Source: Pararhodobacter oceanensis
Lineage (GTDB): Bacteria; Pseudomonadota; Alphaproteobacteria; Rhodobacterales; Rhodobacteraceae
Direction: 5' to 3'
DNA: 64,000 bases
Assembly (NCBI RefSeq): GCF_003076755.1
Contig: NZ_QDKM01000004.1
Coordinates: 124,001 to 188,000 of the forward strand
Shown here: positions 1 to 64,000 of the stretch, in pieces
Numbering within the stretch: position 1 is the stretch's first letter
How the letters are laid out: every line of letters starts with the position of its first letter
Made by a program: the position numbers and the translations under genes
Notes under the pieces: model-generated
What the model was told of the DNA's origin: nothing
Seen by the model: the letters and a program-made list of their open reading frames with translations, nothing else
Database searches by the model: none

Positions 1-221
1 CCCGAGCGGGCTCTGCGCCATTGCGCCTGCACGTCTCGGGGGTCATCCGCCTTGGGGGCTTACCCCCTCAGGCATCGGCTCGGGATCATAGAACCCGCGC
101 CACCCGTTTACCAGTCTCGCAGACCGCCCAGCGGTCATGTTGATCCTCTGGCGCGTTGTCAGGGGGGCCGTTGTGACGGCGGTCTGCGCTATCGCTCTGC
201 ATGTCTATGGAGGGTTCCCCA

Positions 222-581
222 ATGCATCCGTTCTTGATTTTCCACGACTATCTCGGCTTTCGCAAAGCGCATCAGCGCCGCCAGCAGCAACGGCGCGAGA
301 GCAATCTTTTACTGCGCGCGGCGCAGGCCCTGCGCGGGTTGGCGCAGAATATGATGACCGCGCACCGGCGGCGCCGGATGATCGCCGCGCTTGAGGGGAT
401 GGACGACCGGCTGTTGCGCGATATCGGGTTGTATCGCTGCAATATCCGCGAGGTGGTCGAGAGTTTCAGCGACCGCGAATTGAGCATGCGTCCGGTGGCG
501 GCGGCGCTGCCGCGCAGTGAGCCGCAGCGCACCGTCCGCGCCGCCAATTCGGGCCAGCCGGCCTATTTGCAGGCCGCCTGA
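222..581 (+). CDS. DUF1127 domain protein
   Basis: A 119-residue basic protein. The DUF1127 core lies at about residues 48-80: an Arg-rich stretch, then a motif of the type LEGMDDRLLRDIGL followed by R..I. The start at 222 is chosen because GGAGG at 209-213 sits at good spacing; an in-frame ATG at 201 lies upstream of that site. The family is abundant in alphaproteobacteria, where several members act as small RNA-associated regulators of nutrient uptake. That role is family knowledge and is not visible here. The C-terminal 35 residues are low-complexity. No operon partner is certain, although the small gene at 673 follows in the same direction. Confidence 0.8.
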   Translation: MHPFLIFHDYLGFRKAHQRRQQQRRESNLLLRAAQALRGLAQNMMTAHRRRRMIAALEGMDDRLLRDIGLYRCNIREVVESFSDRELSMRPVAAALPRSEPQRTVRAANSGQPAYLQAA

Positions 582-672
582 TCCCGCAGCTTCGCGTGGT
601 GCCACCGGCGATGGTGGCGCCGCGCATCCCGCCACTGATGTTCACCGCAGTCACCCTCTGGGAGTTACGCAT

Positions 673-858
673 ATGATGATTTGTAAAGCTGATTTCGAAG
701 ACCTTTTCCCCGAGATTTTCCCTGCCGAGCGTGGCCAGCCTGCACGCCCGCCAGAGGGGCGAGAGGGAGGGCCATCCGGTGAGCCTGAGGGGGCGGCGCC
801 CGCCGCGGCAAGCGCGCGGCGACAGGCGGCTGACGCTTGCGACGCACTGGCGGCCTGA
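673..858 (+). CDS. Small protein of unknown function
   Basis: A 61-residue reading frame beginning Met-Met-Ile-Cys-Lys-Ala-Asp-Phe-Glu-Asp-Leu-Phe. The acidic, hydrophobic first 16 residues look like real protein; the Pro/Gly/Ala-rich tail is low-complexity. GGGAG at 660-664 supports the ATG at 673; the longer in-frame start at 517 would overlap the DUF1127 gene. No domain is recognised. It lies 91 bp after the DUF1127 stop and could share its transcript. Confidence 0.45.
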   Translation: MMICKADFEDLFPEIFPAERGQPARPPEGREGGPSGEPEGAAPAAASARRQAADACDALAA

Positions 859-901
859 GGGGGCGTTGCGGGTGCGGAATGCAGAAATTTTGACAGATTT
901 C

Positions 902-930
902 TTGACCTGAGCGCGACGCGCCCCATTTAG
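902..930 (+). promoter_or_regulatory. Putative sigma-70 promoter of dps
   Basis: TTGACC at 902-907 and ATTTAG at 925-930 are separated by 17 bases and lie about 35 bp before the dps start. A second TTGACA at 890-895 overlaps it. AAGGAGAAAGAG directly before the ATG is a strong ribosome binding site. This is a sequence match only. Confidence 0.4.
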
Positions 931-964
931 AGCTTAGCAAAGCAGTATTTTAAGGAGAAAGAGA

Positions 965-1459
965 ATGGCTAAGGACAAGGTTGAAACCGCATCCGGCAAA
1001 GACGCTGGCTCCGCGATCTCGAATGTTAAAACCGTGGCCGAGGGATTGTCCGATGTTTTGTCGGAAACCTACCGGATGGTTTTAAAGACCCATATCTACC
1101 ACTGGAATGTCACCGGCCCGCAATTCCGCTCGATCCATATGCTGACCGAAGAGCATTACACCGAAATGTTCGGCGCGGTTGATGTCTTGGCCGAGCGGAT
1201 TCGCGCGCTTGGCAAACCGGCCGTGGTGGCACCGCAGGCGTTCCAGTCGGGGCCCGATAGCGCCGAGCCGGACGCCGGTCAAAACGCGCAAGAGATGGTC
1301 GCCGAATTGCAGGGCGAGCATGAGCGTCTGGCGGCGCGGATGCGCGCGCTGGTCGAGACCGCCGAAGAGGCCAAGGATTTCGCCACCGGCGATCTGGCCA
1401 CCGCGCGGGCAGCGTTCCATGAGAAAGCCGCCTGGATGCTGCGCGCCTCGGCTGCGTAA
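965..1459 (+). CDS. dps: Dps, DNA-protecting ferritin-like protein
   Basis: 164 residues. Dps proteins form cytoplasmic dodecamers that oxidise Fe(II) with peroxide, store the iron and bind DNA during stress or starvation. The ferroxidase ligands align with those of E. coli and Listeria Dps: His46 (in HWN), His58, Asp73 and Glu77. The position that is normally Asp four residues after the second His is Glu62 here. The Lys-containing N-terminal tail could serve in DNA contact. It is monocistronic, with its own promoter-like sequence, a strong AAGGAG ribosome binding site and a terminator at 1537. Confidence 0.95.
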   Translation: MAKDKVETASGKDAGSAISNVKTVAEGLSDVLSETYRMVLKTHIYHWNVTGPQFRSIHMLTEEHYTEMFGAVDVLAERIRALGKPAVVAPQAFQSGPDSAEPDAGQNAQEMVAELQGEHERLAARMRALVETAEEAKDFATGDLATARAAFHEKAAWMLRASAA

Positions 1460-1536
1460 GAGTCTGGCGTAAGGCTTTGAATTATCAGGTCTTTGTGTTG
1501 AGATGTCGCCGCGCTTATCGCGGCTGAGTGATTGCG

Positions 1537-1565
1537 AAAACCCCGGCTTTGGTCGGGGTTTTCGT
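1537..1565 (+). terminator. Rho-independent terminator after dps
   Basis: AAAACCCCG (1537-1545) pairs with CGGGGTTTT (1554-1562) around an 8-base loop, giving a hairpin with a T-rich 3' arm. A smaller palindrome GCCGCG/CGCGGC at 1508-1524 precedes it. Confidence 0.75.
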
Positions 1566-1695
1566 CTGTCTGGCCACTGCATGCCACCGCGTTGATGATA
1601 TTCCGGCGCGGCGCGATATCTGCTAAGCGAGAGGGATCGCCCCCCATGCGCCGCGCGGATTGCGGCGCGGTCGGGCCTTGGTTGCGGGACATATC

Positions 1696-2964
1696 ATGGT
1701 GTTGAAACTACGCGCGGTGATGGCTCCGGTGCGGTCGCTGTTGACGGCGACGGTGGCGTTTATGGCGGGCAACAGCCTGCTGGGCGTGGTGCTGCCCCTG
1801 CGGATGGAGGCGGCAGACTATCCGGTGGCGCTGACCGGGGTGATAATGGCCGCCTATTATCTGGGGCTGGCCTTTGGCGGATATAAGGCCAAGCATATCA
1901 TTATGCGGATCGGGCATATCCGCGCCTTCTCGAGTTTCGCCGCGCTGACCGCCGCCACCTGTCTGGGCCATGCGTTTCTATTTGATCCGCTGACCTGGGG
2001 CGGGCTGCGGATCATCAACGGGTTCTGCATTGCCGGAATGACCACGGCGATTGAAAGCTGGCTGAACTCGCGCAGCAGCAATGAGACGCGGGGGCGGGTG
2101 CTGGGCGTCTATATGCTGACCTTCTATCTGGCGTTGGCCTTGGGCCAGACGATGGTGAATATCGCGCCGGTCGGCGATGGCGAGTTGCTGATGATCTCGT
2201 CGGTGCTGATCGGGCTGTCCCTGATCCCGGTAGCGATGACCCGTCTTGGCGAGCCCGATCTGGGCAAGCTGCGGGTGTTGGGCATCGCGCGGCTGTTTCA
2301 GGCCTCCAAGGTTGGCGTGGTCGGCGCGGCGGTGGCCGGTGTGTTGATCGGCTCGTTCTACGCGATGGGTGTGGTCTATGCGCGGCAGGTGGGGTTGAGC
2401 GTGGCGCAAACCGCGATGTTCATGAGCACCGTGGTGTTGGGCGGTTTGGCGTTTCAACTGCCGGTGGGGATCGTGGCCGACCGGATGGACCGGCGGCTGG
2501 TGATGGCGGGATTGCTGATCGCGGTGGGGGCGTCATGGGCGCTGCTGTCGCTGGCCTTTGCGCGGGATTTGCCTTTGCTGGCGCTGATGGTGCTGGCGCT
2601 GGTCTTTGGCGGCACGATGTCGAGCGTCTATCCGCTGTGTGTGGCGCAGACCTTCGACCGGCTGGACCGCAAATACTATGTCGCGGCCTCGGGGCGGTTG
2701 CTGATGGTCTACTCAATCGGCGCGACGATCGGGCCGTTGATCGCCTCGGCGTTGATGGCGCTGTTCGGGCCGCAGTCGTTTTTCGTCTTCGAATCGCTTG
2801 TCGCCTGCAGCTATGCGCTGTTTGTCTTCTACGGGGTCTGGGCGGCACCCGCCGAACCCAAGGAGGCGCGCGAGAAATTCGTGCCGGTGCCCGATATCTC
2901 GCCCGCGGCGGTGGCGCTAGACCCGCGGATCGAGCCCGAGGAGCTGGCGCACGACGCGGCGTGA
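1696..2964 (+). CDS. MFS transporter
   Basis: 422 residues with about 12 predicted hydrophobic segments in two halves. The cytoplasmic loop signature of major facilitator carriers is visible as ADRMDRR after the seventh or eighth helix. It resembles the small YcaD-type MFS group, but the substrate cannot be deduced. The start at 1696 is taken because the protein becomes membrane-like from there; an upstream in-frame start at 1660 would add 12 Arg-rich residues, and the next Met lies at 1720. It converges on mgtE with only 4 bp between the stop codons. Confidence 0.85.
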   Translation: MVLKLRAVMAPVRSLLTATVAFMAGNSLLGVVLPLRMEAADYPVALTGVIMAAYYLGLAFGGYKAKHIIMRIGHIRAFSSFAALTAATCLGHAFLFDPLTWGGLRIINGFCIAGMTTAIESWLNSRSSNETRGRVLGVYMLTFYLALALGQTMVNIAPVGDGELLMISSVLIGLSLIPVAMTRLGEPDLGKLRVLGIARLFQASKVGVVGAAVAGVLIGSFYAMGVVYARQVGLSVAQTAMFMSTVVLGGLAFQLPVGIVADRMDRRLVMAGLLIAVGASWALLSLAFARDLPLLALMVLALVFGGTMSSVYPLCVAQTFDRLDRKYYVAASGRLLMVYSIGATIGPLIASALMALFGPQSFFVFESLVACSYALFVFYGVWAAPAEPKEAREKFVPVPDISPAAVALDPRIEPEELAHDAA

Positions 2965-2968
2965 GCGC

Positions 2969-4297
2969 TCAGAGCGTCAGGATCGCGGTGGCGACGCTGA
3001 AATAGATCACCACGCCGGTGGCATCGGCGATGGTGGTGACCAAAGGGCCGCTGGCGGTGGCGGGGTCGAGTTTCAGCCGGCTGAGCAGAAAGGGCAGCGA
3101 CATGCCGACAAGGCTGCCGATCAGCACCACGGCAAACATGGTCACGCCCACGGTCAGCGCGATCTCGGTGCCGCCGCGCCAGATGCCGAGCGGAAAGACC
3201 ACCGCCGCCATCGTCGCGCCAAGCGCTGCCGCGACCGCCAGTTCGCGCAGGATCAGATCGCGCCAATCCTTGAGTTTGACGTCGCCGGTGGCCAGCGCGC
3301 GCACCATCAACGTGGCCGATTGCGCGCCCGCGTTGCCGCTGCTGTCGATCAGGAGCGGCAGGAAGAACACCAAGGACACATAGGCGAGGATCATTTCCTC
3401 GAAATAGGCGATCCCGGCGCCGGAAAAGAGATTGCCGAAGACCAGAAGCGCCAGCCAGACGATGCGTTTGGAATAGAGCATGCCAAGGCTGGCGTCGCGC
3501 AGGCTTTGGGTAAAGGGGCGCACGGTCGAGAGTTTCTGGAAGTCCTCGGTGGTTTCGGCCTGCATCACATCGGCGGCGTCGTCATGGGTGACAATCCCCA
3601 TCAGCCGCCCGTCCTCATCAAGCACCGGAATTGCCAGAAGGTCGTAGCGCGCGATCAGCTTGCCGACATCCTCTTGGTCGGTATCGACCGATACCGAGAT
3701 CGGCGTCGGCTCCATCAGGCTGCGAATTTCGGTGCCCGCCTCGGCCAGGATCAGCGCGTGCAGCCGCACCGAGCCGGTGAGGCGGCCATGGTGGTCGATG
3801 ACATAAGAGCGGTAGATGGTTTCGGTGCCCGGCGCCTGTTGGCGCAGGCTGGCAATCGCATCCTCGGCGGTCATCTCTGCCGCCAGTGTGGCGAAATCCG
3901 AGGTCATGATCGCGCCGGCGGATTCCTCGGGGTATTCAGAGAGTTGGCGGATATCCTCGCGGTCTTCTTGGGGCAGGGTCGCGGCCAGTTGGTCCTGTTC
4001 AACCGGCGAGAGTTCGTTGAAGAAATCCACCCGGTCGTCGGCATCCATCACGGTGACGATCTGCGCCAGATCATCGCGCGGCAGATGGCGGGCGAGGCCC
4101 AGTTGCACCTCGAGCGGCAGGTTCTCGAAGACCTCGGCGCGGCGGTCCTCGGGCTGGCCGGTCAGATGGCTGGCGATATCTTCCAGCGGCAGGGGGGCGA
4201 GCCAATGCGCCAGATCAATCGGATGCGCGGAGGCGGTGAAACTGGCCACGGCGGCGGCGCTGGTGTCCTGCGGCTGGCGGATCTGGTCAAGGGACAT
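2969..4297 (-). CDS. mgtE: Magnesium transporter MgtE
   Basis: 442 residues with the standard MgtE order: an N-terminal helical regulatory domain (about 35-130) rich in Asp/Glu, two CBS domains (about 130-255) that sense Mg2+, then five membrane helices (about 275-442). The pore region contains LLIDSSGNAGAQ, matching the conserved pore-lining SGN.G.Q signature. It is a Mg2+ channel of the inner membrane gated by cytosolic Mg2+. AGGAG precedes the ATG at 4297. No M-box riboswitch was seen upstream; that stretch (4300-4375) is only repetitive GGCGGATGGGCGG-like sequence. Confidence 0.96.
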   Translation of the reverse strand: MSLDQIRQPQDTSAAAVASFTASAHPIDLAHWLAPLPLEDIASHLTGQPEDRRAEVFENLPLEVQLGLARHLPRDDLAQIVTVMDADDRVDFFNELSPVEQDQLAATLPQEDREDIRQLSEYPEESAGAIMTSDFATLAAEMTAEDAIASLRQQAPGTETIYRSYVIDHHGRLTGSVRLHALILAEAGTEIRSLMEPTPISVSVDTDQEDVGKLIARYDLLAIPVLDEDGRLMGIVTHDDAADVMQAETTEDFQKLSTVRPFTQSLRDASLGMLYSKRIVWLALLVFGNLFSGAGIAYFEEMILAYVSLVFFLPLLIDSSGNAGAQSATLMVRALATGDVKLKDWRDLILRELAVAAALGATMAAVVFPLGIWRGGTEIALTVGVTMFAVVLIGSLVGMSLPFLLSRLKLDPATASGPLVTTIADATGVVIYFSVATAILTL

Positions 4298-4540
4298 GGC
4301 GGGCTCCTTGGGCGCGAGGGGCGATTGTGGCGGATGGGCGGCTTGGCGGAGAGGCGGGCTGGCGGATGGGCGGGCGCGTTACCGCCTTAGTGAAAGGTTG
4401 CGCCACGCTTTGCAATGCGCCTGTCGCGGATCGGCGGATCGGGGCGCTCCTGTGCAACTTTCTGCGACCAGAGCGGCGCGGGGATTGACTTGGCGCGCCT
4501 GGACCGGTTGATGAACGCTTAACCAAGAAGCGAGAGCAGT

Positions 4541-4921
4541 GTGACGGCAGGACAGAGAAAACTCAGGCGCGTGACCATTGGCGTGGCGGCGACATTGACG
4601 CTGGCGCTGGTGATCGCGGTGTTGACGCTGGCGCCGATGCCTGCGGGCGGGCCGCCGGGAAGCGACAAACTCTATCACGCGCTGGCCTTCGGCGCCCTGG
4701 CCTTTCCGCTGCCTTTGGTGCGCCCGCGTATGGCGATCTATGTGTTTCTCTGCGTGCTGGTTTACGGCGGCGTAATCGAGTTGATCCAGCCCTATTTCGG
4801 GCGCTCGGCGGAATGGGCCGATCTCTGGGCCGATGGGCTGGGCGCGGCATTGGGGGCGACGGCGGGCGCGTTGTTGTCCGGTCGCGTGCTGGCAGCAACG
4901 CGGCGGCGGCGCGACGCTTGA
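4541..4921 (+). CDS. VanZ-like membrane protein
   Basis: 126 residues with about four hydrophobic segments. Conserved VanZ-like features are visible: DKLYHALAFGALA after the first helix, and VIELIQPYFGRSAEWADLWADGLG in the second half (quoted here as two overlapping blocks, IELIQPYFGRSAEW and DLWADGLG). The family is named after a teicoplanin-resistance accessory protein, but most members have no known role. A GTG start at 4541 is used. It stands alone between mgtE and eda, which flank it on the opposite strand. Confidence 0.8.
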   Translation: MTAGQRKLRRVTIGVAATLTLALVIAVLTLAPMPAGGPPGSDKLYHALAFGALAFPLPLVRPRMAIYVFLCVLVYGGVIELIQPYFGRSAEWADLWADGLGAALGATAGALLSGRVLAATRRRRDA

Positions 4922-4959
4922 GGCCCGCGCCCGCAATCGCTTGAGGTCTGCGCCCGCGG

Positions 4960-5601
4960 TTAAACGGTGAGGGCGGCGGCGCTGCGGGCCAGCGCGGTGA
5001 TCCCGCTCCAATCGCCCGCCTCCATCAGATCCTGCGGCGCGACCCAAGAGCCGCCAACACAGGCGACATTGGCCAAGCCTAGGTAATCGCTGGCATTCTT
5101 GAGGCTGACACCGCCGGTCGGGCAGAAACTGACCTGCGGCAGCGGCCCGCCAAGCGCCTTGAGCATCGCCGGACCGCCAGCGGGGCCAGCGGGAAAGAAT
5201 TTCTGCATCCGATAGCCGTGCTGCATCAGCGCCATCACCTCGGAGGCGGTGGCAGCGCCGGGCAAGAGCGGCAGTGCCAGTTCGGTGCAGGCGGCAATCA
5301 GCGGATCGGTGGCGCCGGGCGAGACGGCAAAGGTCGCGCCCGCTTCCTTGGCCCGCGCCGCGTCATAGCCGCTGAGCACCGTGCCTGCGCCGACCCGCGC
5401 GCCGGGCACTTTTGCCATCAGCGCCATCGCCTCGAGCGCGCAGGCGCTGCGCATGGTCACTTCAAGCACCGGCAAGCCGCCCGCGACCAGCGCCTGTGCC
5501 AAAGGTTCGGCGTGGCTGACATCATGGATCACCAGAACCGGGATCACCGGCGCGAGGCGGCAGAGGGCTTGGGTCTCATGGCTTTGCAGGGCAGGGTTCA
5601 T
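4960..5601 (-). CDS. eda: KDPG/KHG aldolase
   Basis: 213 residues, the usual size. It cleaves 2-keto-3-deoxy-6-phosphogluconate to pyruvate and glyceraldehyde 3-phosphate in the Entner-Doudoroff route. The Schiff-base lysine is Lys134 in RMQKFFPA; Glu47 and Arg51 (LEVTMR) correspond to the catalytic Glu and Arg of E. coli Eda; GAGTV and CPTGGV phosphate-loop motifs are present. The start at 5601 is preferred (AAGGTG upstream); a longer start at 5658 adds residues not typical of the family. The usual partner edd is not in the window. Confidence 0.94.
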   Translation of the reverse strand: MNPALQSHETQALCRLAPVIPVLVIHDVSHAEPLAQALVAGGLPVLEVTMRSACALEAMALMAKVPGARVGAGTVLSGYDAARAKEAGATFAVSPGATDPLIAACTELALPLLPGAATASEVMALMQHGYRMQKFFPAGPAGGPAMLKALGGPLPQVSFCPTGGVSLKNASDYLGLANVACVGGSWVAPQDLMEAGDWSGITALARSAAALTV

Positions 5602-5699
5602 CGCGGGCACCTTGGTTGGATATATGCTGTCCCTAGCCAATCCGGGCAAATCACGCAACTGTTTCCGCTAACATTCACGGGATCGGGGGCAAATGAGAC

Positions 5700-5730
5700 G
5701 GGCGGCGGCCCCGATGGGATGCCGCCGCCC
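5700..5730 (-). terminator. Stem-loop after gcdH
   Basis: A perfect 10 bp stem, GGGCGGCGGC (5700-5709) with GCCGCCGCCC (5721-5730), and an 11-base loop, lies 30 bp beyond the gcdH stop codon on the minus strand. The U-tract is poor, so this is a weak intrinsic terminator or an mRNA-stabilising end. Confidence 0.5.
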
Positions 5731-5760
5731 GAATATAAGGGGTCGTGGCCCGTGCAGGTG

Positions 5761-6981
5761 TTAGAAGAACGCCTGCAAGCCGGTCTGCGCGCGGCCAAGG
5801 ATCAGCGCGTGCACGTCATGGGTGCCCTCATAGGTGTTGACCGTCTCAAGGTTCACCATATGGCGGATGACCTGAAAATCCTCGGAAATGCCGTTGCCGC
5901 CGTGCATATCACGCGACTGGCGGGCGATATCGAGGGCTTTGCCGCAGTTGTTGCGCTTGATCAGGCTGATCATTTCGGGCGCGGCCTGGGCCTCGTCCAT
6001 CAGGCGGCCGACCTGCAGCGCGGCATGAAGCCCGAGGGTGATCTCGGTCTGCATATCGGCGAGTTTCTTCTGGAACAACTGCGTCGCGGCCAGCGGTTTG
6101 TCGAATTGCTTGCGCTCGAGCCCGTAGTCGCGCGCCGCCTGCCAGCAGAATTCGGCGGCGCCCATGGCACCCCAAGCGATTCCGTAGCGGGCGCGGTTGA
6201 GACAGCCGAACGGACCTTTTAGCCCTTGAACATGCGGCAAAAGCGCGTCTTCGCCGACCTGCACGCCCTCCATCACGATCTCGCCGGTGGTCGAGGTGCG
6301 CAGGCTCATTTTGCCTTCGATCTTGGGCGCCGAAAGCCCCTTCATGCCCTTGTCGAGGATAAAGCCGCGGATGCGCCCGTCATGGGCGTCGGATTTCGCC
6401 CAGACCACAAACACATCGGCGAAGGGGGCGTTGGAAATCCACATTTTGGTGCCGGTCAGCTCATAGCCGCTGTCGGTCTTGCGGGCGCGGGTTTTCATCC
6501 CTGCGGGGTCGGAGCCGGCGTCGGGCTCGGTCAGGCCGAAACAGCCGATCAGATCGCCGCTGGCCAGACCGGGCAGGTATTTGCGCCGCTGCTCTTCACT
6601 GCCGTAGGCGTAGATCGGATACATCACCAAGGAGGATTGCACCGACATCATGCTGCGGTAGCCCGAATCCACACGCTCGATTTCGCGGGCGACAAGGCCG
6701 TAGGTGACATAGCCGGCGCCAAGCCCGCCGTATTCCTCGGGGATGGTGGTGCCCAGAAGGCCGGCGTCGCCCATCTGTTTGAACACGCCGGGGTCCGAGG
6801 CCTCATCGCGGTAGGCTTTGATCACCCGCGGTTGCAGCACCGATTGGGCGAATTCGCGCGAGGCGTCGCGCAGCATGCGTTCGTCTTCGCTGAGCAGGCT
6901 CTCGAGGCGCAGCGCGTCGTCCCACTGAAACGAGGACAGATCCGGCGCGTCTTTGGCTTTGAGGGTGGGGCGATCGGTCAT
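5761..6981 (-). CDS. gcdH: Glutaryl-CoA dehydrogenase
   Basis: 406 residues. This acyl-CoA dehydrogenase oxidises and decarboxylates glutaryl-CoA to crotonyl-CoA with FAD, at the end of lysine, tryptophan and aromatic degradation. The catalytic base is Glu385 in [17 protein letters not shown], a sequence very close to the human enzyme. [15 protein letters not shown] and [16 protein letters not shown] are the FAD-binding signatures. ATG at 6981 has AGGAGAG upstream; an in-frame extension to 7110 would run into the divergent regulator. It is transcribed away from a LysR gene, the common gcdH-gcdR layout in this bacterial group. Confidence 0.95.
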
Positions 6982-7008
6982 GAAACTCTCCTGCATCTGG
7001 ATTTGGCT

Positions 7009-7049
7009 AGATTTAACATGTGACAGGCGCGGAACAAACCGATAAATCT
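7009..7049. promoter_or_regulatory. Inverted repeat in the gcdH/LysR divergent region
   Basis: AGATTTA at 7009-7015 and TAAATCT at 7043-7049 are perfect inverted copies, 27 bases apart, in the 95 bp between the divergent starts. A LysR regulator could bind here to control both genes. The spacing is wider than in a classic T-N11-A box. Confidence 0.35.
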
Positions 7050-7076
7050 GCAGAGCATTATGAGGAAATGGAATAG

Positions 7077-7994
7077 ATGCAGCGTAGATTGATCCCCAGC
7101 ACCTCGGCACTTCTGGCCTTTGACGCGGTGGCGAGGACCGGCAGCTTCACCGCTGCCGCGCGGGATCTGGCGCTGACCCAAGGCGCGGTCTCGCGGCAGG
7201 TGGCGCAACTCGAGGCGCAGCTTGGCGTGACGCTGATCGAGCGCAGCGGGCGCGGCACCGCCTTGAGCGCGGCGGGGTTGGGCTATGCCGAGACCGCGCG
7301 GGCAGCGATTGATCTACTGGGGCAGGGCGCGTTGCAGGCCACCGGCCAGACGCCCGAGCGCGAGTTGCGGCTGGCGATCCTGCCGACCTTTGGCACCCGC
7401 TGGCTGATGCCGCGCATCCCGCGGTTTGTGCAGAGGCATCCCGAAGTGACGCTGAATTTCGAGACCCGGATCGGCGCGTTTGATCTGCGCGAGGACCGGA
7501 TTGACGGCGCTCTGGTCACCTGTCGCGGGCTTTGGCCGGGGGCGGTGTTGACCCAGTTGATCGAGGAGACCCTGGTGCCGGTGGCAGCGCCGTCATTGCT
7601 GGGCGAGCGCGGGGGGCGGCGCGGGCCGGGCGCGGAATTCAGCCTTGCGGGCTTGCCGCTATTGGCGATGAGCACGCGGCCCGAGGGTTGGGCGGCGTGG
7701 TGGGCCGGACAGGGCATGGACGGGCCGGTGCCTGCCGCGGCGATGCGGTTTGAACAGGTGGCGACATTGGCGCAGGCGGCGGTGGCGGGGATGGGCGTGG
7801 CCTTGATGCCGGCGCTATTGGTGCAGCCCGAGATTATCGCTGGCGACTTGGTGCCGGTGGGGCCGGAGGCGGGTTCGGGCCATGCCTATTATTTCGCCCA
7901 ACCGGAGCCGCGTGCCGGGGTGCCGGTGAAACCCTCGATCCGGCAGTTTCGTGATTGGCTGCTGATGGAGGTTGACCGCGAGACCTGGGTGTGA
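7077..7994 (+). CDS. LysR-type regulator (GcvA-like)
   Basis: 305 residues. The N-terminal winged helix-turn-helix (about 5-65) begins [20 protein letters not shown] and contains [14 protein letters not shown], the recognition helix region. Residues about 90-300 form the effector-binding domain, starting [19 protein letters not shown], typical of the GcvA/TrpI branch. Divergent placement next to gcdH suggests that it regulates gcdH, possibly in response to glutarate or glutaryl-CoA; that is inference from context. Confidence 0.9.
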
Positions 7995-8067
7995 GGGGGC
8001 CGCCTCAGGGGGCATCGAGCCCCCGTTCGGCGGGCGCGACGGGGCGCGCGGGGGTGCATGAGATGAA

Positions 8068-8198
8068 GGGCTGCGCCCGATCCTGGGTGGGCGCGGGTAT
8101 GATTGCTATGATGCGGTGTGTTTGAGAGCAGGGATCTCGGTTGCGCGGTGAAGGGTGTCGCCGAGGCGCCCTCCCGGGGAGAGGGTCGGGCGCGGCCC
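8068..8198 (-). repeat. 131 bp TIR element, copy 1
   Basis: Read on the minus strand, the left end (8182-8198) is GGGCCGCGCCCGACCCT and the right end (8068-8084) is its imperfect inverse. Length and ends match the six other copies in this window. It lies between the 3' ends of the LysR gene and the nucleosidase gene, and fills much of the 308 bp gap at 7995-8302. No other feature is seen in that gap. Confidence 0.8.
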
Positions 8199-8302
8199 GG
8201 CGGTGGCACCGGGCTTGAGGGGAGTTGCGGCGAGGAACTTAGGGGCTTTGCCCCTCTTTGCTGCGCAAATTCACCCCAGGATATTTTTGGACAGATGAGG
8301 GG

Positions 8303-8956
8303 CTAGAGGCACAGGAGGCCGGTCTCTAGGGCGGCGGGGATAGTGTCGATGGCGGTGGCGAGTTTTGCGTCGATGATATGGAGGTATTCCGTCCAGTCAT
8401 GCAGGCCGGTGACCGGCGCTTGCCCGTCGGAGATGCCGCGCAGGGCGATCAGGGGTGTTTGCGCGACCATCGCGGCGCGGGCAATGGCGTAGGTTTCCAT
8501 ATCAACCATATCCTGCGCGATGGCGTCAAAGCCTTTGCCGGTGACGATATCACCGCCGGTGGAGAGGCTGGCACTGGGCAGGTCGGGGAGGCGCAGGGGC
8601 AGCGGCAGGATGGCGGGGAATGTGGCGAAGGGCGTGGTGCCGGGGGCGATGCCTAGGGGCGCGGCGTTGATGTCGCGCCAGGCGACGCTGTCGGCTTGGT
8701 AGAGGCCGCAATGGCTGAGCCGCGCGGACCCGGCGGAGCCGAGCGAGACGATCAGATCGGGGGGCGTGCCCACCTGTGCAAGACGGGTGAGCGCGGTGGC
8801 AGTGGTGATCGCCGCCTCGATCGGGCCGACGCCGGTGATCAGGGGCGAGATACGGGCGCGCAGATGCGGCCCGTATTCCTGCTCGGCGGCCATCACATAG
8901 AGAATGCAGTGGCCGCTGGCGGTGGTCTGCAGCGCGGGCAGCGGGGCGTTGCGCAC
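8303..8956 (-). CDS. MTA/SAH nucleosidase-like protein
   Basis: About 218 residues of the nucleoside phosphorylase superfamily. Motifs: ILYVMAAEQEYG (first strand and catalytic Glu region), VSLGSAGSARL, VDMETYAIARAA with the ribose-contacting Met-Glu pair, and RGISDG with the catalytic Asp. Expected reaction: hydrolysis of methylthioadenosine or S-adenosylhomocysteine to adenine plus the thio-sugar. The first strand lies upstream of the first internal ATG, so a GTG at 8956, eight bases after the ilvN stop, is the likely start; an ATG at 9010 inside ilvN is less likely. Probably co-transcribed with ilvBN. Confidence 0.8.
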   Translation of the reverse strand: MRNAPLPALQTTASGHCILYVMAAEQEYGPHLRARISPLITGVGPIEAAITTATALTRLAQVGTPPDLIVSLGSAGSARLSHCGLYQADSVAWRDINAAPLGIAPGTTPFATFPAILPLPLRLPDLPSASLSTGGDIVTGKGFDAIAQDMVDMETYAIARAAMVAQTPLIALRGISDGQAPVTGLHDWTEYLHIIDAKLATAIDTIPAALETGLLCL

Positions 8957-8963
8957 GGATGCG

Positions 8964-9524
8964 TCAGGCGCCGCGCGAGAGGGCGGCGACGCCGGTGCGG
9001 GCGATCTCATTCAGGCCCAGAGGGCGCATCAGATCGGCGAAAGCGTCGATTTTCGCCGGTGCGCCGGTCATCTCGAAAATGAAGCTTTCCAGCGTCGAAT
9101 CGACCACATTGGCGCGGAAAATCTCGGCCAGACGCAGGGCTTCGATACGGTGTTCGCCCTTGCCGCTGACTTTCAACAGCGCCAGTTCGCGCTCGACCGA
9201 GAAGCCTTCGACGGTGAGGTCATGGACCTCATGCACCGGCACAATGCGGTTGAGTTGCGATTTGATCTGCTCGATCACCTGCGGGGTGCCGGTAGTCACG
9301 ATGGTGATCCGCGAGCGGTGGCCCTGATGGTCGGTCTCGGCCACCGTCAGGCTTTCGATATTATAGCCGCGACCGGAAAACAGCCCGATCACGCGGGCCA
9401 GGACGCCGGGTTCGTTGTCGACGATCACCGCGAGGGTATGGGTCTCGATCACCTCGGCATGGGGATCGCGCAGGTCATAGGCGGAATGGGCGCTCGAGCC
9501 TTTTTGGATGAGAAGTGGGGACAT
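8964..9524 (-). CDS. ilvN: Acetolactate synthase small subunit
   Basis: 186 residues. It is the regulatory subunit of acetohydroxyacid synthase and binds branched-chain amino acids for feedback inhibition. The ACT domain occupies about residues 28-105 (HTLAVIVDNEPGVLARVIGL, then GRGYNIESLTVAETD), followed by the C-terminal ALS_ss domain. It follows ilvB on the same strand; the 81 bp between them contain a perfect hairpin (9571-9600). Confidence 0.96.
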   Translation of the reverse strand: MSPLLIQKGSSAHSAYDLRDPHAEVIETHTLAVIVDNEPGVLARVIGLFSGRGYNIESLTVAETDHQGHRSRITIVTTGTPQVIEQIKSQLNRIVPVHEVHDLTVEGFSVERELALLKVSGKGEHRIEALRLAEIFRANVVDSTLESFIFEMTGAPAKIDAFADLMRPLGLNEIARTGVAALSRGA

Positions 9525-9570
9525 GATGCGGGCTCCGTAAAGACGGTGTTAAATATCGAGTGGCGGCGGT

Positions 9571-9600
9571 GCGGGGCGCGGTTTGATGCGCGCGCCCCGC
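9571..9600 (-). other. Intercistronic stem-loop ilvB-ilvN
   Basis: GCGGGGCGCG (9571-9580) pairs perfectly with CGCGCCCCGC (9591-9600) around a 10-base loop, just after the ilvB stop at 9606. It lacks a following U-tract in the minus-strand direction. It could protect the upstream mRNA or set the subunit ratio. Confidence 0.55.
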
Positions 9601-9605
9601 TCCGG

Positions 9606-11357
9606 TCAGACCAGCGTGGCGCCGGCGCCGGTGATGGCGCGGACCTCATCGGTGGGCAGCAGCATATCATTATGCGCATTGCCCGAGGGGATCATCGGCA
9701 GGCAGTTCTCGTGCTTTTCGACCATGCAATCCAATACCACCGGCCCGTCATGGGCGATCATCTCGCGGATCGCATCGTCAAGCTGGTCGGGGTGATCGAC
9801 GCGCAAGCCCTTGGCGCCGAAGGCCTCGGCGAGTTTGACGAAATCGGGCAGGCTTTCGGACCAGGATTGCGAGTAACGCTCACCGTGCAGGAGTTGCTGC
9901 CATTGGCGGACCATGCCGAGACGCTCGTTGTTGAGGATGAACTGCTTGACCGGCGCGCGGAATTGCACCGCGGTGCCCATTTCCTGCATGTTCATCAACC
10001 ATGAGGCCTCACCGGCGACATTGATCACCAGCGCGTCGGGATGGGCGATTTGCACGCCGATCGAGGCAGGCAGACCGTAGCCCATGGTGCCCAGACCGCC
10101 CGAGGTCATCCAGCGGTTCGGCGCGTCGAAATTGAGGTATTGCGCCGCCCACATCTGGTGCTGGCCGACCTCGGTGGTGACATAGCGGTCCATGCCCTTG
10201 GTCAGCGCCTCGAGCCGTTGCAGCGCCAGTTGCGGTTTGATGATATCCGCCGACCCCTGATAGGCGAGGCAGTTGACCTGTTTCCATTCGTCAATCTGCG
10301 CCCACCATTTTTTCAGCGCCGGACGGTTGGTCTTGCGGCCACGGGATTTCCAGATCCGCAGCAGGTCTTCGAGCACATGGCCGACATCGCCGATGATCGG
10401 CAGATCGGCGCGGATCACCTTGTTGACTGACGACGGGTCGATGTCGATATGCACTTTCACCGAACCGGGGCTGAACGCCTCGAGCCGTCCGGTGATCCGG
10501 TCGTCGAACCGCGCGCCGATGTTGATCATCAGATCGCAGTCATGCATTGCCCAGTTGGCCTCGTAGAGACCGTGCATGCCGAGCATGCCAAGCCAATTGT
10601 CGCTGCTCGCCGGATAGGCGCCGAGGCCCATCAAGGTGGAGGTGACCGGAAAGCCCATCGCATCGGCCATCTCGGTGAGGAGTTGCGCGGCACCGGGGCC
10701 GGAGTTGATCACCCCGCCGCCGGTATAGAGGATCGGGCGCTCGGCCTGCTCGATGAGTTCAACGAGCTTGGTGATTGCCTCGATATCGCCCTTCACCCGC
10801 GGCTGGTAATGCGAGACTTTGGCCTGCTGCGGCGGCGTATAGCTGCCCTCGGCGAATTGCACATCCTTGGGGATATCGACCAGCACCGGACCGGGGCGGC
10901 CGGTGGTGGCGACATGGAAGGCCTGATGGATGGTGTCGGCGAGTTTGTCGGTCTCTTTGACCAGCCAGTTGTGCTTGCTGCAAGGGCGGGTGATACCGAC
11001 GGTATCGGCCTCTTGAAAGGCGTCATTGCCGATCATGAAGGTCGGCACCTGACCCGAGAGCACCACCATCGGGATCGAATCCATCAGCGCATCGGTCATG
11101 CCGGTGACGGCATTGGTCGCGCCCGGCCCCGAGGTCACCAGCACCACGCCGGGTTTGCCGGTCGAGCGGGCGTAGCCCTCGGCCATATGGGTGGCGCCTT
11201 GCTCATGGCGCACGAGGATATGGCGGATCTCATTTTGCTGAAACAGCTCATCGTAGATCGGCAGGACGGCACCGCCCGGATAGCCGAATACAACCTCGAC
11301 GCCCTGATCCTTGAGCGCTTGCACAACCATCCGCGCACCGGTCATCTGCTGGGACAT
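9606..11357 (-). CDS. ilvB: Acetolactate synthase large subunit
   Basis: 583 residues. The catalytic subunit condenses two pyruvates, or pyruvate with 2-oxobutyrate, using ThDP, Mg2+ and FAD: the first committed step to Val, Leu and Ile. [14 protein letters not shown] carries the ThDP-activating Glu; [15 protein letters not shown] and SGPGATN are classic AHAS motifs. The Mg/ThDP motif reads [12 protein letters not shown], with Glu where many enzymes have Asp. ATG at 11357 has GGAG seven bases upstream. Expression is probably controlled by the leader peptide and terminator at 11413-11506. Confidence 0.96.
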
Positions 11358-11412
11358 GATCTTCTCCACCTATTCTTGCGCCAGCCTGGTCCCGGACTGG
11401 CCTTTTGGGCAA

Positions 11413-11444
11413 TAAAAAACCCCCGGCGAGGGGGGCAACGGGGG
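11413..11444 (-). terminator. ilvB attenuator terminator
   Basis: On the minus strand, a C-run (complement of 11430-11435) pairs with GGGGG (complement of 11420-11424), with a 5-base loop, followed by six U. It lies between the leader peptide and ilvB. A second C5 run (complement of 11440-11444) can instead pair with G5 just after the leader stop (complement of 11477-11481), giving an alternative hairpin. This is the layout expected of ribosome-mediated attenuation. Confidence 0.75.
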
Positions 11445-11482
11445 TCGTTCGGTGCCGGTGATGCCGGTCCGTTCGTCCCCCT

Positions 11483-11506
11483 TCAACTAATGAGTACTGC
11501 GGTCAT
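11483..11506 (-). CDS. ilv leader peptide MTAVLIS
   Basis: Seven codons, ATG ACC GCA GTA CTC ATT AGT, then TGA. Residues 3-6 are Ala-Val-Leu-Ile, covering all three branched-chain end products of the operon. AAAGGTAAG upstream is a good ribosome binding site. A near-consensus promoter (11532-11560) places the transcript start about 20 bases before this ATG, and a terminator lies 40-90 bases downstream. Ribosome stalling at Val/Leu/Ile codons would be expected to favour read-through into ilvB. Confidence 0.85.
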   Translation of the reverse strand: MTAVLIS

Positions 11507-11531
11507 CCGCTTACCTTTCGTAATCGCTGCG

Positions 11532-11560
11532 ACATTACGGTTGCCGCAGAGCAGCGTCAA
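11532..11560 (-). promoter_or_regulatory. ilvB operon promoter
   Basis: On the minus strand, TTGACG (complement of 11555-11560), a 17-base spacer and TAATGT (complement of 11532-11537). It is positioned to start transcription about 20 bases before the leader peptide. Confidence 0.7.
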
Positions 11561-11739
11561 CCGCGCTTTTTCCAAAAAGTGTCGCAAATCGCCGGCCTGT
11601 CGCAACATTCTGTCTTGGATTGCGGCATTTTGCCTCGAAAGCTGCGGATTGACCGGCGGGCATGGGGTTTAAGGTTGTGCGAGGCGCCTATGCACTGCCT
11701 GTGATTGTGCGCCTGAGGCGGCGGCGGCCTGCGGGCGGC

Positions 11740-12612
11740 TTAAAACTCGTCGTAGCGCAGGCCCGGCATAGAATCGGGCGGCAGGCAGATCGCCGCCACC
11801 TGATCGGTGATCGGGCGCACTGCCAAGGGATGCGGCGCCTCGACATCGGCCTGCACCGCGTCAAGATCGCTCCAGACCCCGTCATGATAGACTTCGAGCG
11901 CCGAGAACCCCGCCTTATAGGCCATTTTCGCGCTGCCCGGCACCCAATAACCAAGGTAGACATAGGGCAGGCCGACCTGACGCGCCAATTCGATGTGATC
12001 AAGGATCATATAGGTGCCGAGACCGTCGCGCACCCGCTCGGGCTCATAGAAGGAATAGACGAGGCTGAGCCCGTCATCGAGCACATCGGTCAGGCAGACG
12101 GCGGTCAGCGCGCGCCCCGAGCCACGGGCCGGAACACTGGCGCCCAGCGGATGCCGCGGCTCGGTATATTCGACAACGCGCGAGCGCACCGGCGTTTCCT
12201 CGATCATCGCGGCGAATTCGAACACATCCATATCCGCCATTCCGCCATCGGCGTGGCGGCTGTCGAGATAGCGGCGGAACAGGGTGAATTGCTCATCGGT
12301 GGCCCAGGGGCTGGTCGCCTCACGGCTGAGCGCGGCGTTGCGCTTCAGCGTCCGGCGCTGGCTGCGCGAGGGCTGGAAATCGGCAACACGGATGCGCGCC
12401 GAGAGACAGGCGCTGCATTCCGAACAGGCGGGGCGATACAGCACGTTTTGCGAGCGGCGAAACCCCTGTTTCGACAGCGTGTCATTGAGCGCGCGCGAGG
12501 AATCGCCCGAGAGTGCGGTGAAAAGTTTACGCTCAAGCCGCCCCTCAAGATAGGGGCAGGGCTGCGGCGCCGTCACATAGAACTGCGGCGCGATGGGTAG
12601 CGAATGACGCAT
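11740..12612 (-). CDS. bpt: Aspartate/glutamate leucyltransferase Bpt
   Basis: 290 residues. It transfers Leu from Leu-tRNA to N-terminal Asp or Glu, marking proteins for ClpS/ClpAP degradation (bacterial N-end rule). The N-terminal domain has the conserved cysteines CPYL and CSECSAC (about residues 19, 63-69) and the C-terminal domain is GNAT-like ([37 protein letters not shown]). Older annotations call it arginyl-tRNA transferase. It stands alone and is transcribed from the 12613-12808 gap, where only a short direct repeat CTTTCGGTCCT (two copies) was noted. Confidence 0.92.
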
Positions 12613-12808
12613 GGCGGACGCCTTGTCCTTTCGGTCCTGTGTCTTTCGGTCCTCTGTGCACGCATCGGGCGATACAGCGCCGGGGCGACACAGCAGGTTA
12701 GCAAGAGGTTTTCAATGCGCCAAGCCCTAAGGTCTGCGCAAATTGCAGCAATTCCCGATCAATCGCCTGGATCGGCAAAGCCTTGCCATCTGGGTGTTGC
12801 GGGCGGGG

Positions 12809-13243
12809 TCAGTATTCCAAAAACCGGTTCACCATGGTGGTGCCGAGCACCACATCATTGAGCCCCTGTTTATAGGGTGTGGTCAGCATCAAGGCGACCG
12901 AGGCGATCTGCGGCACCATAAACACCATCGAGGCCGAGTAGATCACCGAATGCCACAGGCAGGTGACGGTTTCGGGCGTGCGGCCATTGATATGGCGCAG
13001 TTTGATCGAGGCGATCATCATGCCCGCAGTGGCGCCATAGCGGCTGAGCATCACCGTGCGGTAGGCAATGGCGACCGCGCTCCAGATCACCGGCAGGAAG
13101 AAGGCGGCGATAAAGGCGGTGGCGATCAGCACAAGGATCACCAGCACCACGGTGACCACAAGGTCGATCACCCAAGCCAGAAAGCGCTTGAGGATCAGAT
13201 GGTCGTAAAAGGCCGGATCGTCTTGCGGGTGCGGCAGGCTCAT
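12809..13243 (-). CDS. RDD family membrane protein
   Basis: 144 residues. The RDD-type start (LKRFLAWVIDLVVT, with Arg and Asp around the first helix) is followed by a second long helix and GATAGMMIASIKLRH. The second part carries two more hydrophobic segments. The function of these small membrane proteins is mostly unknown; some act in ion exchange. It overlaps the YbaK gene upstream by 4 bp (ATGA), so the two are translationally coupled. Confidence 0.85.
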   Translation of the reverse strand: MSLPHPQDDPAFYDHLILKRFLAWVIDLVVTVVLVILVLIATAFIAAFFLPVIWSAVAIAYRTVMLSRYGATAGMMIASIKLRHINGRTPETVTCLWHSVIYSASMVFMVPQIASVALMLTTPYKQGLNDVVLGTTMVNRFLEY

Positions 13244-13704
13244 GCGGTGAACTCGGCGGTTTGGGCGTTACAGGCGGCGAATAATGCGGCGGGGGCGACC
13301 GAGAACACATGGTTCGGGGTGCCCGCGGCGGCAAAGACGGTCTCGAAGTCCAACAGCCGCGGGTCGGCAAAGATGCGCGGCGCGGTCAGATGGCCGATGG
13401 GGGCGACGCCGCCGATGGCGAAACCGGTGGATTTGCGCACCGTGGCGGCATCGGCGCGCAGAAGTGTCTCGCCGGCGAGTGCGGTGGCTTTGCTCTCATC
13501 AAGGCGGTTGCCGCCGGCGGTGAGAAACAGATAGATCGCGCCGCTTTCGCCCTGAAAGATCAGGGATTTGGCGATTTGATCAAGCGCGCAGCCGCAGGCC
13601 TCGGCGGCGGCTTCGGCGGTGCGGCTGGGGCCGGGGGCCAGCACCTCGGCGCGCAGGTCCAGATCGGTGATGGCCTGACGCACACGGGCCAAGGATTTGC
13701 TCAT
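13240..13704 (-). CDS. YbaK/EbsC-type aminoacyl-tRNA deacylase
   Basis: 154 residues of the YbaK/ProX editing-domain family, which hydrolyses mischarged Cys- or Ala-tRNAPro in trans. Motifs: CGCALDQIAKSLIF with the conserved Lys, FLTAGGNRLDESK, and TGFAIGGVAPIGH, the glycine-rich substrate loop. Size is normal. It is coupled to the RDD gene downstream by a 4 bp overlap. Confidence 0.88.
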   Translation of the reverse strand: MSKSLARVRQAITDLDLRAEVLAPGPSRTAEAAAEACGCALDQIAKSLIFQGESGAIYLFLTAGGNRLDESKATALAGETLLRADAATVRKSTGFAIGGVAPIGHLTAPRIFADPRLLDFETVFAAAGTPNHVFSVAPAALFAACNAQTAEFTA

Positions 13705-13821
13705 AACGGGTTCCGTATCGCGCCGGATGCGCCTGTGGGTGTCGAATGTCTTGGGCGGGCAGGGACTGATGTCGGGCTGATATGGGGTCTTATATGCAGC
13801 CAGACAATGGACGCCCTGCCA

Positions 13822-13863
13822 CGCCGGTTAGTTCGCGCCGGTTATTTCGCGACGGTTACTTGC
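13822..13863. repeat. Three tandem 14 bp repeats at the sspB 3' end
   Basis: CGCCGGTTAGTTCG, CGCCGGTTATTTCG and CGACGGTTACTTGC follow each other without gap. The last unit contains the sspB stop codon (minus strand), and each of the other units carries another in-line stop triplet. Confidence 0.6.
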
Positions 13864-14320
13864 GGAATTGATCGAGCGAGACGACCTCACCGGCTTTTGG
13901 CGGCTCGTCATGCTCTTCGACATGCTCCATCGGCGCCTCGTCGTCCTCGCCCGCCTCATCCTCATCGAGATGGGTTTCGAACTTGAGGCCGAATTCGACC
14001 GAGGGATCGACAAAGGTCGAGATCGCATCGAAGGGCACATAGAGCGGCTCGGGCTGGTTGCCGAAGTTCAGCGTGATCGCGAAGCCGTCCTCATCGACGT
14101 TGAGGTTCTCGAACCAGTGCTGGATCACGATGGTGATCTCATCGGGATAGCGTTCGGTCAGCCATTGCGCCATCTGCACATCGGGGTGTTGGGTGTTCAA
14201 AGTGATGAAAAAATGATGCGCGCCGGGCAATCCGTCGGTGGAGATACGCTCCAAGACCTCGCGGATCAGGCCGCGCATCGCCTGATGCATCAAATTTCCG
14301 TAGTCGATTCCGCGATCCAT
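13856..14320 (-). CDS. sspB: ClpXP adaptor SspB (alpha type)
   Basis: 154 residues. SspB tethers ssrA-tagged proteins to ClpXP. The substrate-binding domain is about residues 1-110 (IDYGNLMHQAMRGLIREVL; FFITLNTQHPDVQMAQWL; ITIVIQHWFENLNV; FAITLNFGNQPEPLYVPFDAI). A flexible acidic linker (EDEAGEDDEAP) leads to the C-terminal VVSLDQFRK, the ClpX-binding tail. The start at 14320 has GAGGAAT upstream; the upstream in-frame start at 14347 is less likely. Its stop lies in a 14 bp tandem repeat. Confidence 0.92.
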   Translation of the reverse strand: MDRGIDYGNLMHQAMRGLIREVLERISTDGLPGAHHFFITLNTQHPDVQMAQWLTERYPDEITIVIQHWFENLNVDEDGFAITLNFGNQPEPLYVPFDAISTFVDPSVEFGLKFETHLDEDEAGEDDEAPMEHVEEHDEPPKAGEVVSLDQFRK

Positions 14321-14372
14321 AGCATTCCTCAGTGTTTGCCTCAGCATAGGCGTTTCAGCGGCGAAGAAAAGC

Positions 14373-15182
14373 CTATGGGGCGGCGGTGGGCATAGAAATT
14401 TCCGCCAGCGAGGTGAGTTGCGTGGCGAGCTGCAGGGTTTGGGCGGGATGCGGTGTTGGCCGTGCGGCGGGATTTAGGGCCATCGGCGCGATCAGCTCGC
14501 GCAGGAGTTTGACGCGTATGGCGCGGGCAAAATCGCGGTGCTGCTGGGCGGTGATGACAAATCCGCCCGGAGTAACGACCCAGCGGCGGTAGAAATTGCT
14601 GATCGCCTCGGCGGTGCCCATGCCCTCAATGGCCAGCCCGTTGATCACGATGCCGCGCCTATGGGCTGTGCGGCGCTCATGGCCGACGGTGTTCCCGTCG
14701 TTCTCGTCACCATCGCCCGAGACATCAATCACCCAGTTGCGGCAATCGGGGGTTTGATTGAACAGATCCGAGGCGGCGGCGATGGCGGCGCCGACCGCAG
14801 TATTGCCGCCCGCAAAGGCCCGCGGCAGGGTGGCGATACGGGCGGAGGCGGCGCGGATATCGGCGGGCTCATGCAGGCGCTGCCAGGGCAGGGCGACGGA
14901 TTGTTCCTCGGCGCCCGACCATTGCAGAAGGCTGAGCGCGACGCGGCCCGAGAGCAGCGCCTCGGTGATCGCGGGGTCATGGAGCGCCAGCGCGATGCCC
15001 TGGGTCTGGAGCCCGTATTCATAGGCATCGACCGAGCCCGAGACATCCATCGCCAGCACCAAAGCGATATCGCAAGCGAGAAGGCGCGACGCGGTCAGCG
15101 AGAGGGTGAGCGCGGCGGCCCATGCGCCGGTAGCGAGGCGCGCGGTGAGGCTTGCGAGGCGAGGAGAGCGGGCGCGGGGCAT
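14373..15182 (-). CDS. DUF1194 protein with VWA-like fold
   Basis: About 269 residues from the Met at 15182, which opens a basic N-terminus and a hydrophobic segment ending near LLACD, a likely Sec signal peptide. The mature part begins DIALVLAMDVSGSVD, with the DxSxS metal-ion-dependent adhesion motif of von Willebrand A domains, and continues VALSLLQWSG, and DVSGDGDENDG. The function of DUF1194 proteins is unknown. Longer starts to 15326 add only Arg/Pro-rich sequence. It probably acts in the periplasm. Confidence 0.82.
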   Translation of the reverse strand: MPRARSPRLASLTARLATGAWAAALTLSLTASRLLACDIALVLAMDVSGSVDAYEYGLQTQGIALALHDPAITEALLSGRVALSLLQWSGAEEQSVALPWQRLHEPADIRAASARIATLPRAFAGGNTAVGAAIAAASDLFNQTPDCRNWVIDVSGDGDENDGNTVGHERRTAHRRGIVINGLAIEGMGTAEAISNFYRRWVVTPGGFVITAQQHRDFARAIRVKLLRELIAPMALNPAARPTPHPAQTLQLATQLTSLAEISMPTAAP

Positions 15183-15364
15183 GCGGTATCGTCGCATGCG
15201 AGACGCGGGCGCGGCGTCACGAATGCGTGAGGCGCGGGGCTGCACTGGCGGCGCGGTCGGGCGGTGGCCATGATGCTGCGGGATGGCGAAACCGCGGGTG
15301 CGGGGGCGAGGATCAGCCCGCATCACGGGTGAGGTCCAACGCGCAAATCCCCGTTTTCGGGCTG

Positions 15365-15396
15365 TTTTTCCGCGTTTCCGCAGTGCAGCGGAAAAA
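15365..15396. promoter_or_regulatory. Inverted repeat upstream of the SSS transporter
   Basis: TTTCCGC (15375-15381) and GCGGAAA (15388-15394) are perfect inverse copies 6 bp apart; a second TTTTTCCGC (15365-15373) can also pair with GCGGAAAAA (15388-15396). A TATAAA follows at about 15404. This is a candidate operator in the 447 bp gap 15183-15629. Confidence 0.35.
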
Positions 15397-15570
15397 AGTT
15401 CGCTATAAAATTTGTATCTTTCTGCGGAGCAGGCTATGAAGCGTGCGGCTTCGCCCCATGAGGGCAGAAGCGGGCGCAGTTCACATGCGCGTCATGCGCC
15501 TCTGGGGAGGCTGCATTCCGGCGCTTCCTGCGCCGACCCCGAACACGCCGCGGTCCGCGGCTCCCCTGCC

Positions 15571-15594
15571 AGTGCTGCCCCCTCGGGCAGCGCT
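15571..15594 (+). other. Stem-loop before the SSS gene
   Basis: AGTGCTGCCC (15571-15580) pairs with GGGCAGCGCT (15585-15594), with one GU pair and a 4-base loop, 35 bp before the transporter start. A palindrome GCCGCGG-t-CCGCGGC (15547-15561) lies just upstream. This could be structured 5' leader RNA or a terminator for upstream transcription. Confidence 0.45.
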
Positions 15595-15629
15595 ATGGAC
15601 CGCTTTTGACAACAATTTGGCCAGGACCT

Positions 15630-17270
15630 ATGCAAACTCAAACCCTCGGAACGCCCCTCATTCTGTTATTACTCGTGTTTTTCTTTGGCGGGACATTCTT
15701 GCTGTCTCTGAGCATCGGCCGCTCCCGCGAGAACGCCGACAGCTATATGACAGCGGGAAATAGGGTCGGGTTTGGGATCTCTGCGGCGTCGATGACCGCG
15801 ACATGGATCTGGGCGGCCTCGCTCTATGCCTCGGCGACCTCGGGCTATACTTACGGCGTGTCCGGCCCGATCCATTACGGGTTGTGGGGCGCCTTGATGA
15901 TCCTGTTCATCTATCCCTTTGGCCGCCGCATCCGCAGCATCGCGCCCAATGCCCATACATTGGCCGAGATCCTGCAGGCGCGGCATGGCCGCTCGAGCCA
16001 GTTGATCCTTGCGGGCTCGAATGTGCTGGGCAGCCTGTTGAGCCTGACCTCGAATTTCATCGCCGGAGGGGCGCTGATTTCGATGCTCTCGCCGCTGTCG
16101 TTCAGCGCCGGTATCCTGATGATCGGCACCGGTGTTTTGCTCTATACGCTGTGGTCGGGGGTGCGGGCCTCGATCCTGACCGACTTTATTCAGGTCTGCG
16201 CGATGCTGGGCGCGGTGGTGATCATTGTGCCGGCGGTGTTTTTTGCCGCCGGTGGGCCGGAGATTTTTGTCACCGGTGCGGTGCATTTAACCCCCGAGCA
16301 GCAGAGTTTCTTTTCCTCGGACGCGTTCTTTAACCAAGGTGCACCTTATATCGCGGCGGTTCTGGCCTATGCGATTGGCAACCAGACGATTGCGCAGCGG
16401 TTATTCGCCGTGCGTGAAGATAAAATCAAACAGACCTTTATTACCGCGACCGTTGGCTATGGCACCACGGTGATCGGGGTGGGGATTCTGGGGGTGCTGG
16501 CGCTGTATTTGGGCGTTGAGCCATTGGACGGCGACACCAACAACCTGATCCCGCAATTGGCGACGATGTATCTGGGGCCGTTGTTGCTCTGCGTGTTTTT
16601 TGTGATGATTATCGGTTCACTGGCCTCGACCGCAGATTCTGATCTGGCGGCGATGTCCTCGATTGTGATGACTGATATTTACGGGCGTAATATTGCCAAG
16701 AATGGCGAGGCCAATCCGCGCCTGATGCTATTGATTGGCCGCATGACAATGATTGCCGCGACGCTCATCGCCCTTTACTTTGCCAGCAGCAAGTTTAATA
16801 TCTTGGAGTTGCTGGTTCTGGTCGGCGCGATCTGGGGAGCCTTGGTGTTTCCGGTGATCGCCAGCTTTTACTGGGAGCGGGTGACCAACCGTGCCTTCAC
16901 CGTCTCGGTTCTGGCCGCGCTTATGGTGTTTTTCCCCGTACGCTTTGGCTGGATCGCCCTTGAGGGCGGCGTGGCGCTTGTCACCGATATCGTCTCGGTG
17001 ATCGGTGTCGGGGTGATCGCGGGTCTGATGATCTTTGGCTTTCTGGGCCGCCGCGCGGGGATTGCCGCCGGTTTCATCGCCAGTGTCGGTGTTCTGCCCT
17101 TCGGGATCGGGTTCTTGCATACCTATCCGATCCTCACCGCCTCGCTGCTTGCCTATGCAGTCAGCATGCTCCTGTGTGTCGCCCTCTCGTGGCGCGCCAG
17201 CGAGCGTTTCGATTTCGCTCAGATCAGCGAAAAAACCGGCAGCTTCGATGAAGCAACGCCGGCCACTTAA
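15630..17270 (+). CDS. Sodium:solute symporter family protein
   Basis: 546 residues with about 13-14 membrane segments. SSS hallmarks: SYMTAGNRVGFGISAASMTA in the first unwound helix, TATWIWAASLYASATSGYTY, HTLAEILQARHG, and SLASTADSDLAAMSSI, the Na+-site helix 8 signature (Ser/Thr-rich). Size and sequence type resemble the Dur3-like branch, but the substrate cannot be fixed. ATG at 15630 has AGGA upstream; a TTG at 15606 is also in frame. It is followed after 14 bp by a 43-residue membrane protein, and both end at the terminator at 17477. Confidence 0.9.
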   Translation: MQTQTLGTPLILLLLVFFFGGTFLLSLSIGRSRENADSYMTAGNRVGFGISAASMTATWIWAASLYASATSGYTYGVSGPIHYGLWGALMILFIYPFGRRIRSIAPNAHTLAEILQARHGRSSQLILAGSNVLGSLLSLTSNFIAGGALISMLSPLSFSAGILMIGTGVLLYTLWSGVRASILTDFIQVCAMLGAVVIIVPAVFFAAGGPEIFVTGAVHLTPEQQSFFSSDAFFNQGAPYIAAVLAYAIGNQTIAQRLFAVREDKIKQTFITATVGYGTTVIGVGILGVLALYLGVEPLDGDTNNLIPQLATMYLGPLLLCVFFVMIIGSLASTADSDLAAMSSIVMTDIYGRNIAKNGEANPRLMLLIGRMTMIAATLIALYFASSKFNILELLVLVGAIWGALVFPVIASFYWERVTNRAFTVSVLAALMVFFPVRFGWIALEGGVALVTDIVSVIGVGVIAGLMIFGFLGRRAGIAAGFIASVGVLPFGIGFLHTYPILTASLLAYAVSMLLCVALSWRASERFDFAQISEKTGSFDEATPAT

Positions 17271-17284
17271 AGAAAGGATACCTA

Positions 17285-17416
17285 ATGTCTCCGACTTTAC
17301 TGTCGATCTACGTTCTGATGTTCCCTGCGACTGTTGCCGGGGTGCTTTCATTCCTGTTGCGCGCGTTCTTTTTGGAATGGCGCAGCGCGCGGGAAGACGG
17401 GCGTAGCATGATCTAA
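17285..17416 (+). CDS. Small transporter subunit, 43 residues
   Basis: A short gene with a good AAGAAAGG ribosome binding site, 14 bp after the symporter stop. The protein has one hydrophobic helix (about residues 3-27, with LSIYVLMFPATVAGVLSFLL) followed by a basic/acidic tail ending EDGRSMI. This fits the short 'putative transporter small subunit' proteins found beside SSS carriers in proteobacteria (family knowledge). It probably sits in the inner membrane with the symporter; its action is unknown. Confidence 0.8.
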   Translation: MSPTLLSIYVLMFPATVAGVLSFLLRAFFLEWRSAREDGRSMI

Positions 17417-17476
17417 GCGTTTGCGGGCGCCGCGCGCGGGGAGACCCGGCGCGGCGCTTGGCGTTTGCGGGATAGC

Positions 17477-17502
17477 GCCGGACCTTTGGTCCGGCTTTTT
17501 TA
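17477..17502 (+). terminator. Rho-independent terminator after the SSS operon
   Basis: GCCGGACC (17477-17484), a 3-base loop, GGTCCGGC (17488-17495), then a run of six T. This is a strong intrinsic terminator 60 bp after the small-subunit stop. Confidence 0.88.
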
Positions 17503-17640
17503 TGCGCGAGGGGGGAGGTTTAGGGGGGTGCAAGTCGATTGCTGGAGGGTCTTTCTACCGAACCTTACCGCCACCCTTGCCGCCCGTCCCGGAAGCTGTC
17601 AGATATCGCGGGTCGTCCCCCTCTAGCCCTGGATACCACC

Positions 17641-18300
17641 GTGAGCTTTTTGTCCGTTACCTCCGTTCCGCGCCTGAGCTGGAGCTCGCCCACCGCCCTG
17701 ACCCTGCGCCCGCCGCTGGCGTCGCTGATGTTTCTGGTGATCGGTCTGGTGGTCTTTGGGTTGGGCGAAGCGCTTTTGGTGGCCGCCGGTGTCGGGGTCA
17801 GCCCCTGGACGGTGTTCGCGCAGGGCGTGACCAATGTCACCGGCTGGAGCCTCGGCTTCGCCACTTTCGCGATCAGCATCTGCGTGTTGCTGCTGTGGAT
17901 CCCGCTCAAGCAGACGCCGGGGATGGGCACGATCCTGAACGCGGTGATCATCTCGCTGGTGCTGGAATATCTGCTGCCCTATCTGCCGACCTCGGAGATA
18001 CTGGCGGTGAATATCGCGATGGCGGTGGCCGGTGTCGTGGTGACCGGTTTCGGCGGCGCGATCTATCTGGTGGCGAACCTTGGGCCGGGGCCGCGCGACG
18101 GGTTGATGACCGGCTTGCAGGCGGTGACCGGACGGCCGATTGCGCTGGTGCGCACCTGTCTGGAGATCGCGGTGGTGGTGATCGGCTGGCTGTTGGGCGG
18201 CACTTTGGGGCTGGGCACGGTGGTGTTCGCGCTGGGGATCGGGCCGTCGATGGCGATTGGGATGCGGTTGTTGCAGACCCGCGCGGCGGCCCAAACTTAG
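17641..18300 (+). CDS. YczE-like membrane protein
   Basis: About 219 residues with five or six hydrophobic segments. Sequence blocks GLVVFGLGEALLVAAGVGVS, WTVFAQGV and NLGPGPRDGLMTGLQ match the YczE/YitT-like family, whose role is not established. A GTG at 17641 is taken as start because homology-like sequence begins soon after it; a TTG at 17539 would add a Pro/Arg-rich leader. The stop codon overlaps that of the MerR gene on the other strand. Confidence 0.75.
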   Translation: MSFLSVTSVPRLSWSSPTALTLRPPLASLMFLVIGLVVFGLGEALLVAAGVGVSPWTVFAQGVTNVTGWSLGFATFAISICVLLLWIPLKQTPGMGTILNAVIISLVLEYLLPYLPTSEILAVNIAMAVAGVVVTGFGGAIYLVANLGPGPRDGLMTGLQAVTGRPIALVRTCLEIAVVVIGWLLGGTLGLGTVVFALGIGPSMAIGMRLLQTRAAAQT

Positions 18301-18722
18301 GCCTCTGCGCTGTGGTCCGAGAGGCATTCGCCGTGATCGCGCAGCACTTCGAGCACGCGGCATTCGGCGACGGTGCCGCCCGAACACTCGGAAATCATTC
18401 GCTTTAGCTCGGTTTGCAGGGCCCTGAGGCGGCGGAGTTTGGCCTCCACGGCCTTGAGCTGCTTATGGGCAATCGCATCGATATGGGCGCAGGCGTGGTC
18501 GGGCGTGTCGGAAAGATCAATCAACTCGCGGATCGCACCCAATGAGAACCCCAGATCGCGGGCGTGACGGATGAAGGACAGCCGGTCGAGCGCTGCCTGA
18601 TCATAGCGCCGCTGCCCGCCCTCGGTGCGCTCGGGCGCGGGCATCAGGCCGATCTCCTCGTAATAGCGGATCGTTTGCACCTTGCTGCCGGTGCGTTTCG
18701 CCATGGTTCCGATGCTGAGCAT
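18297..18722 (-). CDS. MerR-family metal-responsive regulator
   Basis: 141 residues. The N-terminal winged helix is classic MerR (MLSIGTMAKRTG, then QTIRYYEEIGLMPAPERTEGGQRRY in parts), followed by a dimerisation helix. Metal-ligand candidates are Cys78, Cys113, Cys121 and Cys133, a pattern like Cd/Pb/Zn sensors (CadR/PbrR). The start at 18722 has TTGGAGG upstream. It is divergent from a P-type ATPase gene whose promoter has the 19 bp spacer that MerR proteins distort. It probably activates the efflux pump when Zn, Cd or Pb is high. Confidence 0.9.
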   Translation of the reverse strand: MLSIGTMAKRTGSKVQTIRYYEEIGLMPAPERTEGGQRRYDQAALDRLSFIRHARDLGFSLGAIRELIDLSDTPDHACAHIDAIAHKQLKAVEAKLRRLRALQTELKRMISECSGGTVAECRVLEVLRDHGECLSDHSAEA

Positions 18723-18734
18723 TTGGCCTCCAAT

Positions 18735-18754
18735 CTCTATAGTGACTGTAGGGT
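18735..18754 (-). promoter_or_regulatory. MerR-type operator at the regulator's own promoter
   Basis: CTCTATAGTGACTGTAGGGT is an imperfect dyad very like known CadR boxes and shares its AGTGACT centre with the operator before the ATPase. On the minus strand it lies just downstream of a weak TTGCCC -35-like sequence, so it may serve autoregulation. Confidence 0.6.
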
Positions 18755-18821
18755 TTCGCAGCGCTCTGGGCAAGGTATCGGGGCAAGGTTATGGGGCGCG
18801 GATTTAAATTGATCCGCCCCC

Positions 18822-18852
18822 TTGAACCTCTAGTCACTGGAGGTCCTATGTT
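18822..18852 (+). promoter_or_regulatory. MerR-regulated promoter of the metal ATPase
   Basis: TTGAAC (18822-18827) and TATGTT (18847-18852) are separated by 19 bases, the over-long spacer typical of MerR-activated promoters. The spacer region holds the dyad ACCTCTAGTCACTGGAGGT (18826-18844). Confidence 0.75.
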
Positions 18853-18886
18853 AGCCGCAAGATCAATCGAGACGCGGGATTTTGCG

Positions 18887-21082
18887 ATGGGTAGCCTTGA
18901 GATAAAGCCGATGGAGTGGCGCGTGACCGGCATGGATTGCGGGGCCTGTTCGGCGAAAGTGCGCGGCGCCGTCGAGGGTTTACCGGGGGTTGCGGGCGTC
19001 GAAGTGGCGCTGATCACCGAGCGCTTGCGGCTGCGCTTGGACGACGGGGTAACCACGCCTGCGCAGGTCGAGAAAGCGGTGCGCAGTTTGGGCTTTGGCA
19101 TCAGCCCCAAGGGCGCGGCGCCCGAGCGGGTGGCGGGGGCGTTCATCCTGCCCGATGGCACCGAGCCCGCGCCGGTGGCAGGCGCCGCCGCGGCGCCGCG
19201 CAAATCCCGCTGGTATCACGGCGCCAAGGGGCGCTTGCTTGTGGTCACCGGCGCATTGCTGGCACTGGCTTGGACGGTGGAACTGACCATCGGTGGTGTG
19301 GTTGCGCAAGGGACCTTCACCCTTGCTACGCTGCTGGGCGTCGCGCCGATTGCACGCAAGGCGTGGCGGATGGTGCGGGCGAAAATGCCCTTTACCATTG
19401 AAATGCTGATGAGCATCGCGGCGATTGGCGCTTTGTTCATCGGTGCGGCGGGCGAGGCGGCGCTGGTGGTGTTCCTGTTCGCGGTGGGCGAGATGCTGGA
19501 GGGGTTGGCGTCGAATAAGGCGCGCGACGGCATCCGCGCCTTGGCCGATCTGGTGCCGAAAACCGCGCGACTGGTGGTCGGCGCGCGCATCCGCGAGGTT
19601 CCGGCGGCGCAGTTGCGCATCGGGCAGATTGTGCAGGTGCGCCCCGGTGACCGGATACCGGCGGACGGGGTGGTCAGCGAGGGCACCTCGGGCGTTGATG
19701 AAAGCCCGGTGACCGGCGAAAGCGTGCCAGCGCTGAAAGAGCCCGGCGCGGAGGTCTTCGCGGGGTCGATCAACGCCGAGGCGGAACTGCGGGTGCGGGT
19801 CAGCCGCGCGGCCGAGGACAACACCATCGCGCGGATCGTGCGGCTGGTCGAAGAGGCCGAGAGCGCCCGCGCGCCGACCGAGCGGTTCATCGAGCGGTTC
19901 AGCCGCTGGTATATGCCCGCGGTGGTCGGCGCGGCGCTCTTGGTGGCGCTGCTGCCGCCGCTGCTGGCGGGGGCGCTCTGGGAGGTGTGGATTTACCGTG
20001 CGCTGGCGCTGCTGTTGATCGGTTGCCCCTGCGCCTTGGTGATCTCGGTGCCGGCGTCGATTGCCTCGGCGCTGTCGAGCGGCGCGCGGGCCGGATTGCT
20101 GCTGAAGGGCGGCGCGGTGATCGAGGCGGCGGCGCGGACCACGAAAGTCGCATTCGACAAGACCGGCACCTTGACCGAGGGGCGGCCGCAGGTGACCGAG
20201 GTGATCGCGCTGGCGGGCACGGAGGCGGAGGTCTTGCGGATTGCCGCGGCGGTGGAGATGGGGGCGAGCCATCCTTTGGGCCGCGCGATTGTGGCGCAGG
20301 CCGAGGCCGAGGGGATCGACTGGCCCGAGGCGCGGGATGCGGGGGCGATCCCGGGCAAAGGGGCCTTTGCCACGGTGGAGGGCGCGCGCTGGAGCGTTGG
20401 CGCGCCGTCGCTGGCTGGTGAGGCGGGCGTGATGGATCAGGCCGCATTGGCGCAGGTGCAAGCGCTTGAAGGCGCGGGTAAAACAGTGGTGGCGGTGTTC
20501 ACCGGTGAGCGGCTCTTGGGGCTGATCGCGCTGCGTGATGAGCCGCGTGCGGATGCCGCGAAAGCGGTGCAGGCGCTGGCGGAGATGGGCGTCGGCGCGG
20601 TGATGCTGACCGGAGATAACGCGCGCACCGGCGCGGCGATTGCGGCGCAGATCGGGCTGGAGCATCAGGCGGGGCTGCTGCCCGAGGATAAGGTGACGGC
20701 GATCAACGCGCTGACCGAAAACGCGCAGGTGATGATGGTCGGCGACGGGATCAATGACGCACCGGCGCTGGCCTCGGCGCATGTGGGTATTGCGATGGGC
20801 TCGGGCACCGATGTGGCGCTGGAGACCGCTGACGGCGCCTTGTTGCGCGACCATGTGGCGGATGTGGTCGGCCTCTTGCGCCTGTCGCGGGCGACGATGC
20901 GCAACATCAGGCAGAATGTGGCGATTGCGCTGGGGCTGAAGGCGGTGTTTTTGGTGACCACGGTCATGGGCTTCACCGGCCTGTGGATCGCGATTCTGGC
21001 CGATACCGGCGCGACGGTTATGGTGACGCTGAACGCGCTGCGGCTACTGGGGTTCCGGCCCGAAGGGCGGAGCGGCGGGTGA
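18887..21082 (+). CDS. zntA: Heavy-metal P-type ATPase (Zn/Cd/Pb type)
   Basis: About 731 residues. An N-terminal metal-binding HMA domain has GMDCGACS (Cys18, Cys21). The membrane CPC motif is at about 380-382 (IGCPCALVIS), the phosphorylation site is Asp424 in DKTGTLTEG, and the hinge is GDGINDAPALASAHVGIAMG. The pump exports soft divalent ions across the inner membrane. The family branch (VISVPASI after CPC) points to Zn/Cd/Pb rather than Cu. The start at 18887 is used because the promoter -10 box lies at 18847-18852; an ATG at 18911 is also possible. Confidence 0.9.
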   Translation: MGSLEIKPMEWRVTGMDCGACSAKVRGAVEGLPGVAGVEVALITERLRLRLDDGVTTPAQVEKAVRSLGFGISPKGAAPERVAGAFILPDGTEPAPVAGAAAAPRKSRWYHGAKGRLLVVTGALLALAWTVELTIGGVVAQGTFTLATLLGVAPIARKAWRMVRAKMPFTIEMLMSIAAIGALFIGAAGEAALVVFLFAVGEMLEGLASNKARDGIRALADLVPKTARLVVGARIREVPAAQLRIGQIVQVRPGDRIPADGVVSEGTSGVDESPVTGESVPALKEPGAEVFAGSINAEAELRVRVSRAAEDNTIARIVRLVEEAESARAPTERFIERFSRWYMPAVVGAALLVALLPPLLAGALWEVWIYRALALLLIGCPCALVISVPASIASALSSGARAGLLLKGGAVIEAAARTTKVAFDKTGTLTEGRPQVTEVIALAGTEAEVLRIAAAVEMGASHPLGRAIVAQAEAEGIDWPEARDAGAIPGKGAFATVEGARWSVGAPSLAGEAGVMDQAALAQVQALEGAGKTVVAVFTGERLLGLIALRDEPRADAAKAVQALAEMGVGAVMLTGDNARTGAAIAAQIGLEHQAGLLPEDKVTAINALTENAQVMMVGDGINDAPALASAHVGIAMGSGTDVALETADGALLRDHVADVVGLLRLSRATMRNIRQNVAIALGLKAVFLVTTVMGFTGLWIAILADTGATVMVTLNALRLLGFRPEGRSGG

Positions 21083-21106
21083 TCAGATGGCGGGCGGCGT
21101 GGCGGG

Positions 21107-22939
21107 CTATTCCGCGACCGCCCGCTGGTCATTGCTGCCGAACTGGCTGGCCTGCAGCACCTCTTTGAGCGCCTCGAGCCGGATCGGCTTGGGCAGATGC
21201 GTGTCGAACCCCAGCGCAAGATAACGCTCGACATCCAAGGGCAGCACATTGGCGGTGGCGGCGACGGCGAAACCGGCGGGCAATTGCTGGTCCTGCTCGA
21301 TCTGGCGCAGCCCGTGCAGGGTCTCGATCCCCGAAAACCCCGGCATGGAGATATCCAGCAGATAGATATCAAAACGCTGTTCTTTGGCGGCGGCAATCGC
21401 GGCATGGCCATCCTTGACCGTTTCCGGCTCCATCCCCATCAACCGCAGCATCTTGCCCAGCACCAGCAGGTTACCGGCGCTGTCATCGGCGCAGAGCACC
21501 CGCAGACCGGTGAAATCCGCCTCGGTTGCGGCGGGGTCTTGCGCGGGGGCGGCAATGGCGGGGCCGGTGGCGCGCTCAAGCGGCAGGGTAAGCGAGAAAC
21601 GCGTGCCTTGGCCCGGCTGGCTGGACACCTCGACCGTGCCGCCCATCAGGGTGATCAGACGTTTGACAATCGCCATGCCCAGACCGGTGCCGCCAAAGCG
21701 GCGGGTGATGCCCTCATCGGCTTGAAAAAACTCGTCAAACAGCGTGGCGATCTGGCTTTGGGTCATGCCGATGCCGCTGTCCTCGATGGTCAGTTGCAAC
21801 TGCTCGGAGCCGCTGGCCGCAACCCGCACATGGCCGGATTCGGTGAATTTCACCGCATTGCCGATGATATTATGCAGGATCTGTTTGATCCGGTGCGGAT
21901 CGCCGCGCCATTGACCGGCAACCTCAGGGGCGATCTCGATCTCGAAGGCGAGACCGGCGTCGCGGCAGGCGGGGGCATGGCTGGCCTCGATCTCGGCCAG
22001 GAGCGCGGTGATATCAACCGGCAGATGCTCGAGTTTCACCGCGCTGGCCTCGAGTTTCGAGACATCGAGAATATCGTTGAGGATATGGATCAGCAGATCG
22101 CCGGAGGTCTGGATATGGCGCACGGTCTCGCGCGCCTCGGGGTCTTTGAGCGTGGTTTGCAACACATCCGCCAGCCCCAGAACCGAGTTCAGCGGGGTGC
22201 GGATTTCATGGCTCATATGGGCCAGAAAGCGGCTGCGCGATTGCGCCAGATCCTGCGCGGTCTTGCGCTCGGCCTCCAGCGAGGTGTTCAGCCGCGAGGC
22301 GCGGATCGCGATCAGGCTAAAGCTCCATTGCAGCGAGGAGAAGGCCAGCAGAAAGGTCAAAAGCGCGGTGGCGGTGACGATGGGGGTGACCGATGCGCCA
22401 AAGGTGATCATCGACAGGCGCAGCGTATAGCCCGCCGAGAGCACGAAAAACGGCGCCCCGACCAGCACGCGGAATTCGCGCGGATAGCTGCGGGCAGCGC
22501 GCAGCACCACCCCGCCCATCGTCAGCGTCAACAGCCCGTTGATCGCCGAATTGGTCGCCATCAGCAGCACCATGGTCTCGGTGTTGAGCGAGATGACAAA
22601 TTGCAACAGGATGCTGGCGGCGACGATGCCCGAGAACACCCGCGTGTAGGGCGGCGCGCCGAGGCCGGCGCTCATCGCGAAATAGCCGAATAACACCCCC
22701 AACAACACGCCGGACATGCCGATGCTGGTGCTGATCTGCAAGGGCACCACATTGATCAGCGAGACCGCCGCAGCGGCGCCGAGAAAGGTGAGATTGGCGA
22801 CGATCAGCCATGTCGCCCCGCGCGCAAGTTTGTCGTCAACGATGGCGCTGCGCCGCGCCAGAACACAGGTTACGAATGAGATCACCACCATAGTCGCTGC
22901 GATCAGGACGACGATGCCGATATCAACCGATGTGTTCAT
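21107..22939 (-). CDS. Hybrid sensor histidine kinase/response regulator
   Basis: 610 residues. The N-terminal 210 residues hold about seven hydrophobic segments, an integral membrane sensor without a large periplasmic domain. They are followed by a short linker, a HisKA domain with His244 in SHEIRTPLNSVLG, a HATPase domain (NAVKFTESG; GGTGLGMAIVKRL) and a C-terminal receiver domain with Asp529 in LLDISMPG. No separate output regulator is nearby, so the receiver may pass phosphate to an unlinked phosphotransfer protein. ATG at 22939 has AAGGAC upstream. The signal is unknown. Confidence 0.9.
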   Translation of the reverse strand: MNTSVDIGIVVLIAATMVVISFVTCVLARRSAIVDDKLARGATWLIVANLTFLGAAAAVSLINVVPLQISTSIGMSGVLLGVLFGYFAMSAGLGAPPYTRVFSGIVAASILLQFVISLNTETMVLLMATNSAINGLLTLTMGGVVLRAARSYPREFRVLVGAPFFVLSAGYTLRLSMITFGASVTPIVTATALLTFLLAFSSLQWSFSLIAIRASRLNTSLEAERKTAQDLAQSRSRFLAHMSHEIRTPLNSVLGLADVLQTTLKDPEARETVRHIQTSGDLLIHILNDILDVSKLEASAVKLEHLPVDITALLAEIEASHAPACRDAGLAFEIEIAPEVAGQWRGDPHRIKQILHNIIGNAVKFTESGHVRVAASGSEQLQLTIEDSGIGMTQSQIATLFDEFFQADEGITRRFGGTGLGMAIVKRLITLMGGTVEVSSQPGQGTRFSLTLPLERATGPAIAAPAQDPAATEADFTGLRVLCADDSAGNLLVLGKMLRLMGMEPETVKDGHAAIAAAKEQRFDIYLLDISMPGFSGIETLHGLRQIEQDQQLPAGFAVAATANVLPLDVERYLALGFDTHLPKPIRLEALKEVLQASQFGSNDQRAVAE

Positions 22940-23196
22940 AAATGTCCTTGCTTCGGGCGCAGGGGACGGTCGCGATCTGCGAGTTGACTGGTCGCGCAAC
23001 AAAGCCGCCGGTGCTGGTAAGGCCACCGTATAAAGTGGAAAACCGAAGTGCCAGCGTAAAACGGGTTTGGTGGAAAATTCGTTAATCTGTGATGACGAAT
23101 TTCATCAGGGCCGGTTGGATGGCGGCGGTTTGCGGGTGTCGGCGGGCTGGCAGCGATCATGGAGAGTCGATGCCAGCCCTTCAGTATGGGGCGCGG

Positions 23197-24618
23197 TTAG
23201 CGCAGGTAAACGGCAGTCATCACACCGATGATCTCGCCCGCCGCGTCATAGAGCGCCAGTGTCTCGCCGTTGATCCGGTGGCTTTGCACCTGCGAGAGCA
23301 TCTGCGCGAGGTCGCGCTCTACTGTGTCGAGCGGGGATTGGCAGGCCATCAGGGTGCTGGCGATCTGGCCAAAGCTGATCTGCGCGCCCTCATGCTCGTA
23401 GCCGCCCATCATCGCGTTACAGCCTGCGGTGGCCGAGAACCGCGCCTCCGCGCCCGCATCCTCTGCGCTGCGCAGGATCAGATGCGGTTCGCGCGTGCCT
23501 TCGGGCAGCGAAGGGAGGGTGTCGCCGCCAAGCGTGTCGATGCGCCAATAGGTATTGGTCAGTTCGGCATTGGCGCGCTGGCGCTCGCAGGTGACGCCTT
23601 CGCGGCTGCGCACCATCCGGTCGATGCTGAGGGTCAGTTCCTGCGCGCCTGCATTGCCCTCGCGGAGCAGCAGACTGCCCTCGAGATTGACGTAGAGCGG
23701 CGCACCATTGTCGGAGTGATCTTCTTGATAGATGCGTTCCAGCGCGGGGAAGTCGCCCTCGGTCGCGACCGGATAGCTCTGGCCGGTGCCGCATTCTTCG
23801 AAACGCGCGACGCCGTCGCTAAAGCTGACCATTCCGCCGAGAAACGCGCCCTTGATCTCGCCGGGGGTCAGCGTGGCGTCGCTGGTCAATTCATAGGGCA
23901 GGGCGGAGGCGGGGGGATTGCCCGCGCTGTCCAACAGGCGGATTTGCGTCGGGGATTGCACCTGCCATTGCGAGGCATCTGAGCCCCCATCGCCCGAAAG
24001 CACGATCGCGCTGCGCGTTGGGTCGGCATGCCAAAAGCCGGTCTCGTCTTCGATCAGCGGGTCTTCATCCTGCCAGATGCGGCGCAGGTGATAGCCCTGA
24101 TCCGGCCAGAGATCGAGGTGATAGGTGATGCCTTCACAACTGGCGCAGGGCAGGGTGCCGGTGAAGCTGGCGGGCAGTTGCAGCCCATGGGCGCCGATCG
24201 GCACGGGCGTATCACCGGTGCCCTGATCCTCGGCGCGGACCATCATCAGGGTGACGGTGCTTGGCGCGTCTCCGGTCAGCACCGGCGTCGCGGTATCGCT
24301 GGTAAAGAGGAGTTGCGCGCCGGAATAGAGCGCCGCGCGCACCGCATAGCGCCCAAGCGGGTCGATCTCGGCGGTGTCATATTCCAGCGTGAACCCATAG
24401 GGCGGGGCGCCGGCCTCTTGGGTCTGGCTTTGGGCGATCACCCGCGCCGGGGCATCGGCGCGCGAGACATCAAGCAGCGTGGCAACAAAACGCGCGTCCG
24501 GCGGCGGCATGATACGCTCGCGGTAGCTGGCGCTGCCGGTGATCTCATCGGCATAGGCGGCGATGCTGGAGGCGGCGAGCAGCGCGGCGGCGCAGCTGGT
24601 GAGGCGGAAAAGGGACAT
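23197..24618 (-). CDS. YbaY-NlpE-META three-domain envelope protein
   Basis: 473 residues with a Sec signal peptide (about 1-24, cleavage near AYADE) but no clear lipobox. Three parts are visible: a YbaY/pilotin-like beta domain (about 25-150, ITGSASYRERIMPPPDARFVA in part); an NlpE-like domain (about 155-340) with the CASCEGI Cys-x-x-Cys; and a C-terminal META/HslJ domain (about 365-473, TYWRIDTLGG, GCNAMMGGY, QIASTLMAC). META domains are linked to heat-shock and novobiocin tolerance, NlpE to Cpx envelope signalling. The combination suggests an envelope-stress role. AGGAG precedes the ATG. Confidence 0.8.
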   Translation of the reverse strand: MSLFRLTSCAAALLAASSIAAYADEITGSASYRERIMPPPDARFVATLLDVSRADAPARVIAQSQTQEAGAPPYGFTLEYDTAEIDPLGRYAVRAALYSGAQLLFTSDTATPVLTGDAPSTVTLMMVRAEDQGTGDTPVPIGAHGLQLPASFTGTLPCASCEGITYHLDLWPDQGYHLRRIWQDEDPLIEDETGFWHADPTRSAIVLSGDGGSDASQWQVQSPTQIRLLDSAGNPPASALPYELTSDATLTPGEIKGAFLGGMVSFSDGVARFEECGTGQSYPVATEGDFPALERIYQEDHSDNGAPLYVNLEGSLLLREGNAGAQELTLSIDRMVRSREGVTCERQRANAELTNTYWRIDTLGGDTLPSLPEGTREPHLILRSAEDAGAEARFSATAGCNAMMGGYEHEGAQISFGQIASTLMACQSPLDTVERDLAQMLSQVQSHRINGETLALYDAAGEIIGVMTAVYLR

Positions 24619-24887
24619 CGCGAACTCCTGTGGTGCGGGGGCGTCGGGCAGGGGCCGTGCGCCGCTATCGGGTGCCGATTGTTTATCGCGGGCGCCGGGG
24701 AGGTGCACTTCAACTGTTCGGGATTTTATGTGATCACGGGGCGGGTTGACGGCGGGTTGACGGCAGTTTGTCGGGCCGCGGGCGCTTGCCGGTGACGCGC
24801 AAGCCGCCTATGCCTTGGGCCAAAGGTAGACAGCCAAAAACTGAGGGCCAGAGATCTGGCCAGAGTTTTAGGCGGAAAGGACCGAAG

Positions 24888-25670
24888 ATGAGCGAACAAA
24901 CCTTCGATGAGGCGCATGCGGAATGGCTGGACGGGCGGATGACGTTCCTGACCGCCGAGAGCGGTTGGCTGAATATTCTGGGCCGCTGGTGGATCGGCGC
25001 CGGTGACTGGCAGATCGGCAGCGGCGCGGATGCGGATATTCGCCTGCCGGTGGGGCCCGAGGTTCTGGGGCGGCTGACGCTGCGCGCGGATGACACCGGC
25101 GCGTTTGTGCCTGAGGAGGGCGCGGAAGTGGCACTGGACCGCGCGGCGGGGCAGTTTTCATGGCGCGCGGGGCGGTTTTTGCTGGAGATCATGGCGCTGG
25201 GGGCGTTTCGCGGGCTGCGCATTCGTGACACGCAATCAAAGGCACCGGCGCAGCTGGAGCGGCCCCGCTATTACCCGCTTGATCCCGCCCTGCGGGTCAC
25301 CGCCGCCTGGCGCGCCTTGCCCGAACCACTGGATCTGACCATCGACACGATCATCGGTATTCCGCTGACAGGGCGGGCGACCCATGAAGCGCGGTTCACG
25401 ATTCTGGGGCAAGAGATCACGCTGTTGGCCACCCATGGCACTGCCGAGCGGCCGATGTTTGTGTTCCGCGATCTGACCTCGCGCGATGAGACCTATGAGA
25501 AGATGCGCTTTGTCTTTGGCGAGGAGGTGGGGGCGGAGACGCTGGTCATCGACTTTAACCGCGCGGTGAACCCGCCCTGCGCCTTTACCGCCCATGCTGC
25601 CTGCCCGCTGCCGCCGCGTGAGAACCTCTTGTCGCTGCGTATCGAGGCCGGTGAGCGGCGGTTGACCTGA
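24888..25670 (+). CDS. DUF1684 protein
   Basis: 260 residues matching the DUF1684 pattern: GWLNILGRWWIGAGDW and GSGADADIRLP near the start, RYYPLDPALRVTAAW in the middle, and near the end YEKMRFVFGEE, IDFNRAVNPPCAF and CPLPPREN. The function of the family is unknown and the protein has no signal peptide. The start at 24888 follows a strong GGAAAGGACCGAAG ribosome binding site; the in-frame region upstream to 24768 is not protein-like. Confidence 0.85.
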   Translation: MSEQTFDEAHAEWLDGRMTFLTAESGWLNILGRWWIGAGDWQIGSGADADIRLPVGPEVLGRLTLRADDTGAFVPEEGAEVALDRAAGQFSWRAGRFLLEIMALGAFRGLRIRDTQSKAPAQLERPRYYPLDPALRVTAAWRALPEPLDLTIDTIIGIPLTGRATHEARFTILGQEITLLATHGTAERPMFVFRDLTSRDETYEKMRFVFGEEVGAETLVIDFNRAVNPPCAFTAHAACPLPPRENLLSLRIEAGERRLT

Positions 25671-25791
25671 GGTTCGGGAGCCATACGGCGGGATTGGCGC
25701 GGTGTGGCTCTGTGCTAAAGGATCAAGTTTTGCGCAACCCTTTGGCGCGGCATAGGTTATGGCTAGAGTGATCTGAACAGGAGGCGCGAGG

Positions 25792-26742
25792 ATGGCGCGC
25801 GGCAGGACGGCAGCCACCCCGACCCAAATCCCGCCGCGCGGCTGGCTTGATGTCGTGCTGCGGATCAAGGAGCGGGTGGCCAATGACAATCTGGGGCTGA
25901 TCGCCGCGGGCGTGGCGTTCTACGCGCTTTTGGCGATTTTTCCGGCGATTGCGGCGCTGATGGCGCTTGGCGGTTTGATCCTCGCGCCCGCGGAAGTGGC
26001 CGCGCAATTGCAAGCGCTGATTGCCCTGATCCCCGAGCAGGCGGCGCAGATCATCTCGGATCAGGCCGAGGCGGTGACCGGCAGCCATGACGAGGGGCTG
26101 GGGATCGCCTTTGGCATCGGGTTGATACTGGCGATTTACTCGGCATCCAAGGGGATGCGCAGCCTGATGCAGGGGCTCAATGTCGCCTATGACGAGAATG
26201 AGGCGCGCGGGTTTTTCGCCCGCACGCTCTGGACCCTGGCGCTGACCGTGTTCCTGATCCTCGGGCTGATTGCGGGGCTCTTGGCGGCGCTGGCGGTGCC
26301 CGCGGCGCTGCATTTTCTCAATCTGGGCGGAGGCTGGGATCAGGTGATCCTGCTGGCGCGCTGGCTGGTTCTGGCGCTTTTGGCGGTCTTTGGGCTGGCG
26401 GTGATCTACCGCTTCGGCCCGTCGCGGCGCGATGCGAAATGGCGCTGGCTCTCGGCGGGCTCGGTGCTGGCCTGCGGGATGTGGATCGCGGCCTCCTACG
26501 GGTTCTCGGTCTATGTGCGCAATTTCGGCAGCTATAACGAGACTTTCGGCAGTGTCGCCGGGGTGGTGATCTTGCTGATGTGGCTGTGGATGTCGGCCTA
26601 TATCCTGCTGTTAGGGGCCGAGATCAACGCCGAGATCGAAGCGCAGACAGCGGTGGATTCCACCGTCGGGCCCGAGCGGCCGATGGGCCAGCGCGGGGCG
26701 ACCAAAGCGGATACTCTGGGGGCGGCGCGGGGGAAGTCGTGA
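25792..26742 (+). CDS. YihY/BrkB family inner membrane protein
   Basis: 316 residues with six hydrophobic segments. Conserved blocks: DNLGLIAAGVAFYALLAIFPAI (in part), YSASKGMRSLMQGLNVAYDE, FGPSRRDAKWRWLSAGSVLA and NFGSYNETFGSVAGVVILLMWLW. The family was once called ribonuclease BN by mistake; its real function is unknown. GGAGG upstream supports the ATG. The C-terminal tail is low-complexity. Confidence 0.9.
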   Translation: MARGRTAATPTQIPPRGWLDVVLRIKERVANDNLGLIAAGVAFYALLAIFPAIAALMALGGLILAPAEVAAQLQALIALIPEQAAQIISDQAEAVTGSHDEGLGIAFGIGLILAIYSASKGMRSLMQGLNVAYDENEARGFFARTLWTLALTVFLILGLIAGLLAALAVPAALHFLNLGGGWDQVILLARWLVLALLAVFGLAVIYRFGPSRRDAKWRWLSAGSVLACGMWIAASYGFSVYVRNFGSYNETFGSVAGVVILLMWLWMSAYILLLGAEINAEIEAQTAVDSTVGPERPMGQRGATKADTLGAARGKS

Positions 26743-26783
26743 GGGCTTGGCTCTGAGTTTCCTGTTTCGCCCGTGGCCCCCAC

Positions 26784-26912
26784 GGGCCGCGCCCGACTCT
26801 CCCTCCGGAGGGCGCATTGGCGATGGCGAGTATGGCTCGAACGGCATTCATGCTTTTGAGCGAAGTATCCTGTGGAGAGCGAGAAGCGCCCACCCAGGGT
26901 CAGGCGCGGACC
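26784..26912 (+). repeat. 129 bp TIR element, copy 2
   Basis: Ends GGGCCGCGCCCGACTCT (26784-26800) and the imperfect inverse (26896-26912; 3 mismatches). It belongs to a cluster of three copies with spacers of about 97 bp that fills the 890 bp between yihY and thiY. Confidence 0.8.
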
Positions 26913-27008
26913 TCAGCTCTTGTTGTTCAGCCGTTTGAAATGAAGTGGGTTCTAAGTAAAAGCCTTTTCGCTCCTCAGCAAACCCTCTGTTTGGCGCGTG
27001 GGCACCAC

Positions 27009-27303
27009 GGGCCGCGCCCGACCCTCCCCATAGGCGCAAGCCGCGCATCGCCAGACCGCGGGATGGCGATAAAACCGCAGAGCGGCGCGATTTATGGCGG
27101 CAAAATCCGGCGAACATAATAGCGGAGCGCCTCGGTCAACCAAATCGCCAGCCCTGCGGGCGGTCTGGCGATGCGTGGCGGCTTCGCCTTGATTCCACGC
27201 AAGGCGCAATGGTGATGGCGGGTGTGGCTCGAACGGCTTTTGTGCTTTCTAGTGCATCGCGGTGTAGCAAGGCATAGCGCCCAACCAGGGTCAGGCGCGG
27301 CCC
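27009..27303 (+). repeat. TIR element, copy 3, interrupted
   Basis: Left end GGGCCGCGCCCGACCCT (27009-27025), right end 27287-27303. The copy is 295 bp, about 165 bp longer than its sisters, because another palindromic element lies inside it (27033-27188). The body resumes after the insert with GGCGCAATGGTGATGGC and GTGGCTCGAACGG, as in the other copies. Confidence 0.8.
27033..27188. mobile_element. Nested palindromic element (MITE-like)
   Basis: CGCATCGCCAGACCGC (27044-27059) and its perfect inverse (27160-27175) bound about 100 bp. With outer imperfect extensions (GGCGCAAGCCG at 27033 and its inverse ending at 27188) the element is about 156 bp. It has no coding capacity and interrupts copy 3 of the 130 bp repeat, which implies that it moved after that repeat was in place. 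Confidence 0.7.
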
Positions 27304-27400
27304 TCAGTTCATGATGTTCAACCGTGTGAAACGAAGTGGGTTCTAAGCAAAAGCCGTTGTCGCTCCTCAGCAAACCCTCTGTTTGGCACGTGGGCACCAC

Positions 27401-27531
27401 GGGCCGCGCCCGACCCTCCCCCCGGGAGGGCGCCTTGGCGATGTTCTGAGCGGCTCGAACGGCATTCATGCTTTTGAGCACTTGGCGTTGTGGCAAGGTT
27501 GGGCGCGCCCTCCCAGGGTCGGGCGCGGCCC
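27401..27531 (+). repeat. 131 bp TIR element, copy 4
   Basis: Perfect 17 bp terminal inverted repeats, GGGCCGCGCCCGACCCT at 27401-27417 and its inverse at 27515-27531. An internal hairpin CCCTCCC-ccc-GGGAGGG lies near the left end. The spacer to copy 3 (27304-27400) is clearly similar to the spacer between copies 2 and 3 (26913-27008). Confidence 0.85.
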
Positions 27532-27633
27532 TTAGTGTTTAATGTTCAGTCGTGGGCTTGGTTGGGGCTGGGCAAAGGCGATATCGTGCCTCTACGGGCC
27601 AACCTTGCAACGCGGCCCTTTTCGCGAGAACGC

Positions 27634-28614
27634 TTACTGCACCAGCCAGCTTTGATCATACCAGCCCGAGACATCCCCGGGCCACTCCAGCGCCGCGCCG
27701 CCGGCGTCGATCAGCACGCCGCTGTCAAAGAGAAACTCCGCCATGGTGGCGAATTTGCCGGCGTCGATGCGGCCCACGGGATGGGAACCGTCGCGCAGAT
27801 AGGACCCTTCGACAATCGCCTGCATCGAGCCTTGCACCAGCGCCGGATTGGGGAATTCGCCGGTGGCGATCAACAGATCGGCGGCCTCGGCGGGGTTCTC
27901 GGCGGCCCATGTATAGCCCGCCTGCGTGGCGCGCATGAAGCGGGCGATCAACTCGGGGTCTTCGGCCAGCAAAGCGCCGGTGGTGCCGATATAGCCGCCC
28001 TGTTGCTCGGGGATGCCGTAATCGGCGTAGGTAAAGGAGGATTGCTCGCGGCCCAAGAGTTCGCCGTTGACCCCCTCCCAAGTGGCGACCTCAAGGGTGA
28101 AATCCACCGCGCCCGAGGCCAGCGCCTCATAGGCGCCGGTGCCCAGCGTCACCGTGTCCCAGACCGGCTCGCCGCCGTCATGGCGGATCATCGTGCCGAT
28201 CAAGGCGGCCTCCCAAGCGCTGCCGAAACCTGCGTAGGTCAGGCCGGATAGATCGGCGGGGCGGGTGATGGCAGGGTTGTCGGAGTTGAAGACCAGCCGT
28301 CCGGCCTCTCGCTGCATGGTCGCCCAGAGCGCCACCAGATCGGCGCCACCGGCCTTGGCGCTCATGAAGCCGAGCGAGGTCAGATAGGCGAGGTCGGCGA
28401 CACCGGCGGCCAGAAGCGCGGCGGAATTGGTGTCGGAATAAGGCAGCAGGTCAACGCTGAGCCCTTCCTCGGCGTAGAACCCGAGGTCACGGGCGACGAC
28501 CAGCCCGACGTGGTTGGTGTTGAGCATCCAGTCGAGGGCCACAGTCAGGTCGGTTTGCGCCTGAGCGGTGAGTGGCGCGGCGAGCAGTGCGGCGAGGGTT
28601 AACGGGCGGATCAT
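27634..28614 (-). CDS. thiY: Thiamine-precursor ABC transporter binding protein ThiY
   Basis: 326 residues of the NMT1/THI5-like binding-protein family, with a signal peptide (about 1-19, AQA cleavage). It begins DLTVALDWMLNTNHVGLVVA, the typical hydroxymethylpyrimidine-binding signature region. It is the last gene of the riboswitch-controlled operon ykoF-thiX-thiZ-thiY and overlaps thiZ by 4 bp. Expected role: capture of formylaminopyrimidine/HMP-type thiamine precursors in the periplasm. Confidence 0.88.
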   Translation of the reverse strand: MIRPLTLAALLAAPLTAQAQTDLTVALDWMLNTNHVGLVVARDLGFYAEEGLSVDLLPYSDTNSAALLAAGVADLAYLTSLGFMSAKAGGADLVALWATMQREAGRLVFNSDNPAITRPADLSGLTYAGFGSAWEAALIGTMIRHDGGEPVWDTVTLGTGAYEALASGAVDFTLEVATWEGVNGELLGREQSSFTYADYGIPEQQGGYIGTTGALLAEDPELIARFMRATQAGYTWAAENPAEAADLLIATGEFPNPALVQGSMQAIVEGSYLRDGSHPVGRIDAGKFATMAEFLFDSGVLIDAGGAALEWPGDVSGWYDQSWLVQ

Positions 28615-29354
28615 AGAGACGTCTCCTTGAGCAACAGGGTTTTGAGGGTGGCGCGCAGATCGGCCAGAGCGGCCTCGGAACGCTGCGCGCGCGGGGTGGT
28701 GACGGGGATTTCGCGGATGATGCGGCCGGGGTTGGCGGCCATCACCAAAATGCGGTCGGCCATGCCGGTCGCCTCATGCAGATCATGGGTGACCAGAAGC
28801 ACCCCGCGCGGGCGCTCATTCAGCCGCGCGAGCAGCCAGTCCTGCATGCGAAAACGGGTGACGGCGTCGAGGGCCGAGAAGGGCTCATCCAGCAGCACAA
28901 AGCGGCTGTCTTGCACGATGGTGCGCAGGAAAGCGGCGCGTTGGCGCATACCGCCCGAGAGTTCGGCGGGGAATTTGCCCTCGCAACCGGCCAGCCCGAA
29001 GGGGGCGAAAAGCGGCAGCACCTGCGCGCGGGCGGTGCGTTTCGAAAGGCCGGCGATCTCTAACCCGAGGGCGGCGTTCTCGGCGATGGTCAGCCATGGA
29101 AACAGAGCGTCGCTTTGCGGCTGGTAGCTGATCGCGGGATGCGGGGCGCGGATCGGCACGCCGTCAAGCAGCAAGTGGCCCTCGGGATGGAGGTCTGGTG
29201 GCAGGATACCGGCGGTGAATTTCAGCGCCGAGGTTTTGCCGCAGCCCGAGGCGCCGATCAGCGCGACGATCTCATTGCTATGGATCTGCAGCGAGAGGTC
29301 TTGCAGGAGGGGGCCGGTCTTGCTGTGAATTGTCAGACGTTTGATTTCAAGCAT
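28611..29354 (-). CDS. thiZ: ABC transporter ATP-binding protein ThiZ
   Basis: 247 residues with Walker A (GASGCGKTS), the ABC signature LSGGMRQRAAFLRT, Walker B (FVLLDEPFSALD) and a His switch (VTHDLHEA). It is the ATPase of the thiamine-precursor importer; it overlaps thiX by 8 bp upstream and thiY by 4 bp downstream. Confidence 0.9.
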   Translation of the reverse strand: MLEIKRLTIHSKTGPLLQDLSLQIHSNEIVALIGASGCGKTSALKFTAGILPPDLHPEGHLLLDGVPIRAPHPAISYQPQSDALFPWLTIAENAALGLEIAGLSKRTARAQVLPLFAPFGLAGCEGKFPAELSGGMRQRAAFLRTIVQDSRFVLLDEPFSALDAVTRFRMQDWLLARLNERPRGVLLVTHDLHEATGMADRILVMAANPGRIIREIPVTTPRAQRSEAALADLRATLKTLLLKETSL

Positions 29355-30105
29355 CGCGGCGCACCTGCGGGCCTTTGGCAGTCAAATGGTCGAGGAGGCG
29401 GATCAGGCCCAAGAGCGCCAGCGTCAAAGCCGCCGAGACCACCACCGCGCTGAGCACCAGATCGGCGCGAAAGTTGTTTTTTGCCGAGAGGATATAGATG
29501 CCCAGACCCTGCCGCGCGCCTGCGTATTCGGCGAAGATCGTCGCGACAATCGCATAGGTGGCGGAGATGCGCAGACCGGCGAGAAAACCGGGCCGCGCCG
29601 AGGGGATGGTCGCGCGGCGAAAGATCGCCCAGCGGGAGGCGCCCATCGAGGCGAGGAGATCGGCGAAAGCGTCAGGCGTTTGGCGGTAGCCCGAGAGCAG
29701 GCTGAGGAGCATCGGGAAGAAGGTGACAAGGATCACCAGCAGGATTTTCGGCAAGAGGCCAAAGCCGAACCAGAGGATCATCAAGGGCGCGAGCGCGACC
29801 AAGGGCACGGTCTGGCTGATCACGAAGAGCGGCATCAACCCGCGCTCGGCCCATGGCGTGAAATGCAGCGCAACCGAGGTGGCGCAGGCGAATGTGACCG
29901 AGAGCGAGAAACCGAGGGCGGCGACAAGGAAAGTGGCAAGCGCATGGGACCCGATCTCGGCGCGGTTGAGGAAAAGCGCGCGGAATATGCCTGAGGGCGC
30001 GGGCAGGACCAGCGGCGAGACCGAGGCGAGGGTGCAATAGACCTCCCACCCTGCGAGCAGCATGAGGCCGATCACCAGCGTTGGTAAATAACGCAGCATC
30101 ATCAA
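29347..30105 (-). CDS. thiX: ABC transporter permease ThiX
   Basis: 252 residues with about six membrane segments. The cytoplasmic coupling (EAA-like) loop is DAFADLLASMGASRWAIFRR with the later GLRISATYAIV. It belongs to the BPD_transp_1 family of nitrate/taurine/HMP importers. It lies between ykoF and thiZ in the TPP-riboswitch operon. Confidence 0.9.
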   Translation of the reverse strand: MMMLRYLPTLVIGLMLLAGWEVYCTLASVSPLVLPAPSGIFRALFLNRAEIGSHALATFLVAALGFSLSVTFACATSVALHFTPWAERGLMPLFVISQTVPLVALAPLMILWFGFGLLPKILLVILVTFFPMLLSLLSGYRQTPDAFADLLASMGASRWAIFRRATIPSARPGFLAGLRISATYAIVATIFAEYAGARQGLGIYILSAKNNFRADLVLSAVVVSAALTLALLGLIRLLDHLTAKGPQVRRDA

Positions 30106-30143
30106 TGACTTTCAAAGAGGTCTTAACCTAGCGCGTGAAGTTC

Positions 30144-30776
30144 TCAGCGCGGGCTGGGGCTATTGGCCGAGGCGGTCATATCAATGGTGACATGCCCCTC
30201 GGCGGGGCCAAAGCGCAGGAAGGCTTGCCGCAAGGTCTCGAAAACCGCGCCGGCATCACCGCGCAGGCGGGTGGAAAAGTTCTTTGATTTCAAGAAGGTG
30301 CCAGAGTCTCTTAAGAAATCGATGCAACCGTAAATCTCGTCCATATGGCGGTCTTGACCCATCACATAGAGCGAGAATTGCACGTCGATCTCGACACCCG
30401 TCTGCGGCGCATTGCGCACCGCTTCGAGCGCCTGCTGCTGGCGCTCGGCCAAAGGTGTGTCCTGCGTCGTGGCCAGCACATCGCAGCGGCAAGAGGGATC
30501 GTCGGGCTCACCGGGGCAACCGCGCGAGAGGGTGACATGCATGGTCACATGGGCGGGTGTCTCGAGGGTCTCGCCCGGTTCAACGGCGGCGCGGGCAAAG
30601 AAATCGCGCAATCCGTCGAATAACGGCTCGGGCGCGCCGACCATTAATGTAGAGATATCATCGGTTTCGATGCGCAACCGGTCACGGTAGGGCGCGAGCG
30701 CCTCGAGACCGGAGAAAATGACCCGGACAAAATCCGAGACCATCGGATAAAGTGAAACCTGTGCGCCAATAAACAT
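30144..30776 (-). CDS. ykoF: YkoF-family thiamine/HMP-binding protein
   Basis: 210 residues. Bacillus YkoF binds thiamine through two ferredoxin-like repeats; here the first repeat starts AQVSLYPMVSDFVRVIFSGL and the second VDVQFSLYVMG-like sequence lies around residue 125. It is the first gene behind the TPP riboswitch. GAGGG, its ribosome binding site, lies in the 3' strand of the riboswitch, which suggests translational control. It probably delivers or scavenges thiamine or hydroxymethylpyrimidine for the importer encoded next to it. Confidence 0.85.
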   Translation of the reverse strand: MFIGAQVSLYPMVSDFVRVIFSGLEALAPYRDRLRIETDDISTLMVGAPEPLFDGLRDFFARAAVEPGETLETPAHVTMHVTLSRGCPGEPDDPSCRCDVLATTQDTPLAERQQQALEAVRNAPQTGVEIDVQFSLYVMGQDRHMDEIYGCIDFLRDSGTFLKSKNFSTRLRGDAGAVFETLRQAFLRFGPAEGHVTIDMTASANSPSPR

Positions 30777-30780
30777 ATGT

Positions 30781-30864
30781 CCCTCGCTCCGCCGGCATTA
30801 CCCGGATCAGCTGTGAAGGGTCCGCGCCCGATTGCGCATCTCAGCCCCGCGTGGGGCACCCCTG
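30781..30864 (-). ncRNA. TPP riboswitch (THI element)
   Basis: On the minus strand the conserved THI-box parts appear in order: GGGGTGCC, GGCTGAGATG, GACCCTT, CTGATCCGGGTAATGCCGG, then the ribosome binding site and the ykoF ATG a few bases later. Binding of thiamine diphosphate would be expected to shut off ykoF-thiX-thiZ-thiY. Confidence 0.93.
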
Positions 30865-31115
30865 GTGATGCTCTATGCATCGGCGATCACTGGCGCAGTG
30901 TCAAGGGCGGATTCGGGCGTGTTTAGAAACTCTTGGCGCGGGGAGTTAACGCATGATCTCAAGGTGTTTGCAGGGGGTATTGCCAGATGCGCCTTGGACA
31001 TGGCGCCTGCGCGCGCCCGCTTACCGCCCGACAGATCGCTTGACCGACTCGGGCGATCTGCGGTGGAGTGAGGCTTTGTATGCCGCTGGAATGGTGGCCA
31101 TAAGGAGAGAAACCT

Positions 31116-31931
31116 ATGTGTAACGCCTGTGTAATCGAGAATGTCAAAGCGACGATGCTGTCACGCCGGTCGCTGTTTCAGGGGGCGGCGATGGCGGGGG
31201 CGGCCTCGGTCGCCTCGGGGCTGGTCAGCGCGCGTCCGGCGCTGGCAGAGGCCAGCGGGCGGGTGATCGATCTGACCCATGCGTATGACGGCAGTTTCCC
31301 GACCTTCGACGGCAATCCGGGGATTATCATGGAGCCGAATGTGGTGTTCTCGGAAAGCGGCTATCAACTGCTGGAGTTGACGATTTTCGAGCATACCGGC
31401 ACCCATATCGACGCGCCGCTGCATTTCAGCGAGGATGGCGCCTCGGTCGATGAGCTGGACCCGCAGCGGCTGATGTGCCCGCTCTGTGTGGTCGATATCA
31501 GCGCTAAGGCCGCCGAGGATGCGAATGCGATGGTCGAGGCCGAGGATATCGAGGCCTGGATCAGCGCCAATGGCGATATTCCCGCCGGCGCCTGTGTGGC
31601 GATGCATTCGGGCTGGGCGGCAAAGGTCGGTATGGAGGAATATCGCAACACCCCCGAGGGCGCCTTTGCGTTCCCCGGCTTCAGCACCTCGGCGACGGAT
31701 ATGCTGGCCGAGATGGATGTGGCCTGTATCGGGGTTGATACGCTGTCGCTGGATCCGGGCAATTCGGCCGATTTCGCGGTGCATTATTCGTGGCTGCCGG
31801 GCGGGCGCTACGGGATCGAGAACCTCAAGAACCTGGACCAGATGCCCGCCACTGGCGCGACGGTATTTGTCGGTGCGCCGACCCATAAGCGCGGAACCGG
31901 CGGTCCGGCGCGTGTGCTGGCGGTGGTCTGA
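31116..31931 (+). CDS. Cyclase-family hydrolase with Tat signal
   Basis: 271 residues. A twin-arginine type leader (SRRSLFQGAAMAGAA, residues 16-30) suggests export as a folded protein. The metal motif HTGTHIDAPLHF (His93, His97, Asp99, His103) defines the cyclase/kynurenine-formamidase/isatin-hydrolase family, usually Mn or Zn enzymes that open amide or lactam rings. The substrate is unknown. Its stop overlaps the next gene's start (31931), so the pair forms one operon. Confidence 0.87.
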   Translation: MCNACVIENVKATMLSRRSLFQGAAMAGAASVASGLVSARPALAEASGRVIDLTHAYDGSFPTFDGNPGIIMEPNVVFSESGYQLLELTIFEHTGTHIDAPLHFSEDGASVDELDPQRLMCPLCVVDISAKAAEDANAMVEAEDIEAWISANGDIPAGACVAMHSGWAAKVGMEEYRNTPEGAFAFPGFSTSATDMLAEMDVACIGVDTLSLDPGNSADFAVHYSWLPGGRYGIENLKNLDQMPATGATVFVGAPTHKRGTGGPARVLAVV

Positions 31932-32326
31932 TGGCGACCCTTGGTTTGCTGGATGATGCCAGCGCGGGGCCCGACGCACTGGCGGTGTTTGACGACATCC
32001 GCGCGGTGCGGGGCAATGACTATGTCAACAACTTCTGGCGGGCTCTGGCGCATGATCCGGCGCTGCTGGAGGCGATCTGGAGCCGGTTGAAACAGGTGAT
32101 GGCGCCGGGGGCCTTGGATCCGTTGGTCAAGGAGATGGTCTATGTCGCGGTGTCGGTGGCGAATGGCTGCGAGTATTGCATCCATTCCCATACCGCCGCG
32201 GCCAAGGCCAAGGGGATGACGGAGGCGCAACACGCGGAGTTGCTGGCGGTGATCGGCATGGCCAGCCAGACCAACGCTCTGGCCACGGCGCTGGGGGTGG
32301 AGGTCGACGCGCGGTTTAAGGTGTGA
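31931..32326 (+). CDS. Carboxymuconolactone decarboxylase/AhpD-like protein
   Basis: 131 residues. The AhpD-type redox centre is GCEYCIHSHT (Cys80, Cys83, His87). Such proteins are either peroxidase reductants or small decarboxylases; the CxxC with a downstream His favours the redox class. It is coupled to the exported cyclase by overlapping stop and start codons. Confidence 0.85.
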   Translation: MATLGLLDDASAGPDALAVFDDIRAVRGNDYVNNFWRALAHDPALLEAIWSRLKQVMAPGALDPLVKEMVYVAVSVANGCEYCIHSHTAAAKAKGMTEAQHAELLAVIGMASQTNALATALGVEVDARFKV

Positions 32327-32429
32327 GGGCAGGGGCGGAGCTCGGTTGGTGAGCAATTGCGGCGGGGTGCCTCTGACCATGGGGTTTTGCGCGCGGCGTT
32401 GTTCGACTGTCTGGCCCGGCTGACAAGCC

Positions 32430-32559
32430 GGGCCGCGCCCGACCCTCCCCGTGGGAGGGCGCATAGGCGATGGTGATCGTCGCTCGGACGACGTGCGCGC
32501 TTTTGAGTGCGATGCGTTGTGGGTAGGGCGGCGCGCCCACCCAGGGTCAGGCGCGACCC
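32430..32559 (+). repeat. 130 bp TIR element, copy 5
   Basis: GGGCCGCGCCCGACCCT at 32430-32446 and its near-perfect inverse at 32543-32559. The hairpin just before the left end is GGCCCGGC-tgacaa-GCCGGGCC, different in sequence from the one in copies 2-4 but the same in shape. First of three copies in the 793 bp gap after the AhpD-like gene. Confidence 0.82.
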
Positions 32560-32654
32560 TTGCTGCAGGGTGCTGCGCCTCACGATTTAACGCAGGCTCT
32601 AAGCAATAGCCTGTGCTGTTTCTACAAATCTTTTGTTTCGCCCGTGGGCACCAC

Positions 32655-32784
32655 GGGCCGCGCCCGACCCTCCCCCCGGGAGGGCGCATTGGCGATGGTG
32701 GTCGTCGCTCGGACGACGTACGTGCTTTTGAGTTCGGTGCGTGGCGGCAAGGGCGGCGCGCCCACCCAGGGTCGGGCGCGACCC
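32655..32784 (+). repeat. 130 bp TIR element, copy 6
   Basis: GGGCCGCGCCCGACCCT at 32655-32671 and its inverse (one change) at 32768-32784. Internal hairpins CCCTCCC-ccc-GGGAGGG and TCGTC-gctcg-GACGA are visible. Confidence 0.83.
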
Positions 32785-32871
32785 TTTGTGAATCGGGAGA
32801 CGGGCGGGGGCATTGCTGCTGTTTCACTCGGAGGCTTTTCGCAATGGAACCCTTGGCGCGGGCTTCAGCCC

Positions 32872-33001
32872 GGGCCGCGCCCGACCCTCCCCACGGGAGG
32901 GCGCCTTGGTGATGAGGTGTGTGGCTCAAGCGACATAACTGCTTTTGAGGTCAGACTGCTGTGGAGGGCGGGTGGCGCCCGCCCAGGGTCGGGCGCGGCC
33001 C
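32872..33001 (+). repeat. 130 bp TIR element, copy 7
   Basis: Perfect terminal inverted repeats at 32872-32888 and 32985-33001. The preceding hairpin is GGGCT-tc-AGCCC. The next 118 bp, up to the cobalamin riboswitch, hold no recognisable feature apart from the palindrome-like GGCGCGGGAGTGCGCGCC. Confidence 0.83.
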
Positions 33002-33119
33002 TTTGTGATTTGGGGTTAGGTGGTTTGGCGCGGGAGTGCGCGCCGGTTATTGGTGCGGCCCATTGCGCTTTGGGGGCGTCTCGGTGCTGGACATCGAAAA
33101 TATTTCCTGCCATGTTTTG

Positions 33120-33300
33120 CCGTGATGGTGCCCGGCCTTAACAATCCGGCTGAAAAGGGAACGTGGTGAGGGCAAATGCCCGAGTCCATGACTGCCCCCG
33201 CAACTGTGAGCGGCGAGCAACCTCGATGATGACCACTGTGCCAAGGCGCGGGAAGGTTCGGGGACGCGTTGATCCGCAAGTCAGGAGACCTGCCATCTCG
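33120..33300 (+). ncRNA. Cobalamin riboswitch
   Basis: Conserved parts in order: GGTGCC near 33127, GGCTGAAAAGGGAA (33148-33161), the B12 box within GACTGCCCCCGCAACTGTGA (33190-33209), CCACTGTG (33233-33240) and AGTCAGGAGACCTGCC (33279-33294), closing with CCAT that pairs with ATGG at the start. It precedes the 103-residue gene at 33432. A hairpin CCGCG-atttg-CGCGG (33409-33423) overlaps that gene's ribosome binding site, suggesting translational control. Confidence 0.92.
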
Positions 33301-33431
33301 GGCGCGCATGTTGCGGGCCTTGGTCACCTTAACCCGAGCGGGGTGCTGCGGGTCGGAAAGACGAGAGATGGACCCATGGGCCCAAGTCAGCGACCGTTGC
33401 CGCCAGCCCCGCGATTTGCGCGGAGGGCGCG

Positions 33432-33743
33432 ATGATACTGGAACGCACGATCAGACAACTGGATACCGGCCCGATGCCGCCCGATGCGGCGCGGCAATTG
33501 GGGCAATTGGGCTATATGCAATGGATCGCGGCCCTGCCGGGGCGGGCGAGCTACCGGCGTTTGGCACTGGAGGCGCAGGCGAAGGCGGCGCCTTTTGCCG
33601 AGGCGTCACCGGCGGTGGCGGTGTTTTGCGCGCTGCTGGCGGAATCGCTGGCGGCACCCCTGCGGCCCTTGGACCTGCGGATGCCACCGCGCAGGCGGCA
33701 GGGCGGGGCCAGCGCAAGACGGGCGCGGCGGTTGCCATTGTAG
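33432..33743 (+). CDS. Protein of unknown function under B12 control
   Basis: 103 residues. No domain is recognised. The protein is Ala/Leu/Arg-rich, probably soluble and largely helical, with the patch LGQLGYMQWIAALPGRASYRR (here in two parts: LGQLGYMQW, LPGRASYRR) and a basic, Arg-rich C-terminus. GGAGG six bases before the ATG lies partly inside a hairpin downstream of the cobalamin riboswitch. It is the only gene in this transcript, since the next gene is on the other strand. A role in B12 use, or in replacing a B12-dependent function, is inferred only from the riboswitch. Confidence 0.7.
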   Translation: MILERTIRQLDTGPMPPDAARQLGQLGYMQWIAALPGRASYRRLALEAQAKAAPFAEASPAVAVFCALLAESLAAPLRPLDLRMPPRRRQGGASARRARRLPL

Positions 33744-33804
33744 GAATAGGCGCTGCGGTTGAAACGGCAGGTGAGACCTTGCCAGTGAAGCAGCCGCAGC
33801 GGCG

Positions 33805-34761
33805 TTATCTTGCGGCGCGCGGGGTCAGGCCGGTGTTCGGAGTGACGGCAAGCACCGCATCCACCACCTCTTGCAGGAGTGCCGCGGCCTCAGGGGCGAT
33901 CGGCGCCATCGGCTCGCCAGCGGCGGTCAATAGCGCATAGGGCATGCCCTGCGCCGGCTGCTGGTAGAGCACCGCGAAATGGGTCAGGGCGATCAGATAA
34001 TTGCCCTGATCATTAAGATGCATCGTGTCCAGCGCGCCATCGGGATTGATCCGGAACAGATCCTCGGGACGGGTGAGGCCGGGGGCGGTCTCGCCAGCCT
34101 GCAACCGGCGGGTGAGTTCGGCCAGCACGCCGGTGGCGGGGATCACATGCAAGGGCCCGAGCGCGGGATCGGCCCAGACGCTGGCCAGAAGCTGCGCCTC
34201 CCAGAGCTCGGTGGGGTCGTTTTCCAGCCGTGGCAGCCAGCCCTCGTCATGCGCCAGATCATGCCATGTTTTATAAAGATACAGCCGCACATCGGGGTTG
34301 GCGGCGCGGGCGGCCTCGACCCAGAGCGCCAGATAGCGCGGGCTGTCGTGATAGCGGATCGCGTCGCGCAATTCGACCATCTCGGTCAGCACCACCGCGT
34401 CATATTCGCCGCTCGATATCGCCTCATGGGCGGGGCGAAACCGCGGGTGGTCATTCTCGGCCTCGAAACCGCCGATCTCGACATCCGGCTCCCAATGCGC
34501 CCTGAGCGGCGTGCCCCAGCCAAGCTGGCTGTTATGGTGATGGCCGGTGAGCCCCTGCGCCTGCGCCAGTTGTTCCAGCATCGCGGGCATGTCCTGACCG
34601 ACCAATGAATGGCCGAGGTGATAGACCCGCAGGCCCTGTGCGGGCGGGCTGAGGGGCGGGGCATTGGCGGTGTCGGAGGTGGCGGATTGGGACATCACCA
34701 GCGCCAGCGCCAAAGCGGCGGCACCGATGACCGGCAGGATCTGGGGCCAATGTCTTTGCAT
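33805..34761 (-). CDS. SGNH/GDSL-like hydrolase, membrane anchored
   Basis: 318 residues from the ATG at 34761 (AGGAG upstream). An N-terminal hydrophobic segment (about 6-28) is a signal peptide or anchor. The following YHLGHSLVGQDMPAML resembles block I of SGNH hydrolases, with Ser in GHSL; DTMHLNDQGNYLIAL near residue 260 fits block V, with the catalytic Asp and His. The substrate is unknown. It is divergent from the acyltransferase gene at 34891. Confidence 0.65.
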   Translation of the reverse strand: MQRHWPQILPVIGAAALALALVMSQSATSDTANAPPLSPPAQGLRVYHLGHSLVGQDMPAMLEQLAQAQGLTGHHHNSQLGWGTPLRAHWEPDVEIGGFEAENDHPRFRPAHEAISSGEYDAVVLTEMVELRDAIRYHDSPRYLALWVEAARAANPDVRLYLYKTWHDLAHDEGWLPRLENDPTELWEAQLLASVWADPALGPLHVIPATGVLAELTRRLQAGETAPGLTRPEDLFRINPDGALDTMHLNDQGNYLIALTHFAVLYQQPAQGMPYALLTAAGEPMAPIAPEAAALLQEVVDAVLAVTPNTGLTPRAAR

Positions 34762-34890
34762 GGGGCAGTCTCCTGTATCGGGCGCGGGGCTGGCGAGGCA
34801 TGTGGCGGGGTTTCGCGCAGGCGGCGAAAGCCATGCGCCTGATGTGCGTTTCCGCTTGGGTTCCGCCTCAATACATGACCATAGAGCGCC

Positions 34891-35766
34891 ATGCTTACAA
34901 CCACCGTCAAATCGCTTGTGCAAAGCCTGCGCTATTTACCGCTCTGGTCGGCGCTGACCGCATCGCGCGGGCGCAGCTTTGATTTGCGGTCACGCAGGCT
35001 GGGCTCGGCGGTGGGGTTTGTGCTGCGCTATTTCCCGCCCGCGCGCTGGCGATTCGAGCGTGAGGTGCAGCGGGTGTTCCCGCAGATGCGGCGCGGTGAG
35101 CGGTTGCAGATGGCGCGCGATATGGGGCGGCAGATGGGGCGGACGCTGTTCGAGATCTACCATGTTGCCGAGTTCCAGACCCGCACCGAGAAATTCCACA
35201 CCTCCGGTCCCGGTCTGGCGGCGCTGATGGAAGCGCAGGCGGCGGGGAAGGGGGCGATCATCGTGTCCGGGCATTTTGGCCAATGGGAGGCGGTGCGGGC
35301 GGTGATCAAACAGCACGGGATGGAGAGCGGCGCGGTCTATAGGCCGAACCGCAACCGCCACTACCAGCGCCGCCTGCTGGCCGGGATCGAGGCGGGCGGG
35401 CAGCCGATTCTGGCCACCGGTCGGGTCGGCACCAAAGCGCTGGTGCGGCATCTGCGCAGCGGCGGGATCATGGCGATTCTGTTGGATGAGAAATACGCCG
35501 AGGGCGCGCCGCTGCCGTTTCTGGGCCATGACGCGCTGACCTCGCTATCGGCGGCGCAACTGGCGCTGAAATACGATCTGCCGATGATCCCCGCTTACGG
35601 TATCCGCGCGGCGGATGGCGATAGTTTTCAGGTGGTTTTCGAAGAGCCGATTGCGCCCAGCGACAGTGTGACGATGACCCGCGCGTTCAATGACAGCCTC
35701 TCGGCGCGTATCCGCAAGGATCCAGCGCAATGGTATTGGCTGCTGCGCCGCTGGGATGGTGCCTGA
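34891..35766 (+). CDS. Lysophospholipid/lipid A acyltransferase (LpxL-like)
   Basis: 291 residues of the HtrB/LpxL family. The catalytic H-x4-E is His128/Glu133 in VSGHFGQWEA; a later LLDEKYAEGAPLPFLGHDA matches the substrate-side motif. Members add a secondary acyl chain to lipid A or related lipids on the inner face of the cytoplasmic membrane. The protein ends with WYWLLRRWDG, a common family C-terminus. Confidence 0.85.
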   Translation: MLTTTVKSLVQSLRYLPLWSALTASRGRSFDLRSRRLGSAVGFVLRYFPPARWRFEREVQRVFPQMRRGERLQMARDMGRQMGRTLFEIYHVAEFQTRTEKFHTSGPGLAALMEAQAAGKGAIIVSGHFGQWEAVRAVIKQHGMESGAVYRPNRNRHYQRRLLAGIEAGGQPILATGRVGTKALVRHLRSGGIMAILLDEKYAEGAPLPFLGHDALTSLSAAQLALKYDLPMIPAYGIRAADGDSFQVVFEEPIAPSDSVTMTRAFNDSLSARIRKDPAQWYWLLRRWDGA

Positions 35767-36007
35767 GGGCGAGATGTCACAAAGCAAATCCGCCTTGCGC
35801 GGGCTTTGTGACGTTCGGGCAAGCGCCGCGACCGCACGATTGGTGATTGATTAACCCTTGCGTAAATTCTAGCCTGACCGGAATCGCCGCCGCGCGGGCG
35901 CAACCTATGCGGTGAAACCAATCATGCAATGTCGCCGCAACCATAGGGTGCAACCCGTGGGTGCGGCGGGATCAAGCTTGAGACCAACTTCAAACGGGAG
36001 AGAGACT

Positions 36008-37603
36008 TTGAAACTATCCGCACCTTCTTTGGGACGTTTTGCCTCGGCGCTCAGCGTTTCGGCGATCGCGATTGCCGCATTCGGCTCGGCGGTCAGCGCT
36101 GAGACCATCCGCTGGGCACGGGTCGGCGACGCGCTGACCATGGACCCGCACAGCCAGAACGAAGGCCCGACGCTGACCGTTCTGCACCACATCTATGAAA
36201 CGCTGGTGCGCCGCGATATCGACGGCTCGCTGCAGCCGCGTCTGGCCACCGAATGGTATATCCACCCCGATGATCCGACCGTCTGGGTGTTCAAGCTGCG
36301 CGAAGGCGTGACCTTCCATAACGGCAATGAATTCAACGCCGAAGACGTGGTCTTCTCGTTCGAGCGTGTGCGTGCCGAAAGCTCGGGCTTCCGCGCGCTG
36401 CACACCGCTGTGACCGGCGCCACCGCCGTCGACGATCACACCGTGCATGTGCAGATGGAAGGCCCGTCGCCGCTCTATGTGCAGAACCTGACCAACTTCT
36501 TCATCATCGACAGCGACTGGTCGCGCGAGAATGACGTGGTTAATCCGCAGGACTTTGCCGCGGGCGAAGAAAGCTATGCGGTGCGCAACACCAATGGCAC
36601 CGGCCACTACCAGCTGGTGTCGCGCGATCCCGAAGTGCAGACCGTGATGACCTATTACGACGGTCACTGGGATGAGGCACCGCAGGTCACCGACATCGTC
36701 TATACCCCGATTGCCGAGGCCGCGACCCGTGTTGCTGCGCTCTTGTCGGGCGAAGTCGATATGGTGCAGGACGTGCCGGTTCAGGATATCGCACGGCTCG
36801 AGCAGACCGATGGCATCACCATCGCCACCGGACCCGAGAACCGCAATATCTTCTTCTCCTATGACATGACCTCGCCGCAGTTGATCTCGGCGAATGTCGA
36901 TGACAACCCGTTCTCGCACCCCGAAGTGCGTGAGGCGATGGCGCTGGCGCTGGACCGTGACGCGATCCGTCAGGTGGTGATGCGCGGCCAGTCGCAGCCC
37001 TCGGCGGCGCCGCTGCCGCCCTTTGTCAACGGCTGGACCGAAGCGATGCACAGCTATGACGCACCCGATTACGAGCGTGCCTCGGAGCTGGTGCGCAGCG
37101 TCTATCCGGACGGGTTCTCGGTGGATATGCACTGCCCGAACGACCGCTATCTGAACGACGAGGCGATCTGTCAGGCCACCGTCGCCATGCTGGGCCGCGC
37201 CGGGATCGACATCAATCTGGTGTCGCAGACCCGCTCGCTGCACTTCCCGCTGATCGAGAATTGGGAAACCGATTTCTATCTGCTGGGCTGGGGCGTGCCG
37301 ACCTTTGACTCGGCCTATGTGTTCAACTTCCTGGTGCATTCGCGCGGCGACGGTTTCGGCGCTTACAACGGCGCGCATTACGCCAATGACGATGTGGACG
37401 CGATGATCGAATCGCTCTCGACGATGACCGATCTGGAGGCCCGCAATCAGGTGGTCGCCGACATCTGGGAGCAGGTCATGGAAGACCGCGTTTTCCTCAA
37501 TGTTCACAACCAGTTGCTGGCCTATGCCGTGCGTGACGGGATCACGGTTGCAGTGCACCCCGAGAACCAGCCGCATATGGCCTCGATCACCATCGACAAC
37601 TGA
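36008..37603 (+). CDS. ABC transporter peptide-type substrate-binding protein
   Basis: 531 residues, SBP_bac_5 family. A TTG start at 36008 is preferred: GGGAGAGAG precedes it and it opens an exact signal peptide (basic n-region, hydrophobic core, cleavage near VSAE). The ATG at 35912 would place 32 non-signal residues in front. TMDPHSQNEGPTLTVLHHIYETLV and VWVFKLREGVTFHNG are family marks (the first read as two segments). It is the first gene of a five-gene importer; a stem-loop separates it from the permeases and probably raises its level relative to them. Substrate: an oligopeptide or related compound. Confidence 0.92.
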   Translation: MKLSAPSLGRFASALSVSAIAIAAFGSAVSAETIRWARVGDALTMDPHSQNEGPTLTVLHHIYETLVRRDIDGSLQPRLATEWYIHPDDPTVWVFKLREGVTFHNGNEFNAEDVVFSFERVRAESSGFRALHTAVTGATAVDDHTVHVQMEGPSPLYVQNLTNFFIIDSDWSRENDVVNPQDFAAGEESYAVRNTNGTGHYQLVSRDPEVQTVMTYYDGHWDEAPQVTDIVYTPIAEAATRVAALLSGEVDMVQDVPVQDIARLEQTDGITIATGPENRNIFFSYDMTSPQLISANVDDNPFSHPEVREAMALALDRDAIRQVVMRGQSQPSAAPLPPFVNGWTEAMHSYDAPDYERASELVRSVYPDGFSVDMHCPNDRYLNDEAICQATVAMLGRAGIDINLVSQTRSLHFPLIENWETDFYLLGWGVPTFDSAYVFNFLVHSRGDGFGAYNGAHYANDDVDAMIESLSTMTDLEARNQVVADIWEQVMEDRVFLNVHNQLLAYAVRDGITVAVHPENQPHMASITIDN

Positions 37604-37623
37604 GTGTGAATCACAGATAACGG

Positions 37624-37646
37624 CCCGCGCGGTTCTGCCGCGCGGG
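37624..37646 (+). other. Stem-loop between binding protein and permease genes
   Basis: CCCGCGCGG (37624-37632) pairs perfectly with CCGCGCGGG (37638-37646), then TTCTTTTC. It is a partial terminator or mRNA-stabilising structure, as is usual after the binding-protein gene of ABC operons. Confidence 0.7.
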
Positions 37647-37681
37647 TTCTTTTCATCAGACAGCCGTAGCTAGGGTCCGAG

Positions 37682-38668
37682 ATGCTTGCCTATTTAATCC
37701 GACGGATCGTGCAATCTGCCATCGTTATGCTGGTTGTGGCCCTCGTGGCCTTTGCCCTGTTTCGCTATGTCGGCGACCCGATCAACGCCATGGTGTCGCA
37801 AGAAACCACCCTTGAGGACCGTGCCGCGCTGCGTGATCTTCTGGGGCTGAATGATCCGTTTCTGGTGCAATTCGGCCGCTTTATCGGCAACGCGGTGCAG
37901 GGCGAGTTCGGCATGTCCTACCGGCTGCAACAACCGGTGATGGAGCTGATCCTGCAGCGCTTGCCCGCAACGCTGGAACTGGCGCTGGTCTCGGGCCTTG
38001 CTGCCTTTGTGCTGGGGGTAAGCGCGGGGGTCTATACCGCCTTGAACCCGCGCGGCGGCATTTCCACTGGCATTATGACCGTCTCACTGATTGGTGTGTC
38101 GCTGCCGACCTTTCTGATCGGCGTGCTGCTGATCTGGCTGTTTGCCGTCGAGCTGCAATGGCTGCCCTCCTTTGGTCGTGGCGAGACCGTAACCCTGCCC
38201 GGCGGCTGGGTTACCGGCTTTCTGACCCCGACCGGACGTATCTCGCTGATCCTGCCGGCGATCACGCTGGGGCTCTATCAGATGACCCTGATCATGCGGC
38301 TGGTGCGCGCCGAGATGCTGGAAGTCCTGCGCACCGATTATGTGAAATTCGCCCGCGCCCGTGGCCTGTCGAACCGTGCGGTGCATTTCGGCCATGCGCT
38401 GAAAAACACGCTGGTGCCGGTGATCACCATCACCGGTCTGCAACTGGGCTCGATCATCGCCTTTGCGATCATCACCGAGACCGTGTTCCAATGGCCCGGC
38501 GTTGGCGCGCTGTTCATCAACTCGGTGCGCGCTGTCGATGTGCCGGTGATGGCCGCCTATCTGGTGTTGATCGCGCTGATCTTCGTCATCATCAACCTGA
38601 TCGTCGACCTGCTGTATTATGCCGTCGATCCGCGCCTGCGCGTCGAGCGCGGCGGCGCCCGTCATTGA
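37682..38668 (+). CDS. ABC transporter permease (DppB type)
   Basis: 328 residues with six membrane segments. N-terminal MLAYLIRRIVQSAIVMLVV is typical of DppB/OppB. The EAA loop is in EVLRTDYVKFARARGLSNRA. It is the first permease of the peptide importer and is followed after 10 bp by its partner. Confidence 0.93.
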   Translation: MLAYLIRRIVQSAIVMLVVALVAFALFRYVGDPINAMVSQETTLEDRAALRDLLGLNDPFLVQFGRFIGNAVQGEFGMSYRLQQPVMELILQRLPATLELALVSGLAAFVLGVSAGVYTALNPRGGISTGIMTVSLIGVSLPTFLIGVLLIWLFAVELQWLPSFGRGETVTLPGGWVTGFLTPTGRISLILPAITLGLYQMTLIMRLVRAEMLEVLRTDYVKFARARGLSNRAVHFGHALKNTLVPVITITGLQLGSIIAFAIITETVFQWPGVGALFINSVRAVDVPVMAAYLVLIALIFVIINLIVDLLYYAVDPRLRVERGGARH

Positions 38669-38678
38669 GGCCAGAGAT

Positions 38679-39665
38679 ATGAGTGACCCCAAGACCTCCG
38701 GCCCACAGGCCAACGAAGCCGTAACTGAGGCTGCGATCCCTGAGAGGACGCCCGGGCGGCTGTTCAAGATCTGGGATAGCGATGTTGCCTATTCCTTTCG
38801 CACCTCGCCGGTGGCGATCATCTCTGGCGTTGTCGCGCTGGCGATCATCCTTGCAGCCCTGCTGGCGCCCTGGATCGCGCCGACGAACCCGTTTGATCCT
38901 GCCAGCCTGAACCTGATGGACGGGTTTACCCCGCCGATGCAGGAGAATGCGTTTACCGGCAACACCTTTCTGTTGGGCACCGACAACCAAGGCCGCGATA
39001 TGCTTTCGGCGATGCTTTACGGCGCGCGGATATCCTTGTTTGTCGGTGTCTCGGCAGTGCTGTTGGCGATGGTGCTGGGGATCACCGCCGGGCTGATCGC
39101 GGGCTACCGTGGCGGCTGGGCGGATGCGGTGTTGATGCGGATTGCCGATGTGCAACTGTCGTTCCCGTCGATCCTGATTGCGCTGCTGATCTTTGGCGTG
39201 GCGCGCGGCATTATCCCGCCCTCGCAGCGCGAAACGATGGCGATCTGGGTGTTGATCGTGGCCATCGGCCTGTCGGATTGGGTGCAATTCGCGCGGATCG
39301 TGCGCGGCGCGACGATGGTGGAAAAGAGCAAGGAATATGTGCAGGCGGCCAAGGTGATCGGCGCGCATCCGTTCAAAATCCTGCTGCGCCACATCCTGCC
39401 CAATGTGATGGGGCCGGTTCTGGTGATTGCCACCATCGGGCTGGCGCTGGCGATCATTGCCGAGGCGACGCTGTCGTTTCTGGGCGTCGGTGTGCCGCCG
39501 ACCCAGCCGAGCCTTGGCACGCTGATCCGCATTGGCCAGCAATATCTGTTCTCGGGCGAATGGTGGATCCTGCTGTTCCCCGCCGTGATGCTCCTGACCC
39601 TCGCGCTGGCGGTGAACCTGCTGGGCGACTGGCTGCGCGATGCGCTGAATCCGAGGCTGCGCTGA
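38679..39665 (+). CDS. ABC transporter permease (DppC type)
   Basis: 328 residues, DppC-like with the N-terminal OppC domain. FLLGTDNQGRDMLSAMLYGARI is the family signature (read as LLGTDNQGRDMLSAML) and the EAA loop lies in KEYVQAAKVIGAHPFKI. The start at 38679 is chosen over 38619, which would overlap dppB. Its TGA overlaps the next ATG (39665). Confidence 0.93.
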   Translation: MSDPKTSGPQANEAVTEAAIPERTPGRLFKIWDSDVAYSFRTSPVAIISGVVALAIILAALLAPWIAPTNPFDPASLNLMDGFTPPMQENAFTGNTFLLGTDNQGRDMLSAMLYGARISLFVGVSAVLLAMVLGITAGLIAGYRGGWADAVLMRIADVQLSFPSILIALLIFGVARGIIPPSQRETMAIWVLIVAIGLSDWVQFARIVRGATMVEKSKEYVQAAKVIGAHPFKILLRHILPNVMGPVLVIATIGLALAIIAEATLSFLGVGVPPTQPSLGTLIRIGQQYLFSGEWWILLFPAVMLLTLALAVNLLGDWLRDALNPRLR

Positions 39666-40651
39666 TGACTGAACCGCTTCTTTCTGTTCGCGATCTGGTG
39701 ATCGAATTTCCCACCCGTCGCGGGGTGCTGCGCGCCATCGACGGGGTGTCCTTTGACATCGCGCCGGGCGAGGTGCTGGGCATGGTCGGCGAATCCGGTG
39801 CCGGTAAATCCCTGACTGGCGCGGCGATTATTGGCCTGCTGGAGCCGCCGGGGCGGATTGTCTCGGGCGAGATTAAGTTGAAGGGCGAGCGCATTGACCA
39901 TCTGTCCCCCGCCGCGATGCGGAAGATTCGCGGGCGGCGCATTGGGATGGTGTTTCAAGACCCGCTGACCAGTCTGAACCCGCTCTATACCGTCGCCAAG
40001 CAATTGATCGAGACCATTCGCACCCATATGAATGTCTCGGACGCTGAGGCCCGCAAACGCGCGGTGGCGCTGCTCGACCGAGTGGGCATTCCGGCTGCCG
40101 ACCGCCGCATTGATGACTATCCGCATCAGTTTTCCGGCGGGATGCGGCAGCGGGTGGTGATCGCGCTGGCGCTATGCGCCGAGCCGGAACTGGTGATTGC
40201 CGATGAGCCGACGACCGCGCTGGATGTCTCGGTGCAGTCGCAGATCATTGATTTGCTCAAGGAAATCTGCGCCGAAAAGGGCGCCTCGGTGATGCTGATC
40301 ACCCATGATATGGGGGTGATCGCCGAGACTGCCGACCGTGTGGCGGTGCTCTATTCGGGGCGGATTGCCGAGGTTGGGCCGGTGGCGTCGGTGATCAGCG
40401 AGGCCGAGCATCCCTATACCCGCGGGTTGATGGGCTCGATCCCGACGCTGACCCATGACAGCGACCGGCTGGTGCAGATCCCCGGCTCGATGCCGCGGTT
40501 GAATGCGATCCCGCCCGGTTGCGCGTTCAATCCGCGTTGCACGCAGGCGTTTGACCGCTGCCGCGTTGAGCGTCCGTTCCCGATTGACCGCCCCGGTGAC
40601 CGCCGCGTTGCCTGCTGGCTTTATGATGAGCAGGAGGCCACGCATGGCTGA
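39665..40651 (+). CDS. ABC transporter ATPase (DppD type)
   Basis: 328 residues. Walker A GESGAGKSL, signature FSGGMRQRVVIA, Walker B LVIADEPTTALD, and the C-terminal oligopeptide/dipeptide transporter domain with NPRCTQAFDRC. The true start is ATG 39665, overlapping the dppC stop. It overlaps the second ATPase gene by 8 bp. Confidence 0.93.
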   Translation: MTEPLLSVRDLVIEFPTRRGVLRAIDGVSFDIAPGEVLGMVGESGAGKSLTGAAIIGLLEPPGRIVSGEIKLKGERIDHLSPAAMRKIRGRRIGMVFQDPLTSLNPLYTVAKQLIETIRTHMNVSDAEARKRAVALLDRVGIPAADRRIDDYPHQFSGGMRQRVVIALALCAEPELVIADEPTTALDVSVQSQIIDLLKEICAEKGASVMLITHDMGVIAETADRVAVLYSGRIAEVGPVASVISEAEHPYTRGLMGSIPTLTHDSDRLVQIPGSMPRLNAIPPGCAFNPRCTQAFDRCRVERPFPIDRPGDRRVACWLYDEQEATHG

Positions 40652-41621
40652 TCCCCTGATCGAAGTGCGCGGCCTCGGGCGGCGTTTTGATGTGTCGAAA
40701 CCCTGGCTGAACCGCGTGCTCGAGCGTGAAGAGCGCCAGTATCTGACCGCCACCGCCGATGTGAATTTCTCGATTGCCCGCGGCGAGACCTTCGCGCTGG
40801 TTGGCGAAAGTGGTTCGGGCAAATCGACGATTGCCAAGATGATTGTCGGGCTGCTGCCGCCCTCTGAGGGGCAAATCCTGTTCGACGGGCAGGATATGGG
40901 CAAGGTCGGCACCAGTGAGCTGCGCGCGTTGCGGCGGCGGTTCCAGATGATCTTTCAGGATCCGTTTGCCAGTCTCAATCCGCGCTGGCGGGTCGGCGAT
41001 ATCGTCTCGGAACCCTTGCGCACCTTCGGGCTGGCCAAGGGCGCGGAAGTCACCCGCGAGATGGAGCGGCTTCTGGATACCGTGGGGCTATCGGCGCGGG
41101 ATGCCGAGAAATTCCCGCATGAATTCTCCGGCGGCCAGCGCCAGCGGATTGCGATTGCGCGGGCGCTTTCGGCCAAGCCTGAATTCATTGTCTGCGACGA
41201 GCCGACTTCGGCTCTGGATGTCTCGGTGCAGGCGCAGATTTTGAATCTGATGCGCGATTTGCAGGACGAGATGGGGCTGACCTATCTGTTCATCAGCCAC
41301 GACCTGAGCGTGGTGCGCCATATGGCGACGCGCACCGGTGTGCTCTATCTGGGGCGGCTGGTCGAGGTCTCCGAGGGCAAGAGCCTGTTTCGCGATCCGC
41401 AGCATCCCTATACCAAGATGCTGCTCGATGCGGTGCCGGATCTGGCGCTCTCGGGGCGGCGGCGGACGCCGGTGACGGGGGAAATCCCCAACCCGATCAA
41501 CCCGCCCTCGGGCTGTCCGTTCCATCCGCGCTGTCCGGTGGCGATTGATAAATGCAAAACCGATGTGCCGCCGAGTTTCCAGACCCCTAATGGCAGTGCC
41601 GCCTGTCATCTGCTGGGCTAG
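40644..41621 (+). CDS. ABC transporter ATPase (DppF type)
   Basis: 325 residues. Walker A GESGSGKST, signature FSGGQRQRIAIAR, Walker B FIVCDEPTSALD and the C-terminal cysteine cluster HPRCPVAIDKC. It is the last gene of the peptide importer; the intrinsic terminator at 41693 follows. Confidence 0.93.
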   Translation: MADPLIEVRGLGRRFDVSKPWLNRVLEREERQYLTATADVNFSIARGETFALVGESGSGKSTIAKMIVGLLPPSEGQILFDGQDMGKVGTSELRALRRRFQMIFQDPFASLNPRWRVGDIVSEPLRTFGLAKGAEVTREMERLLDTVGLSARDAEKFPHEFSGGQRQRIAIARALSAKPEFIVCDEPTSALDVSVQAQILNLMRDLQDEMGLTYLFISHDLSVVRHMATRTGVLYLGRLVEVSEGKSLFRDPQHPYTKMLLDAVPDLALSGRRRTPVTGEIPNPINPPSGCPFHPRCPVAIDKCKTDVPPSFQTPNGSAACHLLG

Positions 41622-41692
41622 AATGCGGGGTGGGTGCTGCGCCCTAACACACCCGCCACCAACCCCCTGCAATCCATAACCTATCCGAAAAT

Positions 41693-41728
41693 CCCCCGTC
41701 TGAACCGCAAGGTGCAGGCGGGGTTTTT
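41693..41728 (+). terminator. Terminator of the peptide ABC operon
   Basis: CCCCGTCTG (41694-41702) pairs with CAGGCGGGG (41715-41723), with one GU pair, followed by TTTTT. Confidence 0.78.
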
Positions 41729-41810
41729 CACCTGTGTAACACCTGTGTGCATTGGCTTTGCCGGCCCCGAGAGGGCGCGCAGAGGGCAGGGCTTGGGGAT
41801 AAGAATTGTC

Positions 41811-41851
41811 TTGACTGTTGATTTTCACTTCTACAGAATGAACACAGTGTT
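41811..41851 (+). promoter_or_regulatory. Promoter of the Rieske operon with dyad
   Basis: TTGACT (41811-41816), a 17-base spacer, CAGAAT (41834-41839), and directly after it the palindrome AACAC-a-GTGTT (41841-41851), a likely operator around the transcript start. It lies 61 bp before the first gene. This short AT-rich stretch is notable in the GC-rich surroundings. Confidence 0.55.
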
Positions 41852-41911
41852 TAAATATGAACAGTTGCCACGGCAGCCAGCCCGCAACGAACGTCCGCAG
41901 AGGAGCCCGCC

Positions 41912-42214
41912 ATGGATGCATTCAAGGACCGCCTGTCGCAGCGCGCGCAAGACACCACCCGTCCGGCATTGGCCCATCAGTCGCGGGGCCGCGCGTTGAG
42001 CGAGGCCGAGCAGGCTCTGGCCTCCGCGATGATGGAGATCATGGGCGCGGGCGAGCAGGATTTCGGCAAGCTCGCCGGTGAACTGGCCGCGCGCGGTCTG
42101 GTGGCGCCGGTCTCGGGGCGCAAGGACTGGGATCAGGATTTGCTGGCGCAGGAACTTGCCGCGGTGAACGCCGATCTGGATGCCGCTTATGAAGAGCACG
42201 GCTATGGCGCTTGA
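41912..42214 (+). CDS. Small recombinase-like HTH protein
   Basis: 100 residues. The C-terminal half (ASAMMEIMGAGEQDFGKLAG, then ELAARGLVAPVSGRKDWDQD and LLAQELAAVNADLDAAY) resembles the resolvase-like helix-turn-helix family of short proteins often encoded beside Rieske oxygenases. It is the first gene of the operon, and its stop overlaps the ABC ATPase start. A regulatory or scaffold role is possible; no recombinase catalytic residues are present. Confidence 0.65.
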   Translation: MDAFKDRLSQRAQDTTRPALAHQSRGRALSEAEQALASAMMEIMGAGEQDFGKLAGELAARGLVAPVSGRKDWDQDLLAQELAAVNADLDAAYEEHGYGA

Positions 42215-42974
42215 GTTCCGCAATGTCACCAAGACCTTCGGCGCGCTGGGTCAAAAGGTGGTCACCGCTATTGAGGGCGTTGATTTCAAAGTCAATAAAG
42301 GCGAGTTCGTCTCGGTGGTCGGGCCGTCGGGCTGCGGCAAAAGCACGATCCTGAGCATGACCGCGGGGCTTTATCAGCCCAGCTCGGGCGAGGTGCTGGT
42401 CTCGGGCGAAAAGGTGACCAAGCCAAATCCCCATGTCGGCTTCATGCTGCAAAAAGACCTGCTGCTGCCCTGGCGGACGATCATCAAGAATGTCGAATTC
42501 GGGCTGGAATCGCGCGGCGTCGGCAAGGCCGAGCGGCGGGATCGGGCGATGGCGGAACTCGAGCGCTGTCATCTGGCGGGGTTTGAAAACCAGTATCCCT
42601 ATCAGCTTTCGGGCGGTATGCGGCAACGCGCAGCTTTGGCCCGCACCTTGGCGATTGACCCCGATATCATCCTGCTGGACGAGCCGTTCTCGGCGCTGGA
42701 TGCGCAGACCAAACTGTTGATTCAGAACAGTTTTGCCGAGACCATTCAGGAGGCGGGGATCACCACGCTGTTGATTACCCATGACCTGTCGGAGGCGGTG
42801 ATCATGTCCGACCGCGTGCTGGTGCTGTCGGAGCGTCCGGGCACGGTGATCCGCGAGATGCCGATTGACCTGCCGGACCGCGCGCATCCGCTCAAACGGC
42901 GGCAGATGAGTGAAATCCACCAACATGCGGCGGAAATTTTCGCATTACTCAAGCTCGATCAACGGGCTACTTAA
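42204..42974 (+). CDS. ABC transporter ATPase (taurine/nitrate/sulfonate type)
   Basis: 256 residues. Walker A GPSGCGKST, signature LSGGMRQRAALAR, Walker B IILLDEPFSALD and the His-containing THDLSEA. It belongs to the SsuB/TauB group. The start at 42204 is chosen among three clustered ATGs (42180, 42189, 42204). It pairs with the binding protein and permease that follow. Confidence 0.9.
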   Translation: MALEFRNVTKTFGALGQKVVTAIEGVDFKVNKGEFVSVVGPSGCGKSTILSMTAGLYQPSSGEVLVSGEKVTKPNPHVGFMLQKDLLLPWRTIIKNVEFGLESRGVGKAERRDRAMAELERCHLAGFENQYPYQLSGGMRQRAALARTLAIDPDIILLDEPFSALDAQTKLLIQNSFAETIQEAGITTLLITHDLSEAVIMSDRVLVLSERPGTVIREMPIDLPDRAHPLKRRQMSEIHQHAAEIFALLKLDQRAT

Positions 42975-42992
42975 AACCAAGGGAGAACTATA

Positions 42993-43970
42993 ATGAATAA
43001 GATTATTCTCGGATTTACTGCAGCAATGGGAATAACAATGACGGGCCTGATGGCGCAGGCCCAGACGTCGTTGACTTACCTATTCCCCGGACCGGATTTT
43101 CTGCCCGCTTTTGCTCCGTTTCAGTTAGCATTGGGAAAGGGTTATTACTCGGAAGAAGGTCTGGATGTGACTTTCCGCATAGGTAACGGTGGCGCAGACG
43201 TTGCGACGCAAGTTGCGGTCGGAAATGCAGATTTGGGCGGCGGCATGGGGGACACTTCCATGATCGTGCGCGCCAATGGATTGGAAGTGCGCGGCGTAGC
43301 GGTTCTTGGTGGCCAAGGATTGACGCAGCTTGTTTGGCGCAACGATAGTGGTATTACCTCAATTGAAGAGTTTGCCGGCCACGCAATTGCAGTAGCGGGT
43401 TTTCAGAACACTGAGTTTTACAACCTCCGTGCCGCGTTGGCAGTTTCCGGTGTTAATCCGGATGACGTAGATATTCAATCTCTGGGTTATGGCGGCATTG
43501 TGCAGGGTATGATCGCTGGATCTGTCTCGGGAATGTCGGGTGTTCCGGAGTGGATTGTCGCGATTGAAGACGCAGGGGTCGAATTATCGGTTATGCCGGC
43601 GCGTGATGTATTTCCTGCTCAAGCACAGGCAATTATCGCGTCTGACGCATACATTGCAGAAAACCCTGATGCAGTACGCGGGTTTGTGTCTGCAACCTTG
43701 CGTGCAATCCACGATATCATTGATGATCCACACCAAGCCGCCATTGACTATGTTGGGTTTGTTGATCGCCATGCGGAGAACGTAGATCAGGTAGAGCGCA
43801 TTATGCGCATGTATGCTGAACTGGTGTATCTGCAAGACGGTGATCGTCCAATCGGCGCCTTTGATCAGGCTCAACTGCAAACAGTGCAAGATTTCTATGC
43901 CGAGAACGAAGTGATCAATGCCGTTGTACCTATCGAAGACGTCTATACCAACGACTTCGTGCCTGATTGA
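42993..43970 (+). CDS. ABC substrate-binding protein (NMT1/SsuA-like)
   Basis: 325 residues with a signal peptide (1-23, AQA). The fold begins FAPFQLALGKGYYSEEGLDV, as in nitrate/sulfonate/HMP binding proteins. Codon choice is clearly more AT-rich than in the ATPase gene before it and the oxygenase gene after it, as in the permease at 44129. The ligand is unknown; the operon suggests the oxygenase substrate or a precursor. Confidence 0.88.
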   Translation: MNKIILGFTAAMGITMTGLMAQAQTSLTYLFPGPDFLPAFAPFQLALGKGYYSEEGLDVTFRIGNGGADVATQVAVGNADLGGGMGDTSMIVRANGLEVRGVAVLGGQGLTQLVWRNDSGITSIEEFAGHAIAVAGFQNTEFYNLRAALAVSGVNPDDVDIQSLGYGGIVQGMIAGSVSGMSGVPEWIVAIEDAGVELSVMPARDVFPAQAQAIIASDAYIAENPDAVRGFVSATLRAIHDIIDDPHQAAIDYVGFVDRHAENVDQVERIMRMYAELVYLQDGDRPIGAFDQAQLQTVQDFYAENEVINAVVPIEDVYTNDFVPD

Positions 43971-44002
43971 TTGCACTATAGGTAAGGCCTTTCAGGAATT
44001 TT

Positions 44003-44042
44003 CTCGTCGCTGTTCAATAAACAGAACTCGGATAGCGGCGAG
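44003..44042 (+). other. Intercistronic stem-loop, binding protein to permease
   Basis: CTCGTCGCT (44003-44011) pairs with AGCGGCGAG (44034-44042), one GU pair, with an inner CTGTT/AACAG pair. It lies in the 158 bp gap between the two genes. Confidence 0.5.
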
Positions 44043-44128
44043 TATCCACCTGAATATTTAGCTTCCGAGCAGAGACATATTGCGCGGCGTCAATTGGACG
44101 ATTCGAAGCGCTCAATACGAGGTATCCG

Positions 44129-44896
44129 ATGACATCTTCACGCAACACAACGCTTGTCGGCTTTTTGATTTTGGGTTTGCTTTTGCTAGTTTGGGAGTTT
44201 CTGCCTCCTGCCCTCGGGGTGCCGAAATTCATCATTCCTACTGTCTCTGATATGGTTCTAGAGTTGGGCCGGATGTATCGTCGCGAGCATGTTATTGCCA
44301 ACACTCTATCCACGGCGTGGTTTACGCTGTTGGGGTTCTTGATTGGATCGACATTGGGTGCGACGATCGGTTATCTTCTTGGTTTTTCGCGTTTTTGGGA
44401 GAAGGTTCTCTCGCCGTATATTCTGGCTTTGCAGATCGCACCGAAAGTGGCATTTGCGCCTCTCTTTATAATTTGGTTCGGCTATAACTCGATCCCAAAA
44501 ATGCTGGTCGCAGTTCTGATCGTGTTTTTTCCGGTATTGGTGAATGTATTAGCGGCGATGAAGACTGTGGACCGCGATATGGTCAATCTGGCGCGCGCCT
44601 ATTCAATGAGCCGTTGGCAGATATTCATTAAAGTTGAATTCCCGTCGACACTGCCCAATCTGATGGCTGGCTTGCGCATTGCCACAACTTTGGCTGTTAT
44701 TGGTGTCGTAGTAGGGGAAATGGTCGGCGGTAATACTGGCCTCGGGTTCTTAATTACCTACGGTGGCGGTCAGGCGAATGCAGCGATGGTGTTTAATTCG
44801 ATCGTGCTGCTGACGCTTATCGGAATTCTATTATACACCGTATTGGCTGCACTCGAAGAGCGGCTGCTGCATTATATCCCGAAAAAAGACCACTGA
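44129..44896 (+). CDS. ABC transporter permease (taurine/nitrate type)
   Basis: 255 residues with six membrane segments. The EAA loop is in MVNLARAYSMSRWQIFIKVE. It is preceded by an unusual 158 bp gap with a stem-loop. Its AT-rich codon use matches the binding protein gene but not the rest of the operon. Confidence 0.9.
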   Translation: MTSSRNTTLVGFLILGLLLLVWEFLPPALGVPKFIIPTVSDMVLELGRMYRREHVIANTLSTAWFTLLGFLIGSTLGATIGYLLGFSRFWEKVLSPYILALQIAPKVAFAPLFIIWFGYNSIPKMLVAVLIVFFPVLVNVLAAMKTVDRDMVNLARAYSMSRWQIFIKVEFPSTLPNLMAGLRIATTLAVIGVVVGEMVGGNTGLGFLITYGGGQANAAMVFNSIVLLTLIGILLYTVLAALEERLLHYIPKKDH

Positions 44897-44971
44897 TCCC
44901 GAATTAGTTTCAGACAGGGCGCGGCGCAGGCTAGGTCGGCACCGCGCACCCCATCCAAAAGGAGCCAGATC

Positions 44972-46012
44972 ATGACGGCCATCGACAAAAAAGCCCTGAT
45001 CGAAGAGCGGGTGAACTCCGGCCTGTTGGGCCATTGGTATCCGGTCGCGAAATCGGTCGAAGTGAAGACCTCGCGCCCGCATGGCGTCAAGGCCTTGGGC
45101 CAGAAGCTGGTGCTTTGGCGCGGGGCCGATGGATCGCTGAAATGTATCGAGGATTTCTGCCCCCATCGCGGCGCGCCGCTGTCTTTGGGCGAGGTTCACG
45201 AGGGCAATATCGGCTGCCGCTATCACGGTGTGGTGGTCGATGGCGAAGGCGTGGTGGTGCGGGTGCCGGCGATGCCGGAATGCGCGCTGGAAGGCCGCAA
45301 GGCGGTGAAATCCTTTCATGTCACCGAGCATTCGGATGCGGTGTTTGTCTATATCCCCTCGCTCTCACGGCCCGAGCCGCCGGAACTGGTGCTGCCCGAT
45401 GAGTTGACCAGCGACGCGTGGACCGGCTTCCTCTGCACCGCGGTCTGGGAGACCAACTACCGCTATGCGATCGACAATCTCGCCGATCCGATGCACGGCT
45501 GTTATCTGCACTCGGAAAGCTTCACGCTGGCTTACGGATCGAAACAGGATCTGATGCGGCTGGATAAGACCGAGCACGGGTTCCATATCACCCGTGTGGG
45601 GCAGGTGGGTGATAATTTCGACTGGACGGATTTTGTCTTTCACCCCGGCACGATGTTCTGCTTTCTGGACATCCCCTATCCGCCTGCCGCCGGTCCCGGG
45701 GGTAATATGCGGATTGTCGGCTATGCGACGCCGGTGGATGAGACGACCTGCAAGGTGTTCTTCTGGCGGATGCGCAAGGTCGAGGGGCTGGCGCGGGCAT
45801 CGTGGCGGTTCCTCTACCGTGCGGCCTTGGAGAACAACCACTGGAATGTGCTTGAGCAGGACCGGGTGATGCTGGAGGGCATGCCCGATGACGCGCGGCG
45901 ACGCGAGATGCTCTATCAGCATGACATCGGGGTCAGCCGCGTGCGCCAAATCCTCACCCGTGAGGCCAAGCAGCAGATCGAGGCGGAACTGGCGCAGGTG
46001 GCGGCAGAGTGA
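44972..46012 (+). CDS. Rieske non-heme iron oxygenase, alpha subunit
   Basis: 346 residues. The Rieske centre is Cys63-x-His65 (CPHRGAP) and Cys82-x2-His85 (CRYHG). The mononuclear iron site is Asp172, His175, His180 in NLADPMHGCYLH. The size matches the single-component vanillate-demethylase/phthalate-type oxygenases, which hydroxylate or demethylate aromatic or cyclic compounds and need electrons from a reductase. No ferredoxin-reductase of the usual VanB/OphA2 type is present; a flavoprotein reductase and a flavodoxin are encoded downstream. The strong AAGGAG ribosome binding site is at 44961. Confidence 0.92.
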   Translation: MTAIDKKALIEERVNSGLLGHWYPVAKSVEVKTSRPHGVKALGQKLVLWRGADGSLKCIEDFCPHRGAPLSLGEVHEGNIGCRYHGVVVDGEGVVVRVPAMPECALEGRKAVKSFHVTEHSDAVFVYIPSLSRPEPPELVLPDELTSDAWTGFLCTAVWETNYRYAIDNLADPMHGCYLHSESFTLAYGSKQDLMRLDKTEHGFHITRVGQVGDNFDWTDFVFHPGTMFCFLDIPYPPAAGPGGNMRIVGYATPVDETTCKVFFWRMRKVEGLARASWRFLYRAALENNHWNVLEQDRVMLEGMPDDARRREMLYQHDIGVSRVRQILTREAKQQIEAELAQVAAE

Positions 46013-46746
46013 TGCTGGAGGGGCGGCGCATATTGGTGACCGGCGCGGCGCGCGGTTTGGGCCGCGCGATTGCCGAGGCCTGCGCGGCGCAGGGCGCGCA
46101 GCTGGTGCTGGCGGATATCGACAGCGCAGGCGTGCAAGCCACTGCCGAGGCTTTGGGCGCGCGGGCCGAGACGGTTGATCTGGGTGATCCTGATAGCATT
46201 GAGGCTTTGGGCGAGGCGTTGGGCGAGGCCGGTGCGTTACACGGGTTGATCAACTGCGCGGCACTGGCGACGAATGTCGGCGGCATGGGGTTCGAGGATA
46301 TCGAGCTGGAGTTGTGGGACCGCGTGCAGCGGATCAATGTGCGCGGCACTTGGTTGATGACGCGGGCCTGCGCGCCGCTGCTGCGCGCCAGCGGCTCGGG
46401 GCGGGTGGTCAATGTGGCCTCGGACACCGCGCTTTGGGGCGCGCCGAAGCTGCTGTCCTATACCGCCTCCAAGGGCGCGGTGATGGCGATGACCCGGAGT
46501 TTGGCGCGCGAATTGGGCCCGGACCGTGTTGGCGTCACCTGTATCGCGCCGGGGATTTTGACCACCGAAAGCACCGAATATGTTCCCGAAGCGCGACACC
46601 GGCTTTATCAGGACGGCAGCGCCGTGGGTGGGCCGCAATCGGCCGAGGATGTGGCGGGAACGGCGGCGTTTCTGGTCTCGGAGGCGGCCTTGACGCTGAC
46701 CGGACAGGTGTTGCCGGTCAACAATGGCTATGTGTTTGTGACATGA
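46012..46746 (+). CDS. Short-chain dehydrogenase/reductase
   Basis: 244 residues. The Rossmann motif is TGAARGLG (10-17) and the catalytic set is Ser137, Tyr150, Lys154 (SYTASKGA). Asp36 after the second strand (LADID) suggests NAD+. It starts on the base where the oxygenase stop ends and overlaps the hydrolase by 4 bp. It probably oxidises the alcohol or dihydrodiol product of the oxygenase. Confidence 0.9.
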   Translation: MLEGRRILVTGAARGLGRAIAEACAAQGAQLVLADIDSAGVQATAEALGARAETVDLGDPDSIEALGEALGEAGALHGLINCAALATNVGGMGFEDIELELWDRVQRINVRGTWLMTRACAPLLRASGSGRVVNVASDTALWGAPKLLSYTASKGAVMAMTRSLARELGPDRVGVTCIAPGILTTESTEYVPEARHRLYQDGSAVGGPQSAEDVAGTAAFLVSEAALTLTGQVLPVNNGYVFVT

Positions 46747-47588
46747 GCGGGCGCGATCATATCACCGAGGGGATCGGCTGGCGTGAGCATGCGGGCGATG
46801 GGCCGGTGCTCATGGCGCTGCACGGGATCGGCTCGGAGGCGCGGGCGTTTGATGCGCTGGCCGCGCATTTGCCGGGCTGGCGGGTGATCGCTTGGGAGGC
46901 GCCGGGGTATGGGCCCTCGACACCTTTGGATAAGGCATGGCCGGTGGCGGCTGATTACGCGGCGGCGGCGCTGCGGTTGATGGATGCGCTGGAATTGGAG
47001 CGCGTGCATCTTCTCGGGCATTCGCTGGGCACATTGATTGGCGCGGCGCTGGCCCGCGCGCATCCCGAGCGGCTGGACAGCCTGACTTTGGCGTCTTGTG
47101 CGCAGGGCGGCGGGGCTGCGGCGGGGGGCGTTTTGCCTGATGCGCAGGCGGCGCGACTTGAGGATCTGGAACGGCAGGGCGCCGAGGCTTTCGCCGCCAG
47201 CCGCGCCGCGCGGTTGATCTATGCGCCCGAAGACAACGCCGATCTGGTGGCGAATGTCGCGCAGGGCATGGGCAAGGTGAAAATGCCCGGTTACGGGCAG
47301 GCGGTGCGAATGCTCGCCTCGGGCGATCTGGCGGCGGATTGCGCGGCGCTGACCGTGCCGACTTCGGTGATCGTCGGTGCCGAGGATGTGGTGACGCCGC
47401 CGGTGCAATCCTTTCGCGCCCATGAGGCGCTGCCGGTGGCGGTGCGCGGCGCGCTTAGTCTTGTGCCCGCGACCGGCCATGCGCTGCACCAACAGGCGCC
47501 ACAGGCTTTGGCGGCGGCGATCTTGCGGCTGCAGGGCGAGCGGACATTATCCGCGCGGTGGGCCAGTGACCAAGGAGGAGAGCTATGA
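46743..47588 (+). CDS. Alpha/beta hydrolase
   Basis: 281 residues. The nucleophile elbow GHSLG places Ser94; Asp lies in GAEDVVTPP and His in TGHALHQ. The oxyanion region is HGIGSEAR. It is related to meta-cleavage-product hydrolases and esterases. The start is ATG 46743, overlapping the SDR stop by 4 bp; it overlaps the reductase gene by 4 bp. Confidence 0.88.
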   Translation: MSGRDHITEGIGWREHAGDGPVLMALHGIGSEARAFDALAAHLPGWRVIAWEAPGYGPSTPLDKAWPVAADYAAAALRLMDALELERVHLLGHSLGTLIGAALARAHPERLDSLTLASCAQGGGAAAGGVLPDAQAARLEDLERQGAEAFAASRAARLIYAPEDNADLVANVAQGMGKVKMPGYGQAVRMLASGDLAADCAALTVPTSVIVGAEDVVTPPVQSFRAHEALPVAVRGALSLVPATGHALHQQAPQALAAAILRLQGERTLSARWASDQGGEL

Positions 47589-48781
47589 CCAGCATTGCGA
47601 TTGTCGGCGCCGGTCCCTCGGGCTGCTATACCGCGCAGGCGCTGGCCAAGGCGCTGCCCGATGCGCGGATTGATCTGATCGACCGGCTGCCGGTGCCTTA
47701 CGGGCTGATCCGCTATGGTGTGGCGCCCGATCATCAGGGCACGAAAGCGGTGATCCGGCAGTTCGAGCGGCTGTTCACCCGCAATGATGTGGCGTTTTTC
47801 GGCAATGTCACGCTGGGCGCGGATCTGACGCTGGAGGACCTGCGCGCGAGCCATGAAGCGGTGGTTCTGGCGACCGGATTGCACACGGACCGGCGGCTGG
47901 GGATTGCCGGTGAGGATCTGCCGGGGGTGATCGGCTCGGGCGTGGTGACGCGGGGCTGGAACGATTATCCCGACGCTGAGCGCCCGCAGATCGGACCGCG
48001 GGTGGTGATTGTGGGCAATGGCAATGTGGCGGTGGACCTGCTGCGGATCTTGGCGAAAGCACCTGCGGAATTCGACGGCTCGGACTTTGCGCCCGAGAGT
48101 GGCGCGGCGCTGATGGCGGCTGGCGTGACGCGGATTGATGTGGTCGGGCGCTCTGGCGCGGGGATGGCGAAATTCGATCCGGTGATGCTGCGCGAGTTGG
48201 GGCGGTTGGCGCAGGCGAGCTTGCATGTGCATGGCGCGACCGGTGAGGGCAAGGTGATCGAAGCCCTGCAGGCGATTGACGTCCATAGGCCGGAAGGGGC
48301 CACGCGCGAGGTGCATTTTCATTTCGGCTGGACGCCCGAGGACATCGAGGGCAGGGCGTGCGTTGAGGCCGTGCGGTTTCGTGCCAGCAATGGTGAGGGC
48401 GCGTTGCACCTGCCTTGCGACACCGTGCTCACCGCGATCGGGTTTGACGGCGAGACTGCGCAGGCGGATGGCGACGGGCGGATTGCCGAGGGGCTTTATG
48501 CCACCGGCTGGTATCGGCGTGGGCCGCGCGGCACGATCCCTGAAAACCGCGCCGATGCGCAGGCGGTGGCGGCACGGATTGCCGCCGATCTGGCGCAGGC
48601 GACCAGCGATAAACCCGGCCGTGCGGCACTGACCGCAGGCCTGCCCGAGGCGGTGGGCTATGACGGTTGGCGGCGGATCGACGCCGCCGAATGCGCCGCT
48701 TGCCCGCCGGACCGCGCCCGCCGCAAGATTGCCACACGCGCGGAAATGCTCACCCTTGCCCGCCAGTCAGAGGACAGATGA
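47585..48781 (+). CDS. Adrenodoxin-reductase-like FAD/NADP oxidoreductase
   Basis: 398 residues, FprA/adrenodoxin reductase family. The FAD motif is VGAGPSGCYTA, followed by YGLIRYGVAPDH; the NADP motif is VGNGNVAVDLLRIL; GWYRRGPRGTIPENRADA near the C-terminus is a family signature. Such enzymes pass electrons from NADPH to ferredoxin or flavodoxin. It is coupled by overlap to the flavodoxin gene (48781), so the pair looks like an electron-supply module for the oxygenase. Confidence 0.9.
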   Translation: MTSIAIVGAGPSGCYTAQALAKALPDARIDLIDRLPVPYGLIRYGVAPDHQGTKAVIRQFERLFTRNDVAFFGNVTLGADLTLEDLRASHEAVVLATGLHTDRRLGIAGEDLPGVIGSGVVTRGWNDYPDAERPQIGPRVVIVGNGNVAVDLLRILAKAPAEFDGSDFAPESGAALMAAGVTRIDVVGRSGAGMAKFDPVMLRELGRLAQASLHVHGATGEGKVIEALQAIDVHRPEGATREVHFHFGWTPEDIEGRACVEAVRFRASNGEGALHLPCDTVLTAIGFDGETAQADGDGRIAEGLYATGWYRRGPRGTIPENRADAQAVAARIAADLAQATSDKPGRAALTAGLPEAVGYDGWRRIDAAECAACPPDRARRKIATRAEMLTLARQSEDR

Positions 48782-49227
48782 TGCAGATACATATTCTTTA
48801 CGGCACCGAAACCGGCAATGCCGAAATGCTCGCCGAGGACATCTCGGACCACCTGTCGGAGCATGCGCCCGAGGTGACCAATCTTGAGGATTTCGACCCC
48901 GCTGATTTCGACACGGGCACGTTTTATCTTGTGGTAACATCGACTTACGGCGACGGCGAATTGCCCGCCTCGGCGCAGCCCTTTGCCGAGAAAATGGCGT
49001 CGCAGGCGCCCGACCTGAGCGGCATCCGCTTTGCGGTGTTTGGCATGGGCGACAGCGAATATCCCGAGACCTTCAATTTCGGCGGCAAGCGGTTGGAAGA
49101 GATGCTGACCGGTGCGGGCGCGGAACTGGTCGGTGAGCGGGTGACGCATGACGCCTCGGGCAGCGATATGGCCGATGATCTGGCGCTGCCCTGGGTAGAT
49201 GCGCTGCTCGCCGAAGGGGTCGCGTGA
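48781..49227 (+). CDS. Short-chain flavodoxin (MioC-like)
   Basis: 148 residues. The phosphate loop YGTETGNAEMLA binds FMN phosphate; TSTYGDGELP and FGMGDSEYPETFN are the two FMN-contacting loops. It resembles MioC and the flavodoxin domain of sulfite reductase. An ATG at 48778 is also possible. Expected role: electron carrier between the FprA-like reductase and the Rieske oxygenase. Confidence 0.88.
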   Translation: MQIHILYGTETGNAEMLAEDISDHLSEHAPEVTNLEDFDPADFDTGTFYLVVTSTYGDGELPASAQPFAEKMASQAPDLSGIRFAVFGMGDSEYPETFNFGGKRLEEMLTGAGAELVGERVTHDASGSDMADDLALPWVDALLAEGVA

Positions 49228-49826
49228 TGGACGCCGCCGCGGTCCGCCGCGCGCTCTCGGCGCCGTGGAAACATGGCGAGGCGGTGGACCTGCGCGGCAT
49301 CCATCTGCGCGAGCGGCTCGATCTCTCGGGGTTGGCGCTCTGCGGGGTGGATTTCTCGGGCGCGGTCTTCGAGGCGGGGCTCGACGCACGCTATGCGCGG
49401 TTTGACGGGCTGGCGTGGTTCAAGGACGTGCGGTTTTGCGCCGACGCCACATTTGCGGGCGCCAGTTTCCTCAATGACGCGCGGTTTGATGCGGCGGCGT
49501 TCAAGGCACAGGCCGGGTTCTCGGGCGCCGAATTTCGCGGTGTCGCCGGGTTTCGCCGCGCGCGGTTTGGCGGTGCGGCGGCGTTTGACAATGTGACCTG
49601 CTATGGCAATGCCGATTTCGCCGATGCGCAGTTTGACGGCGCCGCGAGTTTCCACGGGGCGGAATTTCTGGGCGGGTTTTGGGGCGCCGATACGATGCTG
49701 CCCGCGGGGGCGGATTTTGACGAGACGCAGGTGCATGGCCGCCTCTGGCTGCGCGGCGCGCGGCGGGGGAATATCGCCTTGGCGGAAAAGGATTTCAGCC
49801 TAGTGTTTGGCTATACATGGGCCTGA
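49227..49826 (+). CDS. Pentapeptide-repeat protein
   Basis: 199 residues with A(D/N)LxF-type repeats from about residue 25 to 165 (for example LDLSGLALCGVDFSGAVF, ADATFAGASFLNDARFDAA, ADFADAQFDGAASFHGAEF in shorter pieces). It should fold as a right-handed quadrilateral beta helix. It is the last gene of the operon, and its start overlaps the flavodoxin stop. Its role is unknown; in other systems such proteins mimic DNA or bind large enzymes. Confidence 0.85.
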   Translation: MDAAAVRRALSAPWKHGEAVDLRGIHLRERLDLSGLALCGVDFSGAVFEAGLDARYARFDGLAWFKDVRFCADATFAGASFLNDARFDAAAFKAQAGFSGAEFRGVAGFRRARFGGAAAFDNVTCYGNADFADAQFDGAASFHGAEFLGGFWGADTMLPAGADFDETQVHGRLWLRGARRGNIALAEKDFSLVFGYTWA

Positions 49827-49909
49827 CGCGCGGCAGCATTTGCCGCTCGGCCCTGCGGGGTCCCGTGCCGGTGCCTGCGGGGTTTTGCGTTGCGGGGCGG
49901 TGAAATCGC

Positions 49910-49938
49910 TTGACAGAACTACATCCCTAGTTTTAATC
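49910..49938 (+). promoter_or_regulatory. Promoter of the ArsR gene
   Basis: TTGACA (49910-49915), 17-base spacer, TTAATC (49933-49938), with the ATG at 49946, so the transcript may start at or next to the start codon. No Shine-Dalgarno sequence is present. The spacer carries ATCCCTA-GTTT (49923-49933), whose inverse AAACTTAGGGAT occurs just before the permease start (50320-50331); this could be the regulator's target. Confidence 0.55.
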
Positions 49939-49945
49939 ATACCCC

Positions 49946-50257
49946 ATGAAACATTCAAATGTCGCCCTTGCACTGGCCGCTCTTGGCCATGATACCCGCC
50001 TTTCGATTTTCCGCCTGCTGGTGCGGGCGGGGAATGACGGGTTGATAATCGGCGAGATCGGGCAGCATCTGGATATGGCGCCTTCGACGCTGGCCTATCA
50101 CCTGAAAACGCTGGTCGATGCCGGGCTTGTGACGCAGGAGCGGCAGGGGCGGCAAATCCTCACCCGTGTGGATTTTGCGGTCATGCACCAGACGGTGGCC
50201 TTTCTGACCGCAGAATGTTGCACCGGCGTGACGCTGACGCAGAAGGATGCGGCCTGA
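49946..50257 (+). CDS. ArsR/SmtB family regulator
   Basis: 103 residues, winged HTH (MAPSTLAYHLKTLVDAGLVTQE as MAPSTLAYHLKTLVDAGLV). A Cys pair near the C-terminus (ECCTGV) could bind As(III) or another thiophilic metal; the classical ELCVCD motif of ArsR is absent. Probably leaderless, as the promoter -10 box ends 7 bp before the ATG. It is followed by a membrane permease that it probably represses. Confidence 0.88.
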   Translation: MKHSNVALALAALGHDTRLSIFRLLVRAGNDGLIIGEIGQHLDMAPSTLAYHLKTLVDAGLVTQERQGRQILTRVDFAVMHQTVAFLTAECCTGVTLTQKDAA

Positions 50258-50337
50258 CCCTCGCAGAGGCGGCGTCTTATGCAGGCGTTGAATGGATAAC
50301 CTCGGCTTAATATAACCACAAACTTAGGGATTTCGCG

Positions 50338-51390
50338 ATGTCAGATGCCTCTCTCACCCCCCGCTCACGGGCCAGCGCTCTGGGCCATCATCTATGGGCC
50401 AAGGAAAAGGTCTGGCTGGCCTCGGCGGCGCTGCTGGCGGCGCTTTTGGTCTTTGCGCCGGAACTGGGCGTCAGCTCGGCCGGATTTGTCGTGCAGAACC
50501 TGCTCAATGTGGCGCCGTTTCTGGCGCTCTCGGTCGGGATCGCCGCCTATGCGGGGGCCAGCGGCGCCGACGGGTTGATCGCGCGGGCCTTCACCGGCGC
50601 ACCGGCAATGATGATCCTGATCGCGGCGCTGATGGGTGGGCTGTCGCCGTTTTGCTCTTGCGGGGTGATCCCGCTGATCGCCGCGCTTTTGGCGATGGGC
50701 GTGCCGCTCTCGGCGGTCATGGCCTTCTGGCTGGCCTCGCCGGTGATGGACCCGTCGATGTTCGTGTTGACCACCGGCGTTCTGGGATTCGAGTTCGCGG
50801 TGGCGAAAACGCTGGCCGCGGTGGGGCTGGGCGTGTTGGGCGGGACGCTGGTGCATCTGCTGTCACGCTCGGGCGCTTTGTCTGATCCCTTGCGGGAGGG
50901 CGTCGGCAATGGCGGCTGTGGCGGGGCGAAAGTGCGGAATGCGCAGCCGGTGGTCTGGCGGTTCTGGCAGGACGGTGCGCGGGTGGAGAAATTTATCCGC
51001 GAGGCGATCAAGACCACGCTGTTTCTGGCCAAATGGTTGACGCTGGCGTTCCTGCTGGAAAGCCTGATGCTGGCATTCGTGCCCGCGGAACTGGTCGCCA
51101 GCGCGCTTGGTGGCACCGGAATTGTGCCGATCGGGATCGCCACGCTGGTCGGCGTGCCCGCCTATCTGAACGGCTATGCCGCCTTGCCGCTGGTCGGCGG
51201 GTTGATGTCGCAGGGCATGGCGCCGGGGGCGGGACTGGCGTTTCTGGTCGCCGGGGGCGTCAGCTCCTTGCCCGCCGCGATTGCTGTCTGGGCGCTGGTC
51301 AAACGCGAGGTGTTCCTGCTGTATCTTGGCATTGCGTTGGCGGGTTCTTTTGCCATCGGTTTGTTGTTCCAGCTCTGGATGGCGCTGTAA
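50338..51390 (+). CDS. ArsP-like permease (DUF318)
   Basis: 350 residues with about eight to ten membrane segments. The SPFCSCGVIPLIAALL block with two cysteines is the ArsP signature for export of trivalent organoarsenicals; a second half has TLVGVPAYLNGYAALPL. A cytoplasmic loop with GGCGGAK lies between the halves. It is preceded by an ArsR gene with shared operator-like sequences. Substrate: organoarsenicals or another soft metal(loid) by family inference. Confidence 0.88.
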   Translation: MSDASLTPRSRASALGHHLWAKEKVWLASAALLAALLVFAPELGVSSAGFVVQNLLNVAPFLALSVGIAAYAGASGADGLIARAFTGAPAMMILIAALMGGLSPFCSCGVIPLIAALLAMGVPLSAVMAFWLASPVMDPSMFVLTTGVLGFEFAVAKTLAAVGLGVLGGTLVHLLSRSGALSDPLREGVGNGGCGGAKVRNAQPVVWRFWQDGARVEKFIREAIKTTLFLAKWLTLAFLLESLMLAFVPAELVASALGGTGIVPIGIATLVGVPAYLNGYAALPLVGGLMSQGMAPGAGLAFLVAGGVSSLPAAIAVWALVKREVFLLYLGIALAGSFAIGLLFQLWMAL

Positions 51391-51581
51391 GCAGGTGTAT
51401 CACGGCGGCGGGGGGCAGGGTTTGACCTGTCTCCCGTTGTGCGTATCGGACTGGTAAGGCATTGAATGCAGTCGCAAATCCCGCTGGTTTGTTGACGCAT
51501 CCCCCGCGCGCTTTAAGTCACTTTGCAGGATCGGCGGCGCCGCGTGCTGGCCCGCCAGAGTGATGCAAAAGGAGCCCAGCG

Positions 51582-52340
51582 ATGCCATTGAACGCGACCC
51601 AATCCGAGCTTTGCGACACCAACACCAACGATTTTTCGGACCTGCGGGCGGTGATCATTAACACCTCGCTCAAACGCGCCGAGGCGGAGTCGCATACCAA
51701 ACTTCTGCTCTCGGTGGCGGGCGAGATCATGACGCGCAACAAGGTCAGTGTCGAGGTGATCCACGCCGCCGCGCATCAGATTGCTTACGGCGTGCAGCCC
51801 GATATGACCGAGCATGGCTGGGAGCGTGACGACTGGCCGGCGCTTTGGCAAAAGATCAAAGCCGCCGATATCCTGATCATCGGCACGCCGATCTGGCTGG
51901 GCGAGGAAAGCTCGATCTGCCGGCTGGTGATCGAGCGGCTGTATGCCATGTCCGGCCTGTTGAACGACAAGGGCCAGAGTGTGTTTTACGGCAAGACCGG
52001 CGGCGCGGTGGTGACCGGCAATGAGGACGGGGTCAAACATTGCGCGATGACCATCCTCTATGCGCTTGGCCATCTGGGCTATACGATCCCGCCGCAGGCC
52101 GATTGCGGCTGGATCGGCGAGGCCGGGCCGGGCCCGTCTTATGGCGATGAGATCGAGGGTGGTCCGGCGGGGTTCGACAATGAGTTCACCCAGCGCAATG
52201 CGACGATCATGACCTGGAATCTGATGCATATGGCACGGATGCTGAAGGATGCGGGCGGGCTGCCGAACCATGGCAACGACCGCAATGCCTGGCAGGCGGG
52301 CTGCCGGTTTGATTATGAGAACCCCGAGCATCGGGTGTGA
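51582..52340 (+). CDS. Flavodoxin-fold NAD(P)H reductase
   Basis: 252 residues, flavodoxin-like/NADPH-dependent FMN reductase family. The FMN loop is INTSLKRAEAESHT; GTPIWLGEESS and GAVVTGNEDGVKHC are FMN-contacting motifs. AAAAGGAG upstream supports the ATG. It lies 191 bp after the ArsP-like gene and may be independent of it. A role in reducing quinones or metal(loid)s is possible. Confidence 0.85.
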   Translation: MPLNATQSELCDTNTNDFSDLRAVIINTSLKRAEAESHTKLLLSVAGEIMTRNKVSVEVIHAAAHQIAYGVQPDMTEHGWERDDWPALWQKIKAADILIIGTPIWLGEESSICRLVIERLYAMSGLLNDKGQSVFYGKTGGAVVTGNEDGVKHCAMTILYALGHLGYTIPPQADCGWIGEAGPGPSYGDEIEGGPAGFDNEFTQRNATIMTWNLMHMARMLKDAGGLPNHGNDRNAWQAGCRFDYENPEHRV

Positions 52341-52662
52341 GACGGGGCGCAGTCATTGGTTGGCGAAGTCGGTGACGCGCGGGCCGGTGGTATTCCGGGT
52401 GCGACGAATGGGCAGGGGCCTCGGGGATATTCAGCGCCGAGCGGGTGGACGCCAGGCCGGATGTAAGCGCGGCGGGGCATTGTGAAGCTGGCGGGGGCGT
52501 CCTAGAAGGCTTGAGGTGAGCGCTGCCGACAAGGCGAAACCGCTCGCCCGCCGATCCCGGCCCTGTTCCTCTATGCGGCTGCCGCCCCGATCCAGCGGGC
52601 GCCCCGCCAGTCTTCTCACCCTATGCCATGTCTAACCTATGCCATGTCCAAGAGGTCCAAAG
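52341..52662. other. Gap without recognised gene
   Basis: 322 bp between the flavodoxin-fold gene and the gamma-glutamyltransferase gene. No persuasive reading frame, hairpin or promoter was seen; the sequence is GC-rich with no repeat seen elsewhere in the window. Confidence 0.5.
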
Positions 52663-54252
52663 ATGCGCCTGCGCCATGATCCCCTTTACCCCTCCCGCCG
52701 CTCGCCCATTCTGGCCGATAATGTCGTCGCCACCTCGCAGTCTTTGGCGACACAGGCGGGGCTGACGATCCTGCAGCAGGGCGGCAATGCGGTGGATGCC
52801 GCGATTGCCACTGCCGCGGCGCTGGTGGTGGTGGAGCCGACCGGCAACGGCTTGGGCTCGGACGCGTTTTGCATCCTTTGGGATGGCAAGGAGTTGCACG
52901 GGCTCAACGCTTCGGGCCGCGCGCCCGCCGCCTGGTCGCCTGAACGGTTTCCTGATGGGATGGTTGAGCGCGGCTGGGACTCGGTGACGGTGCCGGGGAT
53001 GGTCGACGCCTGGGTGAAGCTCTCGGAGCGGTTCGGCACTTTGGGGCTGGCCACGGTGCTGGCGCCGGCGATCCGCTACGCCGAAGAGGGGTTCATCGTC
53101 TCGCCGATCATCGCCGCGCTTTGGGCGCGCGGCGCCGAGGTGCTGGGCCACCAGCCGGGGTTTGCCGAGACCTTCATGCCGAATGGCCGCGCCCCGCGTG
53201 CCGGTGAGCGGTTTCGCAACCCCGGTGCCGCCCGCACCCTGCGGCTGATCGCTGAGACCAAGGGCCGCGCGTTTTATGAGGGCGAGATTGCCGAGGAAAT
53301 CGCGGCTTTTGCCAAGGCGCATGGGGCCGCGATGACTGTGGAGGATCTGGCCGCGCATAGGTCCGATTGGTGCGGCACGATCAGCCAGAGGTTCGACGAT
53401 GTGGAGCTGCATGAAATCCCGCCGAACGGGCAGGGGATTGCGGCGCTGATGGCGCTTGGCATGCTGCAACACACCGCAATTCGCGACTTCGGCCCCGATG
53501 ATGTCACCGCGATCCACCTGCAGATTGAGGCGATCAAACTGGCCTACGCCGATATTGACGCCTTCGTCGCCGACCGCGCGCATATGACGGGTGTGGATGA
53601 GAGAGCGCTCTTGGACGCTGACTATCTGCGCGCCCGTGCTTCGCTGATCTCGACCGAGCGCGCGCAGGATTTCGGCGCGGGAACACCGCCCGAGGGCGGC
53701 ACGGTGTTGATGAGCACGGCGGATGCCTCGGGGATGATGGTGAGTTTCATCCAGTCGAATTACGCCGGTTTTGGCTCGGGCGTGGTGATCCCCGGCACCG
53801 GGATTGCGATGCAAAACCGCGGGTTTGGCTTCACCACGCAGGCGGGGCATCCCAATCAGGTGGCGGGGGGTAAACGCCCGTTCCACACGATTATTCCCGG
53901 TTTTGCGATGAAAGAGGGCAAGCCGTTGATGGCCTACGGGATGATGGGCGGGCCGATTCAGGCGCAGGGGCATGTGCAATTGCTGTTGCGTACGCAGCTT
54001 TGGGGGCAGGATGTGCAGACTGCCGCCGATGCACCGCGCTGGCGGATGGTCTCGGGGCTGGATGTGGCCTGCGAGCCCGCGATGGGTGAGACGACGCTGG
54101 CAGCGTTGCGCGCTTTGGGGCACCGGATCGAGGTGGAGGCGCCGGATAATGCCTTTGGCTTTGGCGGCGCGCAGCTGGTCGCGCGTCTGCCCGAGGGCGG
54201 CTATATGGCGGGCTCGGATCCGCGCAAGGATGGTCAGGCGGCGGGATTCTGA
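52663..54252 (+). CDS. Gamma-glutamyltransferase family protein
   Basis: 529 residues, Ntn-hydrolase family. The self-cleaving nucleophile should be Thr347 in EGGTVLMSTAD; most enzymes have Asp before the Thr, here Gly. Downstream YAGFGSG and RPFHTIIPGFAM with TQAGHPNQ are family marks, and AALVVVEPTGNGLGSDAF is in the large-subunit part. No signal peptide is evident, so it probably works in the cytoplasm on gamma-glutamyl compounds or as an acylase. ATG 52663 has AGAGG upstream. Confidence 0.88.
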   Translation: MRLRHDPLYPSRRSPILADNVVATSQSLATQAGLTILQQGGNAVDAAIATAAALVVVEPTGNGLGSDAFCILWDGKELHGLNASGRAPAAWSPERFPDGMVERGWDSVTVPGMVDAWVKLSERFGTLGLATVLAPAIRYAEEGFIVSPIIAALWARGAEVLGHQPGFAETFMPNGRAPRAGERFRNPGAARTLRLIAETKGRAFYEGEIAEEIAAFAKAHGAAMTVEDLAAHRSDWCGTISQRFDDVELHEIPPNGQGIAALMALGMLQHTAIRDFGPDDVTAIHLQIEAIKLAYADIDAFVADRAHMTGVDERALLDADYLRARASLISTERAQDFGAGTPPEGGTVLMSTADASGMMVSFIQSNYAGFGSGVVIPGTGIAMQNRGFGFTTQAGHPNQVAGGKRPFHTIIPGFAMKEGKPLMAYGMMGGPIQAQGHVQLLLRTQLWGQDVQTAADAPRWRMVSGLDVACEPAMGETTLAALRALGHRIEVEAPDNAFGFGGAQLVARLPEGGYMAGSDPRKDGQAAGF

Positions 54253-54341
54253 GCGCGCTATTGGGCGCAATTCCGGCGATACGCTTTGCATACACCCGCC
54301 GTCGTGGCATAGGGGCGGCGGCTTGAATGGACAGGATAACT

Positions 54342-55322
54342 ATGCGCTTTTTATCGCGGATCGGCATTGATCTTTACATGCTCGTGCTGCTGGCGACGAT
54401 TGCGGCGGGGCTGATGTTACCGGCGCGCGATCTGGCGGCGGAGGTCCTGAAGGATGTGACCTTCTGGGCGGTGGCGCTGCTGTTCTTCATCTACGGCGCC
54501 AAACTGGACCCCAGCGCGGTGCGCGCCGGGCTGCTGAACTGGCGGCTGCAGGGGCTGAGCCTTGCGGCGACCTATGTGCTGTTTCCGCTTCTGGGGCTCC
54601 TCTTGGTGGCGCTCTTCGGGCCGCTATTGGGGGCGACGGCGGTGCTGGGCCTGTTGTTTCTCGCGGTGCTGCCCTCGACGGTGAACTCTTCGATTGCCTT
54701 CACCTCGATTGCGGGCGGCAATGTCCCGGGAGCGATCTGCGCGGCCTCGGTCTCGAACCTGTTGGGCGTGGTGCTGACACCGGCGCTGGTGGCGCTGTTG
54801 CTGGTGCAGGGGCAGGGCGGGGTCGGCTTGGACGCGGTGGTGCGGATTGGCACGCAGATCCTGCTGCCGTTCATCTTGGGACAACTGGCGCTGCCGTTCA
54901 TCGGCGGGTTCATCAAACGCCATAAATTGGTGACCATGGTGGTGGATCGCGGATCGATCCTGTTGATCGTCTATTCGGCGTTCAGCGCGGGCACGGTTTC
55001 GGGCCTGTGGTCAACGGTGTCGGGCGTCGATCTGGCGCTGCTGTTCGGCGTGGTCTGGGTGTTTTTGGCGCTGGTGATGGCGCTGGTGGGGGCTGCCGGG
55101 CGCGGCCTGAAGCTGCCGAGCGCGGACCGGACGGCGCTGTTCTACTGCGGCTCGACCAAGAGCCTTGCCTCGGGCCTACCCATCGCCACCGCGCTTTTCG
55201 CGGCGGAGCAGGTCGGCGCCATCGTGCTGCCGCTGATGATCTACCATATGTCGCAGCTTCTGGTCTGCGCGGTGCTGTCGCAAAAACAGGCGCAGAGGCA
55301 GGCGGAGATTGGGGCGGCTTAG
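54342..55322 (+). CDS. Bile acid:sodium symporter family protein
   Basis: About 326 residues with nine or ten membrane segments, SBF-like domain. Conserved FLAVLPSTVNSSIAFTSIAGGN is the crossing-helix ion site (quoted in part as LPSTVNSSIAFTSIAGGN), mirrored by CGSTKSLASGLPIA. Members carry bile acids, pantoate, or other organic anions with Na+. ATG at 54342 has AGGA upstream; the ATG at 54327 is also in frame. Confidence 0.88.
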   Translation: MRFLSRIGIDLYMLVLLATIAAGLMLPARDLAAEVLKDVTFWAVALLFFIYGAKLDPSAVRAGLLNWRLQGLSLAATYVLFPLLGLLLVALFGPLLGATAVLGLLFLAVLPSTVNSSIAFTSIAGGNVPGAICAASVSNLLGVVLTPALVALLLVQGQGGVGLDAVVRIGTQILLPFILGQLALPFIGGFIKRHKLVTMVVDRGSILLIVYSAFSAGTVSGLWSTVSGVDLALLFGVVWVFLALVMALVGAAGRGLKLPSADRTALFYCGSTKSLASGLPIATALFAAEQVGAIVLPLMIYHMSQLLVCAVLSQKQAQRQAEIGAA

Positions 55323-55428
55323 CGCAAGCGGGGTGGGTATTTTGTTGAGGCGGCCAACCCAAGGCGAAAGCTAGCCTGCGTTTCGATCAATGCCCCTTAC
55401 CGGGCTCCGCTCGGCAATCACGCCCGGT

Positions 55429-56442
55429 TCATGCGAGTTTGCCGTCATCCGGCAGGTCTTTGATCGAGCGGATATGCGCGGGCATGCCTTCGGTCATATG
55501 TTTGGCGTGCCACTCGATCTGGGCGTTTTTGATCCACTCGGGCTGTTCGGTCATCCAGGATTGCAGGCCAAAAAGCGCATTCCATTCGCGCGGCACATAG
55601 TTGTCGTCGAGATAGTCGCTGTCCGAGCCGTATTCGACCTCTCCGCCGGTCGGGCTTTTGAAATAGCTGAACAGCGCCGAGGCGATCCGGTGCCGCCCCT
55701 GACCCAGCCCGCCGACGCTCCAACCGCGGCGTTTCATATGGTTGGTGCCGACCATCAGTTCGTCGATATCCTCGACGCCGAAATTCGCGTGATGATAGAT
55801 CGGGTATCCGGGCGCGCTGCCGCTGTTCATGTCCAGCAGAAACAGGTTGTGATGATCCGAGGCGCCGTCGCAGCGCATGTAGATGCCGAGGTGGATCTGG
55901 TATTCCGAGAGCCGGAAGCCGAGCCGCTCTTCGAAAAACCGGTGGCTGGCGACGAAATCTTCGACCGCGAAAACAACATGGGTGATGGTTTTCGGGCGGG
56001 CGCGCAAACGCCATTTGCGCGAGACATTCAGACGGCCCGCGACGCCGGGTGCATTTAGCGGATCGGGGCAGTTGAGCACCTTTTTCTTGTCATAGAGGCG
56101 CAGTCCCAGCGGCAGCCCGCAATCGGATTTGAAATGCGCGGTGCCATCTGCATCGCGGCGCAGATCGCGGTCGGTTTGCAGGCTGGCAACCAGCGCTTCA
56201 AGGTTTTCTGTGCTGTCCACGCCCCAGATCACCTCACGAACGCCGGTGCCCTGTAGGATGGAGTCCGGCAGCGACGGATCCTTGATGCTGCGGATCTCGA
56301 CCTTGCTGCCTTCCTCCAATTGGAACTGCGCGCACTCCTCGCTGCGTGACTTCAGGTTCAGGCCGAAATCCTCAAAAAACGCCACGCATTCGTTGATATT
56401 CTCGACGCCGTAGACCAGCGTTTCAATCCCGGTGATAGCCAT
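55429..56442 (-). CDS. Extradiol ring-cleavage dioxygenase (VOC family)
   Basis: 337 residues with two VOC modules. The Fe(II) ligands are probably His155 (THVVFAVED), His218 (IYHHANFGVED) and Glu270 (GGEVEYGSD), spaced like His146/His210/Glu260 of biphenyl-diol dioxygenase. His199-like HHNLFLLDM and Tyr260 are also typical. It cleaves a catechol-type ring next to the hydroxyls. ATG 56442 follows AGGAG. It is the last gene of a three-gene operon after an amidohydrolase and a hydratase. Confidence 0.88.
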   Translation of the reverse strand: MAITGIETLVYGVENINECVAFFEDFGLNLKSRSEECAQFQLEEGSKVEIRSIKDPSLPDSILQGTGVREVIWGVDSTENLEALVASLQTDRDLRRDADGTAHFKSDCGLPLGLRLYDKKKVLNCPDPLNAPGVAGRLNVSRKWRLRARPKTITHVVFAVEDFVASHRFFEERLGFRLSEYQIHLGIYMRCDGASDHHNLFLLDMNSGSAPGYPIYHHANFGVEDIDELMVGTNHMKRRGWSVGGLGQGRHRIASALFSYFKSPTGGEVEYGSDSDYLDDNYVPREWNALFGLQSWMTEQPEWIKNAQIEWHAKHMTEGMPAHIRSIKDLPDDGKLA

Positions 56443-56452
56443 GGTGGGTCTC

Positions 56453-57298
56453 CTATTTGAAACTTTTCTTGAGGTAGCCAAAGCCCGAGGCGAGCGCTTC
56501 GAGCGTGTCAACGGTGCCGGCTGCGGGCGTGTCCGGGCTTGGCGTGGCCGGGATCACCAAGAGATCGCCGGGCAAGAGTGTGGTCATCGCGCTGACCTCG
56601 GCGAGGAAGCCCGGCATCTGCGCCGAGAGATCGGAGAGGGCGCCATGGGCGACTTCGCGGCCCATCATGCCCATGGTATAGGGAATGCCGCTGAGGTCGC
56701 TGGCAAAGGCTGCCGGAACGAGGTTTGGCCCGATGATCAAGGCGCCGGGCACGGGCCGTCCGGCGCTGTCAGCGGCGCGGAGTTCAACCCCGATGGCCCA
56801 ACCGGCGATCACCGATGGCGCGGCCTCCTGAGGCACGCCGGTGGCCTGCTTCCCGATCACCGCGGCCAGACAGAAAGAGGGTCTCGCGGGCTTCATCTGA
56901 TCGCCGAGGGTGAGGGGGCCGGAGGCTTTGGCGACGGTGGAAATCGGCGGTGTTTCGACACAGGCGCCGCGCCGCAGGAAGACCTGACGCGCGGCGGGCA
57001 GGAGGCTTTCGTCGGTGATCAGTTCCGAGGGCACGAAGTCACCGCGATGGCCGACAGCCATGGGGCTATAGGCCAGCGCCTGCACCAATTCGGCCAATGC
57101 TGGAAATCCCCGCTCCCAATCCTGAACCAGATCAAAGATCGTGCCCTCGGGGATGCGCAATCCCAGCGTCTCGGCCAGAGGGCGGACCGCGTGCAGGGCC
57201 ACGGATGCGCCATCGTCGAAATCCAGCACCGGAAACGGCGGGCAGCCGATCATCGAGCCCATGCGCAAGGCAAATGTGACGGGGGGCACATCGGTCAT
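56453..57298 (-). CDS. 2-Oxopent-4-enoate hydratase-like enzyme (FAA fold)
   Basis: 281 residues, MhpD/FAA fold family. ELRAADSAGRPVPGALIIGPN and LLPGDLLVIPATPSP are visible (FAA-type metal and product loops). The start at 57298 overlaps the amidohydrolase stop by 4 bp. It probably hydrates the oxo-dienoate made by ring cleavage and decarboxylation. Confidence 0.78.
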   Translation of the reverse strand: MTDVPPVTFALRMGSMIGCPPFPVLDFDDGASVALHAVRPLAETLGLRIPEGTIFDLVQDWERGFPALAELVQALAYSPMAVGHRGDFVPSELITDESLLPAARQVFLRRGACVETPPISTVAKASGPLTLGDQMKPARPSFCLAAVIGKQATGVPQEAAPSVIAGWAIGVELRAADSAGRPVPGALIIGPNLVPAAFASDLSGIPYTMGMMGREVAHGALSDLSAQMPGFLAEVSAMTTLLPGDLLVIPATPSPDTPAAGTVDTLEALASGFGYLKKSFK

Positions 57299-58245
57299 GT
57301 GAGGTTTAGCAACCGGCGCGCATTGGCGCCTGCGATGTTCCGTTTTAAGGGGGTGTCGAGGGTGAGAGCCTTGAGCCAATCGACGCCGCTGTGATCCGCG
57401 GCATAGGGGGCGTCGATCGAAAAAAGAATCCGGTCTGGCGGCATCTGTTCGAGGCAACAATTGAGCGCTGCTGAAGAGAAGAACCCGCTCGATGTCACGT
57501 AAAAATGCCGCAGGAACAACTCGCGAAAGGCTTGCATCGGGGTATCGCGCGCAAGGGCCTCGTCGATGCGGTCGAGCAAGAAGGGAATGCCCTCGCCGAA
57601 ATGGCCCAGAATGATGCGAAGGCGCGGGTGTCTATCGAACACACCCGAGAGGATCAGCCGCATGGCGTGGGTGCCGGTTTCAATCGTGTAGCCCCAGCCC
57701 GCGCGAATGAACATCGGATGGGTCTGGTCGTAGGGCGCGAAGTAGCTTTGCTTGACGGAAGCGAGGATTTCCGAAGGGTGGATATAGAGCGGCACCTCCA
57801 GCGCTTCGGCGGCGGCGAAGATCGGCTCGAAACGCGGATCATCGAGAAAGAGCCCATCGGTTGGCCCGTGGATCATCGCGCCGACGAAGCCGAGGGACTG
57901 CACGCAGCGGTTCAATTCGCGCGCCGCATGATCGGGCGAGAATGTCGGGAGGGCGGCGAAACCGGCAAAGCGGCCGGGGGCTTGCCGGATGAATGCCGCC
58001 AGCCGGTCATTGACCTCGATGGCCAGATTGTGGGCGTTATCGGCGCAGATCCCCTGCAAACCGGGCGGCGCTAGGGCAAGAACCTCGGTCGCGATCCCGA
58101 GCGTGTCGAGACGCTGCACGCGGTCCTCGGCGCTGGCATAGAGCAGTTTTTGCAGGGGCGCGGGATGTGTGCGGCCCAAGAGCGCGTCGAGATGCGGGTC
58201 GGCGTAATGCTCTTCCAATGCGACGATATCGAGCTGTGTTTGCAT
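57295..58245 (-). CDS. Amidohydrolase-family decarboxylase
   Basis: 316 residues, ACMSD/gamma-resorcylate decarboxylase group. Metal ligands are Glu11, His13 (EEHY), His156 (IHPSE), His215 (GHFGE) and Asp278 (SIDAPY). Non-hydrolytic decarboxylation of an aromatic acid or a ring-cleaved semialdehyde acid is the usual reaction. It is first in the minus-strand catabolic operon; the region upstream (58246-58340) is shared with a divergent gene. Confidence 0.87.
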   Translation of the reverse strand: MQTQLDIVALEEHYADPHLDALLGRTHPAPLQKLLYASAEDRVQRLDTLGIATEVLALAPPGLQGICADNAHNLAIEVNDRLAAFIRQAPGRFAGFAALPTFSPDHAARELNRCVQSLGFVGAMIHGPTDGLFLDDPRFEPIFAAAEALEVPLYIHPSEILASVKQSYFAPYDQTHPMFIRAGWGYTIETGTHAMRLILSGVFDRHPRLRIILGHFGEGIPFLLDRIDEALARDTPMQAFRELFLRHFYVTSSGFFSSAALNCCLEQMPPDRILFSIDAPYAADHSGVDWLKALTLDTPLKRNIAGANARRLLNLT

Positions 58246-58285
58246 GCGTGCCTATCCCAAATCCTCGATAACGCGCCTGAGTCCA

Positions 58286-58327
58286 TTGACAGGTGCTGGT
58301 TCTCGTATAAATTCCCTTTAAAAAGAA
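58286..58327 (+). promoter_or_regulatory. Divergent promoter with TetR-type operator
   Basis: TTGACA (58286-58291) and TAAATT (58308-58313; 16-base spacer). The -10 region overlaps TTCCCTTTAAAAAGAA (58312-58327), a 13-of-16 match to the perfect palindrome in the other promoter of the cluster. Confidence 0.5.
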
Positions 58328-58340
58328 ATAAAGGTGAAAA

Positions 58341-59297
58341 ATGGAAAACATGTTCCTACTGGGGCGCGTCAGAACCGAAGCGGATCAGGCGATCATGACG
58401 ATCGTGACGCAGGGCAAGCACTATGATCTGGCGACCTTGGCGGCGGTATTTGACCTGCAAGGCGTGCAGACCGATCTGGCGCTTGCGCTTATGGATTGGC
58501 AGGAAAGCCTTGCGCAATATCAGGAGGTTACAGAGCGGATTCTGGCTTCGCCGGAGATAGCGGCGCGTTGTGAAGTGACCAAGATTGCCAAGAGACTGGC
58601 GCCGGTTCCGCGCCCCGGCAAGATCCTCTGCGCGGCGGCGAATTATTCGGCACATGTTCAGGAAATGGCGCAAACCGGCTTTACCGGCCCGAAATCGTCG
58701 CCAAAAAACGCCCCCGTGCGGCCACAGGAACCTTATCATTTCCTCAAGGCGACAAGCTGCATGACCGGACCGGAAGACGATATTGTGCTGCCGAGTGCAG
58801 AGCACAAGATTGATTGGGAAGTGGAACTTGCGGCGGTGATCGGCGCACCGGCCAAACGGGTCTCGCAGGCGCGGGCGATGGGTCATGTCGCGGGCTATGT
58901 CACGGTCAATGATGTGTCCTGCCGCGCCGCAACATGGCGCGAGGATCGGCCGAATATCCGCTCGGACTGGTTGGCGGGGAAAAGCTATGACACGTTTTTT
59001 CCGGTCGGGCCGTTGTTCTTGCCCGCCGTATTCGTCCCCGACTACCGCGAGATCACACTGCGGCTCTGGGTCAATGATGTGCTGCATCAGGACGGTCTGG
59101 CGCGCGATATGATCTTCTCGCTTGAGGAGCAGATCGAATATCTGTCACAGATGCTGACCCTCGAGCCGGGTGATTTGATCGCCACCGGCACGCCCGCAGG
59201 GGTGGGGCAGGGCAAGGGCAATTATCTGGCGCCGGGCGATGTGATGCAGGCCGAATGCAGCCATATGGGGCGGCAACGCACCGCGGTGAGGCTGTGA
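58341..59297 (+). CDS. Fumarylacetoacetate hydrolase family protein
   Basis: 318 residues with the FAA fold in the C-terminal two thirds: KILCAAANYSAHVQEM, WEVELAAVIG (Glu metal ligands), GYVTVNDVSCR and LEPGDLIATGTPAGVGQGKG. It cleaves a C-C bond in or hydrates acylpyruvate-type intermediates. Divergent from the decarboxylase-hydratase-dioxygenase operon with a shared control region. Confidence 0.88.
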   Translation: MENMFLLGRVRTEADQAIMTIVTQGKHYDLATLAAVFDLQGVQTDLALALMDWQESLAQYQEVTERILASPEIAARCEVTKIAKRLAPVPRPGKILCAAANYSAHVQEMAQTGFTGPKSSPKNAPVRPQEPYHFLKATSCMTGPEDDIVLPSAEHKIDWEVELAAVIGAPAKRVSQARAMGHVAGYVTVNDVSCRAATWREDRPNIRSDWLAGKSYDTFFPVGPLFLPAVFVPDYREITLRLWVNDVLHQDGLARDMIFSLEEQIEYLSQMLTLEPGDLIATGTPAGVGQGKGNYLAPGDVMQAECSHMGRQRTAVRL

Positions 59298-59421
59298 GAT
59301 CCGGCGCGGCATTTGATTATCGTCAGGCGAGGGTGTATCAATCCTGGCAGGCAAAAGAACAGCGCAGGACCGGTTGTGACCAGACGCGGTCCGGCCCAAA
59401 TATGACAAGAAAACCAAGACC

Positions 59422-60084
59422 TTGGTAAGCAAACCCGAAACATCCAAGAAGACCAGATCTGCGCCGCGTGGCCGCGGGCGCGGATCGGTGGGCCGTGACC
59501 ATATCATCACCGCGACGCGCGGTCTTCTGCGCCGTGTGCCGCCGTCCTCTTTGACCCGCAAACTGGTGGCCGAAGAGGCGGGTGTGGATCCCGCGCTGGT
59601 TCGCTATTATTTCTCGGATCTGCGGCATCTCTTGACCGAGGTTTTGAAGGTGCTGGTCAAGGATTACGGCGAACGCTTTCGGGCGCTCGACATTGATCCA
59701 TCAAGCCCCGAAGATGCCTTGAAAAAGCGGATCCGGCATCTGGTGACCTTTTTGACCGAAGAGACCAGTTTCCATGAATTGTTCATCGAGCAGATCATCA
59801 ATGGGCACGACGAATGGGCGCTGGAGACACGGGACTGGTTTACCGACCAGTTCTTTGGAACCCTGAGTGAGATCATCGAGACCGGTCGCAAGGACGGGTT
59901 GTTCCGCGACGATTTCGATCCGCGGTTCTTGTATCTTTCGATCATCGGGGCCGGCGAATTTCTGGCCACCTCGCGGACGATTTTCACCCGTCTGTTCGGG
60001 CCGGACCAGACGCCAAATGATGTGGCGGATGAGTTTGTCGAATTCCTGTTCCAGACGCTGATGCAGGGGATCGCCAAGAAATAG
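59422..60084 (+). CDS. TetR-family regulator
   Basis: 220 residues. N-terminal HTH: IITATRGLLRRVPPSSLT, then AEEAGVDPALVRYYFSDLRH. The C-terminal ligand domain is helical and unspecific. A TTG at 59422 serves as start, with a Lys/Arg-rich extension (SKKTRSAPRGRGRG) before the DNA-binding domain. It is encoded inside the catabolic cluster and is the likely binder of the 16 bp palindromes at 58312, 61207 and 61247. Confidence 0.87.
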   Translation: MVSKPETSKKTRSAPRGRGRGSVGRDHIITATRGLLRRVPPSSLTRKLVAEEAGVDPALVRYYFSDLRHLLTEVLKVLVKDYGERFRALDIDPSSPEDALKKRIRHLVTFLTEETSFHELFIEQIINGHDEWALETRDWFTDQFFGTLSEIIETGRKDGLFRDDFDPRFLYLSIIGAGEFLATSRTIFTRLFGPDQTPNDVADEFVEFLFQTLMQGIAKK

Positions 60085-60104
60085 GGCCGCCAAACTGGCG
60101 GCCC
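60084..60104. terminator. Bidirectional terminator hairpin
   Basis: GGGCCGCC (60084-60091), 5-base loop, GGCGGCCC (60097-60104) between the convergent TetR and TRAP genes. It lacks a strong T-tract on either side. Confidence 0.6.
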
Positions 60105-60133
60105 CGGTCGGGTTTCAAAGATCGGTCGAGGGG

Positions 60134-61129
60134 TTAATCGGCGAGTTCCGCGCGCAATGCATCGACAAGCGCCTGACCGCCCTCGGTATCTGCCGCCCAA
60201 TTGTCGACGATATCCCCGATGCTGGCCTGCCAAAGCGCCATATCCTCTTCACTGGGGGTGGCGATGGTCCCGCCTTCTTGGGTGATCATATTCTGTCCGA
60301 CTTGCGCGGCGGCAGCCCAGACTTCGCCAAAGGCCTGCGAGAGGGCAAGGCCGGAGTTGTTGTCCAATGCCGCTTGCGCCTCAGCGGGCAGGGCGTCGAA
60401 CCGCTCTTGGGACATATAGACCATCATGAACGAGCCCCCCAGCGGCAGGTCGAGATAGTAATTGCCGACCTCATGCAGGCTGAAGGGCGCAATTGCCGTG
60501 TAATAGGTGATCGCGCCGTCAACGGTGCCGCGGCTCAGGGATTGATAAATCTCGTAGATCGGCACGTCGATCGGTGCGGCAGACACGGCTTGCGCGACCT
60601 GCGGCGAGATCCGTCCACTGGCGGCAATCGTCAGCCCGTGCATGTCTTCGGGCCGTGCAACCGGTGTTTCGGTGGTCAGGATCATCGCTGCTGGCGGGGT
60701 CGAGATCGCCAGCATCTTCATCCCGTCGAACATATCGCCATAAGCGCCGCTCTCATAAAGCGACCAAAGCGCCATCGAGCCTTGCACCGGATCGTCGATC
60801 ATAAAGGGGAGGGAGGCAATCTGGGAGAGGGCGAACTGCCCCGGATAATAGGCGGCAATATCGACGGCGATATCGACAGCCCCGACATCAATGGCCTCGA
60901 GAAATTCGCCCGGATGCCCCAAGGCGCCCGCGTAGAACATGTTGATTTCAAGTGTGCCATTCGATTCTGCCGAAACGGTTTCGGACCAAGGCGTGAACAG
61001 ATCCCGATTGTAATGGACCTGCGGCGGCACACCGACGGCGAATCGCAGTGCGACCGGATCGGCAAACGAGGCGCCGGATGTGGCAACGAAAAGGCCTGCT
61101 GACACAAGTGCTGTCGTGATTTTGTACAT
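60134..61129 (-). CDS. TRAP transporter substrate-binding protein (DctP)
   Basis: 331 residues with a signal peptide (1-24). DctP fold with AISTPPAAMILTTETPVARPED and the Arg/Asn region typical of acid-binding TRAP proteins (read as MILTTETPVARPEDM). GGAGGAAAG precedes ATG 61129. No dctQ or dctM genes are next to it in the window, so its membrane partners must be elsewhere. Probably brings in an aromatic or other carboxylate used by the neighbouring enzymes. Confidence 0.87.
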   Translation of the reverse strand: MYKITTALVSAGLFVATSGASFADPVALRFAVGVPPQVHYNRDLFTPWSETVSAESNGTLEINMFYAGALGHPGEFLEAIDVGAVDIAVDIAAYYPGQFALSQIASLPFMIDDPVQGSMALWSLYESGAYGDMFDGMKMLAISTPPAAMILTTETPVARPEDMHGLTIAASGRISPQVAQAVSAAPIDVPIYEIYQSLSRGTVDGAITYYTAIAPFSLHEVGNYYLDLPLGGSFMMVYMSQERFDALPAEAQAALDNNSGLALSQAFGEVWAAAAQVGQNMITQEGGTIATPSEEDMALWQASIGDIVDNWAADTEGGQALVDALRAELAD

Positions 61130-61200
61130 GCTTTCCTCCCAATTAGGCTGACGCACAAGCCGACGAGACCGTCTCGTGAAACCGTACGTAGTGCCTATAT

Positions 61201-61228
61201 CTTTTATTCTCTTTGAAAGGAAAAACAA
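61201..61228 (-). promoter_or_regulatory. dctP promoter with operator in its spacer
   Basis: On the minus strand TTGTTT (complement of 61223-61228) and TAAAAG (complement of 61201-61206) flank a 16-base spacer. That spacer is exactly TTCTCTTTGAAAGGAA on the plus strand (61207-61222), one of the cluster's palindromes. Confidence 0.6.
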
Positions 61229-61238
61229 GCCCGGCCTG

Positions 61239-61268
61239 TTGACTTTTTCCTTTTGAAAGGAATAACTG
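61239..61268 (+). promoter_or_regulatory. Monooxygenase promoter with operator in its spacer
   Basis: TTGACT (61239-61244) and TAACTG (61263-61268), 18-base spacer. The spacer contains the perfect palindrome TTCCTTTTGAAAGGAA (61247-61262). A bound repressor would block RNA polymerase on this promoter. Confidence 0.65.
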
Positions 61269-61292
61269 CAATCAGAAGCGGGAGGGTGCGAA

Positions 61293-62444
61293 GTGACAAA
61301 ACGGGCGCTGATAGTTGGGGCGGGAATCGCCGGGCAGACCTTGGCCTGCGCGCTGGCGAAAACAGAGTATCAGATCGATATTGTCGAGAAGTCGCAAAGC
61401 TGGGAAGTGCTGGGCACCGGCATGTATGTGCAAAACAACGCGCTGCGGGGGTTGCAGGAAATCGGTGTTGCCGAGCAGATCGTCAAAGCCGGCTGGCACT
61501 CGCCAACGGGGGTGTCGACGATCACCGATATGCATGGGAATACGCTGGCCCAGACGGTGGTTCCGCCCTGTCCCGGCTCTGATTATCCGGGCTATGTGCC
61601 GATTGGGCGACCGGTGTTGCATGCGATCTTGCTCGCCGCCGTTGAGGCGGCTGGCGTCACCATTCAAATGGGCAAAAGCGTCACCGGGATCAGCCAATCC
61701 GGGGACCGTGTCGATGTGAGTTTCACCGATGGCGCGCGTGCAAGCTACGATATCGTCATCGGGGCGGATGGGGTGAATTCTTCGGTGCGCTCGCTGGTGT
61801 TTGCCGAGATCGAGCCGCAATACAGCGGGTTTTCGAACTGGCGCGCGATCCTTCCGATGGCAACACCGCTGGCTGACACCATGTGGCAGATGGGCCCCGA
61901 GAAATCCGTCGGGATTATCCCGATTTCCGATGATGAACTCTATATTGCAGGGGTGTCGAAAGAGCCGGGAAACCCGTGGTTCGAGCCCGAGACGCTGGTG
62001 CGCCGGATGCATGAGCGGTTCGCGATGTTTGGCGGGCGCGCGGGTGGCTTGCTGAAGCAGATCACCCGCTCGGAGCAGATTGTCTATACGCCGATCAAGG
62101 AAATCATCATGGAGCCGCCCTGGTTCAAGGGCCGTGTGGTTCTGGTTGGCGATGCCGCGCATGCTTCGACACCGTTCTGGGCGCAGGGTGCCTCGATGGC
62201 GATCGAAGATGTGATCGTTCTTTACTGGCTGTTGCGCGAAAATCGGGATGTGCCGGATATTTTCAGCGAATGGCAAGAGCGCAGATTTGAGCGCTGTGCG
62301 TTTGTCCAGAACGGATCGAAATCGACCGGGGTCAATGGCCATGCTGCGGGTCTGGAGGCGATGAACCGCGCGGCCGAACATATCCGCAACCATGCGCAAG
62401 ACAATGTTAACAGTCGCTACGAGCGGCTCAATCAGCCGATTTGA
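61293..62444 (+). CDS. FAD-dependent aromatic monooxygenase
   Basis: 383 residues, class A flavoprotein hydroxylase (salicylate/6-hydroxynicotinate hydroxylase type). FAD motif VGAGIAGQTLA (8-18), the NADPH/FAD DG motif GADGVNSSVR, and VLVGDAAHASTPFWAQGASMAIED (GD motif; quoted in part). It probably adds a hydroxyl to an aromatic ring using NAD(P)H and O2, preparing it for the extradiol dioxygenase. First gene of the operon with the cupin and the SnoaL-like genes. Confidence 0.92.
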   Translation: MTKRALIVGAGIAGQTLACALAKTEYQIDIVEKSQSWEVLGTGMYVQNNALRGLQEIGVAEQIVKAGWHSPTGVSTITDMHGNTLAQTVVPPCPGSDYPGYVPIGRPVLHAILLAAVEAAGVTIQMGKSVTGISQSGDRVDVSFTDGARASYDIVIGADGVNSSVRSLVFAEIEPQYSGFSNWRAILPMATPLADTMWQMGPEKSVGIIPISDDELYIAGVSKEPGNPWFEPETLVRRMHERFAMFGGRAGGLLKQITRSEQIVYTPIKEIIMEPPWFKGRVVLVGDAAHASTPFWAQGASMAIEDVIVLYWLLRENRDVPDIFSEWQERRFERCAFVQNGSKSTGVNGHAAGLEAMNRAAEHIRNHAQDNVNSRYERLNQPI

Positions 62445-62454
62445 GGGGCTATTC

Positions 62455-63000
62455 ATGACCAAACGACTTTCACCGCTGCGCCGCGTGGTCACGGGCCACA
62501 ATGAACAGGGGCAAAGCATCATCATTGAGGACGGCGCGCCCCCGCGGGTGGCCAGGGTTCAGGCGCGGCCCGGCTATGCGATGGCCAATGTCTGGCGCAC
62601 CGCCGCTTGCCCCAGCAATGTGCATGATGCCGACAGTATTCTGGAGCATAAAGGCGTGCTGCCGCCGAAACAGGGAACGGTGATCCGTGTGATCGACATT
62701 CCGCCCGAGCCCAAAGACCCCGAGGAGCTGGAAAAAGTGCTGCATGCCACATTCCGCGAGCTTTATCCCGATGCCGATCACACCAAGGACAAGGCAGTTC
62801 ATCAGGGGATGCATAAGACTGCGACGGTTGATTATGCCATTGTGCTTGCCGGGTCGATCACCGCGATCATGGATGAGGATGAGACGGTGTTGAATGCGGG
62901 CGACATCCTGATCCAGCGCGGCACCAATCACGCGTGGTCCAACAGGTCGGAGGGTATGTGCCGCATCGCCTTTGTGCTGGTGGACGGGCAGTTTGAATGA
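62455..63000 (+). CDS. Cupin-domain protein
   Basis: 181 residues. One cupin barrel in the C-terminal half: HKTATVDYAIVLAGSITAIM, with His in the first motif, and GDILIQRGTNHAWSNRS with a His in the second. The N-terminal half (about 1-100) is a family-specific extension. It lies 10 bp after the monooxygenase stop with GAGGGG upstream. It may act as a small dioxygenase or isomerase. Confidence 0.82.
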   Translation: MTKRLSPLRRVVTGHNEQGQSIIIEDGAPPRVARVQARPGYAMANVWRTAACPSNVHDADSILEHKGVLPPKQGTVIRVIDIPPEPKDPEELEKVLHATFRELYPDADHTKDKAVHQGMHKTATVDYAIVLAGSITAIMDEDETVLNAGDILIQRGTNHAWSNRSEGMCRIAFVLVDGQFE

Positions 63001-63175
63001 GCCGGAGGTTTGCGCGACCCCGCGCGCCGAAGGCCCAGAGCCTGAATTTCGCGTGGTTATCTGCAGGACGGCGACCGGAGGGGGCGCGGCCATGGGGGCG
63101 CGCAGCATCGGTTCGGGCGACGGGGAAACCTTGCGGCGGGCCAGTGAGACAGACCTGAACACAACGGAGACGATA

Positions 63176-63595
63176 ATGCCGGATGCAGACAGCCATGAAG
63201 CCTATTTCCGCTCGGTTCTGACGGAGCTTTATGCGGGGAATTTCGAGCCTTTCAACGCCGCCATCGCCGACGACTATATTTGCCATACACCGGGGCGGAG
63301 CAGCATCGCTGGGGATTACCACGGCACCGAGCAGGCCGAGGTCAAACGCCCGAAAATGCGCGCCCTGACCGCGGGGAGTTTCAAGGTCAGAAAGCTGGGC
63401 GATATCTGTATTTCGGGTGATTGGGCGATGGTCCCGGTTGTCGTCTCCGCCGAGGCCGGTGACACGAAATTGGAGACGCCGGCTTTCGGGATCTGGCGGT
63501 TTCGCGGGGATAAGATCGTCGAGCATTGGGAGATGAATTTCGACCAATACGGGTTTGACGCCTTCGTCGCCGCGGCAGAAGCACAGGGCCGCTAG
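63176..63595 (+). CDS. SnoaL-like (NTF2-fold) protein, first copy
   Basis: 139 residues of the SnoaL/ketosteroid-isomerase fold type. ATG 63176 has GGAG upstream. LYAGNFEPFNAAIADDYICH and GIWRFRGDKIVEHWEMNFDQ are typical of the group. It is followed after 2 bp by a paralogue. The 175 bp between it and the cupin gene carry no clear gene. Confidence 0.82.
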   Translation: MPDADSHEAYFRSVLTELYAGNFEPFNAAIADDYICHTPGRSSIAGDYHGTEQAEVKRPKMRALTAGSFKVRKLGDICISGDWAMVPVVVSAEAGDTKLETPAFGIWRFRGDKIVEHWEMNFDQYGFDAFVAAAEAQGR

Positions 63596-63597
63596 GG

Positions 63598-64000
63598 GTG
63601 GCGCTCGATCCGCAGGGCATCGCACAGTTGCGACAGGTGCTTTCCCAGCTTTATGACGGCAATGTCGCACCGTTCGAAGCGGCGCGGGCGGATAGCTATA
63701 CGCTGCATGTTCCCGGACAGAGCCGTATCGCCGGACGCTACCAAGGGGCCGCCGAAACCGCGCGGTTCATCGCCAGGCTGTCAGAGCTTAGTGGCGGAAC
63801 TTTCGCCGTCACGCGTACCGCAGAAATCTGCATCTCGGGGAACTGGGCGATGGTTCCGCTGCGGGTCACTGCCGCGGTCGATGATCTGCGGCTGGACATG
63901 CCGGCCTTCGGGATCTGGCGCTTTGACGGTGCGGAAATCGTTGAACACTGGACACTTCATATGGATCAATATGCGTTCGATAGATTCGTCGCAGCTGCGG
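63598..64000 (+). CDS. SnoaL-like protein, second copy (partial)
   Basis: A GTG start at 63598 opens a frame still running at the window edge (134 codons seen). It is clearly related to the gene before it: ICISG(D/N)WAMVP, PAFGIWRF, IVEHW and a final DQY..F..FVAA occur in both. Tandem duplication with divergence is the simplest reading. Confidence 0.8.
   Translation, partial: MALDPQGIAQLRQVLSQLYDGNVAPFEAARADSYTLHVPGQSRIAGRYQGAAETARFIARLSELSGGTFAVTRTAEICISGNWAMVPLRVTAAVDDLRLDMPAFGIWRFDGAEIVEHWTLHMDQYAFDRFVAAA

Follow-up and report, generated by a model that had tools for sequence, protein, structure and literature searches.

The window (the whole 64,000-nucleotide stretch of DNA analysed) carries an operon of ten proteins on its + strand at positions 41912-49826, and every gene previously claimed there was found in its place (Table 1). 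The start of the ATPase gene (42204) was picked to match the length of its counterpart in locus L110. When the ATPase was compared with NCBIfam, the models shown were those of relatives and all scored below cut-off, and the hydrolase was under the cut-off of the PcaD and PcaDC models. The SDR is probably a diol dehydrogenase. The GC content is low in two of the importer genes, those of the substrate-binding protein (0.51) and the permease (0.49).

Table 1. Genes of the operon, with positions in the window and the basis of each assignment
Feature	Position	Strand	Basis
HTH_62 small protein (recombinase-like HTH), first gene	41912..42214	+	Pfam PF20552, 33.8 bits
ABC importer ATPase, NitT/TauT/SsuB type	42204..42974	+	PF00005, 3e-31
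Periplasmic substrate-binding protein, NMT1/SsuA-like	42993..43970	+	PF09084, 2.4e-37
ABC importer permease	44129..44896	+	PF00528, 2.4e-29
Rieske non-heme iron oxygenase (RO) alpha subunit, VanA type	44972..46012	+	PF00355, PF19112
SDR oxidoreductase	46009..46746	+	PF13561, 6.2e-53
Alpha/beta-hydrolase, PcaD-like	46743..47588	+	PF00561, 7.5e-18
FprA/adrenodoxin-reductase-like FAD protein	47585..48781	+	Closest solved chains 1lqt, 1cjc
Short-chain FMN flavodoxin (Fld), cindoxin/MioC-like	48778..49227	+	PF00258, 3.1e-32; 4oxx
Pentapeptide-repeat protein, last gene	49224..49826	+	PF13576, 2.8e-20

Overlaps of 4 bases were observed at RO-SDR, SDR-hydrolase, hydrolase-FprA, FprA-Fld and Fld-pentapeptide. 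From the RO to the last gene, these overlaps would fit one translated unit (translational coupling), and the operon genes are presumably co-transcribed. The initial annotation had described an RO with its own FprA-like reductase and MioC-like flavodoxin, accompanied by an importer, an SDR and a hydrolase. This description holds. It had also been correct in denying the operon a Rieske-type ferredoxin and a VanB-like reductase, since neither a Rieske ferredoxin nor a Fer2/VanB-type reductase was found among the ten proteins using Pfam.

The RO scored 81.3 bits for the Rieske domain (PF00355) and 54.9 bits for VanA_C (PF19112; cut-off 23.5). With its Rieske CxH-x16-CxxH motif, 2-His-1-carboxylate domain and VanA_C domain, it is a VanA-type Rieske non-heme iron oxygenase. 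In an alignment of 47 sequences, residues C63, H65, C82, H85, D172, H175, H180 and D297 were invariant; we take the first four to be the Rieske ligands and the last four to be catalytic. The AlphaFold model has a pLDDT of 80.8 and a pTM of 0.84, with values lower than 50 at residues 176-191, which adjoin the active site. The VanA_C domain is shared with the VanAB-type two-component ROs. However, two separate flavoproteins are encoded here instead of a VanB-type FMN/Fer2 reductase. Three-component ROs with a ferredoxin carrier form classes IIA, IIB and III and use a dedicated [2Fe-2S] ferredoxin. No such ferredoxin is encoded alongside the window RO, and the operon has a flavodoxin instead.

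Among solved chains, the reductase is closest to FprA (1lqt; 3.2e-45) and adrenodoxin reductase (1cjc; 6.1e-45). Its residues 4-391 align to residues 6-453 of 1lqt, a full-length homology that includes the GxGxxG FAD site and the GVAPDH stretch. In FprA, R199/R200 are presumably the arginine pair that binds the 2'-phosphate of NADPH. The window reductase has GRS, not GRR, at this site (residues 188-190), and R-S/A/G replaced the arginine pair in 50/50 RO-paired reductases when the motifs were compared. R-R was also absent from the plasmid flavodoxin-paired reductases (0/8), and it was kept in 11/11 comparison FprAs (9 without an adjacent Fld and 2 from box operons). Thus, NADPH, the electron donor named in the initial annotation, is not assured in this role, and GRS would predict either relaxed specificity or a preference for NADH.

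The flavodoxin is closest to cindoxin (4oxx; 2e-24), followed by MioC (2hna; 1.6e-17). It is referred to as MioC-like and not as MioC because its score against the NCBIfam MioC model NF006531 (104.2 bits) is below the cut-off of 158. The FMN-site stretches TETGNAE, STYGDGxLPASA and FGxGDSEY are conserved (49 rows). The host genome contains a single full-length FprA, the two further matches being partial (31-33 % identity), and three Flavodoxin_1 matches, of which the operon flavodoxin scored 111.8 bits and the others 30.8 and 27.8 bits. Because the genome offers no second full-length FprA and no other strong flavodoxin match, a generic housekeeping role for the pair was rejected. Around distant FprAs, no adjacent Fld match was found in 12/12 fetched stretches (L180-L183 and L232-L239); the nine of these FprAs given the motif test all keep the R-R pair (L183, L237 and L238 were left out of this test and of the FprA tree).

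Relatives of the FprA/Fld pair serve or flank P450s. In the P450cin system (the FAD reductase CinB, the cindoxin CinC and P450cin), electrons are described as passing from NADPH to FAD, to a separate FMN flavodoxin and to the oxygenase (PMC9687028). The same order, from NAD(P)H to FAD to a free FMN flavodoxin to the oxygenase, is proposed for the window operon, whose Fld has cindoxin as its closest solved chain. However, the window operon ends its proposed chain in a Rieske non-heme iron oxygenase, and Pfam revealed no P450 among its ten proteins. As in a cindoxin-type cassette, adjacent genes of an FAD reductase and a free flavodoxin are linked to one oxygenase. The order FprA-Fld-P450 was observed in K. 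grimontii and E. hormaechei loci. In RDX-degrading Rhodococcus, XplB, an adrenodoxin-reductase-like protein 47 % identical to the window reductase, is described as the cognate reductase of XplA (PMC8081977). The xplB gene directly precedes that of a flavodoxin-P450 fusion; the flavodoxin of the window operon, in contrast, is a free protein, and its proposed acceptor is a Rieske cluster. The electron route had been called unusual. This description suits a Rieske oxygenase, but an FAD-to-FMN pair is already known from P450cin and XplB/XplA. In a recent RO review, the shuttle is described as a ferredoxin and the word flavodoxin occurs twice, both times in the reference list (PMC12445004). A search of the open-access literature found no native flavodoxin-RO couple. 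For a different RO, chlorophyllide a oxygenase, E. coli flavodoxin and flavodoxin reductase are reported to have given no detectable product (PMC9615114), a point against the flavodoxin route.

For the comparison with other genomes, 80 of 97 loci were kept, and 20 of these were dropped for short flanks, leaving 60. FprA and Fld were both present in 38 of the 60, and in 35/35 loci with enough flank and an RO score of at least 600 bits (the close loci), a conserved pairing that goes beyond chance. The two genes were adjacent in 49/49 distinct pairs, counted where both passed thresholds on one strand. Among the 60 loci, the HTH_62 gene (59) and the pentapeptide-repeat gene (56) were also found on the RO strand. 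When 149 genomes of the family were compared, a close FprA was found in five, each belonging to the seven RO-positive genomes (5/7 versus 0/142 RO-negative genomes, or 1/142 if a 44 % match in G087 is counted). All ten genomes with an FprA of at least 48 % among those also tested for Fld have an adjacent Fld of at least 50 %.

In the close loci (35/35), an extradiol dioxygenase (VOC), a second SDR, a TPP enzyme, an aspartate dehydrogenase (AspDH) and an aldehyde dehydrogenase (ALDH) are encoded within the same cluster. In the host genome these genes lie outside the operon, with a cupin, on another contig (at about C3:456.5-463 kb). Thus, the suggestion of a complete path for one imported compound within the operon was rejected, as the genes for ring cleavage and the lower pathway are elsewhere. 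A pair travelling with the VOC instead of the RO was also rejected, since FprA/Fld remain beside the RO in this genome. The open-access search yielded no substrate assignment for the catabolic cluster. A paper on Acinetobacter and mucin describes modest induction of A1S_0956-0958 (AspDH, ALDH and acetolactate synthase; PMC5757984), genes that may belong to this cluster.

A sister cluster in Acinetobacter, Klebsiella and Caballeronia, with ROs 43-50 % identical to the window RO, has the HTH_62, RO, SDR, VOC, hydrolase, second SDR, AspDH and ALDH genes in common with the window group; the TPP enzyme is present in L112 and, cut, in L114. However, it encodes a Rieske ferredoxin and a GR-type reductase where the window group has Fld and FprA. 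The Acinetobacter ferredoxin is nearest to the AndAb/HcaC models and the FAD reductase to the HcaD/AndAa models, all below cut-off. The ferredoxin and GR-type reductase are also found in the L157 and L161 clusters. As sister ROs occupy the same catabolic cluster with a ferredoxin chain, we infer that the redox module was swapped. The sister clades would thus be a natural experiment, with one catabolic cluster and two different electron chains.

These sequence comparisons support the view that FprA and the flavodoxin are dedicated redox partners of the RO, taking the place of the sister clusters' ferredoxin chain. We give a probability of roughly three in four (0.76) to the operon encoding a three-component Rieske oxygenase with a flavodoxin carrier instead of a ferredoxin, with the following substrate and lower pathway. 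The FprA-like flavoprotein would oxidise NAD(P)H (two electrons) and deliver the electrons one at a time to the cindoxin-like flavodoxin, at its FMN. As a one-electron carrier, the flavodoxin would then reduce the Rieske [2Fe-2S] cluster; this cluster would pass electrons to the mononuclear iron of the neighbouring RO subunit. The RO would hydroxylate the imported substrate, probably an aromatic, the SDR would oxidise the product, and the later steps, ring cleavage and lower pathway, would depend on enzymes of the second locus (VOC, second SDR, TPP enzyme, AspDH and ALDH). The flavin pair may have replaced the Rieske ferredoxin and GR-type reductase near the base of the alphaproteobacterial RO branch and may have been lost later in several sub-lineages.

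Many ROs that are 63-71 % identical to the window RO have no FprA/Fld pair in their locus (L074-L087, L089-L091, L094, L095, L099 and L101, several of them truncated loci), so this type of RO can work without it. In 15 distinct genomes of pair-less ROs (16 handles, G079 and G534 being taken as one assembly), the pair was absent genome-wide, with one weak Fld-like match (37 %) fused inside a 695-aa frame. No donor for the pair-less ROs was found: among 8 chosen ORFs around L078 and 10 around L095, the Pfam matches included flavin monooxygenases, a sulfatase and a TRAP transporter, among others, but no reductase. The pair-less ROs favour a rival reading in which a Rieske or plant-type ferredoxin feeds the RO in trans, as do the 17 Fer2 matches and the Rieske proteins of ferredoxin size in the host genome. 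FprA/Fld would then have another job, such as protection from reactive oxygen species of an uncoupled oxygenase or iron-sulphur cluster repair. In Paraburkholderia, the flavodoxin FldX1 is reported to improve aromatic degradation and to counter oxidative stress, and in the parts of that source available it is not presented as an RO partner (PMC10983741). However, a stress role would give no reason to expect so tight a link with a single oxygenase, and the co-occurrence of FprA with the RO, the adjacency and translational coupling, and the ferredoxin/reductase pair in otherwise matching sister clusters all count against a ferredoxin in trans, which we regard as unlikely.

It is quite improbable that FprA/Fld serve the RO and other acceptors (the VOC or a flavin monooxygenase) without strict specificity. 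In Phaeobacter J2-8 (L106/L185), a group-3-type RO lies beside a group-1-type FprA/Fld, which suggests that partners may be exchanged, but from domain content no other window-operon protein would need a one-electron supply. In most genomes FprA/Fld share the cluster with the VOC too, a point against the preferred reading. XylT-type ferredoxins reactivate extradiol dioxygenases by reducing their oxidised iron, and a similar reactivation of the VOC, not the RO, by FprA/Fld would suit its presence in all close loci but is highly improbable, because the host VOC lies outside the operon, Thioglobus-type clusters (L083-L085 and L090) have the VOC without FprA/Fld in the locus, and such a role would leave the RO without a donor.

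When redox-partner labels were placed on the RO tree (105 rows), four changes were counted; the labels were hand-assigned, 36 undetermined rows were excluded from this count, and the tree was drawn by a quick method without bootstrap and carries a long-branch warning. L031 was labelled FprA+Fld though its Fld falls past the contig end, L101 forms two rows, and L083 is from a small (1.4 Mb) genome. FprA and Fld trees were drawn for 21 chosen RO loci and the window. Unlinked and box-linked reductases branch with the Rieske-linked ones in the FprA tree, where they join L092 and L107 (support 84), so that this tree does not show the RO-linked reductases as one exclusive lineage.

An unrelated Rieske oxygenase of a split type, with its Rieske cluster and catalytic domain on separate proteins, likewise has similar FprA/Fld pairs next to it. 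A tentative reading, slightly less likely than not, is that flavodoxin-driven ROs form a whole unrecognised class. Close to the base of the alphaproteobacterial branch, the ferredoxin chain would have given way to a flavin cassette like those of P450cin and XplB, and FprA/Fld of this type would also supply the split RO. This reading loses a little weight because the FprA tree fails to separate Rieske-linked from unlinked FprAs. If true, the ferredoxin-based RO scheme would gain a further class, one with a conserved FMN shuttle. Such a natural RO donor without an iron-sulphur carrier would perhaps be useful to the cell under iron scarcity, and to biocatalysis with partner-less ROs. The RO branch with the flavin pair consists mostly of marine and soil bacteria.

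The ten genes of the operon, all on the plus strand and matching the gene content in the initial annotation, stand in the order HTH_62, three ABC importer genes (binding protein NMT1/SsuA-like), Rieske oxygenase alpha subunit (RO; Rieske and VanA_C domains), SDR, PcaD-like hydrolase, FprA/adrenodoxin-reductase-like flavoprotein (FprA), flavodoxin (Fld) and pentapeptide protein. Since every junction from RO onwards (RO-SDR, SDR-hydrolase, hydrolase-FprA, FprA-Fld and Fld-pentapeptide) overlaps by 4 bases, these six genes probably form a single translationally coupled unit. This arrangement would suit electron flow from NAD(P)H through FAD (FprA) and FMN (Fld) to the Rieske cluster of RO. The nearest solved relatives were FprA/AdR for the reductase, and cindoxin followed by MioC for Fld. 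Eight RO residues were invariant in 47 sequences (C63, H65, C82, H85, D172, H175, H180 and D297), presumably in ligand roles, and for most positions of the Fld FMN-site stretches conservation reached 80 % or more across 49 rows.

Features of the window, of contig C3 (same genome) and of loci around relatives' genes (L-numbers)
Feature	Location	Strand	Remarks
Operon of ten genes	window 41912-49826	+	domain and family models
HTH_62 protein	window 41912-42214	+	
Pentapeptide-repeat protein	window 49224-49826	+	
VOC, SDR2, TPP enzyme, AspDH and ALDH genes with cupin	~C3:456.5-463 kb		flavin monooxygenase and IclR regulator nearby
Split Rieske oxygenase	L196:4377-6098; L198:5074-6747		LigXa_C catalytic protein without Rieske ligands
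Box-like FprA loci	L230:5490-9791; L231:5773-10200		ECH_1 genes before FprA

RO relatives were searched in a family sample (149 genomes, 7 with a match), a class sample (385 genomes, 15 with a match), genome_contigs (84,980 species; 97 relatives via peptide patterns, 80 kept) and plasmids (26 records). Sufficient flank (at least 3.5 kb before RO and 9 kb behind) was available in 60 of the 80 loci. The same gene set, which the initial annotation proposed to look for in other genomes, was indeed recovered: FprA and Fld were both present in 38 of these 60 loci, and in 35/35 of those with an RO score of at least 600 bits. In five relatives with RO identity of ~60 % (L100, L102, L103, L105 and G092), the pair follows ALDH and an SDR and falls just outside the 10 kb flank. 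FprA adjoined Fld in all 49 distinct pairs (window included), counted only if both genes were above thresholds on the same strand. The grouping is real, conserved and functionally suggestive. Its components are already known individually, and no earlier report of an FprA/Fld and Rieske oxygenase combination was found in literature searches.

FprA homologues (E ≤ 1e-30) were found in six of the 149 family genomes. Five of these are among the seven RO genomes (55-100 % identity to the window FprA; the copy in G119 is incomplete, at the edge of a contig), and the other two RO genomes (G079 and G142) lack FprA. The sixth (G087, 44 %) had no RO match in the family search and no Fld match beside FprA. 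Close FprA in 5/7 RO genomes versus 0/142 others gave a Fisher P value of 3.7e-8; the count for the others becomes 1/142 if G087 is included. FprA-type proteins are frequent in the class (70/385 at E ≤ 1e-60; 37-52 % identity, the window's own excepted), so that information comes solely from the close type paired with Fld. Among 31 genome handles searched for FprA, 13 were positive, ten at 48 % or more and three distant (G149, G227 and G447; 40-43 %). When 29 handles were searched for Fld, a match of at least 50 % lay beside FprA in all ten of the former; G149 and G227 had Fld matches only on contigs other than that of FprA, and G447 had none in the genome. The 16 alpha-type RO handles without FprA represent 15 genomes (G079 and G534 share the same 68,274-base contig) and had no Fld except for a 37 % match within a 695-aa frame in G545.

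The donor named in the initial annotation, NADPH, should be read as NAD(P)H, because the second arginine of the GRRG motif is replaced in 50/50 RO-paired reductases, window included (Ser 47, Gly 2, Ala 1). It is likewise Ser, Gly or Ala in 8/8 plasmid flavodoxin-paired reductases and is retained in 11/11 comparison FprAs, two of them box-linked. A review passage describes in vitro XplB assays with NADH (PMC8081977); the P450cin chain, in a passage of another paper, is given with NADPH (PMC9687028).

Plasmid searches revealed further settings of FprA/Fld pairs, of which the following are examples among the matches listed. In Rhodococcus DN22, a protein 47 % identical to the window FprA directly precedes a flavodoxin-P450 fusion; passages of two papers identify it as XplB, the adrenodoxin reductase-like partner of XplA (PMC10820124; PMC8081977). 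R. erythropolis R138 has the same layout, and K. grimontii and E. hormaechei have the order FprA-Fld-P450. The pair also occurs in R. oxybenzonivorans and Sinorhizobium chiapasense, where neither a P450 nor an RO is annotated within ~5 kb. On Palleronia and Pseudooceanicola plasmids it is divergent from a LigXa_C-type RO with an adjoining separate Rieske protein (132-154 aa; L196 and L198). In genomes G424 and G501, FprA lies within a box-like operon, with Fld ~4 kb off on the opposite strand; in G424 (L230, the only locus compared) it follows a BoxB-like gene scoring 656 bits to benzoyl-CoA oxygenase B. Such box-linked proteins could possibly supply flavin electrons to benzoyl-CoA epoxidase. 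In the Fld tree, P450-linked and unlinked plasmid rows (96) were separate from Rieske- and box-linked rows. Of the four P450-linked rows in the FprA tree, three stood apart (96); XplB was just outside the remainder, and unlinked and box-linked FprAs fell on the Rieske-linked side, grouped with L092 and L107 (84). The FprA and Fld found beside the split RO were nested among Rieske-linked rows in both trees.

The window-type RO has no absolute need for the cassette, because ROs 63-71 % identical to it exist without the pair. These comprise L074-L082, L087, L089, L091, L094 and L095 (67-71 %) and L083-L086, L090, L099 and L101 (63-66 %), some loci being incomplete; the tested genomes of this group had no pair genome-wide. 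L092 (67 %) has the pair. In L078 (12301-16680) and L095 (12302-19071), sulfatase, TRAP transporter and flavin monooxygenase genes adjoin RO, and there is a hint of sulphate-ester substrates in this subgroup. Passages of one study report no detectable product from chlorophyllide a oxygenase with E. coli flavodoxin/flavodoxin reductase, and a right-mass product with VanB, DdmB/DdmA or TsaB (PMC9615114). Seven other RO-size Rieske proteins of the P. oceanensis genome were compared, none with an Fld or FprA match around it (0/7). A protein with a C-terminal Fer2 motif lies within ~1.1 kb of two of them; a third shares its stretch with a ferredoxin-size Rieske protein and a GR-type reductase, and by motif the other four have no such neighbour.

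The RO relatives of Acinetobacter (L114), Klebsiella (L115) and Caballeronia (L112) lie inside the same catabolic cluster as in window-type loci. There, however, a 101-107 aa Rieske ferredoxin immediately precedes HTH_62 and RO, and an FAD reductase follows downstream (running off the stretch in L112). The nearest NCBIfam models for the Acinetobacter proteins were AndAb/HcaC and HcaD/AndAa, below cut-offs, and the reductase has a Reductase_C domain. L157 and L161 carry the same pair. All five ferredoxin-type rows fell in a 16-row branch of the RO tree (SH-aLRT 98), apart from the window branch (84 rows, 99). With midpoint rooting and analyst-set labels, four changes suffice for FprA+Fld presence or absence (69 rows with a determined label). 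The simplest account would be a single replacement of the ferredoxin chain near the base of the alphaproteobacterial RO branch followed by losses, the direction being inferred.

The initial annotation's complete path within the operon did not hold. The genes for an extradiol dioxygenase (VOC), second SDR (SDR2), TPP enzyme, aspartate dehydrogenase (AspDH) and aldehyde dehydrogenase (ALDH), inside the cluster in 35/35 close loci, do not occur between hydrolase and FprA in P. oceanensis and lie on C3 instead. The pathway is thus split, its upper part on one contig and its lower part on another, with the flavin pair beside RO. The relatives scoring best to the C3 copies belong to clusters of other RO subgroups; close relatives of the window locus come next, little behind, in the case of VOC and the TPP enzyme. 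The substrate is probably aromatic, given RO, SDR and extradiol dioxygenase together with the IclR regulator of L110, whose nearest model is the PcaR/PobR family (below cut-off).

The HTH_62 gene is on the RO strand in 59/60 loci, immediately preceding RO in 19, with importer genes mostly intervening elsewhere, and also occurs in the Acinetobacter and Klebsiella clusters. A search for a solved relative of its product found none; the protein may be an RO partner and not a recombinase. The pentapeptide-repeat gene is on the RO strand in 56/60 loci, including clusters without FprA/Fld. The binding-protein and permease genes (window 42993-44896) have GC of 0.51 and 0.49 (GC3 0.49/0.56), the remaining operon genes 0.60-0.69 and copies of these two genes in 11 sampled relatives 0.60-0.70; the two genes were possibly replaced in place by low-GC donor DNA.
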